Positions 1-40,074 of a stretch of 40,074 nucleotides of DNA are shown piece by piece. How positions within the stretch are numbered: position 1 is the stretch's first letter; each line of letters starts with the position of its first letter. Location: the NCBI GenBank assembly GCA_029777945.1, contig JAKORG010000027.1, positions 1 to 40,074 on the forward strand, given 5' to 3'. Under the pieces are notes generated by a model. That model saw only the letters and a program-made list of their open reading frames with translations. It did no database searches and had not been told where the DNA came from. The translations under genes and the position numbers were made by a program. The DNA is from Deltaproteobacteria bacterium. GTDB taxonomy: Bacteria; Desulfobacterota; Syntrophorhabdia; Syntrophorhabdales; Syntrophorhabdaceae.

Positions 1-789
1 AACCACCTCACAATTGCCGTCAGGTAGATATTCATTAATAAATTGTTTAACATTTTCAGTAATTAATTGGTCATCTATAATAATTTTCCTTAGGTTATGA
101 GAATAAATATCTCTAATTACACGAAAAATTATGCCAAGGTCTTGATGAAGTATACTTGGTGCCCTTATGTGTTTTGCCTTTTCCTGGATGCTCTCCCATA
201 TCCTTTTAAGAAAATTTAAATCATTTTTCAACTCTTCTTCTGTTTTTCCTTCTGATGCAGTCCTTGCAATTAATCCAAAGCCCTTAGGACATATTTCTTT
301 TAAAAGTTGTGCCAGCCTTTTCCTTTCCTTTTCATCTTCAATCCTTCTCGATACGCCTATATGCTGTATTGAAGGCATAAGAACGAGTAATCTTCCTGAA
401 AGGGTAATCTTTGATGTAACCCTTGTCCCTTTTTGACCAATAGGTTCCCTTGACACCTGCACTATAATCTCTTGACCTTCTTCGAGCACCCCTTCGATCC
501 TCTCGCTCAATTCTATAACCGGTACTGAATCGAGGTCGTCGAATTCTTCATACATCGTCCTGTCGAGAATTATGTCCCCTACGTATAAAAAGGCAGATTT
601 ATCAAGGCCTATATCAATAAATGCAGCATCCATACCTGGAACGATCCTTGAGACCCTTCCTTTGTAAATATTACCAACGATATTTTTTTCGTGTTTTCTT
701 TCAATGAAAAACTCTACAGGTATACCGTTTTCAAGAAATGCCATCCTTATTTCGCTAAAGGTTACATTAATTATGAGTTCTGAGTGCAT
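1..789 (-). CDS. rng: Ribonuclease G (RNase E/G family), N-terminal 263 codons; runs off the left edge
   Basis: Reading leftward from ATG at 787-789, the product starts MHSELIINVTFSEIRMAFLE, the typical RNase E/G opening. An S1 RNA-binding domain follows at about residues 37-125 (YKGRVSRIVPGMDAAFIDIG). Further on is the conserved block GLIARTASEGKTEEELKNDL. RNase G is a Mg-dependent endoribonuclease that processes 16S rRNA 5' ends and turns over mRNA. The catalytic aspartates lie beyond the window, so activity cannot be judged. The start is supported by an AAGGA-type ribosome binding site just upstream and by alignment with the family N terminus. The start overlaps the end of the upstream radical SAM gene by 23 bases, implying translational coupling. 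The gene continues past position 1. Confidence 0.93.
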   Translation of the reverse strand, partial: MHSELIINVTFSEIRMAFLENGIPVEFFIERKHEKNIVGNIYKGRVSRIVPGMDAAFIDIGLDKSAFLYVGDIILDRTMYEEFDDLDSVPVIELSERIEGVLEEGQEIIVQVSREPIGQKGTRVTSKITLSGRLLVLMPSIQHIGVSRRIEDEKERKRLAQLLKEICPKGFGLIARTASEGKTEEELKNDLNFLKRIWESIQEKAKHIRAPSILHQDLGIIFRVIRDIYSHNLRKIIIDDQLITENVKQFINEYLPDGNCEVV

Positions 790-3043
790 TTATCCTTCTT
801 AATTGTAATTTTATGATCCTTTTTATTTTATCATATTTTAGAAAATCTTTAATCCTCTTTGTTTTTAAGCAATAAAATATTTTATTGTTTTTTTTAAAAA
901 GCCTCTCTGCTTCCTCGCATACAAAGTCTTCATCGCAGACGATTAAATATGCAAAGTCATTTTTAATGTTTTTAATCGTGGTGTTGTATGATTCGTATAT
1001 CTTCATTCCCATTGGAAGCATTTTATTTATCCCTTTTATTAGTGCCCTATCTATTATGTTATTTAAACTTGCCTCTATCTCTATGAATTCATATGCACTT
1101 TCTATGCCCACAGGCAATGCCTCTGACATGGTGATATTCGGTAAAGGATGAAATTTTCCGTGTGTTTTTATGTGTATCCCCCATGCCTTGAATGCCCTTA
1201 ATAGGATATTCATAGTATCGAGATGCCCAATGTATTTTGCCCTTCCAAATTTTCCATAACGAAAACTCATTCTTATATAAGTTTCAGAAACCTTAGGCGT
1301 TGTATGGATGGCCTCGCTATTTTTTTCTCTGTCAAAGTTGTCAGAGTTTTTTACACAGGTAAGTCCGCAAGAGGCACAGTGGGAATAACAATTTTCTGTA
1401 TATATGCCTTTTTCGGCACGGATAAATTCTTTTATCAGAAAGGATTTATCAATGCCTGTATCTATAAAATCCCATGGCAATGGGACATCAGGGTCTTTTC
1501 CTTTCAACAACAATTCCATATCAATGCCTTTTTTTTCAAACCACTGTCTATATTTTTCAAAATCAAAGTATTCACTCCATGCCTCAAGCCTTACGTGGTT
1601 TTCTGCAAGGTATTCGAATAGGTTTGTGAGTCTTTTATCTCCCCTCGAGATTATCCCTTCTATTTGACTTACCTTTATGTCCCTGTATTTTATTCTCACA
1701 CCCTCTTTTTTTAATAATTTTTTTATAAAATCTATCTTTTCATTAATGGATTTTTCTTCATCCATAGCAAGCCACTGGAAGGGTGTGTGGGGTTTGGGCA
1801 CAAAAGGTGATATGGCAAGATTTATGTTTATTCCATGACCCTTAAACACCTTTGTAAAATCTTTTATGGTCATTAAATCATCTTCTTTTTCCCATGGGAA
1901 GCCTACCATGAGATATATCTTTATGTTTCTCCAGCCACATCTTTTAAGCACATGTAATTGACTTAAGAATTTTTCCAGTGCTATGTCTTTATTTAACCTG
2001 CATCTTAGTGTTTCTGAAGATGCCTCAAGGGCAAAAGTAAATCCTGTCCTGGCAATACCAGCTATGGTAATTATCTCTTCTTCTGATAGAGAACCTATTT
2101 TGAGAGAAGGAAGGGATATAGATGTGTTTTTATGGGCCTCTTTAACATAGGTAATTGCCTCATAGAGGTGAGAATAATCACCTGAGCTTAAAGAAAGAAA
2201 GGATATCTCTTCATAACCTGTATTTTTCAAACCGTAATCGATGATCTCTTTTAGCCTTTCAATGGAACGTTCCCTGTAAGGCCTATATCCAAAGCCTGCC
2301 ATACAGAAACGACACCCATTGCCACATCCCCTTGATATTTCAACATTTAATCTATTATGGATGCTGCCTGCCACAGGTATAGGTGGTTTTATGGGATGGG
2401 CTGAATTGTCCAGGTCTTTTATATAAAGTCTTTTTACTGACTTTTTTTCAAATAGGGGTGAATATACACCTTCTATCTTTGAGATCTGTTCGATTATTTG
2501 TCTTTTATCTTCACCTTTAATCTCTTTAAATAACCCCATTATATGAGTAAGCACCTCTTCTGCCTCACCGATTACGATCAGGTCAAAAAAGTCCTCAAAA
2601 GGTAATGGATTAAGCATAAGGGCACCACCGCCGATTACAAGGGGCAATCCTTTTCTATCTGATGCCTTAAGGGGGATGCATGAGAGTTTAAGCATATTTA
2701 ATACATTTGTAATGTTGAGCTCATAGGTTAAGGAAAAGCCTACCATGTCCATACGGTTAAGGGGTGTCTTTGATTCAAGGGTAAAAAGGGGGATATTGTG
2801 TTTTCTTAAATAGTCTTCCATATCTGTCCACGGTGCGAAACATCTTTCACACCATATTCCCTCTATGTTATTTATTAGCTCGTAGAGAAGAAAAAAGCCG
2901 TAATAGGACATGCCCACTTCATAGATGTCAGGATAGCAAAGGGCGAACCTTACTTTGACACCTTTTAAATCTTTTATTATAGTATTAGGTTCGCAGCCTA
3001 TGTATCTGGCCGGTTTTATAATATCCCTTGGAAGTGTTTTCAT
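767..3043 (-). CDS. TIGR03960-type B12-binding-like radical SAM protein with C-terminal DUF2344 domain
   Basis: This is a large radical SAM protein of unassigned substrate, usually found beside ribonuclease G. Numbered from an upstream ATG at 3115, it has an N-terminal B12-binding-like region (about 45-200). A radical SAM barrel follows with the cluster motif CGNGCRFC (Cys264, 268, 271). A Cys-rich linker comes next (ENCYSHCASCGLTC), then a C-terminal DUF2344 domain opening YIRMSFRYGKFGRAKYIGHL. I prefer the start at Met25 (3043), giving 758 residues, because family members begin just before the KPARYIG segment. Neither start has a clear ribosome binding site. It lies downstream of the phosphohexomutase gene and overlaps rng by 23 bases. 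Family members are thought to act on RNA or the translation apparatus, but that is not shown here. Confidence 0.85.
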   Translation of the reverse strand: MKTLPRDIIKPARYIGCEPNTIIKDLKGVKVRFALCYPDIYEVGMSYYGFFLLYELINNIEGIWCERCFAPWTDMEDYLRKHNIPLFTLESKTPLNRMDMVGFSLTYELNITNVLNMLKLSCIPLKASDRKGLPLVIGGGALMLNPLPFEDFFDLIVIGEAEEVLTHIMGLFKEIKGEDKRQIIEQISKIEGVYSPLFEKKSVKRLYIKDLDNSAHPIKPPIPVAGSIHNRLNVEISRGCGNGCRFCMAGFGYRPYRERSIERLKEIIDYGLKNTGYEEISFLSLSSGDYSHLYEAITYVKEAHKNTSISLPSLKIGSLSEEEIITIAGIARTGFTFALEASSETLRCRLNKDIALEKFLSQLHVLKRCGWRNIKIYLMVGFPWEKEDDLMTIKDFTKVFKGHGININLAISPFVPKPHTPFQWLAMDEEKSINEKIDFIKKLLKKEGVRIKYRDIKVSQIEGIISRGDKRLTNLFEYLAENHVRLEAWSEYFDFEKYRQWFEKKGIDMELLLKGKDPDVPLPWDFIDTGIDKSFLIKEFIRAEKGIYTENCYSHCASCGLTCVKNSDNFDREKNSEAIHTTPKVSETYIRMSFRYGKFGRAKYIGHLDTMNILLRAFKAWGIHIKTHGKFHPLPNITMSEALPVGIESAYEFIEIEASLNNIIDRALIKGINKMLPMGMKIYESYNTTIKNIKNDFAYLIVCDEDFVCEEAERLFKKNNKIFYCLKTKRIKDFLKYDKIKRIIKLQLRRINALRTHN

Positions 3044-3135
3044 AATAAAAAGCGTGTTAGCTATGTGTTTTTTTGAGACAAAAAATATACTCCCTTTAAA
3101 GTTGAAAATATGCATTTACGAATAAAGAAAAAATT

Positions 3136-4497
3136 TTATTTTTTGGTATCTCTTATTATTCTTTTTAAGTCATCTTCAACGATGTTTTGGATGCGTTTAA
3201 GTGCTTCAGGGGTTTCTGCCTCAAATCTAAGGACAAGGACTGGTTGTGTATTTGAAGCCCTTACAAGTCCCCATCCATCATCCATCAATACCCTTACCCC
3301 ATCGATGTCTATGATATTGTATTTTTTTCTGTAATATTCGGTAAGGTTTTTAACGACCTGAAATTTTACATTATCAGGGCAGTCAACTCTTATCTCAGGG
3401 GTTGAGTAAAGCTTGGGGAGGTCCCGTAAGAATTCTGATACAGGCCTTCCGTCTTTTTCCATAATCTCAATAAACCTGAGAGAAGCATAAATGGCATCGT
3501 CATATCCGAAAAACCTATCTGCAAAGAACATGTGACCGCTCATCTCACCGCCGAGCACTGCATTTAATTCCTTCATCTTCTGCTTTATCAGGGAATGGCC
3601 TACCTTCCACATAACAGGCCTGCCCCCGTTTCTTTCAATGTCTTCAAAGAGGTTTTTAGAACACTTTACCTCTGATACAAAGTATGCACCCTGTCTTTCT
3701 TTGAATATATCCCTGGCGAATATAATCATAAGATAGTCGCCCCAGATTACATTGCCTTCGTTATCTATTACACCGATTCTATCGCCGTCTCCATCATAAC
3801 CAATACCCACATCAGCCTTATTTTTAAGAACTGTTTCTTTTAAGGCAACCAAATTTTTTTCAACTGTTGGGTCTGGAAAGTGATTTGGAAAATGACCGTC
3901 CACATCGCAGAAGATATCTATCACATCTTGTTTGAACTCCCTCATTATGGGGACTGCAACAGTTCCTGCCACACCGTTTCCTGCATCAACCACTATCTTA
4001 AAGGTTTTATTGATTTTTATGTTTCCCCTTAAAAAATTATAGTAATCTTCAACAATGTTTTTGTATTCTTTAAAAGAACCTGCCTGACTTGTAAATCTCT
4101 GTTCCTCTATGATCTTTCTCAAATCTTGAATCTCCTCCCCGAATAGGGTTGTTTTCCCGAATGCCACTTTAAAGCCATTAAATTCAGGTGGATTGTGGCT
4201 CCCTGTAACCATTATCCCCCCGTCAACATCCATGTTAAATAAAGAAAAATAGAATAGTGGGGTAGGGCACTGGCCTAAATCTGTTACGTTTAATCCTGAT
4301 TCTACCATCCCTTCTACTATAAGATTTTTGAGATGCTCTGAGCTGAGTCTGCCATCTCTTCCCACAGACGCATTCTTTTTTCCTCTGTCTTTCATATATG
4401 TGGCAAAGGCCCTCCCTATATTTCTTACCACATCATCTGTCAGGTCCTTTTCTACCATCCCCCTTATATCATATTCCCTGAATATTTCTTTGTTCAT
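3136..4497 (-). CDS. Phosphomannomutase/phosphoglucomutase
   Basis: Alpha-D-phosphohexomutase that interconverts the 1- and 6-phosphates of mannose or glucose for cell-surface polysaccharide precursors. All four family motifs are present when numbered from the chosen start: the phosphoserine loop TGSHNP (Ser100), the Mg-binding loop DGDGD (235-239), the sugar-binding loop GEMSGH (317-322) and the phosphate-binding loop RASNTQP (413-419). The 453-residue length is normal for the AlgC/ManB group. The start at 4497 is chosen over an upstream ATG at 4524 because a strong GGAGG site lies about 8 bases before it and the protein then opens MNKEIFREYDIRG, as usual. Preference for mannose or glucose cannot be told from sequence. 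It heads the leftward operon with the radical SAM gene and rng. Confidence 0.92.
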   Translation of the reverse strand: MNKEIFREYDIRGMVEKDLTDDVVRNIGRAFATYMKDRGKKNASVGRDGRLSSEHLKNLIVEGMVESGLNVTDLGQCPTPLFYFSLFNMDVDGGIMVTGSHNPPEFNGFKVAFGKTTLFGEEIQDLRKIIEEQRFTSQAGSFKEYKNIVEDYYNFLRGNIKINKTFKIVVDAGNGVAGTVAVPIMREFKQDVIDIFCDVDGHFPNHFPDPTVEKNLVALKETVLKNKADVGIGYDGDGDRIGVIDNEGNVIWGDYLMIIFARDIFKERQGAYFVSEVKCSKNLFEDIERNGGRPVMWKVGHSLIKQKMKELNAVLGGEMSGHMFFADRFFGYDDAIYASLRFIEIMEKDGRPVSEFLRDLPKLYSTPEIRVDCPDNVKFQVVKNLTEYYRKKYNIIDIDGVRVLMDDGWGLVRASNTQPVLVLRFEAETPEALKRIQNIVEDDLKRIIRDTKK

Positions 4498-4546
4498 TAT
4501 GTATCCTCCAGTTTTTAAAAACACTTTAAACTTTTTTATAAAAAAA

Positions 4547-4575
4547 TTGACATATCTTTGTCTTATAAATAATAT
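4547..4575 (+). promoter_or_regulatory. Predicted sigma-70 promoter for the LOG-family gene
   Basis: A perfect TTGACA -35 box (4547-4552) is followed after 17 bases by TAATAT (4570-4575). The start of transcription would be near 4582, about 33 bases before the ATG at 4615. This is the best consensus promoter I found in the window. It shares its -10 region with the oppositely directed promoter of the phosphohexomutase operon. Confidence 0.6.
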
Positions 4576-4597
4576 AAGTAAATGCTCAAAATCTCAA
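4569..4597 (-). promoter_or_regulatory. Predicted sigma-70 promoter for the phosphohexomutase operon
   Basis: On the minus strand a TTGAGA -35 box (4592-4597) and a TATTAT -10 box (4569-4574) are separated by exactly 17 bases. Transcription would start near 4562, about 65 bases before the ATG at 4497. The -10 overlaps that of the divergent promoter on the other strand. Seen by eye only, with no experimental support. Confidence 0.5.
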
Positions 4598-4614
4598 GAT
4601 AAAAAGGTGGTCAT

Positions 4615-5265
4615 ATGGAAAAACAGTATCTTATAGAGGATTTTACATTAAAAGACACATGGAGATTGTTTCACATAATGGCCGAATTTGTTGAGGGATT
4701 TGAAAATCTTTCCGATGTGTATCCTGCTGTGAGTATATTCGGTAGTGCAAGGTGTAAAAAAGGGGACGGTCTATACGAAAAGGCCTATGAACTTTCTAAG
4801 TCTATTGCCAGGGCAGGTTTTAATGTCATCACCGGTGGTGGTGGCGGTGTTATGGAGGCTGCCAACAGGGGTGCAAAAGAATGCGGGGTGAAATCTATTG
4901 GCTTAAATATAGAATTACCCTTTGAACAAAAACCTAATCAGTATTCGAATATAAAGCTGAGTTTTAAATATTTTTTTGTGCGAAAGGTTATGTTTTTAAA
5001 ATATGCTGTAGCATATATTGTCCTTCCAGGAGGGTTTGGAACCCTTGATGAATGTTTTGAGGCAATAACCCTTATTCAGACGAGAAAGATAAAACCCTTT
5101 CCTGTAGTAATGGTGGATTCTTCATACTGGAACGGCCTTATAAACTGGATAAAGGAAAAACTTGTTGCAACAGGTAAGATATCAGCTGAGGACATGAACA
5201 TATTTAAGGTAATGGATGAACCATGTGAGATAGTGGATTATATAAAGAAATTTGTAATTTTATAG
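4615..5265 (+). CDS. LOG-family protein (TIGR00730; cytokinin riboside 5'-monophosphate phosphoribohydrolase-like)
   Basis: Rossmann-fold nucleotide-binding protein of the LOG/lysine-decarboxylase-like family. Members with the PGGxGTxxE motif hydrolyse nucleoside 5'-monophosphates to base and ribose 5-phosphate. Here the motif is PGGFGTLDE (138-146). Upstream are IFGSAR (41-46) and the glycine loop GGGGGVMEAANRG (74-86). The 216-residue length is normal. An AAGGTGG ribosome binding site precedes the ATG. The gene is transcribed alone and rightward, diverging from the phosphohexomutase operon. It ends two bases before the convergent trmI-like gene. The family was often misannotated as lysine decarboxylase; nothing here suggests that activity. 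The physiological substrate in bacteria outside plant-associated species is usually unknown. Confidence 0.88.
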   Translation: MEKQYLIEDFTLKDTWRLFHIMAEFVEGFENLSDVYPAVSIFGSARCKKGDGLYEKAYELSKSIARAGFNVITGGGGGVMEAANRGAKECGVKSIGLNIELPFEQKPNQYSNIKLSFKYFFVRKVMFLKYAVAYIVLPGGFGTLDECFEAITLIQTRKIKPFPVVMVDSSYWNGLINWIKEKLVATGKISAEDMNIFKVMDEPCEIVDYIKKFVIL

Positions 5266-5267
5266 CA

Positions 5268-6029
5268 TTAAGTTTCAATCCTTCTTGCAAATATTAGATA
5301 GCCTGTGTGGGCGACCATCCTGTCAAAGGGTCTTAGTCTTTCACTGATTGTTTTGTATTTTCTGAGCATTATCTCGCATATTTCTATATTACCAAAGCTT
5401 TTATGGGTCTCAAAGGCCTTGAGAATCTCTGTTACCTGATTTGTTGTTGGCACTATCATACCTAAGGAGGCACTCGGTTTTGTGAGCTCTATGATGTGTC
5501 CTAAATAATGCCATGGTTCCCTGACATCTATAAAAACCGATTTAAAGCCTGGGCCTTTATAGTCAAAAATGTCACAATTTATCATCTCCACATTGGGAAA
5601 TATTGAAAATTTTTCTATGTTTCTCTTTGCATTCTTAAAATGTCTTTCTTCCTTTTCTACAGTTATGACTTTTCCATCAACACCTGCAATGGCAGAAAAT
5701 AGAAGGGTCATGGCACCGCTTCCTGTGCCTAATTCAAGGACGTTGGATCCACTTGTTATATTCAGCTTAAAACAGATATATGCAGCATCTTTAGGATATA
5801 TTATCTGCGTATCCCTTTTGATGCCGAGCATGATTATGTCCTCTAAAGTGGGTTTATATATCTCATATTCACCGTAAAGTTTTCCAAAGGGTTTTCCCAC
5901 AAGCTCTGAAAATATAATGTTTCCACCCTTTCCGTTAAAGGTTGAGCTTATATCTACCTTTTTTAGATACTTTCTATCCCTGTGGCATATGAGCACAAGG
6001 TCATCGGGTTTTATGTTTTCCTCTATCAT
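5268..6029 (-). CDS. trmI: tRNA (adenine-58-N1)-methyltransferase, TrmI family
   Basis: Class I SAM-dependent methyltransferase that makes m1A58 in the T-loop of tRNA, an enzyme commoner in archaea, actinobacteria and thermophiles. The N-terminal beta domain (about 1-60) precedes the Rossmann fold. The SAM motif is VLELGTGSGAMT (97-108). The acidic ribose-binding residue lies in VITVEKEE. The catalytic-region motif is IDVREPWHYL (167-176), matching the family pattern D-x-x-x-P-W. At 253 residues it is typical. It is the last gene of the ugd-uxs operon, three bases after the small Cys-rich gene, and has a weak ribosome binding site, so coupled translation is likely. It converges on the LOG gene with a two-base gap and no room for a separate terminator. 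Confidence 0.85.
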   Translation of the reverse strand: MIEENIKPDDLVLICHRDRKYLKKVDISSTFNGKGGNIIFSELVGKPFGKLYGEYEIYKPTLEDIIMLGIKRDTQIIYPKDAAYICFKLNITSGSNVLELGTGSGAMTLLFSAIAGVDGKVITVEKEERHFKNAKRNIEKFSIFPNVEMINCDIFDYKGPGFKSVFIDVREPWHYLGHIIELTKPSASLGMIVPTTNQVTEILKAFETHKSFGNIEICEIMLRKYKTISERLRPFDRMVAHTGYLIFARRIET

Positions 6030-6032
6030 CTT

Positions 6033-6278
6033 TTATTTTTCGCTAATTTTCTGGCGGGTATATATGATTCTGTATTTTTCTCTATTCTGCTGATAGCATA
6101 CGGTGCATTCTTTTTCTACGCATGTCTGTTTTTCCATATCATCTTCTAATGGTAAAGGCTCGAGTAAAACCTCAAAGCCTATTTCCCTATAAAGATCCAC
6201 CATTTCAGTGAGCCTTGGTTCACATGCGATAAATCTTTTTTCCCACCCCTGACTTTTGAGCTCTTCTTCTCTATCCAT
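6033..6278 (-). CDS. Small conserved Cys-rich protein of unknown function (81 aa)
   Basis: I recognise no named domain. The protein is acidic to neutral, with no signal peptide or membrane segment. It has four cysteines: Cys19 (FIACEPR) and a cluster Cys53, Cys58, Cys61 ([10 protein letters not shown]) in a C-x4-C-x2-C arrangement. That could bind zinc or an iron-sulfur cluster; this is inference. The N-terminal half ([20 protein letters not shown]) reads like a small alpha/beta fold. The gene starts inside the end of the UDP-glucuronate decarboxylase gene (8-base overlap) and stops three bases before trmI. It is therefore a real, translationally coupled operon member rather than a chance reading frame. 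Its position directly before a tRNA methyltransferase may be meaningful. Confidence 0.75.
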
Positions 6279-7290
6279 TTTCCAATTTTTTCTGTTCTAT
6301 AAAATATTCTATAGTCTTTTTTAGCCCTTCCTCAAGAGTAACCATCGGCTCCCAGTTTAGATACTTCTTTGCCTTTGAAATATCAGGACATCTTCTTTTT
6401 GGGTCATCTTCTGGCAAATTTTCAAATATAAGCTCTGATTTAGAACCTGTTAGCTCTAATATTTTTTTTGCTATTTCGAGGATTGAAACCTCATGGGGGT
6501 TACCGAGATTAATAGGTCCGGGTAGGCCTGAAAGATAGGGTTTTGTATAGTCCCTTCCTCTCTCATCGGGTATCTCTTCGTAGTCCATCATCCTTATCAT
6601 GCCTTCTATAAGGTCGTCTATATAACAGAATGACCTTGTTTGAGAACCATCACCATATATGGTTATAGGTTCATTGTTTATGGCCTGGGTAATAAAGTTG
6701 CTTATCACCCTTCCATCGTCGTTGCGCATCTTTGGGCCGTATGTATTGAATATCCTGACTACCTTTATATCTACCTTATTCTGTCTCATATAATCGAAGA
6801 ATAAGGTCTCTGCAACCCTTTTTCCCTCATCGTAGCAACTTCTCTTTCCAATGGGATTAACATTTCCCCAGTATTCCTCTGACTGGGGATGAACTTCAGG
6901 ATCCCCGTATATTTCACTTGTAGAGGCTTGCAATATTCTTGCCCTTACCCTTTTTGCAAGACCAAGCATATTAAGTGCACCTAAGACATTTACTTTTATT
7001 GTCTTTACAGGGTTATATTGATAGTGGATAGGGCTTGCAGGACAGGCAAGGTTGAATATCCAATCCACCTCAAGAAGTATCGGAATCGTCACATCATGTC
7101 TTATAAATTCAAATCTGGGATTATAAAATAGTTTCGAGATATTATTCTTTGCACCTGTAAATAAGTTATCCAAGGCTAAGACCTCATGGCCATCATTTAA
7201 GAGTCTTTCGCAGAGGTGTGAGCCGATAAACCCTGCACCACCTGTAACAAGTATCCTTTTTGGTTTATTGTAGGTTCTAAATTTATACAT
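6271..7290 (-). CDS. UDP-glucuronate decarboxylase (UDP-xylose synthase), SDR family
   Basis: Extended short-chain dehydrogenase that oxidises and decarboxylates UDP-glucuronate to UDP-xylose. The NAD-binding motif is [10 protein letters not shown] (16-25). The catalytic set is TSEIYGD (124-130) and Y153xxxK157 in [11 protein letters not shown]; the YDEGKR form is typical of UXS enzymes rather than UDP-glucose epimerases. RIFNTYGP and the [14 protein letters not shown] block also match. The 339-residue length fits a soluble enzyme without the membrane anchor found in some eukaryotic forms. The start overlaps the end of ugd by 8 bases, and a GGAAG site precedes the ATG. Together with the upstream dehydrogenase it gives UDP-glucose to UDP-glucuronate to UDP-xylose. 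It stops with TAG. Confidence 0.88.
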
Positions 7291-8611
7291 TCTTCCTGCC
7301 TATACACGTATATATAAAACCTAATTCTGCCATCTTCTTTGGGTTATACTGGTTTCTTCCGTCAAAGATTACAGGGGTCTTCATTAGCCTTTTGATCTTT
7401 TCAAAATCAGGTTCCCTGAATAAAAGCCATTCTGTTATGAGAACAAGACAGTCAGCATCTTTTAAGACCTCGTATTGATTGGCACCAAAGGCTATATTTT
7501 TATTCCCTTTAAATACCTCCTTTGCCACATCCATGGCCTTTGGGTCAAAGAGATTGCAAAATGCCCCTTCCCTTGTTAAAGTGTTGACAATATAAATGGA
7601 TGGTGCCTCTCTCATATCATCGGTGTTGGGTTTGAATGCAAGTCCCCATACGGCAATTTTCTTTCCTGCCAGCTTTTTATCGTAAAAATTTATAATCTTT
7701 TCTGTAAAAATAACTTTTTGCTCTTCATTGATTTTCATCACATCCTCTAAGATTGTGGGATTGTAGCCGTAATCCTGGGAGGTTTTAATCAATGCCCTAA
7801 CATCTTTTGGAAAGCACGATCCACCGAAACCTACACCGGGAAACAGAAATTTAGGGCCTATTCTTGAATCCGTTCCTATACCTCTCATGACCATCATTAC
7901 ATCAGCTCCCACCCTTTCGCAGATATTTGCTATCTGGTTCATAAAGGATATCCTTGTGGCAAGCATTGCATTGGCTATGTATTTCGTCATCTCGCTGGAT
8001 CTTATGTCCATGACGATAAAAGGTGCCCCTGTTCTTATGTAAGGGTTGTACAATTCCCTTAAAATCTCTTCAACCCTGCCATTATCCACTCCTACAACGA
8101 CCCTCTCCGGTTTCATGCAGTCTTCAACAGCCATACCTTCCTTTAGAAATTCAGGATTTGATGCCACATCAAAGGGCACATTAATATTTCTATTTTTTAA
8201 TTCCCCGGCTATTATATCTTTTACAATCTCACATGTGCCAACAGGGACTGTTGACTTTACAACTATAATTCTGTATTTTTCCATGGTTTTTCCGATATCT
8301 CTGGCAACATTTTCCACATATTTTAAGTCAGCTGAGCCATCTTTGTCCTGAGGGGTGTTTACGCAGATGAATACAATCATACCGTGATCAATTGCCTTTT
8401 TTATGTCTGTTGTAAATTTCAACCTTTCGTCTTTAATATTGTTTTTTACCAGTTCTTCAAGTTGCGGTTCATATATGGGTATTATGCCCTTTTTTAATTT
8501 CTTAATCTTTTCTTTATCAATGTCCATGCAGATTACATCGTTGCCTGTTTCTGCAAAACAAGCCCCTGTTACAAGACCTACATACCCAACACCTATGACA
8601 GATATGCGCAT
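7283..8611 (-). CDS. ugd: UDP-glucose 6-dehydrogenase
   Basis: NAD-dependent two-step oxidation of UDP-glucose to UDP-glucuronate. The N-terminal Rossmann motif is [10 protein letters not shown] (7-16). The catalytic Lys210 lies in [13 protein letters not shown], and the thiohemiacetal-forming Cys266 in [10 protein letters not shown] (261-270). The C-terminal domain holds [17 protein letters not shown]. The length (442 residues) is normal. The start is fixed by a GGAGGG site six bases before ATG at 8609-8611 and by the family opening [12 protein letters not shown]. It is the first gene of a four-gene leftward operon and overlaps the decarboxylase gene, which uses its product. The pathway output is likely for lipopolysaccharide or exopolysaccharide glycosylation, but no glycosyltransferase is in the window. 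Confidence 0.95.
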
Positions 8612-8638
8612 TATCCCTCCACTTTTACTTTTTTTTCT

Positions 8639-8667
8639 TTTTTAACTTGCACTACTTTTAAAGTCAA
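8639..8667 (-). promoter_or_regulatory. Possible promoter for the ugd operon
   Basis: On the minus strand TTGACT (8662-8667) and TAAAAA (8639-8644) are 17 bases apart. The -35 is good but the -10 is poor. The predicted start would leave a leader of roughly 20 bases before the GGAGGG site and ATG of ugd. The surrounding sequence is very AT-rich, so a chance match is possible. Confidence 0.35.
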
Positions 8668-8679
8668 TAAAAATGCATC

Positions 8680-8709
8680 TTGAAATCAACAATTTTTTTA
8701 TGCTATAAA
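8680..8709 (+). promoter_or_regulatory. Predicted promoter for the rimP-nusA-infB operon
   Basis: TTGAAA (8680-8685) and TATAAA (8704-8709) are separated by 18 bases. The predicted transcription start, about 8716-8718, lies at the foot of the hairpin described next. The whole long rightward operon would be read from here, although internal promoters are likely in a run of this length. Confidence 0.5.
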
Positions 8710-8718
8710 ATATGAACT

Positions 8719-8742
8719 AAAGTGGGTTAAACCCGCTTTTTT
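8719..8742 (+). promoter_or_regulatory. Terminator-like hairpin in the rimP leader (possible attenuator)
   Basis: A 9-base-pair stem (8719-8727 with 8731-8739, one G-T pair) closes a three-base loop and runs into six T residues (8737-8742). It therefore looks like an intrinsic terminator placed only about 15 bases before rimP. Proteobacterial rimP leaders are known to carry premature-terminator attenuators (rimP leader motif), so a regulatory role is plausible. Because it sits at the predicted transcription start, it could instead be a 5' stabilising hairpin or the terminator of a read-through transcript. Confidence 0.55.
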
Positions 8743-8756
8743 AGTTTATGGGTTAG

Positions 8757-9227
8757 ATGATGACTGAGGCAGATAAGAAAATAGTAGATCGCGTGAAAGA
8801 ATGTTTGATGCCAATTCTTGGGGATTATGGGTTAGAGCTTGTAGATATTGAGTTTAGGTCCTCAGGAAAGAGATGGCTTTTAAGGATATTTATAGATAAA
8901 GAAGGTGGTGTATTGCTATCGGATTGTGAAAAAATAAGCAGGGAACTCAGCTCCATACTCGATGTGGAAGATTTTATAGATCACCCATATACATTGGAGG
9001 TTTCTTCACCTGGCATTACAAGGCCTTTAAAGACAATGGATGATTTTAAAAGGTCAATAGGAAGGGTTTGTAGGGTGATAACATCAGAACCAGTCTCAGG
9101 AAAAAGGGAAATAAAAGGGGTAATTTTGTCGGCAAAGGAAGAGGAAATTCAAGTTAAAGGAAAAATAGATATATTTACCATACCATTATGTGCTATAAAA
9201 AAGGCAAATTTAGATTTTGAAATTTAA
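8757..9227 (+). CDS. rimP: Ribosome maturation factor RimP
   Basis: RimP helps assemble the 30S subunit head and precedes nusA in most bacteria. The 156-residue product has the N-terminal alpha/beta domain with LELVDIEFRSSGKRWLLRIF and the family block LSDCEKISRELSSILD. The signature HPYTLEVSSPGITRPL follows near residue 80, and a C-terminal SH3-like barrel completes the protein. Two adjacent ATG codons (8757 and 8760) are possible starts; neither has a strong ribosome binding site, so the first is given. It follows the hairpin leader and lies nine bases before nusA. It is the first gene of the operon. Confidence 0.92.
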   Translation: MMTEADKKIVDRVKECLMPILGDYGLELVDIEFRSSGKRWLLRIFIDKEGGVLLSDCEKISRELSSILDVEDFIDHPYTLEVSSPGITRPLKTMDDFKRSIGRVCRVITSEPVSGKREIKGVILSAKEEEIQVKGKIDIFTIPLCAIKKANLDFEI

Positions 9228-9236
9228 GGGGTAGAT

Positions 9237-10484
9237 ATGGGGTCTCCAAAACTTAATTATACGATAGAGCAGGTGGTAAAGGAAAAGGGAATACCAAGGG
9301 CTACACTCATAAAGGCATTAGAAGAGGCAGTGCTTAATGCATCGAAGAAAAAATTCGGTGTTAATCTCGATTTAGAGGCAAGATACAATGAAGAGCTCGA
9401 CGAAATAGAGGTGTTTCAGTTTAAAACCGTTGTGGAAAAAGTCACAGACCCGGAAAAAGAAATCTCACTGGATGAGGCAAAACAACAGGACCCTGAGTGT
9501 ATGGTTGGTGATTATATCGGTTTAAAAATGGATACAAGCAAGTTAGGAAGAATTTCTGCCCAGACAGCAAAGCAGGTAATTTTACAAAAGTTAAGAACAG
9601 CAGAAAGCGATGTAATATACGAAGAATACAAGAATAGAAAAGGTGAGATTATAACAGGTACCATTCAAAGGATAGAAAAAAGCTATTATATTGTGAACCT
9701 CGGTAAAACAGAGGCGATTCTTTATTTTAAAGACACAATACCCAATGAGGCATTTAGACAAAGGGAAAGGATAAAGGCATACATAGTCGATGTGGAGAAA
9801 ACGAACAAAGGTTGTGTGATAAGGCTGTCAAGGACCGACCCTGGCTTCCTGATAAAACTATTCGAGCTGGAAGTGCCTGAGATACAGGAGGGTTTGGTAA
9901 AAATTGTGGCTGCAGCAAGAGAACCTGGAGAAAGGGCAAAAATTGCCGTATACAGTCAGGATTCTGATGTAGACCCAATAGGTGCTTGCGTTGGTGTTAA
10001 AGGTTCAAGGGTGCAGGCAGTGGTTCAGGAATTGAAAGGGGAAAAGATTGACATTATCCCGTATAGCATTGACCCCACAAAATTTGTATGTAATGCACTG
10101 GCACCTGCAAGGATCTCAAAGGTTTACATAAATGAGGTTGAACATTCCATGGAGATTATAGTAAATGATGACCAGCTTTCCCTTGCCATAGGAAAAAAGG
10201 GTCAGAATGTCAGGCTTGCCTCAAAGTTAACGGGTTGGAATATAGATATAATCAGCGAATCTGAGGTAGAAAAATCTTCAAAGAAGGTAATAGACGAACT
10301 CGTAAAAAGCCTTAAGATAAGTGAAATCCTTGCAAGGATACTAAACGATGAATATTTAAGGGATATATCAGACATAGCAAAGCTCACGCCGGAGGAATTG
10401 AATAGGATTACGAGCATATCCATTGAGGACTGTAACTATATTATAAATAATGCAAAGGCACTTGTAGAAAAAAAGGAAAAATAA
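9237..10484 (+). CDS. nusA: Transcription elongation/termination factor NusA
   Basis: NusA binds RNA polymerase and nascent RNA and modulates pausing, termination and antitermination. The domain order is normal: an N-terminal polymerase-binding domain (about 1-125) and an S1 domain (about 133-200). KH1 has GACVGVKGSRVQAVVQEL, and KH2 has LAIGKKGQNVRLASKL. A short C-terminal helical tail (about 350-415) holds a helix-hairpin-helix-like segment (ISDIAKLTPEELNRITSIS). At 415 residues it has at most one C-terminal repeat, shorter than the E. coli protein, which has two. The AAGGGG site before ATG supports the start. The ylxR and L7Ae-like genes that often follow nusA are absent; infB comes next after 67 bases. 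Confidence 0.95.
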   Translation: MGSPKLNYTIEQVVKEKGIPRATLIKALEEAVLNASKKKFGVNLDLEARYNEELDEIEVFQFKTVVEKVTDPEKEISLDEAKQQDPECMVGDYIGLKMDTSKLGRISAQTAKQVILQKLRTAESDVIYEEYKNRKGEIITGTIQRIEKSYYIVNLGKTEAILYFKDTIPNEAFRQRERIKAYIVDVEKTNKGCVIRLSRTDPGFLIKLFELEVPEIQEGLVKIVAAAREPGERAKIAVYSQDSDVDPIGACVGVKGSRVQAVVQELKGEKIDIIPYSIDPTKFVCNALAPARISKVYINEVEHSMEIIVNDDQLSLAIGKKGQNVRLASKLTGWNIDIISESEVEKSSKKVIDELVKSLKISEILARILNDEYLRDISDIAKLTPEELNRITSISIEDCNYIINNAKALVEKKEK

Positions 10485-10551
10485 TAGGATAATGTTCAAA
10501 AGAAAAGGCTTATAATTTAAAAATTAAAAAGTTTAACAAGGTAAAACAAAA

Positions 10552-13242
10552 ATGCAGAAACCTAAGATAACACCCATTAAAGATAAGCTTATAGAAGAAG
10601 AGCTCTTATCAAAGTTAAAGATCAAAGGAAAAAAGATAAAGGGAAAAGAACATGCTGAGGACCACAGGGAAGAAAAACATGAAGAAACCAATGCACACGG
10701 GGAACAGGTAATAGAAAAAAGGGTTTCTTCTGTAATTATAAGGCGCAGGATTCAGCATGCAGAAACCCCTCCTTTAGAAAAAGAAAAGATATTACCCCCT
10801 GAGGAAAAAAAAGAAATCAAAGAAATCCTCGAGGCAAGGCCTGAAATTAAACCCCAGGAAAGGGAAACGGTCATATTGGAGCCGGTCAAAGTAAAAAAAG
10901 AGGTGAAAGAGAAGGCCGTCGAGGTTTTTGAAAAGGAAGAAGAGAAACCATTACCCCATATTGAAAGACCTGTTATTAAGATAGTAGAAGAGGCTGAGGC
11001 CGTTGGGGTAATCGAAAAGATAGCACCGGAAAAACATTTAGAAGAAAAGGAAACAGAAAAAGAGAAAAAAGCTGAAGAACAAATTTTTGAGAAGCCTATA
11101 ACCGAAAAAGAGGTAGAGGAACAGCTAAAGGGTGATATCGAGGCATTGGAAAAGGAGAAAAGCGAGGAGATTACAAAGGCCTTAGAAGAGCATTACAGAC
11201 AGGATCTTGAAAGGGGTATAGAATTAGGTACAGAAGAAGAGTTCGAGGGAAAGAAGAAAAAGAAGGTAGAGAAACTACTGAAAAAGATAGAGGAACAGGA
11301 ATTAGAAGAGGTCAGGTTTAAGAAAAAAGGGTTGCTCAAGAGAAAAGTTGTAATAAAAGAAGATGAGCTTTACCCGTTTAAGAGGCAAAAGCCAAAGACA
11401 GCACAATTAAAGAAAGACAAAAAAGAAAAAAAAGAGGAAAAGAGAGAGGTTGAAGAGAAGGTTCAAGAAATAAAACCTATTAAAAAGATTATTAAATTAA
11501 GAGATGAGATACAGGTGGGGGAACTTGCAAAGAAGATGGGTGTAAAGGCTCAAGAATTGATTGCCAAACTCCTTTCCCTCGGTGTTTTATCAGGAATCAA
11601 TCAGAATATAGATTACGATACGGCCTTTTTAGTAGCAAGTGAATTTGGTTTTGATGTGGAAAAGATTACCTCTATTGAAGAAGACTTCCTTGCCATGGAA
11701 GAAGAACAGAAAGAAAGACCGGAAGATTTGAAACCAAGGCCACCTGTAGTAACAATTATGGGCCATGTAGACCACGGTAAGACTCTGTTGCTCGATACCA
11801 TTAGGCATACAAATGTGGCGGAGCGTGAAGCAGGAGGCATCACCCAGCATATTGGCGCCTATACGGTGAACGTGGACGGTAAGGATATTACGTTTATAGA
11901 TACCCCAGGTCATGAGGCATTTACAGCCATGAGGGCAAGGGGGGCAAAGGTAACGGATATAGTAGTTCTTGTAGTTGCAGCCGATGACGGTGTTATGCCC
12001 CAGACAATAGAGGCAATAAACCACGCTAAGGCTGCTAATGTTCCCATAATCGTGGCAATCAACAAAATTGATAAAGAAAATGCAAACCCAGACAGGGTAA
12101 TAAAAGATTTGTCCAATTATGACCTCATTCCTGAAGAATGGGGTGGTTCTACATTATTTGCAAAGATATCGGCAAAGAAGAAGATAGGGATTAAGGAACT
12201 ACTCGAGCTTATAATCTTGCAGGCTGAGATGCTTGAGCTGAAGGCAAATCCCGATAAACTCGCAAGGGGGATTATCATAGAGTCGAAACTCGACAAAGGG
12301 CACGGACCTGTGGGAACTGTCATTATTCAGGAAGGCACACTAAAGATTCAGGATCCTTTTATAGCAGGGCATATGTTTGGTAGGGTAAGGGCAATGTTCG
12401 ATGATACCGGGAAGAGAATTACCACAGCCCCACCTTCAACCCCTGTTTTGGTTGTAGGTTTCCAGGAAGTGCCTCAAGCAGGGGATATGTTTATAGTAAC
12501 AACAGAAGAGAGATATGCAAAGGAGCTTTCCAGATACAGACAGGAAAGATTAAAAGAGAAAGAGGCTTTAAGAACCACAAGAACCTCCCTTGAAGAGTTA
12601 TATACAAAGATGGATGAATCAGAAAAGGTTTTCTTGAATGTAATCTTAAAAGGTGATGTTAGGGGCACAATAGATGCAATAGTAGAGGCACTGAAGAAGC
12701 TATCAAACGAAAAGGTGGAGATTCAGATTATCCACAGTGGAGTGGGGGCAATTACCGAGACCGATGTAAACCTTGCCATGGCATCAGGGGCTATAATTAT
12801 AGGTTTTAATGTCAAGCCTATAAGTAAGGCTCAATCCCTTGCCGAACAGGAGAAGATTGAGATCAGAACTTACTCCATTATTTATGAAATGATAGACGAT
12901 ATAAAGAAGGCAATGGAGGGGATGCTTGCACCGAAGATAGTGGATGTGGATATAGGTAAGGCAGAGGTGAGAAAGGTCTTTAGTATTTCTAAAACCGGCA
13001 ATATTGCAGGTTGTTATGTTACAGAAGGTAAGGTGACAAGAAATGCCTTTGCAAGGGTAATAAGAGAAGGAAACAGCATATTTACTGGAAAGATAAGTTC
13101 CTTAAAGAGGTTTAAAGATGATGTAAAAGAGGTTCAATCCGGTTACGAATGCGGTATAGTCATTGAAAATTTTAATGATATAAAGGAAGGCGATTTACTT
13201 GAGTTCTTTGTTCAGGAAAAAGAAAGACAGACCCTTGATTGA
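10552..13242 (+). CDS. infB: Translation initiation factor IF-2
   Basis: GTPase that brings initiator tRNA to the 30S subunit and promotes subunit joining. Residues 1 to about 310 are a highly charged Lys/Glu-rich region of low complexity. One IF2_N-type domain follows (about 322-372, [18 protein letters not shown]). The GTPase domain has GHVDHGKT (404-411), DTPGHEAF (450-457), NKID (504-507) and SAKKKIG. Domains II, III and the C-terminal fMet-tRNA binding region complete the 896 residues. The usual second IF2_N copy at the very N terminus is missing. An in-frame TAA six codons before the ATG rules out an upstream extension. A weak AAGG site precedes the start. Confidence 0.96.
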
Positions 13243-13247
13243 TTGAT

Positions 13248-13547
13248 ATGATTGTGGGTATTTCAGTTGTTGAGATTTTTTTACCTGATAGTCATTCGTT
13301 AAAGGATAAAAGGCAGGCCGTGAAAAAGATTATAGATAAAACAAGGATGAAATTTAATATTTCTATGGCAGAATTTAGTGAAAACAACCTATGGCAGAGG
13401 GCAAAGATAGGCTTTTCCGTTGTAGGTGTAAAAAAAGACCATATTGATATGGCTATGGAGAATGTATGTAATTACATTGAATCCCTTTATATAGGAAAAG
13501 TGATAAGCACTAACTCTGAGATTATTATGCTTGGAAATGATATATGA
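13248..13547 (+). CDS. DUF503 family protein (YlxP-like)
   Basis: Small protein of the DUF503/YlxP family, usually encoded between infB and rbfA and implicated in ribosome assembly or function. The family signatures are MIVGISVVEIFLPDSHSLKD at the start, KDKRQAVKKIIDK, and FSENNLWQRAKIGFSVVG in the middle. The start is set at ATG 13248 (99 residues) because family members begin exactly there. An upstream TTG at 13239 overlapping the infB stop is possible but would add three residues. The gene ends in a four-base ATGA overlap with rbfA. The biochemical role is not established. Confidence 0.85.
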   Translation: MIVGISVVEIFLPDSHSLKDKRQAVKKIIDKTRMKFNISMAEFSENNLWQRAKIGFSVVGVKKDHIDMAMENVCNYIESLYIGKVISTNSEIIMLGNDI

Positions 13548-13894
13548 GATACAGAAAATTAAGGGTTCAGGACCAGTTGAGAGAGGAGATGTCCCAGATA
13601 CTCTTTAAGGACATAAGAGACCCGGGTATAGGATTCGTGACTATCATGGAGGTAAAACTTACAGAAGACTTAAAGATTGCAAAGGTTTATTGTTCTATTT
13701 ACGGTGACGAGGCAGAAAAGGCAAAGTCAATGGCTGCTCTTAACAGGTCAAAGGGATATATAAAGTTTTTATTAGGACAAAGGATAAGGCTAAAGTATAT
13801 ACCTGAAATAAATTTTGTCCTTGACGATACCTTTGAGAAGGCGGCAAGGATTGAAGAGATACTGAAAAAGGAAAGAGATGCTAAAAAGGATTAA
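13544..13894 (+). CDS. rbfA: 30S ribosome-binding factor A
   Basis: RbfA is a small KH-fold protein that binds pre-30S particles and aids late 16S rRNA maturation, including in the cold. The 116-residue product matches the family: RVQDQLREEMSQIL, then the block DPGIGFVTIMEVKLTEDLKI. Further on are NRSKGYIKFLLGQRIRLKY and IPEINFVLDDTFEKAARIEE at the C terminus. It starts in an ATGA overlap with the DUF503 gene. It overlaps the next gene by 17 bases, so the three genes are translationally linked. Confidence 0.94.
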   Translation: MRYRKLRVQDQLREEMSQILFKDIRDPGIGFVTIMEVKLTEDLKIAKVYCSIYGDEAEKAKSMAALNRSKGYIKFLLGQRIRLKYIPEINFVLDDTFEKAARIEEILKKERDAKKD

Positions 13895-14831
13895 AGAGAG
13901 AATAGAAGAGGGGAATAGATTCCTCATTACAACCCATATAGATTTAGATGGAGACGCGGTGGGCTCTGTTTTTTGTTTTTACTGGTTGTTGAAAAATTGT
14001 AAAAAGGACGCATTCGTTTATTTAAGGGACCAGGTGCCTTATAAGTACAGATTTTTACCTGGACCTGATGATAAAAGACTTTTCTTTAAAGAATTACCTT
14101 TAGAAAAATACGATACTGTTTTTGTCCTTGATTGTGGTGACCTCCATAGAATAGGTGGTAATTATGAGGCCCTAAGAGACAATGGATTTATAGTGAATAT
14201 AGACCACCACAATACAAATAGCGGATTCGGGAACATTAATCTCGTTGTGCCCGATTCTTCATCAACGGCTGAGATTGTTTATGATTTAATATGTTTTTTA
14301 AATGTAGAGATAACCCAGGAAATGGCCATAAATATCTATACTGGAGTGTTAACGGATACAGGCTCGTTCAGATATGAAAATACAAACCCTAAGGCCTTCA
14401 GTATCTGTGCTAAAATGACAGAAATTGGTGTTAAGCCTGCCTATGTGGCACAAAAGGTTTATGAAAGCCATCCTAAAGAGAGGTTTTTTATTCTTGGAAA
14501 GGTTTTAAATACCTTAGAAGCCTATAAAAACGGAAAAATTGTTATAGCCCATGTTACAAGAGATATGGCTGAAGATAATTACTCATTAGAAGAGTTTACC
14601 GATGGATTTGTGGAATTTATAAAAGAGATGGATGGTATAGAAATTGCTATGCTTATTAGACAGATAGAAGATAATAAATACAAAATTAGCATGAGGTCCA
14701 AAGGAAATGGTGATGTATCGGAGATATGCAGTATTTTCGGTGGAGGAGGACATAAAAAGGCTGCAGGCTGTTATATAAACGGTGATTTAAACGAGGTGAA
14801 GAAAAAATTATTAGAGGTCATTAAGGATTGA
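13878..14831 (+). CDS. DHH/DHHA1 phosphoesterase, NrnA-like (oligoribonuclease / pAp phosphatase)
   Basis: Likely nanoRNase that degrades 2-5 nt RNA from the 5' end and/or dephosphorylates 3'-phosphoadenosine 5'-phosphate. The metal-binding motif is TTHIDLDGDAVGS (18-30, with His20, Asp22, Asp24). The FVLDCGDLHR segment (about 82-91) follows, and the DHH triad is 109-111 in NIDHHNTNSGFG. The C-terminal DHHA1 domain ends with GGGGHKKAAGC, the substrate-binding glycine loop. Length 317 residues is typical. The start is chosen from the AAGGAAAG site inside rbfA. This position (after rbfA, before truB) is conserved in many bacteria. A second DHH protein, fused to CBS and nucleotidyltransferase domains, lies further down the same operon. 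Confidence 0.9.
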   Translation: MLKRIKERIEEGNRFLITTHIDLDGDAVGSVFCFYWLLKNCKKDAFVYLRDQVPYKYRFLPGPDDKRLFFKELPLEKYDTVFVLDCGDLHRIGGNYEALRDNGFIVNIDHHNTNSGFGNINLVVPDSSSTAEIVYDLICFLNVEITQEMAINIYTGVLTDTGSFRYENTNPKAFSICAKMTEIGVKPAYVAQKVYESHPKERFFILGKVLNTLEAYKNGKIVIAHVTRDMAEDNYSLEEFTDGFVEFIKEMDGIEIAMLIRQIEDNKYKISMRSKGNGDVSEICSIFGGGGHKKAAGCYINGDLNEVKKKLLEVIKD

Positions 14832-15715
14832 TGAACGGTTTTCTCATAATAAACAAGCATGCGGGGATTTCTTCTTTTGATGTAATAAGGAAGTTAAAAA
14901 AGATAAACAAATTTAAAAAGATAGGATATATCGGGACCTTGGATAGAAATGCCACAGGTGTATTACCTGTTGCTATAAACGAGGGGGTAAAATTGATACC
15001 TCTCCTTGAAGATTATGAAAAATCATATAAAGCAAAATTTCTGTTAGGGATTAAGACAGATACCTTTGATATAGAGGGAAAGGTGCTGGAAGAAAAAAGG
15101 GTGGATGAATTTAAGAAAGAGGAGTTGGAGCGTATTTTAAAGAATTTTGAGGGAGAGATAACCCAGAAGGTGCCAGTCTTTTCTTCAAAGAAGATTAACA
15201 GAAAACCTCTTTATAAACTGGCAAGAAAGGGTATAGAAATAGAGGCTCCAGAAAAGAAGGTGTATATATACAGTATAAAACTCGTTGAGTATGTTCATCC
15301 TTATGTGGATGTTGAAGTTACCTGTTCTAAAGGGACATACATTCGTTCCCTTGCCAATGATTTTGGTGAAATACTCGGGTGCGGTGCCACTTTATATGCC
15401 CTTGTGAGAACCAAGCACGGAGATTTTACTTACGATATGAGTGTGGGTCTTGATGAAATAAAAGAAAAGGTTGATGTGGAAAGGCACATTATACCCCTGG
15501 AAGATATACTTCCCAATATGAATAAGGTTATAATAGATATACAATTTGAAAGATTTTTAAGGCAAGGTATGCCGGTTCCCATTATGAGCGATATGAATGC
15601 ACCAAAACAGGATGAGACAGTAAAGCTTTTTAATAGAAACGGTAGGCTTATAGCAATAGGGATAATAGATATAAAGACAAATACCATAAAAGTAAAGAGA
15701 CTTATAAATAATTAA
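14831..15715 (+). CDS. truB: tRNA pseudouridine(55) synthase TruB
   Basis: Converts U55 of the tRNA T-loop to pseudouridine. The catalytic aspartate is Asp38 in IGTLDRNATGVLPVA. The TruB signature GTLD..ATG is kept, but the usual Pro after Asp is Arg, and the residue before the motif is Tyr-Ile rather than His-Thr. The second motif YKAKFLLGIKTDTFDIEG and the KGTYIRSLANDFGE block are intact. Length 294 residues is normal. The start is ATG 14831, overlapping the upstream TGA by one base; a TTG one codon earlier is less likely. The C terminus continues as a PUA-like region. Confidence 0.94.
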   Translation: MNGFLIINKHAGISSFDVIRKLKKINKFKKIGYIGTLDRNATGVLPVAINEGVKLIPLLEDYEKSYKAKFLLGIKTDTFDIEGKVLEEKRVDEFKKEELERILKNFEGEITQKVPVFSSKKINRKPLYKLARKGIEIEAPEKKVYIYSIKLVEYVHPYVDVEVTCSKGTYIRSLANDFGEILGCGATLYALVRTKHGDFTYDMSVGLDEIKEKVDVERHIIPLEDILPNMNKVIIDIQFERFLRQGMPVPIMSDMNAPKQDETVKLFNRNGRLIAIGIIDIKTNTIKVKRLINN

Positions 15716-15724
15716 GGAGGTAAT

Positions 15725-15994
15725 ATGGCACTTACTTCGGCCCAAAAGAAAAAGATAATAGAGGAATTCAAGACACACGAGAAAGATACGGGCTCACCGG
15801 AGGTTCAGATTGCAATCCTTACAGAACGTATAAGGCTACTCTCTGAACACTTTAAAAAATTTTCGAAAGACCATAATTCAAGAAGGGGGTTACTTGTCCT
15901 CGTAGGAACAAGGAGAAGACTTCTGGAATATTTGAAGCAGAAAAATGTAGACAGATATAAGAAGTTGATAGAGAAGCTCGGGTTGAGAAAATAA
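15725..15994 (+). CDS. rpsO: 30S ribosomal protein S15
   Basis: Primary 16S rRNA-binding protein of the platform, 89 residues, as usual. Signatures include [16 protein letters not shown] (21-36), HSRRGLL in the form [13 protein letters not shown], and the C-terminal [13 protein letters not shown] strong AAGGAGG site lies six bases before the ATG. It sits between truB and pnp, the conserved order, with pnp 20 bases downstream. I saw no convincing pseudoknot leader for autoregulation in the short truB-rpsO gap. Confidence 0.97.
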
Positions 15995-16014
15995 AGGTTT
16001 AACTGGAGAAAAAT

Positions 16015-18102
16015 ATGGAGGAAAGCATTAAGATTGATTATGCCGGTAGAGAACTGACCATCAGCACAGGTTCTATCGCAAGACAGGCAAACGGCAGTGT
16101 CCTTGTTCAATATGCAGATACCGTTGTTCTGGTCACTGCTGTAATGGATAAAAAAGAATCGGATAGAGATTTTTTACCCTTAGTTGTAAATTACCAGGAG
16201 ATGTCCTATGCAGCGGGAAAATTTCCCGGTGGTTTTTTTAAAAGAGAAGGCAAGCCATCTGATAGAGAGATATTAATGTCCCGTCTTATTGACAGGCCCT
16301 TAAGGCCCCTTTTTCCAAAGGGTTTTAACAATGAGGTTCAAATCATTGCAACAATATTATCGGCGGATCAGGAAAATGATCCAGCAATACTGGGGATTCT
16401 CGGTGCATCATGTGCCTTGATGATTTCAGAGATACCCTTTGAAGGTCCCCTTGCAGGGATAAAATTGGGAAGAAAAAATGGAAGATTCATAATAAATCCT
16501 TCTACCGATGACCTTGAGGAAAGTGATATAGACATAGTAATGACAGGGACAAAGGATGCCATAATAATGGTGGAGGGCTCTGCGAAATTTGTAAAAGGGG
16601 ACGATTTAATAGAGGCAATCCATTTCGGGCATCAACACATCATCCCTTTGATAGAATGTCAGAATATTTTAAGGGAAAGGATAGGAAAGGAAAAGTGGGT
16701 ATTTGAGCCAAAGGATGACAACGGCGAATTAAAACAAGGGATAGAAGAAAAGGTAAAAGAACAGATTAAAGAAGCACTCATTTTGCCAAAAAAGGGTATG
16801 CGTGCCGAAAGATTAGGCAATATATTAAAAACCCTTGTAGAAGACTATCAGGATGTAGAAGAAACAACGATAAAAAAATACTTTGAAGATATTACTAGAG
16901 ATATAATGAGGCATGAACTTATAACAAAGGGCGTAAGGATAGATGGTAGAAGGCCTGATGAAATAAGAAATGTTTCATGTCAGGTGGGAATCCTGCCGAG
17001 AACCCATGGCTCTGCCTTGTTTACAAGGGGCGAAACCCAGGCCCTTGCCGTAACCACTATCGGAACATCAGAAGATGAACAAAAAGTAGAATCTTTATAC
17101 GAAGGAGAAACCTTTAAGAGTTTTATGCTCCATTACAATTTTCCTCCCTTCTCTGTTGGAGAGATAGCCATGTTGAGGGGGCCATCAAGGAGGGAGATAG
17201 GCCATGGAAATCTGGCAGAAAGGGCACTTTCTCCTGTTTTGCCCAAAAAAGAGGAATTTCCCTATACGATCAGGATTGTATCAGAAATACTTGAATCAAA
17301 CGGTTCTTCTTCAATGGCTACTGTATGCAGTGGATGTCTTTCATTGATGGATGCCGGTGTTCCTATAAAAGACATGGTTGCAGGGATAGCAATGGGTCTT
17401 GTGAAAGAGGAAAACCAGGAGATAATCCTTTCAGATATAATAGGTGATGAAGACCATATGGGAGATATGGATTTTAAGATTGCAGGGACAAGGACAGGCA
17501 TTACTGCCATACAGATGGATATAAAGATTAAAGGCATTACAAAAGAGATAATGTCCAGGGCCATTTCACAGGCACAAATAGGAATAGATAAGATACTGGA
17601 TATTATGAGCAATACCTTAAGTAAACCGAGAGAATCCCTTTCACCTTATGCACCGAGGATATACACCATAAACATAAAACCAGAAAAGATAAGGGATGTA
17701 ATAGGCCCAGGCGGCAAGGTTATAAAAAGTATTATCGACCAGACAGGTGTAAAGATTGATATCGAAGATACAGGCCTTGTAAGAATTGCCTCAAACGACA
17801 AGGCCTCTGCAGATGAGGCCATAAGGATTATAAAACAGATAACAAAAGAGGTGGAGATCGGTGATATTTTTCTGGGAAAGGTAAAGAAGGTCCTTGATTC
17901 AGGGGTAATAGTAGATATTATGCCCAATATGGATGGCTTTGTGCATATAAGTCAGCTTTCTGATGGATACGTAAAAAGGCCATCGGATATTGTAAAGGAA
18001 AAAGATGAAATGCTCGTTAAGGTAATAGATATTGAACCCAGCGGAAGGATCAGACTTTCAAGAAAGGCAGTATTGGGTGAACAACAGGAAAAAAAGAAAT
18101 AG
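16015..18102 (+). CDS. pnp: Polyribonucleotide nucleotidyltransferase (PNPase)
   Basis: Phosphorolytic 3'-5' exoribonuclease and template-free RNA polymerase acting in mRNA decay. Domain order is normal: first RNase PH domain (about 1-230), helical linker, second RNase PH domain (about 300-545). The KH domain follows with IGPGGKVIKSIIDQTG from residue 563, then an S1 domain from residue 616 (GDIFLGKVKKVLDSGVIVDI). The catalytic region FTRGETQALAVTT and the phosphate-binding block around SNGSSSMATVCSGCLSLMDA match. Length 695 residues is typical. A TGGAG site precedes the start. It stops with TAG, immediately followed by the ATG of the M16 peptidase gene. Confidence 0.97.
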   Translation: MEESIKIDYAGRELTISTGSIARQANGSVLVQYADTVVLVTAVMDKKESDRDFLPLVVNYQEMSYAAGKFPGGFFKREGKPSDREILMSRLIDRPLRPLFPKGFNNEVQIIATILSADQENDPAILGILGASCALMISEIPFEGPLAGIKLGRKNGRFIINPSTDDLEESDIDIVMTGTKDAIIMVEGSAKFVKGDDLIEAIHFGHQHIIPLIECQNILRERIGKEKWVFEPKDDNGELKQGIEEKVKEQIKEALILPKKGMRAERLGNILKTLVEDYQDVEETTIKKYFEDITRDIMRHELITKGVRIDGRRPDEIRNVSCQVGILPRTHGSALFTRGETQALAVTTIGTSEDEQKVESLYEGETFKSFMLHYNFPPFSVGEIAMLRGPSRREIGHGNLAERALSPVLPKKEEFPYTIRIVSEILESNGSSSMATVCSGCLSLMDAGVPIKDMVAGIAMGLVKEENQEIILSDIIGDEDHMGDMDFKIAGTRTGITAIQMDIKIKGITKEIMSRAISQAQIGIDKILDIMSNTLSKPRESLSPYAPRIYTINIKPEKIRDVIGPGGKVIKSIIDQTGVKIDIEDTGLVRIASNDKASADEAIRIIKQITKEVEIGDIFLGKVKKVLDSGVIVDIMPNMDGFVHISQLSDGYVKRPSDIVKEKDEMLVKVIDIEPSGRIRLSRKAVLGEQQEKKK

Positions 18103-19362
18103 ATGTATAGAAAAACGGTCCTGCAAAACGGTCTTACCATAGTCACAGAGTCCATACCTTATTTTTCATCAATTTCAATAGGTCTTTGGTGGAAAACGGG
18201 AAGCAGGTATGAAGACGCCTCAACCAATGGTATATCACACTTCATAGAGCATATGCTTTTTAAGGGCACAGATAAAAGAACCGCCTATGATATTGCAAGG
18301 GAGATCGATGCTATTGGTGGCACAATAAATGCCTTTACCGGAAAAGAATATACATGTCTTTTTGCAAAGGTGTTAAAAAAGGACATGGATATTGCCATTG
18401 ATGTCTTGTCCGATATGTATAAAAATTCCCTGTTTAAGGAAGACGATATGGATAGGGAGAAATATGTCATTGCCCAGGAGATAAAGATGGTGGAAGACAA
18501 TCCTGAGGAATATATTTTTGATTTGTTTAATGCCTCATATTTTAATAACCACCCCCTTGGCATGACAATACTGGGCACTCACGAAAACATAGAAAGATTT
18601 AGTCGAGATAACCTTATAGAACACTTTAAAAGATATTACAACCCAAAGAGACTGGTTATTACTGCCACAGGTAGGGTTGACCATAATAATTTTGTCAATA
18701 AAATAAAAAAGGCTTTTGATGATCTTGATGTCTGTGAAGATGGACAGATTGAATTAATACCCCCTGAGCCTCAAAACCATGTCAATTATATAGAAAGAGA
18801 CCTTGAGCATACATATATCTGTCTGGGCACAAAAGGATTAAGCCAAATTGATGATAAAAGATATGCCTTATATGCATTAAATGCCATAATAGGAGGAAGT
18901 GCAAGTTCTCATCTTTTTCAGGAGGTTAGAGAAAAGAGGGGTTTGGTTTATAATATCTATTCCTATGTGAGTTGCTTCAAAGATACAGGGACTTTTGGCA
19001 TATCCACTTCTACTTCTGAAGAAAATGTATTGGAGGTAATGTCCATTTTAAAGGAAGAGATCTTGAGGATAAAGAAAGAAGGTATAACTGACAATGATCT
19101 TGAATTTTCAAAGGACCATATTAAGGGCAATCTTTTTATGTCACTTGAAAGCTCAGATGCAAGGATGGGAAGGCTTGCCAAAAACGAGATATATTTCGAT
19201 GGATATATCCCTCTAAAAGAGACGATAAGAGAGATAGATATGATAGAAAAAAAGGACATTAATGGTATTATAGACCTCATATTCGATGACTTAAATAATA
19301 TTTCCATTACAATTCTGGGTAAGGCAGATATTAAGGCTATTAAAAGTATATGGAAAGACTAA
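18103..19362 (+). CDS. M16 family zinc peptidase (processing-peptidase-like)
   Basis: Inverted zincin metallopeptidase resembling the mitochondrial processing peptidase beta subunit. The zinc motif HFIEH gives His46, Glu49 and His50, and the third ligand is Glu126 in IAQEIKMVEDNPEEY, at the canonical spacing. The C-terminal half (about 180-400) carries the paired M16 domain with REKRGLVYNIYSYVSCF. The 419-residue length is that of the short bacterial M16B proteins (Bacillus YmxG-like). This gene is commonly found after pnp. No signal peptide is evident, so it probably acts in the cytoplasm; the natural substrate is unknown. The start directly abuts the pnp stop. Confidence 0.92.
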   Translation: MYRKTVLQNGLTIVTESIPYFSSISIGLWWKTGSRYEDASTNGISHFIEHMLFKGTDKRTAYDIAREIDAIGGTINAFTGKEYTCLFAKVLKKDMDIAIDVLSDMYKNSLFKEDDMDREKYVIAQEIKMVEDNPEEYIFDLFNASYFNNHPLGMTILGTHENIERFSRDNLIEHFKRYYNPKRLVITATGRVDHNNFVNKIKKAFDDLDVCEDGQIELIPPEPQNHVNYIERDLEHTYICLGTKGLSQIDDKRYALYALNAIIGGSASSHLFQEVREKRGLVYNIYSYVSCFKDTGTFGISTSTSEENVLEVMSILKEEILRIKKEGITDNDLEFSKDHIKGNLFMSLESSDARMGRLAKNEIYFDGYIPLKETIREIDMIEKKDINGIIDLIFDDLNNISITILGKADIKAIKSIWKD

Positions 19363-19790
19363 AGGTTTATGTAATGAAAAAGGAGGGGGCAAAGTTGCCG
19401 CAATACGTAACAGAGGCAGCCTCTGGTATGGACCTTTATGCCTTTGTTGTAGAACCTTTAACGATTAGACCATTGGAAAGGGCTTTGATTCCCACAGGGA
19501 TTTTTTTAAGTATTCCTAAAGGCTTTGAAGGAGAGATAAGACCACGCAGTGGCCTTGCATTAAGATACGGTGTTACAGTTTTGAATACGCCTGGCACAAT
19601 TGACAGTGACTACAGGGGGGAGATTAAAGTGCTTTTAATTAACCTTGGAGGGGAACCGTTTATAATAAATAATGGTGACAGGATTGCCCAGATAGTATTT
19701 AAAAGCATTACAAAGGCAGAGTTTGAGATTGTTTCTAAACTACCGGAATCAGAAAGAGGTGAAGGCGGTTTTGGCTCCACAGGTATTTAA
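19350..19790 (+). CDS. dut: dUTP diphosphatase (trimeric dUTPase)
   Basis: Hydrolyses dUTP to dUMP and pyrophosphate, keeping uracil out of DNA and feeding dTMP synthesis. All five dUTPase motifs are present: ASGMDLYA (24-31), PRSGLA (65-70), GTIDSDYRGEI (82-92), GDRIAQIVF (109-117) and RGEGGFGSTG (136-145). The length of 146 residues is right for a trimeric enzyme. The start overlaps the M16 gene by 13 bases and the frame is set by the motif order. The C-terminal flexible motif V is intact, so the enzyme should be functional. Confidence 0.96.
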   Translation: MERLKVYVMKKEGAKLPQYVTEAASGMDLYAFVVEPLTIRPLERALIPTGIFLSIPKGFEGEIRPRSGLALRYGVTVLNTPGTIDSDYRGEIKVLLINLGGEPFIINNGDRIAQIVFKSITKAEFEIVSKLPESERGEGGFGSTGI

Positions 19791-19798
19791 ATAAAAAG

Positions 19799-20659
19799 AT
19801 GGATTATTACCACTGCCTTGACAATTTTATAAGCTACCTTACAGCAGAGAGGGGCGTCTCAAACCATACAGTCGAGGCTTATAACAGGGATATTCTCGAA
19901 TTTTTAAAATATTTAGAAGAAAATTCAATCCAAATCGCCTCTCAGGAGGATGTGAACAATTATATAGCCTTTCTCATGGACAAAGGGAAAAAGGTGAGGA
20001 GTATTACAAGGTCTATATCCAGCTTAAGGGGTTTTTTTAATTTTATGATAATAGAGGGCATTATAAAAGAGAATCCCTTTGAGGAGATAGAGATTCCCAG
20101 ATATAAACCATCTATCCCAGAAGTATTAAGCCAGGAAGAGATGCTGGAGTTGATAAGACTTACAGAAGGTGAAAAAAAATCTCTAAGAGATAAAACCATG
20201 CTTGAGCTCATGTATGCAACTGGTCTTAGGGTATCTGAACTTATTAATCTGAAAAAGAGCGATGTGAACCTTGAAGGAGGATTTTTAATAGCCACAGGTA
20301 AGAGGTCAAAGGAGAGGGTGGTGCCCATGGGTTCTTATTCCAGAGATGCAATAAAAAAATATATCTCAGAGGAGAAACCAAAAGGCCCTTACCTTTTCTG
20401 TAATAAAAGGGGAGGTAAGCTGACAAGGCAGGCAATATGGAAGATTATCAGGAAATATGCAAAAAAGATAGATAAGGTTCATGTTTCTCCCCATACGATA
20501 AGACATACATTTGCAACCCATCTCCTTGAAGGCGGTGCTGATTTAAGGTCTGTCCAGATACTCCTTGGTCATGAAGATATTTCCACAACCCAGATATATA
20601 CACATGTGGACCGAAAGAGATTGAAAGAGATACACAAAAGATTTCATCCCAGGGGATAA
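19799..20659 (+). CDS. xerD: Tyrosine recombinase XerD-like
   Basis: Site-specific recombinase of the XerC/XerD type that resolves chromosome dimers at dif. The N-terminal SAM-like core-binding domain (about 5-90) is followed by the catalytic domain. Its residues are Arg144 (TGLRVSE), Lys168 (ATGKRSKERVVPMG), His232 and Arg235 (HTIRHTFATHLL), His258 (LLGHEDIS) and the nucleophile Tyr267 (TTQIYTHV). The C-terminal ending LKEIHKRFHPRG is closer to XerD than XerC, but assignment is not certain without a tree. The length of 286 residues is normal. It is embedded in the housekeeping operon with no attachment-site repeats or integrase-type neighbours, which argues against a mobile-element integrase. 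Confidence 0.88.
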   Translation: MDYYHCLDNFISYLTAERGVSNHTVEAYNRDILEFLKYLEENSIQIASQEDVNNYIAFLMDKGKKVRSITRSISSLRGFFNFMIIEGIIKENPFEEIEIPRYKPSIPEVLSQEEMLELIRLTEGEKKSLRDKTMLELMYATGLRVSELINLKKSDVNLEGGFLIATGKRSKERVVPMGSYSRDAIKKYISEEKPKGPYLFCNKRGGKLTRQAIWKIIRKYAKKIDKVHVSPHTIRHTFATHLLEGGADLRSVQILLGHEDISTTQIYTHVDRKRLKEIHKRFHPRG

Positions 20660-20667
20660 TCTTATAG

Positions 20668-23316
20668 ATGAAGGTTATTACAACCCATAACAATGCAGAT
20701 TTTGATTCCCTATCGTCAATGGTGGCTGCAAAAAAACTTTATCCCGATGCAGTTCTTGTATTTCCTAGTTCTCAGGAAAAGACATTAAGGGATTTTTTAA
20801 TACGCTCCACCTTATACGTATTTGATATAGAGAAGACAAAAAACATAGATTGCAATGCCATTGATACCTTAATTATTGTTGATACGCGGCAGAGGTCGAG
20901 GATTGGAGATTTTTCAAAGATCATAGGCAGAAAAGGTTTAAAAATTCATATATTTGACCACCACCCCGATACACCTGAAGATATAGAGGGGGATGTGGAA
21001 TTTATAAGAAAGACAGGTGCAACGGCAACAATAATAGTATCTATCCTTAAAGAGAAAAATATCAAAATAACACCGGAAGAGGCAACGGTGATGATGCTCG
21101 GGATATATGAAGAGACAGGGTGTTTTCTTTTTCCTTCCACGACAATAGAAGATTTTCATGCCGCCTCCTTTCTTTTGTCATGTGGCGCGAATGTAAATAT
21201 CGTATCAGACCTTCTTGTAAAGGAACTCACACCGGAACAGGTATTTTTACTCAATGAGATTATAAATAATGCATTTGTTTTAAACATAAACGGTATCGAT
21301 GTGGTATTAACAGAGGCAAGCATAGAAAGATATGTAGGTGATCTTGCAGTAGTAGTCCATAAATACAGAGACATGGAGAATCTGAATGCCATATTTGCCA
21401 TATTCAGGCTCGAAGACAGGGTATATATCATTGGTAGAAGCAGAATACCTGAGGTGGATGTGGGCCATATATTGTCTATTATGGGTGGGGGAGGTCATAA
21501 AGAGGCAGCATCGTGCACAATAAAGGAGATGACCATAAATGAGGCAAAGGATAAGCTCATTGAGATTTTGAAATATAATGTGAAGCCATTATATACTGCA
21601 AAGGACATCATGTTTTTTCCAGTTAAGACTGTAGAAGGCAATGCGCCTATCTATGAGGCAAAAAACATAATGGTAAAATACAATATAAATGCCCTGCCTG
21701 TTATACAGGACGAAAAGGTTGTTGGAGTTATCACAAGACAGATAGTGGAAAAGGCTGTGTTCCATAAACTGGATAATGTGCCTGTTAAAGAGTACATGTC
21801 TACTGAGTCTATGTTCGCAAAGCCCGATGACTCAATAGAAAAGGTAAAGGATATGTTGATAGGAAGTAATCAGAGGTTTGTTCCTGTCGTTGAAGACGGA
21901 AGGCTTGTTGGCGCCATAACAAGGACAGACCTTTTGAGGGTTTTAGAAGATGAGGTTACAAAGGTCGTTGTGGGTAAGCGAGAGTCCCATGACTTTTATA
22001 CAAAGAAAAAGAATGTTAAAAACCTTATGAAGGAGAGACTTGATAAGGAAACGTTGAAAAAGCTTATTGAGATAGGTAATCTTGCCGATGAAATGGGGTA
22101 TCATGCATATCTCGTAGGAGGTTTTGTAAGGGATTTGCTCTTAAGAATTTACAACAACGATATAGATATAGTGATAGAAGGAGATGGGCTAAAGTTTGCA
22201 GTGGAACTTGCAAAACGTTATGACGCAAAGGTGAGGCCACATAGAGAATTTGGAACAGCTAAGATTATATATAAAGACGGGTTTAAAATCGACATAGCCA
22301 CAGCAAGGCTTGAATACTATAAATCCCCGGCTGCCTTACCTATGGTAGAGCATAGCTCTTTAAAACTTGATTTGCAGAGGCGGGATTTTACCATAAATAC
22401 CCTTGCCATATCTTTAAATAAGAATACCTTTGGTCATCTAATAGATTTTTTTGGTGCTCAAAGAGATATAAAGGAAAAGGTAATAAGGGTATTGCACAGC
22501 TTGAGTTTTGTGGAAGATCCATCAAGGGTATTCAGGGCAGTGAGATTTGAACAGAGGTTCGGTTTTCAGATAGGAAAACATACATTGAATCTTATAAAGA
22601 ATGCGGCAAAGATGGGTTTTCTTTCCAAGATAAGGGGCAAAAGGATCTGGATTGAACTTTCCCTTATATTACTTGAAGAAAATTGTGAAAAGATACTAAA
22701 CAGGTTGCAAGGCCTTGATCTCCTTAAATTTATACATCCTGATTTAACATTCGATAAAGAAAAGGAAAGGCTCTTTCTCCAGATGCATACTGTATTTCGC
22801 TGGTATGAGTTGTTATATAAAAACAGGCCCTGTGATAAAATTGCATTTTATACCCTTGGTCTTATTGACCAATTAAAACAGGATAAAGTAGAAGATTTTT
22901 GTAATAAGATGGAGCTTAAGGAATCTTTAAAGAAAAAAATAAAAGATGATGTGGAAAAGATAAGGGATACGCTTATAAAGTTTGCCATTGGATTGGGTGC
23001 CATGTCAAAAAGCCAGATTTACAGAACCCTTGATCAGATTTCAGATGAGGCAAAGTTATTTATAATGGCAAAAACAAAATCGGAAGAGATAAAAAAACAT
23101 ATTTCAAGCTATATTACGTATATAGATTCATATAAACCAATTTTAACAGGTTTTGATTTAAAGGCCATGGGACTTAAAGAAGGGCCGCTTTTCAAAGATA
23201 TACTGGAGAACCTAAAAGATGCAAAGATAGACAATAATCTAAAGACAAAGGAAGAAGAGATTGCTTTTGTTAAAAACTTCATTGAAAGATTACCTAATGT
23301 AAATAAAATGCTTTAA
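20668..23316 (+). CDS. DHH-CBS-tRNA nucleotidyltransferase fusion (A-adding or CCA-adding enzyme)
   Basis: Four parts in one 882-residue chain. An N-terminal DHH phosphoesterase domain has THNNADFDS (6-14) and DHH (97-99). A DHHA1 domain has GGGGHKEAASC (273-283). Two CBS domains span about 311-427. A class II nucleotidyltransferase/poly(A) polymerase domain has GGFVRD (484-489), the metal-binding pair Asp498/Asp500 in NNDIDIVIEG, RRDFTINTLAI and EDPSRVFRAVRFEQRFGF. Similar long proteins, such as the Aquifex A-adding enzyme, add the terminal A of tRNA CCA. Whether this one adds A or all of CCA cannot be read by eye. The CBS pair may sense adenine nucleotides. It starts eight bases after xerD. 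Confidence 0.9.
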   Translation: MKVITTHNNADFDSLSSMVAAKKLYPDAVLVFPSSQEKTLRDFLIRSTLYVFDIEKTKNIDCNAIDTLIIVDTRQRSRIGDFSKIIGRKGLKIHIFDHHPDTPEDIEGDVEFIRKTGATATIIVSILKEKNIKITPEEATVMMLGIYEETGCFLFPSTTIEDFHAASFLLSCGANVNIVSDLLVKELTPEQVFLLNEIINNAFVLNINGIDVVLTEASIERYVGDLAVVVHKYRDMENLNAIFAIFRLEDRVYIIGRSRIPEVDVGHILSIMGGGGHKEAASCTIKEMTINEAKDKLIEILKYNVKPLYTAKDIMFFPVKTVEGNAPIYEAKNIMVKYNINALPVIQDEKVVGVITRQIVEKAVFHKLDNVPVKEYMSTESMFAKPDDSIEKVKDMLIGSNQRFVPVVEDGRLVGAITRTDLLRVLEDEVTKVVVGKRESHDFYTKKKNVKNLMKERLDKETLKKLIEIGNLADEMGYHAYLVGGFVRDLLLRIYNNDIDIVIEGDGLKFAVELAKRYDAKVRPHREFGTAKIIYKDGFKIDIATARLEYYKSPAALPMVEHSSLKLDLQRRDFTINTLAISLNKNTFGHLIDFFGAQRDIKEKVIRVLHSLSFVEDPSRVFRAVRFEQRFGFQIGKHTLNLIKNAAKMGFLSKIRGKRIWIELSLILLEENCEKILNRLQGLDLLKFIHPDLTFDKEKERLFLQMHTVFRWYELLYKNRPCDKIAFYTLGLIDQLKQDKVEDFCNKMELKESLKKKIKDDVEKIRDTLIKFAIGLGAMSKSQIYRTLDQISDEAKLFIMAKTKSEEIKKHISSYITYIDSYKPILTGFDLKAMGLKEGPLFKDILENLKDAKIDNNLKTKEEEIAFVKNFIERLPNVNKML

Positions 23317-23333
23317 GGCAAAGGAATAGAAAT

Positions 23334-24032
23334 ATGGAACTTATGGTACCTACCCTTGAAGTAAAAATGGAGTGTTATGAAGGACCCCTGGCAATACTTG
23401 TGAATCTTATTAGAAAGAATCGCATAAGCATATGGGATATACCCCTTGCATTAATTATAGAGAGATTTCTTCAATATGTAGAGCTTGTAAAGGAAATGCG
23501 ATTAAAGATTGCAGAGGATTTTATTGAAATTGCCTCTTTATTAATCTACATAAAGTCAAAGATGCTTTTACCAGAAGATCAGATTCATGAAGAAAAAGAC
23601 CCCAGGGATGAGCTTGTAGAAAGGATCATAGAATACGAAAGGTTAAAAGGGATGGTGGATAGGCTTGGAGAACTTCCTTTGTTGCACAGGGATATATTTT
23701 CAAGGGGTTCAAGTTCCATTAGAGGTGAAGAAGGGTATAATCTTTTGAATCTGTGTCATATCTTCTTTGACCTTATGAAGAAAAGAGAGGAAAGATATAT
23801 AGTTGTAAGAGAACTTAAACCCACCTTGGAAGAGAAATTGCAAATGCTAAAACAAATCCTTGAATCAAAGGGGGTATTTGAATGGAGGGAAGATGAGTCT
23901 ATAGAGCATTCTGATAAGGTGGTGACCATACTCGGTATGCTTGAGCTTGCAAGGATAAAGCTTGCCACCCTTTACCAGAGTAAGCCTTTCAGCAGTATTG
24001 TCATGAAAAGAAGAAGTGGGGGTGCTATTTAA
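23334..24032 (+). CDS. scpA: Segregation and condensation protein A (kleisin)
   Basis: Kleisin that bridges Smc heads and, with ScpB, builds the bacterial condensin. The N-terminal helical region has the family signature CYEGPLAILVNLIRKNRISI (from about residue 14) and IPLALIIERFLQYVE. The middle is charged and variable, and the C-terminal winged-helix ends FEWREDESIEHSDKVVTILG and ELARIKLATLYQ. Length 232 residues is normal. An AAAGGA site precedes the start. Its partner scpB is not adjacent but lies about 5 kb away in another operon on the opposite strand. Confidence 0.9.
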   Translation: MELMVPTLEVKMECYEGPLAILVNLIRKNRISIWDIPLALIIERFLQYVELVKEMRLKIAEDFIEIASLLIYIKSKMLLPEDQIHEEKDPRDELVERIIEYERLKGMVDRLGELPLLHRDIFSRGSSSIRGEEGYNLLNLCHIFFDLMKKREERYIVVRELKPTLEEKLQMLKQILESKGVFEWREDESIEHSDKVVTILGMLELARIKLATLYQSKPFSSIVMKRRSGGAI

Positions 24033-24034
24033 AC

Positions 24035-24892
24035 ATGAGAAAAGGCATTAAAATTACCTTAATTGTGCTTTTAGTTTTAATCATTATTTTTATTGTCTCC
24101 TTATTTATTATAGGATTATCCTTTGGAGAGAAGATCGCCGTTGTGGAAATTGAAGGTGTTATAATGGATACGAAAGATGTAGTTGAAGATATTGTGAGAT
24201 TCAGGGATGACAAAGATATAAAAGGCGTGATTGTAAGGATAAATTCTCCAGGGGGTTCTACAGGGCCAACGCAGGAGATATTTAGAGAGATAAAAAAATT
24301 AAGGGAAAAGAAGCCCGTTTATGTATCCATGGGTGCCGTATGTGCCTCAGGTGGCTATTATATTGCCTCAGGCGGGAATAAAATATATGCCTTACCTTCT
24401 ACGATTACGGGAAGTATCGGTGTTATTATGGAAAATGTAGTAATGGAAGACCTGCTTAAAAAAATAGGCATTCAGGCAGAACCCATAAAGGCAGGCACAT
24501 ATAAAGATCTGGGTTCACCCTTCAGAAAAATGAAGCAGGATGAAAGGGCATACATACAGGAGATACTGGATAGTATCCACAGCCAGTTCATAAAAGATAT
24601 AGCAGAATCAAGAAAGATGAAAGAGGAAATAGTTAAGCAATATGCAGACGGCAGGATATTCACAGGTATCCAGGCAAAGTCCTTTGGCCTTGTGGATGTA
24701 ATAGGAACGTATTATGACACCATAGAAGACATGAAAAAGGCAGTAAATATTAAGGGAAAACCTGTCATTGTAAAGGGGAAAAGGCCTTTTTCGATCTTAA
24801 AGCTACTCGTTTCTTCCTTTGTTAAAGAGATTTATAGTGAAATGTCCTCTTTAAAATATTATGCACCTTTCAAGTTTATGATGGTTCAGTAA
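24035..24892 (+). CDS. sppA: Signal peptide peptidase SppA (short, single-domain type)
   Basis: Membrane-bound serine protease that cleaves remnant signal peptides in the membrane. One N-terminal transmembrane helix spans about residues 7-29. The Clp-fold catalytic domain follows, with nucleophile Ser105 (VCASGGYYIASGG) and general base Lys157 (AGTYKDLGSPFR). The oxyanion-region motif RINSPGGSTGPTQE (69-82) and TITGSIGVI also match. Length of 285 residues is that of the single-domain Bacillus-type enzyme rather than the fused E. coli form. It starts two bases after scpA and is the last gene of the long rightward operon. The convergent gatA stop lies about 40 bases beyond. I see no good hairpin terminator between them. 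Confidence 0.93.
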   Translation: MRKGIKITLIVLLVLIIIFIVSLFIIGLSFGEKIAVVEIEGVIMDTKDVVEDIVRFRDDKDIKGVIVRINSPGGSTGPTQEIFREIKKLREKKPVYVSMGAVCASGGYYIASGGNKIYALPSTITGSIGVIMENVVMEDLLKKIGIQAEPIKAGTYKDLGSPFRKMKQDERAYIQEILDSIHSQFIKDIAESRKMKEEIVKQYADGRIFTGIQAKSFGLVDVIGTYYDTIEDMKKAVNIKGKPVIVKGKRPFSILKLLVSSFVKEIYSEMSSLKYYAPFKFMMVQ

Positions 24893-24933
24893 AGATGTTG
24901 CAAACGGGAAAAAATTAACAGGGATAGTTTTTT

Positions 24934-26394
24934 CTATAAGAACATATCTGGTATTTTTTTAAGTTTCTTTTCCTGTTCAATAAAGAATGCTGCATTTAAT
25001 ATCCTTGCCTCATCAAGGGGTCTACCGATAATCTGAAGCCCGATGGGCAATCCCAGTGAATCAAAACCGCATGGAACAGATATGGCAGGGAGCCCTGCAA
25101 GATTTACCGGTATTGTAAATATATCTGATAGATACATTTTTAGTGGGTCGTCTGATTTCTCGCCTATTTTAAAGGCAGTTGTGGGAGAGACAGGGGTTAC
25201 AATGAGGTCACAGACCTTAAATGCCTCTTCGAAGTCTTTTCTTATGAGGGTTCTCACCTGGCTTGCCTTTCTATAATATGCATCGTAGTAACCAGAAGAT
25301 AATACGTAAGTTCCAAGAATGATACGTCTTTTTACTTCTCTGCCAAACCCCTTTAACCTCGTTTTTTTATACATTTCTATAATATCTTTTCCATCAACCC
25401 TTAATCCGTATTTTACACCGTCATAACGGGCAAGGTTTGATGACGCCTCTGCTGGAGAGATTATATAGTATGTAGCCACCGCATATTCGGTATGGGGTAG
25501 TGAAATCTCTTCTACATGGGCACCGTTTTTTTCGAATATGGAGATACATTCGATTACACTTTTTTTTACATCTGGTTCTATGCCTTCTATGAAATATTCT
25601 TTTGGTATCCCTATTTTTAACCCTTTTATATCCTTACCCAGCGCTTCGGTGAAATCAAAAACAGGTTGGGGTATGGATGTGGAATCCATGGGGTCATGGC
25701 CTGAAATGGCATTCATGATAATAGCACAGTCCGTTACATTTCTTGTTATTGGGCCTATCTGGTCAAGGGATGATGCAAAGGCTATAAGACCGTATCTCGA
25801 AACCCTACCGTATGTAGGTTTCATACCCACGACACCACAGAGGGCTGCTGGTTGCCTTATAGAGCCGCCGGTATCTGTTCCAAGGGAAGCAACGCACAAT
25901 CCTGCCGCCACTGCACTTGCAGAACCACCACTTGAACCACCGGGTATTCTATCTAATGCCCACGGATTTTTTGTAATCTGGTAGGATGAGTTTTCAGTGG
26001 AAGAACCCATGGCAAATTCATCCATGTTCAGTCTTCCGAGGTGGACAAATCCTTCTTTTTTGAGTTTTTTTATCACCGTGGCATCATAAGGGGGTATAAA
26101 ACCCTTTAAAATTTGGGACGCACATGTTGTCTCAATGCCTTCTGTGCACAGTATATCCTTAATACCCAGTGGAATCCCTGTGAGCATCCCGCCTTCTTTT
26201 TTTTCAAGTCTTTTGTTTGCCTCATAGGCCATTTCATATGCTATATCTTCGGTGATTTTCAAATAAGAGCTTATCATAGAATCATATTTTTTTATCCTTT
26301 TTATGTAGAATTCAGTCAATGCAAAAGAAGTAATTTCTCTGTTTTTAAGTAAATGGGATATGTCTTTAATATTAAGATGTAATGTTTCTTCCAT
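24934..26394 (-). CDS. gatA: Aspartyl/glutamyl-tRNA amidotransferase subunit A
   Basis: Amidase subunit of GatCAB, releasing ammonia from glutamine to convert Glu-tRNA(Gln) or Asp-tRNA(Asn) to the amidated forms. The Ser-cisSer-Lys triad sits at its canonical positions: Lys79 ([10 protein letters not shown]), Ser154 ([10 protein letters not shown]) and Ser178 ([11 protein letters not shown]). The C-terminal [20 protein letters not shown] also matches. Length 486 residues is normal. A GAGGAC site lies just before the ATG, overlapping the gatC stop region. Only gatC and gatA are here; gatB must be elsewhere. It stops with TAG. Confidence 0.97.
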
Positions 26395-26395
26395 T

Positions 26396-26692
26396 TTAGT
26401 CCTCTATTTCTATTATAGGTGGCACCTTAAAAAATGAACCTATTCTTTCCGGTGCATTTTGTGTGGATTTTTCAACAGAAAAGGATTCTTTTACCTCATC
26501 TTCTCTTAATACGCATTCAAGGGCTATGGGATGGCTCGTGGGTTCAATATTCGAGGTATCGAGTTTATTAAGCTTTTCCATGTAGTCGAGTATACTGTTT
26601 AGCTGATTTGTATAAAGCCCAATCTCTTTTTCTTCGAGCTCAAGCCTTGCAAGATGGGCCACATATTTTATCGTTTCATCGGTTATCTTCAT
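26396..26692 (-). CDS. gatC: Aspartyl/glutamyl-tRNA amidotransferase subunit C
   Basis: Small subunit that wraps around GatA and stabilises the GatCAB complex. The 98-residue product has the family opening [20 protein letters not shown], the central helix [17 protein letters not shown] and the conserved PTSHP segment. It ends with the typical [16 protein letters not shown]. An AGAGG site precedes the start. It lies one base before gatA and is the first gene of the pair. Confidence 0.93.
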
Positions 26693-26705
26693 CTTTATGC
26701 CTCTT

Positions 26706-26734
26706 TTATAACATAAATTTTAAATCCTTCACAA
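26706..26734 (-). promoter_or_regulatory. Possible promoter for gatC-gatA
   Basis: On the minus strand TTGTGA (26729-26734) and TTATAA (26706-26711) are 17 bases apart, about 14 bases before the gatC ATG. Transcription would start almost at the ribosome binding site, leaving a very short leader. Modest match; the 67-base gap to the pilU-like gene is otherwise featureless. Confidence 0.35.
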
Positions 26735-26759
26735 TCATTCTTTTAGCTATTCCTGTCTA

Positions 26760-27881
26760 TTACTTTCCATCTATCTTTAGTTTAAAGGCAGGTTCTTTCT
26801 TTTCTACCTCATCCTTTGAGATGCCGGACATCTTTATTTTTAGCCTGAGGTCATTGGGGCTATCGGCATTTGCTATGGCATGGTTGTAATCTATAATCCC
26901 CTGCTTGTAAAGGTCAAAGATATGCTGGTCAAAGGTTTGCATACCTTCGTTATACGAAGCAGCCATGGTTTCCTTTAGAAGACCCACTTCACCCCTTAAT
27001 ATGAGGTCTTTTACCCTGGGACTGTCAAGGAGGATTTCAATGGCAGCAACCCTTTTTCCGTCTACTGTGGGTATAAGGCGTTGTGAAATGATAGCCCTTA
27101 AGTTTAAGGATAACTGCATATAAATCTGTAGATGCTTTTCAATGGGGAAGAAATTTAATATCCTCTCTATGGCCTGGTTTACATTGTTTGCATGGAGTGT
27201 GCCTAAACATAAATGGCCTGTCTCTGCAAATGTTATGGCATCTTCCATGGTCTCTGTATCCCTTATCTCTCCTATTAATATTACATCAGGGGCCTGCCTT
27301 AAGGTATTCTTCAGGGCATTAAAAAATGAATGGGTATCGAAGCCGACCTCTCTTTGGGTTACAACACTCATCTTATGCTGGTGCACATATTCAACAGGGT
27401 CCTCTATTGTTATGATGTGCCCCCTTTCATGGGAGTTTCTGTAATCTATCATCGATGTAAGGGTAGTAGATTTTCCACTTCCTGTAGCCCCCACTACAAG
27501 GACAAGACCCCTTTTACTCATAACAATATCTTTCAAAATACCAGGTAAACCCATCTCATCTATGGTCTTTATCTGCGTCTTAATCTGTCTTATTACAAGG
27601 CCAACATATCCCCTTTGCCTGAAAATATTTACCCTGAATCTTCCGAGTTCAGGATAGTAAAGGGCAAGGTTCATCTCCAGTTCTTCTGCAAACTATTTTT
27701 TCTGTTTATCGTTCATAGTTTTATTGGCAATACTTTCTGTATCATCAGCAGTAAGGGGTGGCTCATCATATGGGTAAGTTGAACCTTGAATCCTGAACAT
27801 TGCAGGGACACCTACTGTTATATAGATATCCGATGCATCCTTTTCCACCATGTATTTTAAATATTCTATTAGCTCTGCCAT
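26760..27881 (-). pseudogene. pilU: PilU-like twitching motility ATPase gene interrupted by an in-frame TAG at codon 63
   Basis: Homologue of PilT/PilU retraction ATPases for type IV pili. From ATG 27881 (AAGGTGA site), codons 1-62 encode the family N-terminal domain, beginning MAELIEYLKYMVEKDASDIY. Codon 63 is TAG (27693-27695). The same frame then continues without another stop for 310 residues: FAEELEMNLALYYPELGRFR, Walker A GATGSGKS, Walker B region PDVILIGEIRD, and GTLHANNVNQA. Adjacent PilT has Thr at the aligned position and many PilU proteins have Glu, so a single base change could have made the stop. A restart at codon 70 (27674) would give only a 304-residue protein lacking the N-terminal domain. 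It could be a recent pseudogene, a sequencing error or a readthrough gene. It starts four bases after pilT. Confidence 0.75.
27693..27695 (-). other. In-frame amber codon within the pilU-like gene
   Basis: The plus strand reads CTA here, giving TAG in the pilU-like frame between AAA AAA and TTT. No length change is needed to join the two halves. TAG is also an ordinary stop in this window (LOG, UXS, pnp, gatA, MEMO-AMMECR1 fusion and NuoF genes), so general recoding of TAG is unlikely. Confidence 0.95.
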
Positions 27882-27885
27882 GACA

Positions 27886-28926
27886 TCACCTTGGTTGATT
27901 TGATTGGGGTAACCAGAAGGCAACCTCTTCTCTGGTTACGAGATTTTTCTGGAGTAATTCCATTACAGATGCCTCCATTGTCTGCATGCCTATACCCCTG
28001 CTGGTTTGCATTATAGAAGGTATTTGAGCAATCTTACCTTCCCTGATGAGGTTTCTCACTGCAGGGGTGCCTAACATAATCTCAAATCCTGCAACCCTTC
28101 CTCTCCCATCTTTTCTACGGAAAAGCGCCTGGGTTATAACTGCCTGAATGGATTCAGAAAACATAGCCCTTACCTGCGCCTGCTGTGCTGCCGGGAAGAC
28201 ATCTATTACCCTGTCCACTGTCTTTGGTGCACCGCTTGTGTGTAGGGTGCCGAAGACTAAATGGCCTGTTTCTGCAACAGTCAATGCAAGGGAGATAGTC
28301 TCTAAATCCCTCATCTCGCCTACAAGTATTACATCCGGGTCTTCACGGAGGGCACTTCTTAGGGCATTGGCAAAACTTTTAGTATGAGGCCCTAATTCCC
28401 TTTGATTTACAAGACAATTTTTAGAAGGGTGGACAAATTCTATGGGATCTTCAATGGTGAGTATGTGCCCTTTTTGTTCAGTATTTATAAAATCTATTAT
28501 TGCTGCAAGGGTAGTTGATTTGCCGCTTCCCGTAGGGCCTGTTACAAGGACAAGACCCTTTTCAAGCCTTGCTATGTCCATAAAGACCTTTGGAAGGTTT
28601 AGTTCCTCAAAGGTGGGAATCTTTGTAGGTATCGTTCTGAATACAGCCGCCTCACCTCGATTTTGCTTAAATACATTTACCCTGAATCTTGCAATATCGC
28701 CCAATGCAAAAGAGAAATCGAGCTCAAGGGTCTCTTCAAAGGTCTTTCTCTGCTGGTCGTTTAGTATTTCGTAAATCATATTGTGCACCGTATCCCTATC
28801 GAGGGGTGGCATCTCGATCTTTCTCATGTCTCCATGGATTCTCACAACAGGTGGTTCTCCGGCACTTATATGTAGGTCAGACCCTTTGTTTTCTACCATA
28901 AATATTAGTAGCTCAGAAATGTCCAT
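27886..28926 (-). CDS. pilT: Type IV pilus twitching motility ATPase PilT
   Basis: Hexameric AAA-like ATPase that powers pilus retraction from the cytoplasmic face. The N-terminal PAS-like domain (about 1-100) has GSDLHISAGEPPVVRIHG. The catalytic domain has Walker A GPTGSGKS (130-137), the Asp box TIEDPIEFVH and Walker B PDVILVGEMRD (198-207). The His box is GTLHTSGAPKT. Length of 346 residues is normal. The C-terminal AIRNLIRE-type element appears as PAVRNLIREGK, which the family needs for retraction. An AGGAGAGG site precedes the start. It lies after scpB and before the pilU-like gene. No other pilus genes are in the window. Confidence 0.95.
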   Translation of the reverse strand: MDISELLIFMVENKGSDLHISAGEPPVVRIHGDMRKIEMPPLDRDTVHNMIYEILNDQQRKTFEETLELDFSFALGDIARFRVNVFKQNRGEAAVFRTIPTKIPTFEELNLPKVFMDIARLEKGLVLVTGPTGSGKSTTLAAIIDFINTEQKGHILTIEDPIEFVHPSKNCLVNQRELGPHTKSFANALRSALREDPDVILVGEMRDLETISLALTVAETGHLVFGTLHTSGAPKTVDRVIDVFPAAQQAQVRAMFSESIQAVITQALFRRKDGRGRVAGFEIMLGTPAVRNLIREGKIAQIPSIMQTSRGIGMQTMEASVMELLQKNLVTREEVAFWLPQSNQPR

Positions 28927-28945
28927 AAACCTCTCCTTTTTTCTT

Positions 28946-29464
28946 TTATTTTTCTAACGCCTCAATCTCCTTTAATGTGGGGAGATCTTTTATGCTACTT
29001 AAGCCGTATACCTCTAAAAATTTTGAGGTAGTCCTAAATACCATAGGTCTTCCAATATCTTCGTTTCTTCCTGCAATCTCTATTAATTTCCTATCGAGGA
29101 GTTGTTTAAGTGCCCTTGATGAATCAACCCCTCTTATAATATCAATTTCCCTTTTTGTTACAGGCTGTTTATAGGCAATGATTGCAAGGGCTTCCAGGGT
29201 CGGTCTTGTAAGTTCCACATCTTTTTCCCTAACAAATCTCTTGACCCAATCTTTTAATTCTATTTTTGTCCTCATCTGGTAACCGCCTGCTACATGGGCA
29301 ATAACCAATGCCCTGTCAGATTTTGTATATTCTTCAATGAGTTCTTTTAAGGCATTTTCAATATCTGTTTCTGAAAATTCATCTATTTTTTTAGCCAGGG
29401 CCTTTATGGTTAAAGGTCTGGGCGATACAAATAGAATTGCCTCTATTATCCTTTTAAGTTCCAT
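28946..29464 (-). CDS. scpB: Segregation and condensation protein B
   Basis: Winged-helix dimer that binds ScpA in the Smc condensin. Two winged-helix domains are visible. The first opens MELKRIIEAILFVSPRPLTI. The second contains RPTLEALAIIAYKQPVTKRE and IDIIRGVDSSRALKQLLDRK, the family signature, followed by GRPMVFRTTSKFLEVYGL. Length of 172 residues is on the short side but complete. It overlaps the end of miaA by 11 bases and lies 19 bases before pilT. It is separated from scpA, which is in the opposite-strand translation operon. Confidence 0.92.
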   Translation of the reverse strand: MELKRIIEAILFVSPRPLTIKALAKKIDEFSETDIENALKELIEEYTKSDRALVIAHVAGGYQMRTKIELKDWVKRFVREKDVELTRPTLEALAIIAYKQPVTKREIDIIRGVDSSRALKQLLDRKLIEIAGRNEDIGRPMVFRTTSKFLEVYGLSSIKDLPTLKEIEALEK

Positions 29465-30392
29465 TTTCTAAAAACTGAACCACATCTCTTTTAATTTTTT
29501 CCATATCCTCTGGAAATACATACCACACAAACCCTTTTTCTTTTGAAAACCATGTTAACTGTCGTTTTGCATAGTGCCTTGTAAATTTTTTAATATTTTT
29601 TACCATATCTTCATAGGTTGTTAAACCTTTTAAATATAGTAAAATCTCTCTGTAGCCTATACCGTAAAACGGTTTACACGATTCATTATAGCCCATATTA
29701 AGAATGTTTTTTACCTCTTCTAACCACCCCAGAGAAAGCATATGTTCAACCCTTTTATTTATTTTTTCATAAAGGGTTTTCCTGTTCCCCATCAAACCTA
29801 TCTTCATGGCATTGTATTGTTCGTCCTTAAATCCGTGTTGTCTTTCCATATCTGACATCTTTGTTCCAGTAAGTCTATAAATCTCTAATGCCCTTACCAC
29901 CCTTATCTTATCCCTTTCACTTATTTTTGATGCATAAACAGGGTCTATTCTTTTTAATTCTTCATATGTTTCTTTTGGGTTTTGGGCATATTGGTCCTGT
30001 AAGAGCTTCCTCATTTTTTTATCCGTTGGTATCTGGAAAATTCCATGTAGTAAAATGCGAATATACAGACCTGTTCCGCCTACAATTACGGGGATATGAC
30101 CCCTTGAATGGATTTCACCTATGGTTCTATCTGCCAGTTCTTTAAATCTTCCTGCATTAAAATCCTCATTTGGATTTACAACATCTATTAGATGATGGGG
30201 TATTTTATTTATAGTATCTTTATCCGGCTTTGCTGTCCCTATGTTGAAATATCTGTATACCTGCATTGAATCTGCATTTACGATTTCACCGTTAAACATC
30301 TCAGCAAGATAGAGGGCAAGGTCAGACTTACCTGTGCATGTAGGTCCACCGATAACTATTATCTTCAGTTTTTCATTGTCTTTTGAAAACAT
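29454..30392 (-). CDS. miaA: tRNA dimethylallyltransferase MiaA
   Basis: Adds a dimethylallyl group to N6 of A37 in tRNAs that read UNN codons. The P-loop is GGPTCTGKS (15-23). The substrate-binding block is NADSMQVYRYFNIGTAKP, with DVVNPNEDFNAGRF, and GGTGLYIRILLHGI follows. The C-terminal zinc-finger-like and helical insertion region is typical, ending RQLTWFSKEKGFVWYVF. Length of 312 residues is normal. No ribosome binding site is obvious. A TATAAT element only about 12 bases upstream suggests a nearly leaderless mRNA. It heads the miaA-scpB-pilT-pilU operon and diverges from the PBP1A gene. Confidence 0.95.
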   Translation of the reverse strand: MFSKDNEKLKIIVIGGPTCTGKSDLALYLAEMFNGEIVNADSMQVYRYFNIGTAKPDKDTINKIPHHLIDVVNPNEDFNAGRFKELADRTIGEIHSRGHIPVIVGGTGLYIRILLHGIFQIPTDKKMRKLLQDQYAQNPKETYEELKRIDPVYASKISERDKIRVVRALEIYRLTGTKMSDMERQHGFKDEQYNAMKIGLMGNRKTLYEKINKRVEHMLSLGWLEEVKNILNMGYNESCKPFYGIGYREILLYLKGLTTYEDMVKNIKKFTRHYAKRQLTWFSKEKGFVWYVFPEDMEKIKRDVVQFLENGT

Positions 30393-30411
30393 AGAGATTA
30401 TAAATTATACT
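30383..30411 (+). promoter_or_regulatory. Predicted promoter for the PBP1A / AmmeMemoRadiSam operon, overlapping a divergent miaA -10
   Basis: TTGAAA (30383-30388) and TATACT (30406-30411) are exactly 17 bases apart. The predicted start (about 30418) leaves almost no leader before the ATG at 30421. On the minus strand a TATAAT (30404-30409) overlaps the same -10. Its -35 is weak (TTGCAT at 30425-30430, 15-base spacer). Both genes would have very short leaders. Confidence 0.45.
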
Positions 30412-30420
30412 ATATTTCGT

Positions 30421-32268
30421 ATGTATGCAAGGATTATAAAATTAGCCATAATCATTATTCTGATACCCGCAGTTCTCGGTAGTAGCTTTGGTTATGCACT
30501 GGTGAATTACCTTGAGATCCCCGATGTAAAGGAACTGGAAAGCTATAAACCTAAATCGGCAACAAGGCTTTATACAGATGATGGAACTATGTTTGCAGAG
30601 ATATTTACAGAGAAAAGGATTTCCATACCGATTACCCAGATGCCCGATTATCTTAAAAATGCTTTTATAGCCATTGAGGATGTGAGATTTTATAAGCACT
30701 TTGGAGTAGATTTAAGAGGTATTGCAAGGGCAATATATAGAAATTTATTCAAAGGTCAGATAACAGAAGGGGCATCAACAATTACCCAGCAACTTGCAAG
30801 GAATCTATATCTAACAAGGGAAAAGACCATTAAAAGAAAGATTGAAGAGGCAATACTTGCAGTCCAGATAGAGCGGACCTATTCAAAAGATGAAATTCTC
30901 AATATGTATTTAAACCTTATATATCTCGGGGAGGGTGCATACGGTGTGGAGGCTGCGAGTTATGCGTATTTTCACAAAGGTGCGTCAGAATTAACCCTTG
31001 AAGAGGCGGCAATATTGGCAGCCCTTACAAAATCTCCATCAAAGCTTTCGCCATTTAAAAATCCTGCAAAGGCAAAAGAAAGAAGAGACCTTGTGCTATG
31101 GAAGATGTATGAAGCGGGCTTTATCAGCAGAAAGAAATACGAAGAGGCAATAAAAAAGCCCATAATCCTTGCCCCTTTTAAGGCATATGAAAAAAAGACA
31201 GGCTATTTTATTGAATACGTAAAGCAACTTTTAGAAGACTATGCAGAAACCCCCCAAGATATTTACATAAAAGGATTTAATATAAATACAACGATAAACC
31301 TAAAGCTAACAGAATATGCCTACGAGGCAATAGAAAAAGGGATAGAAGGTTACAGGCAGAGGAATCCAAAAAAGACAGCAATGCCAGAGGTTGCATTGAT
31401 TGCGATGGAGATTAAGACAGGGGATATAAAGGTATTAATAGGTGGTAGGGATTTTTCTATATCCCCTTTTAACAGGGCTACCCAGGCAAAAAGACAGCCC
31501 GGCTCTGCCTTTAAACCCATCATATACCTTTCGGCATTAGAACAGGGATTTGATACAGAACAAATGCTTCTCGACGCACCTATATCATTTGTAAATCCCT
31601 ATACAAAGTCTGTATGGCAGCCGAAAAATTATAAAAACGAATACCATGGTTATGTAACAATGAGAAAGGCGTTAGAGCTATCATTAAATACAGCTACCGT
31701 AAGACTCCTTGAAAAAACTGGTCTGGATAATGTAATAGAGCTTGCAAAGAGATTGAACATAAACAGTAAATTTGAACCCAACCTATCATTGGCCTTGGGC
31801 ACCACAGAGGTTGTTCCTCTTGAGCTTGCTGCTAGTTATGCAACCTTTGCAAGGGGCGGTATATACATTGAACCTGTGGCGATTAAAAGACTAACCACAA
31901 CAGAAGGTGAGCTTTTATACGAGCACGAACCCGATGGGAAAAGGGTTGTTTCTGAAGAAGCGGCGCATGCCCTTGTGGATATCATGAAAGGAGTTATTAA
32001 AAGAGGAACAGCTAAGGCAGCCTCCAGGCTTCCCTATGTCTTAGCAGGAAAGACAGGAACAACAAATGATTTTAAAGATGCATGGTTTGTAGGGTTTTCA
32101 CCACACCTTTTATGTCTTGTCTGGGTTGGATATGACAAGGGAGAGGTTCTTGGTCCAAAGGAATCAGGTGCAACTGCTGCACTCCCCATCTGGATTGACT
32201 TTATGTCAAAGGCCTTACAACTCTATCCAAATGACGACTTTATCCAAATGGAAAAAGAAGAATTTTAA
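30421..32268 (+). CDS. Class A penicillin-binding protein (PBP1A type), bifunctional transglycosylase/transpeptidase
   Basis: Polymerises and crosslinks peptidoglycan outside the inner membrane. Numbered from ATG 30421 (615 residues), one N-terminal membrane anchor spans about 5-30. The GT51 domain (about 55-225) has EDVRFYKHFGVD with catalytic Glu86, GASTITQQLARNLYL and ILNMYLNLIYLGEGAYGVEA. The transpeptidase has SAFK with active Ser362 and Lys365, SLN at 421-423 and KTG at 544-546. The start inside the longer reading frame is chosen because an upstream start would run antisense into miaA and lacks a family match. The protein is short for PBP1A (no large extra domain). Four genes follow in one direction with tiny gaps or overlaps. 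Confidence 0.93.
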   Translation: MYARIIKLAIIIILIPAVLGSSFGYALVNYLEIPDVKELESYKPKSATRLYTDDGTMFAEIFTEKRISIPITQMPDYLKNAFIAIEDVRFYKHFGVDLRGIARAIYRNLFKGQITEGASTITQQLARNLYLTREKTIKRKIEEAILAVQIERTYSKDEILNMYLNLIYLGEGAYGVEAASYAYFHKGASELTLEEAAILAALTKSPSKLSPFKNPAKAKERRDLVLWKMYEAGFISRKKYEEAIKKPIILAPFKAYEKKTGYFIEYVKQLLEDYAETPQDIYIKGFNINTTINLKLTEYAYEAIEKGIEGYRQRNPKKTAMPEVALIAMEIKTGDIKVLIGGRDFSISPFNRATQAKRQPGSAFKPIIYLSALEQGFDTEQMLLDAPISFVNPYTKSVWQPKNYKNEYHGYVTMRKALELSLNTATVRLLEKTGLDNVIELAKRLNINSKFEPNLSLALGTTEVVPLELAASYATFARGGIYIEPVAIKRLTTTEGELLYEHEPDGKRVVSEEAAHALVDIMKGVIKRGTAKAASRLPYVLAGKTGTTNDFKDAWFVGFSPHLLCLVWVGYDKGEVLGPKESGATAALPIWIDFMSKALQLYPNDDFIQMEKEEF

Positions 32269-32271
32269 AAA

Positions 32272-34569
32272 TTGGACAAAAAAAGACTATCCAATCTTAT
32301 TATTTTTACGGTCATTACAGGTATATGTGGCATTGTTAGCCAGACTATACTATTAAGGGAAATGCTCATCCTTTTTTCAGGCAATGAGCTTTCCATAGGC
32401 GTAATAATCGGTTCATGGATTCTCTGGGAGGCAGGCGGTGCATACGTAGGGGGAAAAAGGCATGTAAAGAAAGAATCAAACACAGTCATACTTGTTTTAT
32501 TGACTGTTTTGTTTTCTATTTTATTTCCTGTCTCAATTTATATAACAAGGATTTTCAAGGTTATTGCAGGTATTCCCCTTGATACAGGGGCAGGAATACT
32601 GCATATTTTCTATGCATCATTTTTTATACTCTTTCCCGTGGGTTTTCTTCACGGGATGCTCTTTACCTTTATCTGTTCATTTTTTGGTGACATCTTAAAT
32701 GATAATAAGGAGTCCATTGGTAAGGTCTATTTCTATGAAATGTTAGGAACAATTGTTGGTGGCATTCTTTTAAATTATTTTTTTATCCAGTATTTTAATG
32801 CATTTACCATTGCCGTGTCTTTATCGGCAATTAGTTTTTTATCGTGCCTGCTTTTGACCTTTTCTTTTATGAATTCAGAGAAAAAAGGATATGTTGTGAT
32901 GATTGTTATGTTTTTATTTTTATCTATAATCATGCTTGCCACAGGAGGAACTGAGGCTACACACAATTATTCTGTAAGAAAACAGTGGTCAGGCAGAGAT
33001 GTAATATACTACAAGAATTCCCTTTATCAAAATATAGTGGTAGTTAAAGACCATGAACAACATACATTTTTTACCGACGGTGTTTTTGCAATAACAATTC
33101 CAGTACCAGATGTTACATTTATAGAGGATTTAATACATCTATCCATGCTATCCTACTATAGACCTGAAGACATACTTGTCTTAAGTAAAGGTGCCGGAGG
33201 CATAATCAATGAAATATTAAAGCACAGGACTGTAAAAAGGATTGATTATGTAGAGACAGACCCGGAGTTTTTGAAAACAATAGAACTCTTTTCCACAACA
33301 ACGGTAAAGAAAGAGTTAATTAACTCAAAGGTGAATCTCCATTTCATTGACGGCAGGCTGTTTTTAAAAAATTCCCATTCTAAATACGATGTCATTTTTA
33401 TTAATGTCCCACTTCCGTATACCCTTCAAACCAATCGTTTTTTTACTAAAGAATTCTTTGAAAATGTAAAGGGGGCTTTAAAATTACACGGCATTGCAAT
33501 TCTTACTCTACCAGGTTCTACCACATACTATACATCTGAATTAAAAAATCTCCATGCCTGTATATTAAAAACTATAGAATCTGTATTTTCGAATGTTTTT
33601 ATAATTCCCGGTGATTATAATATCTTTATCCTTTCAAAGATCATAGATTTTATTAATTTTGACCCTCAATGTATGTTAAACAGGCTAAAGGAAAGGCAAA
33701 TAGAGACAAAACTCATAAACGCCGTTTATCTTAAAGATCGCCTCGATATAAAAAAAAGAGAATGGTATATGTCAAATCTAAGTGGTATAAAAACAGGTAT
33801 TAATACAGATTTTTTACCTTCAGGGTTTTTTTATACCCTTTCTTACAATAACCTTCTTTATTCTCCTTATTTGAAACCTTTCTTTGAATGGATAAAACAC
33901 ATAAATTTTATAAAAATACTTATCGGTGTTTTGTCTCTTACCTTTTTATTTTTTACCCTTTCTTTTATATATGAAGGCACACCAATACTTTATTCAATAG
34001 GGACAACAGGCTTGTCATCTATTATACTTGAATTGATACTCATCTTTGCCTTTCAAATTCATTTTGGGTATGTGTTTTATGAGGTGGGTATACTTGTTAC
34101 TGTATTTCTTGGCGGCATTGCACTGGGAGGTATTGCCGCATTGGCACCGTTTATGAAAAGGTTTAAAGATATCAATGCATTTCATATTATCGAATCGTTT
34201 TTTATATTCCTTCCCTTAGGTGTATTTTTAATATTAAAGTTCACAGGCGCTTTTCTAAACACCTGTCCTTTTGTGGTCAAGGCTTTGTTTTTTCTTTTAT
34301 TATTTATATCAGGATTATGCACAGGTATAGAATTTCCAATAGGTAGTCGTCTATACGGAGAGACAGGCAAAAAGGAAAAGACTGTGGCAAACATTGTAGG
34401 CCACCTCTATAGTATTGACCTGATTGGAGGTTGTATAGGCGGTTTTTTAGGCGGCATGGTGCTCTCCATCATAGGCATTTTAGAGGCCTGTATCATCCTT
34501 TCCATTTTAAAAATGGGTAGCCTTTTCCTTTTATTGACATATAAGAAAAACATGGTATTATCTCATTGA
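32272..34569 (+). CDS. Polytopic membrane protein with spermidine-synthase-like (SAM-fold) domain
   Basis: Membrane segments flank a soluble methyltransferase-fold domain. About seven helices lie in residues 8-225, the soluble domain is about 235-460, and six or seven helices lie in 546-757. The soluble part resembles polyamine aminopropyltransferases (RIDYVETDPEFLKTIELF, then TNRFFTKEFFENVKGALK). However, the SAM glycine loop is KGAGG (306-310) instead of GGGDG, and the catalytic Asp region is FINVPLPYT (376-384) instead of D-x-x-D-P. Ordinary spermidine synthesis is therefore doubtful. TTG at 32272 is the likely start, four bases after PBP1A, with a weak AGAAG site. The end overlaps the radical SAM gene. 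The true role is unknown; its neighbours suggest a link to the AmmeMemoRadiSam proteins. Confidence 0.8.
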   Translation: MDKKRLSNLIIFTVITGICGIVSQTILLREMLILFSGNELSIGVIIGSWILWEAGGAYVGGKRHVKKESNTVILVLLTVLFSILFPVSIYITRIFKVIAGIPLDTGAGILHIFYASFFILFPVGFLHGMLFTFICSFFGDILNDNKESIGKVYFYEMLGTIVGGILLNYFFIQYFNAFTIAVSLSAISFLSCLLLTFSFMNSEKKGYVVMIVMFLFLSIIMLATGGTEATHNYSVRKQWSGRDVIYYKNSLYQNIVVVKDHEQHTFFTDGVFAITIPVPDVTFIEDLIHLSMLSYYRPEDILVLSKGAGGIINEILKHRTVKRIDYVETDPEFLKTIELFSTTTVKKELINSKVNLHFIDGRLFLKNSHSKYDVIFINVPLPYTLQTNRFFTKEFFENVKGALKLHGIAILTLPGSTTYYTSELKNLHACILKTIESVFSNVFIIPGDYNIFILSKIIDFINFDPQCMLNRLKERQIETKLINAVYLKDRLDIKKREWYMSNLSGIKTGINTDFLPSGFFYTLSYNNLLYSPYLKPFFEWIKHINFIKILIGVLSLTFLFFTLSFIYEGTPILYSIGTTGLSSIILELILIFAFQIHFGYVFYEVGILVTVFLGGIALGGIAALAPFMKRFKDINAFHIIESFFIFLPLGVFLILKFTGAFLNTCPFVVKALFFLLLFISGLCTGIEFPIGSRLYGETGKKEKTVANIVGHLYSIDLIGGCIGGFLGGMVLSIIGILEACIILSILKMGSLFLLLTYKKNMVLSH

Positions 34570-35684
34570 TGGGTTTAAAAAGAAGGGATTTTTTAAAAAT
34601 CGCAATATTTACACCTTTGGCCTTAAGGCTTGAGGCTAAAGATTATATCCACAGAAAAGATAATGGATTAAAAGAGGCATCCTATTACATCCAGTATGAC
34701 AGAAAAAAGAATTTAGTTATGTGTAACCTATGCCCAAGGGAATGCATAATAGAAGAGGGTGAAAAGGGATTTTGTAGGGCAAGGAAAAATATAAAAGGCA
34801 AACTCTATCCCCTTGGATACGCTAAACCCTGTGCAGTGCACATTGATCCTATTGAAAAAAAGCCTTTTTTCCATGTCCTACCTAAGACATTGAGTTTTTC
34901 CATTGCCAGTGCAGGATGTAATCTAAGATGTCGTTACTGTCAGAACTGGCAGATATCACAGGTCTCTCCTGAAGATACTATAAACGAGGATTTGCCCCCT
35001 GAGAAGGTAGTAGAGCTTGCATTAAAGAATGGTTCCAAGAGTATTGCCTACACTTATACAGAGCCTACAAATTTTTTTGAATACATGCTTGACACGGCAA
35101 AGATTGCAAAAAAGAAAAATATATTAAATGTTGTCCATTCCAATGGTTTTATAAATCCTGAGCCTTTGAGAGAACTCTGTAAATATCTCGATGCAGTAAA
35201 CATTGATTTAAAGGGTTTTAATCCTTCTTTTTATAAAAAATACTGTGAGGCAGAGCTTACCCCTGTCCTTGAAACCTTGAAAATATTAAAAAAGTCTGGT
35301 GTATGGGTGGAGATAACAAACCTTGTAATAGGTGGTCATAACGATGAGCCTGAGTTAATTGAAAAGATGTGTGAATGGATAAAAAAAGAGTTAGGCATTG
35401 ATGTGCCGATTCATTTCTCCCGTTTTTTTCCCATGTATAAAATGAGAAATATCGCTCCCACACCAGTTAGTGCCTTAGAAAGGGCAAAGGATATTGCCCA
35501 GAAAATGGGTTTAAAATATGTTTACATCGGTAATGTCCCAGGTCATGTTGGAGAAAATACGTATTGTCCTGTGTGCAAAAAACCTGTAATAAAAAGGGTA
35601 GGGTATACTATACTGGAGATAAATATAAAAAAAGGGAGATGTAAGTATTGTGGTGAAAGGATAGACGGGATATGGGAGATATAA
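34569..35684 (+). CDS. amrS: AmmeMemoRadiSam system radical SAM enzyme with twin-arginine motif
   Basis: Radical SAM enzyme of the TIGR04337 type, found with MEMO and AMMECR1 proteins; its substrate is unknown. From ATG 34569 (371 residues) it begins MGLKRRDFLKIAIFTPLALR. This carries the twin-arginine motif RRDFLK and a short hydrophobic stretch ending near LEAKD. An N-terminal Cys motif MCNLCPRECI with a later Cys69 precedes the barrel. The SAM cluster is GCNLRCRYC (Cys117, 121, 124). A C-terminal zinc-ribbon-like part has CPVC and CKYC. ATG 34569 overlaps the upstream TGA by one base; a TTG one codon earlier is less likely. It overlaps the next gene by 13 bases. If exported, the enzyme would be apart from cytoplasmic SAM. 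Confidence 0.88.
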   Translation: MGLKRRDFLKIAIFTPLALRLEAKDYIHRKDNGLKEASYYIQYDRKKNLVMCNLCPRECIIEEGEKGFCRARKNIKGKLYPLGYAKPCAVHIDPIEKKPFFHVLPKTLSFSIASAGCNLRCRYCQNWQISQVSPEDTINEDLPPEKVVELALKNGSKSIAYTYTEPTNFFEYMLDTAKIAKKKNILNVVHSNGFINPEPLRELCKYLDAVNIDLKGFNPSFYKKYCEAELTPVLETLKILKKSGVWVEITNLVIGGHNDEPELIEKMCEWIKKELGIDVPIHFSRFFPMYKMRNIAPTPVSALERAKDIAQKMGLKYVYIGNVPGHVGENTYCPVCKKPVIKRVGYTILEINIKKGRCKYCGERIDGIWEI

Positions 35685-37180
35685 AGAGATTATATGTTTT
35701 TATGTTTTTTTTGATGTTTCTCGGCCTTTTTAGCAATATATATAATGCATATGGTCAAGGTATTAAAGAACCAGTATTTGCAGGCCTTTTTTATCCAAAA
35801 GAAAAAAACGAACTGGAAAGGCAGATTATTAATTACTTAAATAATGCTGAAAAAAAACAAGAGAAGATCAGGCAGCACATATTCGGCCTTATATCACCCC
35901 ATGCCGGTTATGAATATTCAGGTGGTGTTGCTGCATATGGATTTAGTCAGATTAAAGGTAGGCCTTATAAGACTGTAATTATCATAGGCACAAGCCACAG
36001 GGTGCCCTTCAGGGGCATATCCATTTATCCTGAAGGACAATGGAAGACACCCATTGGGAATATTGTCGTTGATGGTGAATTTTCAAAAGTCCTTATGAAA
36101 GAGTGTCCACAGCTTAAAACGTATACACTGCCCTTTGCCAATGAACATTCTATTGAAGTCCAATTACCCTTTCTCCAGATGGTATTAAAGGATTTTAAAA
36201 TCATACCACTCATAACAGGTGGAATGGAAAAGACAGATTATAACGATTATGTAGATGCATTTGTTAGATTGATAAAAACACATCCAAAGGATTTTCTAAT
36301 CGTGGCTTCAACGGATATGTCCCACTACCATGATTACAGCAAGGCAAAATCCATAGATGCATTGACTTTAAGGCATATGGAAAATATGGATGTTGATGGG
36401 CTAATTAGAGATTTAGAAAGGGAGAAATGCGAACTGTGCGGTCCCCATGGTGCCATAATGCTTATTATGATGGTTAGAAGGCTAAACGGAGCGGTAAAAA
36501 TTTTGCAGTATGCCAATTCAGGTGATGTTACGGGAGATAGGTCGAGGGTAGTGGGCTATAGTTCCGTTGCCTTTTTTTACAAAGATAATGAAAAATCTTT
36601 AGACCAGCAAAAAGAAGGAAAAAAGGATACAACAAAAGGGGAACTATCAAAAAGCGAAGAGAAACTTCTTTTGGAAATAGCCAGAAAAACCCTTGAAGAA
36701 TATGTAGTAAGGGAAAAAGTTCCTGATTTTGATATTAAAGATAAAAAACTTATTGAAAAAAGGGGTGTGTTTGTTACATTAAAGAAAAGGGGAGAATTGA
36801 GAGGGTGCATAGGTTATATCGAACCTGTTTTACCTTTATACAAGGCCGTTGTAGATATGACGATTGCTGCATCTACAAGGGATATGAGGTTCCTTCCTGT
36901 CCATAAAGGCGAATTAAAAGAGATAAAGATCGAGATTTCTGTATTATCACCCCTTAAACGCATAAACAACATAGAAGAAATAGAAATAGGAAGACACGGT
37001 CTTTTAGTAAAAAAAGGTAGTTATTCAGGTTTACTTTTACCCCAGGTCGCATTAGAATATGGCTGGGATAGGGAGGAATTTTTAAAACAAACTTGCATTA
37101 AGGCTGGTCTTTACAGAAATGCATGGAAAGAAAAACAAACAGAGATTTATATCTTTTCTGCCCAGATTATATCGGAATAG
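35672..37180 (+). CDS. AmmeMemoRadiSam system MEMO-AMMECR1 (protein B/A) fusion with signal peptide
   Basis: Single 502-residue chain joining two partners that are separate genes in many genomes. An N-terminal Sec-type signal (basic IKR, hydrophobic core about 8-20, likely cleavage near NAYG) is followed by a MEMO1-like domain (about 33-305). Its conserved His-bearing motifs are SPHAGYEYSGG, GTSHRVPF, NEHSIEVQLPFLQ, STDMSHYHDY and GPHGAIM. A charged linker (about 305-330) leads to an AMMECR1 domain with the signature LRGCIGYIEP (Cys379). Presumed to work with the radical SAM enzyme; the reaction is unknown. The start is ATG 35672, overlapping the radical SAM gene by 13 bases. It is the last gene of the PBP1A operon and stops with TAG. 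Confidence 0.88.
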   Translation: MGDIKRLYVFMFFLMFLGLFSNIYNAYGQGIKEPVFAGLFYPKEKNELERQIINYLNNAEKKQEKIRQHIFGLISPHAGYEYSGGVAAYGFSQIKGRPYKTVIIIGTSHRVPFRGISIYPEGQWKTPIGNIVVDGEFSKVLMKECPQLKTYTLPFANEHSIEVQLPFLQMVLKDFKIIPLITGGMEKTDYNDYVDAFVRLIKTHPKDFLIVASTDMSHYHDYSKAKSIDALTLRHMENMDVDGLIRDLEREKCELCGPHGAIMLIMMVRRLNGAVKILQYANSGDVTGDRSRVVGYSSVAFFYKDNEKSLDQQKEGKKDTTKGELSKSEEKLLLEIARKTLEEYVVREKVPDFDIKDKKLIEKRGVFVTLKKRGELRGCIGYIEPVLPLYKAVVDMTIAASTRDMRFLPVHKGELKEIKIEISVLSPLKRINNIEEIEIGRHGLLVKKGSYSGLLLPQVALEYGWDREEFLKQTCIKAGLYRNAWKEKQTEIYIFSAQIISE

Positions 37181-37217
37181 AAACATAAAATAGGAAATTA
37201 TAAAGTGGATAAGATTC

Positions 37218-37250
37218 TAACGACAAAAGCATGAAATTGTTATGTCGTTA
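37218..37250. repeat. Perfect 8-base inverted repeat between convergent genes
   Basis: TAACGACA (37218-37225) and TGTCGTTA (37243-37250) flank a 17-base AT-rich spacer. The right arm contains the stop codon of the NuoG-like gene. It could form a hairpin at the 3' ends of both converging transcripts, but there is no proper T-run on either strand. A true terminator is therefore uncertain. Confidence 0.4.
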
Positions 37251-37958
37251 TTTACAATTTTGGCAGATAAGGAGCTCTTCCATGTCCACCCCTGTTTTCT
37301 TTGATATAAATTCAAGCTGTTCAATAGGGGCATGGAACCTATTACACTTTGGACATCTTGCCAGCTCAAATTTTTTTCTCCATATTGTTCTATAGCCGTC
37401 TTTATCTTCGATGTATATATGCCCAGTGGGACATATAACAGCACAGGCACCGCAACCTATGCAGACCTCAGATGGTTCATCAAAGGGTGTTGTGACCTTT
37501 TTTTCAGGTCCTTTTCCACTCATACATAGGGCTGATACACCTACAATAGATTCACAGGCCCTGATACACTGGCCGCACAAAATACATTTACCCTTGTCAG
37601 TATCCTTTGTATACCTTACATCAAAGACACCGTATTGTGATGCAAGATTTTTTATTGTATCTGAACCTGGACAGCGAGCTAAAAGAAGTTCTAATATTGT
37701 TTTTCTTATAAGCAGAACATCCCTTGAATCTGTATAAACATCTATACCATTTTCAACTGGATAAAGGCAAGAAGCCACAAATCGCCTTCTGCTACCGCGA
37801 TGGATTTCAACGACGCATAATCTGCACCTACCATCTGAGCCGAGTTTTTCATGATGGCATAGGGTTGGTATCTCATGACCTTCCCTTTTTGCCACATCAA
37901 GGAGTATTTCACCTTTTTCCGCCTGAACCTTCTTACCGTTTATCTTAAATTCTACCAT
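37248..37958 (-). CDS. NuoG/HoxU-like iron-sulfur subunit (2Fe-2S plus two 4Fe-4S)
   Basis: Short iron-sulfur protein passing electrons from the NuoF-like flavoprotein to an unseen partner such as a hydrogenase, formate dehydrogenase or heterodisulfide reductase. The N-terminal plant-type [2Fe-2S] domain has Cys34, Cys45, Cys48 and Cys64. Two [4Fe-4S] motifs follow: CILCGQCIRAC (Cys125, 128, 131, 135) and CIGCGACAVIC (Cys166, 169, 172, 176). A C-terminal zinc-ribbon-like region has CPKC (202, 205) and CQNC (232, 235). At 236 residues it lacks the molybdopterin-type domain of full NuoG. An AGGAG site overlaps the upstream NuoF stop, nine bases apart. HoxU or the N-terminal part of HndD are alternative names. 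Confidence 0.85.
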   Translation of the reverse strand: MVEFKINGKKVQAEKGEILLDVAKREGHEIPTLCHHEKLGSDGRCRLCVVEIHRGSRRRFVASCLYPVENGIDVYTDSRDVLLIRKTILELLLARCPGSDTIKNLASQYGVFDVRYTKDTDKGKCILCGQCIRACESIVGVSALCMSGKGPEKKVTTPFDEPSEVCIGCGACAVICPTGHIYIEDKDGYRTIWRKKFELARCPKCNRFHAPIEQLEFISKKTGVDMEELLICQNCK

Positions 37959-37967
37959 GTTTTTCTC

Positions 37968-39821
37968 CTATTCAATCGTTACTGCATTAAAACGGCATAC
38001 ATCATAACACGTTCCACACTTTATACATAGGGTAGAATCAATCACATGAACCTCTTTTTTTGCCCCCTTAATACACTTAACAGGGCATTCCATTGCACAT
38101 CTCATACAACCTGTGCATTTATCAGGTTGAATACTAAATTTAATAAGGGCCTTACAGACACCTGCTGGACACTTTTTATCTTCAATATGCAATATATACT
38201 CATCCCTGAAATATTTTATTGTAGACAGCACAGGATTAGGTGCGCTCTGGCCGAGCCCGCAAAGGGAACTCAAACTTATAGCATGGGCAAGCTCTTCAAG
38301 ATGCTGTATATCACCTTTTTTTCCTTCACCATTGCAAATGCGATTGACTATCTCGAACATCCTTCTTACACCCTCTCTACATGGTGTGCATTTGCCGCAG
38401 GATTCTTCTACAAGAAACTTTAAAAAATACCTTGCCACATCTACCATGCAGTTTCTCTCATCCATAACGATCATACCACCAGAACCCATCATGGAACCAA
38501 GCCTTGTAAGTGAATCAAAATCAACAGGCATCTCAAGGTAGGCCTCAGGTAAACATCCACCGGATGGCCCGCCTGTCTGAACAGCCTTAAATTTTTTATC
38601 CTCCCTTATACCACCACCTAAATCGTATATAATCTCCCTTAGTGTTATACCCATGGGGACCTCAATAAGGCCTGTGTTTTTAACCTTTCCAACAAGGGAA
38701 AAAACCTTTGTCCCTTTACTATTAGGCGTCCCTATAGAGGCGAACCAGTTCCAGCCTTTATTTATAATGTGGGGAACGCATGCCCATGTCTCTACATTAT
38801 TAAGATTAGTTGGTTTCTCCCATAAACCCTTTTCTACAGTATGTATATATTTTGCCCTTGGTTCACCTGATTTGCCTTCTATAGAAGACATAAGGGCAGT
38901 AGATTCACCGCATACAAAGGCACCACCACCTCTAAAAATTTTGATATCAAAATCAAAACCTGAATCAAATATATTTTTGCCTAATAAACCATATGACCTC
39001 GCACTTTCAATTGCCTTTATCAATCTGTTAACAGCAAGAGGATATTCATCCCTTACATAAATAAAACCCTGGTTTGACCCGATTGCATAGCCACCTATTA
39101 TCATACCCTCTATTATGCTATGGGGATTCCCTTCCATCAAAGACCTGTCCATAAATGCCCCAGGGTCACCTTCATCGCCATTGGCAACCACATATTTGAT
39201 ATCACCATGGGCAACCCTGCATGAACGCCATTTAGTCCCTGTAGGAAAGCCTCCACCACCCCTTCCTCTAAGTCCTGATTTTTCGACCCATTCTATAATC
39301 TCTTCAGGCTCCATAAGTAGTGCCTTGTAAAGCGCCCTGTAGCCACCTTTTGATATGTATTCTTCAATATCTTCTGGATCAATTATTCCATTTAAGGACA
39401 GAACTATTCTTTTTTGCCCTGCGTAGAAAGGTATATCTCTTGGTGAGATGTATCTTTTTCCCTTATCTTCACCTTGGTATAACAGCCTATCAACAATTTC
39501 ATTTTCTCCAATTGTTTTAAGAAGTGCAGTTATGTCTTCGTTTATGTTTCTTTTACCAACACTCTGATAAAGTATCTCTTCATCTCCCAGGACAACTATA
39601 GGACCTCTTTCGCATAATCCATGACAGCCAGTCTTTTTGACAAGAACCTCATCTATTAATCCCCTATCTGTGAGAACCCTTTTAAGTTCTTCATATACCT
39701 TTAATGCACCTGATGATACGCAACCTGTCCCACAGCATATTTTTATAATCTTACTGTACTTGGACATGGCATCGATGTATCTTAATGAAATAGTGTCAAG
39801 TTGCTCAAGGGTTATATTCAT
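37968..39821 (-). CDS. NuoF/HndC-like NADH-binding flavoprotein with extra ferredoxin domains
   Basis: FMN subunit that oxidises NADH (or reduces NAD) in complex I-like, hydrogenase or formate dehydrogenase modules. Residues 25-110 form a thioredoxin-like [2Fe-2S] domain (Cys29/30, Cys34, Cys66, Cys70). The NADH/FMN core has [10 protein letters not shown] (186-195) and [10 protein letters not shown] (214-223). The [4Fe-4S] site is SCGKCTPC (Cys475, 478, 481) plus Cys521. The C terminus adds a two-cluster ferredoxin: [11 protein letters not shown] (569-579) and [11 protein letters not shown] (599-609). This layout and the 617-residue length match bifurcating hydrogenase HydB/HndC subunits rather than plain NuoF. 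The start overlaps the NuoE-like stop in ATGA, and GAGGTC precedes it. It stops with TAG. Confidence 0.93.
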
Positions 39822-40074
39822 GATTTGACCTCATCTCTAAATTCATCTATAATCTTTTTTACTAAAGCCTGCGTTGCCTTTCCAAAGTCCTGTTCATCAA
39901 CCCTAACAAGTGGGGCAAGGGCACATGCGCCAAGACAATTAACAGTTTCTACTGTAAAGTTACCATCCTTTGTTGTCTCACCTGTTTTTATCTTCAATTC
40001 TCTTTCGAATACTTCGAGGATGTTGGGTCCACCTCTAAGATGACAGGCAGTGCCAAGGCAGACATGGATAGTAT
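39818..40074 (-). CDS. NuoE-like [2Fe-2S] subunit, C-terminal 85 codons; runs off the right edge
   Basis: Partial thioredoxin-like [2Fe-2S] protein of the NuoE/HndA/HydC type. The visible part reads [20 protein letters not shown], then [20 protein letters not shown], giving the four cluster cysteines as C-x4-C and C-x3-C. It ends in [12 protein letters not shown] with a TGA that overlaps the ATG of the NuoF-like gene by four bases. NuoE, NuoF and NuoG-like subunits together form an NADH dehydrogenase (diaphorase) module. The N terminus and any promoter lie beyond the window. Confidence 0.92.

Follow-up and report, generated by a model that had tools for sequence, protein, structure and literature searches.

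Because the cytoplasm is where SAM, iron-sulfur assembly, and low-potential electrons are available, radical SAM enzymes are regarded as working there. Pyruvate formate-lyase activating enzyme activates glycyl radical enzymes in the cytoplasm, and the SAM carriers SLC25A26 and the rickettsial and chlamydial transporters are importers, taking SAM into an organelle or a cell; we know of no bacterial SAM exporter that serves extracytoplasmic enzymes. The human relatives MEMO1 and AMMECR1 are linked to disease and poorly understood. In the open literature, we found no account of exported, periplasmic, or lipoprotein radical SAM enzymes (searching those phrases), no description of AmmeMemoRadiSam export, and no established biochemical activity for any AmmeMemoRadiSam member.

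The cassette studied here lies in a 40,074-nucleotide stretch of DNA (hereafter, the window) from an uncultured anaerobic bacterium (G000; genome 97% complete), in which open reading frame calls place three genes in series on the forward strand. These encode mSpd (32272..34569, +; 765 aa), an MFS fold into which a spermidine-synthase-like domain is inserted (7 TM + domain + 7 TM, from PF01564, NF037959, AlphaFold, and VIA-align), an exported-type AmmeMemoRadiSam radical SAM enzyme (TIGR04337; 34569..35684, +; ATG start, alternative TTG at 34566), and a MEMO-AMMECR1 fusion (35672..37180, +). The first two genes overlap by 1 base (TGATG at 34567-34571) and the last two by 13 bases (35672-35684), so that the overlaps given in the original prediction were found again, and its family identities matched. 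Neither an Rfam scan nor a tRNA scan of the window gave a match.

The radical SAM protein passes TIGR04337 (373.7 bits vs. a cut-off of 220; E 7e-112), and its cluster motif CxxxCxxC (34917..34940, +; C117, C121, and C124) is invariant in the alignment. The closest solved structures to its radical SAM domain are pyruvate formate-lyase activating enzyme and relatives (3c8f, E 6e-13). At its N-terminus (MGLKRRDFLKIAIFTPLALRLEA), a twin-arginine motif, RRDFLK (34581..34598, +; residues 5-10 of the signal), is followed by a hydrophobic stretch, an arrangement kept in orthologues; R5, R6, and F8 are near-invariant in the alignment and the remainder of the extension is variable. The source genome encodes TatC (two matches) and contains a second, separate TIGR04337 copy of cytoplasmic type that has no N-terminal extension. 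The fusion passes both of its models (TIGR04336: 282.5 vs. 26 bits, E 3e-84; TIGR04335: 185.9 vs. 99 bits, E 4e-55) and begins (MGDIKRLYVFMFFLMFLGLFSNIYNAYGQ) with a Sec-type signal peptide (35672..35755, +; about residues 1-28), as judged from the sequence and its relatives. Its MEMO domain (35771..36568, +) has invariant H77, H109, D215, H218, and C256, which we take to be the equivalents of the MEMO1 metal site, and the AMMECR1 domain follows it (36671..37168, +).

These export signals extend across families. Based on a home-made rule that assigns four classes (Tat, Tat+lipobox, Sec, and Sec+lipobox), signals were present in 72 of 74 exported-side TIGR04337 proteins and 33 of 35 PflX-like proteins, and a single branch (SH-aLRT 99) separates exported from cytoplasmic proteins in the TIGR04337 core-domain tree. 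Relatives' cassettes carry RRxF[LIVM]K on their radical SAM enzymes and Sec signals on their fusions. Lipoprotein- or Sec-like signals also occur on MEMO-AMMECR1 fusions of other phyla, and stand-alone MEMOs mostly have none. A signal is absent from the copy in Endomicrobia (L112), and the Bacteroidales contain an exported radical SAM enzyme and mSpd, with only signal-less MEMO proteins found. The claim that two members appear to be sent out of the cytoplasm withstood a check on homologues, most of which carry export signals, and it is supported by the conservation of the Tat and Sec signals in relatives.

It is very improbable that these N-terminal signals mislead and that the proteins stay cytoplasmic or are merely membrane-anchored. 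As far as is known, characterised radical SAM enzymes have their iron-sulfur cluster, SAM, and low-potential electrons in the cytoplasm, and a folded cluster would not be exported by the Sec-type signals that some relatives use. Export of an iron-sulfur enzyme through Sec is also a difficulty for the extracytoplasmic reading. Against this, signal types swap between lineages while an export signal persists, with Sec types found where TatC is missing (TatC absent in 7/10 genomes with Sec-type enzymes vs. 1/16 with Tat-type; Fisher p 0.0013). Furthermore, the Tat motif of the cassette enzyme is more than chance, because, of the top 30 radical SAM proteins in the source genome, no other carries it.

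The first gene encodes a polytopic protein that contains a PF01564 match (profile search, E 1.3e-20) and scores 42.4 against the cut-off of 40 for NF037959 (fused MFS/spermidine synthase), with both parts present. In the AlphaFold model (pLDDT 87), the membrane part of mSpd is an MFS fold. Structure comparison with VIA-align gave Z up to 26 for MFS and up to 28 for SpdSyn proteins; the MFS matches included SV2A (Z up to 26) and SLC15A4 (Z 22.5), with about 355-385 residues aligned. Model helices and positive-inside counts predict a cytoplasmic N-terminus, transmembrane helices 1-7 (32278..32940, +; residues 3-223), an extracytoplasmic spermidine-synthase-like Rossmann domain (32989..33891, +; residues ~240-540), and helices 8-14 (33907..34563, +; residues 546-764) ending in a cytoplasmic C-terminus. 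The charge distribution (K+R: 22.6 inside vs. 3.9 outside) puts the synthase-like domain outside in 94/94 sequences. The 'membrane SAM-fold partner' of the original prediction was therefore right about the SAM-type domain and incomplete as a description, given the full MFS transporter fold with an outward-facing insert. At the level of sequence, an extracytoplasmic location is strongly supported for the enzyme, the fusion, and the mSpd domain.

In the pocket of this domain, the nucleoside site is retained (E328, D330, and D360 are invariant in 94 sequences), and the catalytic and dcSAM-selecting aspartates are gone. In the glycine-rich SAM-site motif KGAGG (33187..33201, +; residues 306-310; GGAGG in most relatives), the Asp of dcSAM enzymes is replaced by Ala, which occupies this position in 80/94 mSpd sequences; it is acidic in none of the listed counts. 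The catalytic Asp position (DxxDP) is Asn in the window, Gly in 83/94 sequences, and Asp in 1/94. Following the former DxxDP motif is NRFFT (33433..33447, +; residues 388-392), with N388 in 93/94 and R389 in 94/94 sequences. Judging by its pocket, topology, and partners, mSpd probably binds a SAM-like ligand, in line with the suggestion that the membrane protein may bind SAM.

Annotation models name the mSpd family polyamine aminopropyltransferase, and a plain membrane spermidine synthase whose clustering is incidental would be a simple reading; we consider it scarcely credible. Although the N-terminal helices and synthase domain of mSpd align in the same order with PRK03612, the score is 138.8 against a cut-off of 472, and the domain faces outside. 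The SAM decarboxylase SpeD (PF02675), which would supply dcSAM, had no match in the source genome or in 24 of the other 28 mSpd genomes (absent in 25/29). Spermidine synthase identity was thus rejected on the lost catalytic residues, the absence of SpeD, and the sub-cut-off PRK03612 score.

Gene neighbourhoods link mSpd to radical SAM genes. The order mSpd, radical SAM enzyme, MEMO/AMMECR1 was found in 28 of the 40 relative loci fetched and is conserved across Syntrophorhabdales. Among 80 loci picked by mSpd similarity alone, 63 lie outside the three-gene cassette, and in 51 of these, from other phyla, a radical SAM gene is located within two genes of mSpd. The two are immediate neighbours in 50/63 loci, 49 of them on the same strand and with the genes in most cases overlapping or no more than ~15 bases apart. 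The conserved neighbourhood bears out the idea that the membrane protein is a partner. Two radical SAM families are paired with mSpd, TIGR04337 and PflX-like enzymes. For the latter, no curated NCBIfam equivalog scored above its cut-off, and sequence comparison gave no solved relative. Other Desulfobacterota families have divergent mSpd homologues that do not adjoin radical SAM genes; their neighbours are mixed, and no theme emerges.

Gene position suggests a cassette for cell-wall modification with a tie to PBP1A, since the PBP1A gene lies 3 bases upstream of the cassette in the window and adjoins it in the closest genera. This reading is very improbable: PBP1A is next to the cassette nowhere else, and no cell-wall neighbour recurs at other cassettes or at mSpd-radical SAM pairs elsewhere. 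PBP1A was consequently dropped as a conserved neighbour, and with it the cell-wall link of the original prediction, while an envelope modification role for the cassette is possible.

Other neighbours include an exported isoaspartyl methyltransferase (L087, L127), an exported SagB-type flavoprotein, and a NosR-like FMN/Fe-S membrane protein, all of which fit an extracytoplasmic reading. The methyltransferase was set aside as an independent test of SAM supply, given its weak co-occurrence with mSpd (p 0.045, with non-independent genomes). Exported isoaspartyl methyltransferases also occur in genomes without mSpd (G002, G019, G056, and G059), and G059 (100% complete) has an exported radical SAM enzyme and no mSpd; therefore, either SAM has a different way out or mSpd is dispensable.

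We give about even chances to a branch of AmmeMemoRadiSam that works outside the cytoplasm and relies on mSpd to supply or handle SAM there. The radical SAM enzyme would acquire its fold and iron-sulfur cluster in the cytoplasm before Tat export, the fusion would leave via Sec, and both would work on the outside of the cytoplasmic membrane. On this same face, mSpd, with its synthase-like domain, would supply or handle SAM for both partners. Gene order, signals, fold, topology, and residue changes are read from sequence and models; from them, we infer that SAM is the mSpd ligand, that it is most likely carried outward, and that the cassette proteins contact one another. The domain, its preference shifted from decarboxylated SAM to SAM, may capture or hand over the ligand.

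Two other roles for mSpd deserve consideration. It could be an extracytoplasmic enzyme that modifies a lipid or wall substrate with a group taken from SAM (e.g., aminocarboxypropyl); the MFS part would move this substrate, on which the radical SAM enzyme would also act. The retained nucleoside pocket, the new, strictly conserved N388/R389 motif with E285, and a complete MFS fold able to carry a substrate agree with such a role. We think it unlikely, because mSpd has lost the catalytic Asp that the parent enzymes have, the partner switches between two radical SAM families, and SAM would be needed outside anyway. A downstream role is somewhat less likely still: mSpd would retrieve or clear 5'-deoxyadenosine, methionine, or methylthioadenosine, or sense SAM, which would exit by another route. 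Solved relatives of the domain (3anx, 2hte) do bind methylthioadenosine, and G059 and the exported methyltransferases without mSpd make another SAM route possible. However, these clusters showed no other candidate for carrying SAM, and the invariant Arg close to where the amine site used to be would suit a carboxylate, which spent nucleosides lack.

The recurrence of the pairing in many phyla suggests that radical SAM chemistry occurs outside the membrane in some bacteria, with a protein to supply it. The broader proposal, extracytoplasmic radical SAM chemistry in many anaerobic phyla, with two exported families dependent on a dedicated SAM-exporting MFS protein, has somewhat less than even chances. 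If true, an exported branch that is conserved and has a membrane partner of its own would break the cytoplasmic-only rule and imply SAM supply beyond the cell membrane. AmmeMemoRadiSam would gain a fourth component and a place in the cell, and its function would therefore become testable.

Compared to described AmmeMemoRadiSam systems, the cassette has all three components above curated cut-offs and keeps the cluster motif and MEMO metal-site positions, but differs by the Tat signal on the enzyme, the Sec signal on the fusion, and the added fourth, membrane component; the source genome keeps a separate signal-less set beside the exported one. Although pyruvate formate-lyase activating enzyme and relatives are the closest solved structures to the radical SAM domain, of the two only the cassette enzyme has an export signal. 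The NF037959 pass and the PRK03612-like order of helices then domain are shared by mSpd, which differs by the loss of the catalytic and dcSAM-selecting Asp, a second 7-helix block, the outside position of the domain, and pairing with exported radical SAM genes. With SLC25A26 and the rickettsial and chlamydial carriers, mSpd would share cross-membrane SAM movement if the hypothesis holds; those carriers have other folds and work inward, whereas mSpd combines an MFS fold with an outward SAM-type domain.

The three overlapping genes of the cassette lie at the positions given in the original prediction, and their assignment to families from sequence is unambiguous: a membrane protein with an MFS fold and an inserted spermidine-synthase-like domain (32272–34569; PF01564 and NF037959; hereafter, mSpd), a radical SAM enzyme of the AmmeMemoRadiSam family (34569–35684; TIGR04337), and a MEMO-AMMECR1 fusion (35672–37180; TIGR04336 plus TIGR04335). 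The claimed overlaps of 1 and 13 bases were confirmed, the first at a TGATG shared by the mSpd and radical SAM genes and the second between the radical SAM and fusion genes. Elsewhere in the same genome, which belongs to Syntrophorhabdaceae judging by the closest named loci, an extra TIGR04337 copy without a signal adjoins lon, and a stand-alone MEMO, then AMMECR1, are also encoded; therefore, the window set is a second, dedicated copy. A separate radical SAM protein in the window (770–3115, minus strand; Radical_SAM_N2 fused to DUF2344) lacks the Tat motif.

Among relatives, TIGR04337 was found in 59 of 60, often as two copies, with two size classes (about 340 vs. about 375–385 residues). The expected gene order was retained in 28 of the 40 fetched loci, where the long copy occurs together with mSpd and the fusion, whereas the PBP1A neighbor proved to be confined to the window and close genera. 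Long copies start with RRxF[LIVM]K followed by a hydrophobic stretch, and cassette-type fusions with hydrophobic, Sec-type signals. mSpd was absent from the same-family genomes having the short copy only (G002, G010, G011, G018, G019, and G024). In many Syntrophorhabdales, an M29-type aminopeptidase gene lies downstream of the cassette (L078, L079, L082, L084, L088–L090, L094, L096, and L098).

Using regular expressions and hydropathy to call Tat, Sec, and lipobox signals, we found a signal on 72 of 94 unique TIGR04337 proteins (60 Tat, 5 Tat plus lipobox, and 7 Sec or TM); 20 proteins with neither a signal nor mSpd nearby look cytoplasmic, and two mSpd-adjacent Bacteroidales copies carry imperfect Tat motifs. 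In a core-domain tree, whose cytoplasmic sample comprises relatives of the window only, one branch (support 99) splits exported (74) from cytoplasmic (19) proteins. As a control, the Tat motif occurs in 1 of 30 radical SAM proteins of the window's own genome, the cassette enzyme. Sec or Sec-lipoprotein signals tend to occur on the enzyme where TatC is absent (TatC missing in 7/10 Sec-type vs. 1/16 Tat-type genomes; p-value 0.0013, with MAG incompleteness as a caveat). This exchange of signal types with export kept is the strongest sequence argument for a real extracytoplasmic location. Lipoprotein or Sec signals also start the MEMO-AMMECR1 fusions of Cloacimonadota, Chloroflexi, Elusimicrobia, Eisenbacteria, and others. 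Stand-alone MEMOs mostly have no signal (L208 has a possible lipobox), and the Bacteroidales genomes checked yielded signal-less MEMO proteins and no signal-bearing one.

To survey distant phyla, the mSpd alignment was scanned against one genome per species, resulting in 80 loci from many phyla, of which 63 were left after removal of cassette loci. A radical SAM gene lies within two genes of mSpd in 51 of these 63 and directly adjoins it in 50, sharing its strand in 49; most often, the two overlap or are ≤15 bases apart. Because loci were picked by mSpd alone, selection does not affect this partner. It belongs to one of two families, TIGR04337 (upstream) or PflX-like (downstream). Bacteroidales loci have two or three tandem, diverged, exported-type TIGR04337 genes upstream of mSpd (L099, L104, L110, L116, L121, L126, L141, L143, and L150). 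Exported-type PflX-like proteins stand beside mSpd in many loci (L101, L105, L109, L125, L129, L140, and about 25 more) with Tat, Tat plus lipobox, or Sec-lipobox signals and the motif CxLCPRxCGVNRLxGxxGFC ... SGTIFLTHCNLRCVFCQNWE. By our own rule, 33 of 35 PflX-like proteins carry a signal; the Endomicrobia copy adjoining mSpd in L112 has no recognizable one despite the presence of TatC. No NCBIfam equivalog scored above cut-off for these proteins, and no solved relative was found by sequence.

Of the 12 loci without a nearby radical SAM gene, several sit at contig ends; signal-bearing flavoprotein genes occur in L117, L131, and L087 (the last also with a SPASM radical SAM gene), and a signal-bearing isoaspartyl methyltransferase gene in L127. 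Other neighbors were found around divergent mSpd relatives. The signal-bearing proteins beside mSpd in L087, L117, L131, L108, and L135 are of the SagB-type nitroreductase family; in the latter two, both Spirochaetales, the cluster also encodes a membrane protein that combines FMN_bind and Fer4_5 domains, together a plausible electron path. A Sec or lipoprotein signal is also carried by protein-L-isoaspartate methyltransferases (L087:7212–8003, L127:22–804, L224, L226–L229, L235, L253–L256, and others), SAM-dependent enzymes that apparently lie outside the cytoplasm and occur in genomes with and without mSpd.

The AlphaFold model of mSpd (pLDDT 87, pTM 0.86) places the domain at about 240–540 between two sets of seven helices, and structure comparisons matched it to MFS transporters, at Z scores reaching 26, as well as to spermidine synthases, reaching 28. 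The domain is predicted to lie outside because the insert is flanked by one additional helix at either end; with six-helix MFS halves, the middle loop would remain inside. Loop K+R counts were 15–21 inside vs. 3–6 outside in 21 aligned proteins, and averaged 22.6 vs. 3.9 in 94 sequences, with no exception. Residues that bind the nucleoside part in spermidine synthases are kept (E328, D330, D360, G307, and G310). At the acidic position of GGDGG/GGEGA, Ala or some other non-acidic residue is present, and Gly or Asn takes the place of the catalytic Asp. We infer that the ligand switched from decarboxylated SAM to SAM, whose carboxylate the invariant R389 could face. SAM decarboxylase was not found in 25 of 29 mSpd genomes, making decarboxylated SAM an unlikely ligand.

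Under the proposed mechanism, the radical SAM enzyme would be exported folded via Tat and the MEMO-AMMECR1 fusion via Sec, placing both at the outer face, where mSpd would supply or handle SAM. Supply by mSpd, itself inferred, is limited by an exported-type radical SAM enzyme in a genome without mSpd (G059) and by isoaspartyl methyltransferases with export signals in genomes that lack mSpd; the mechanism offers no account of how Sec could export an iron-sulfur enzyme. In the open-access literature searched, no description of such an exported system was found. A previous study of genome context reportedly tied MEMO to the modification of bases and isoprenoids; an isoprenoid of the membrane, as substrate, would suit an extracytoplasmic location. 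In PRK03612-type membrane spermidine synthases, the N-terminal helix block aligns with mSpd helices 1–7; if this block also has seven helices, the synthase domain may face outside, and the annotation would then be questionable.
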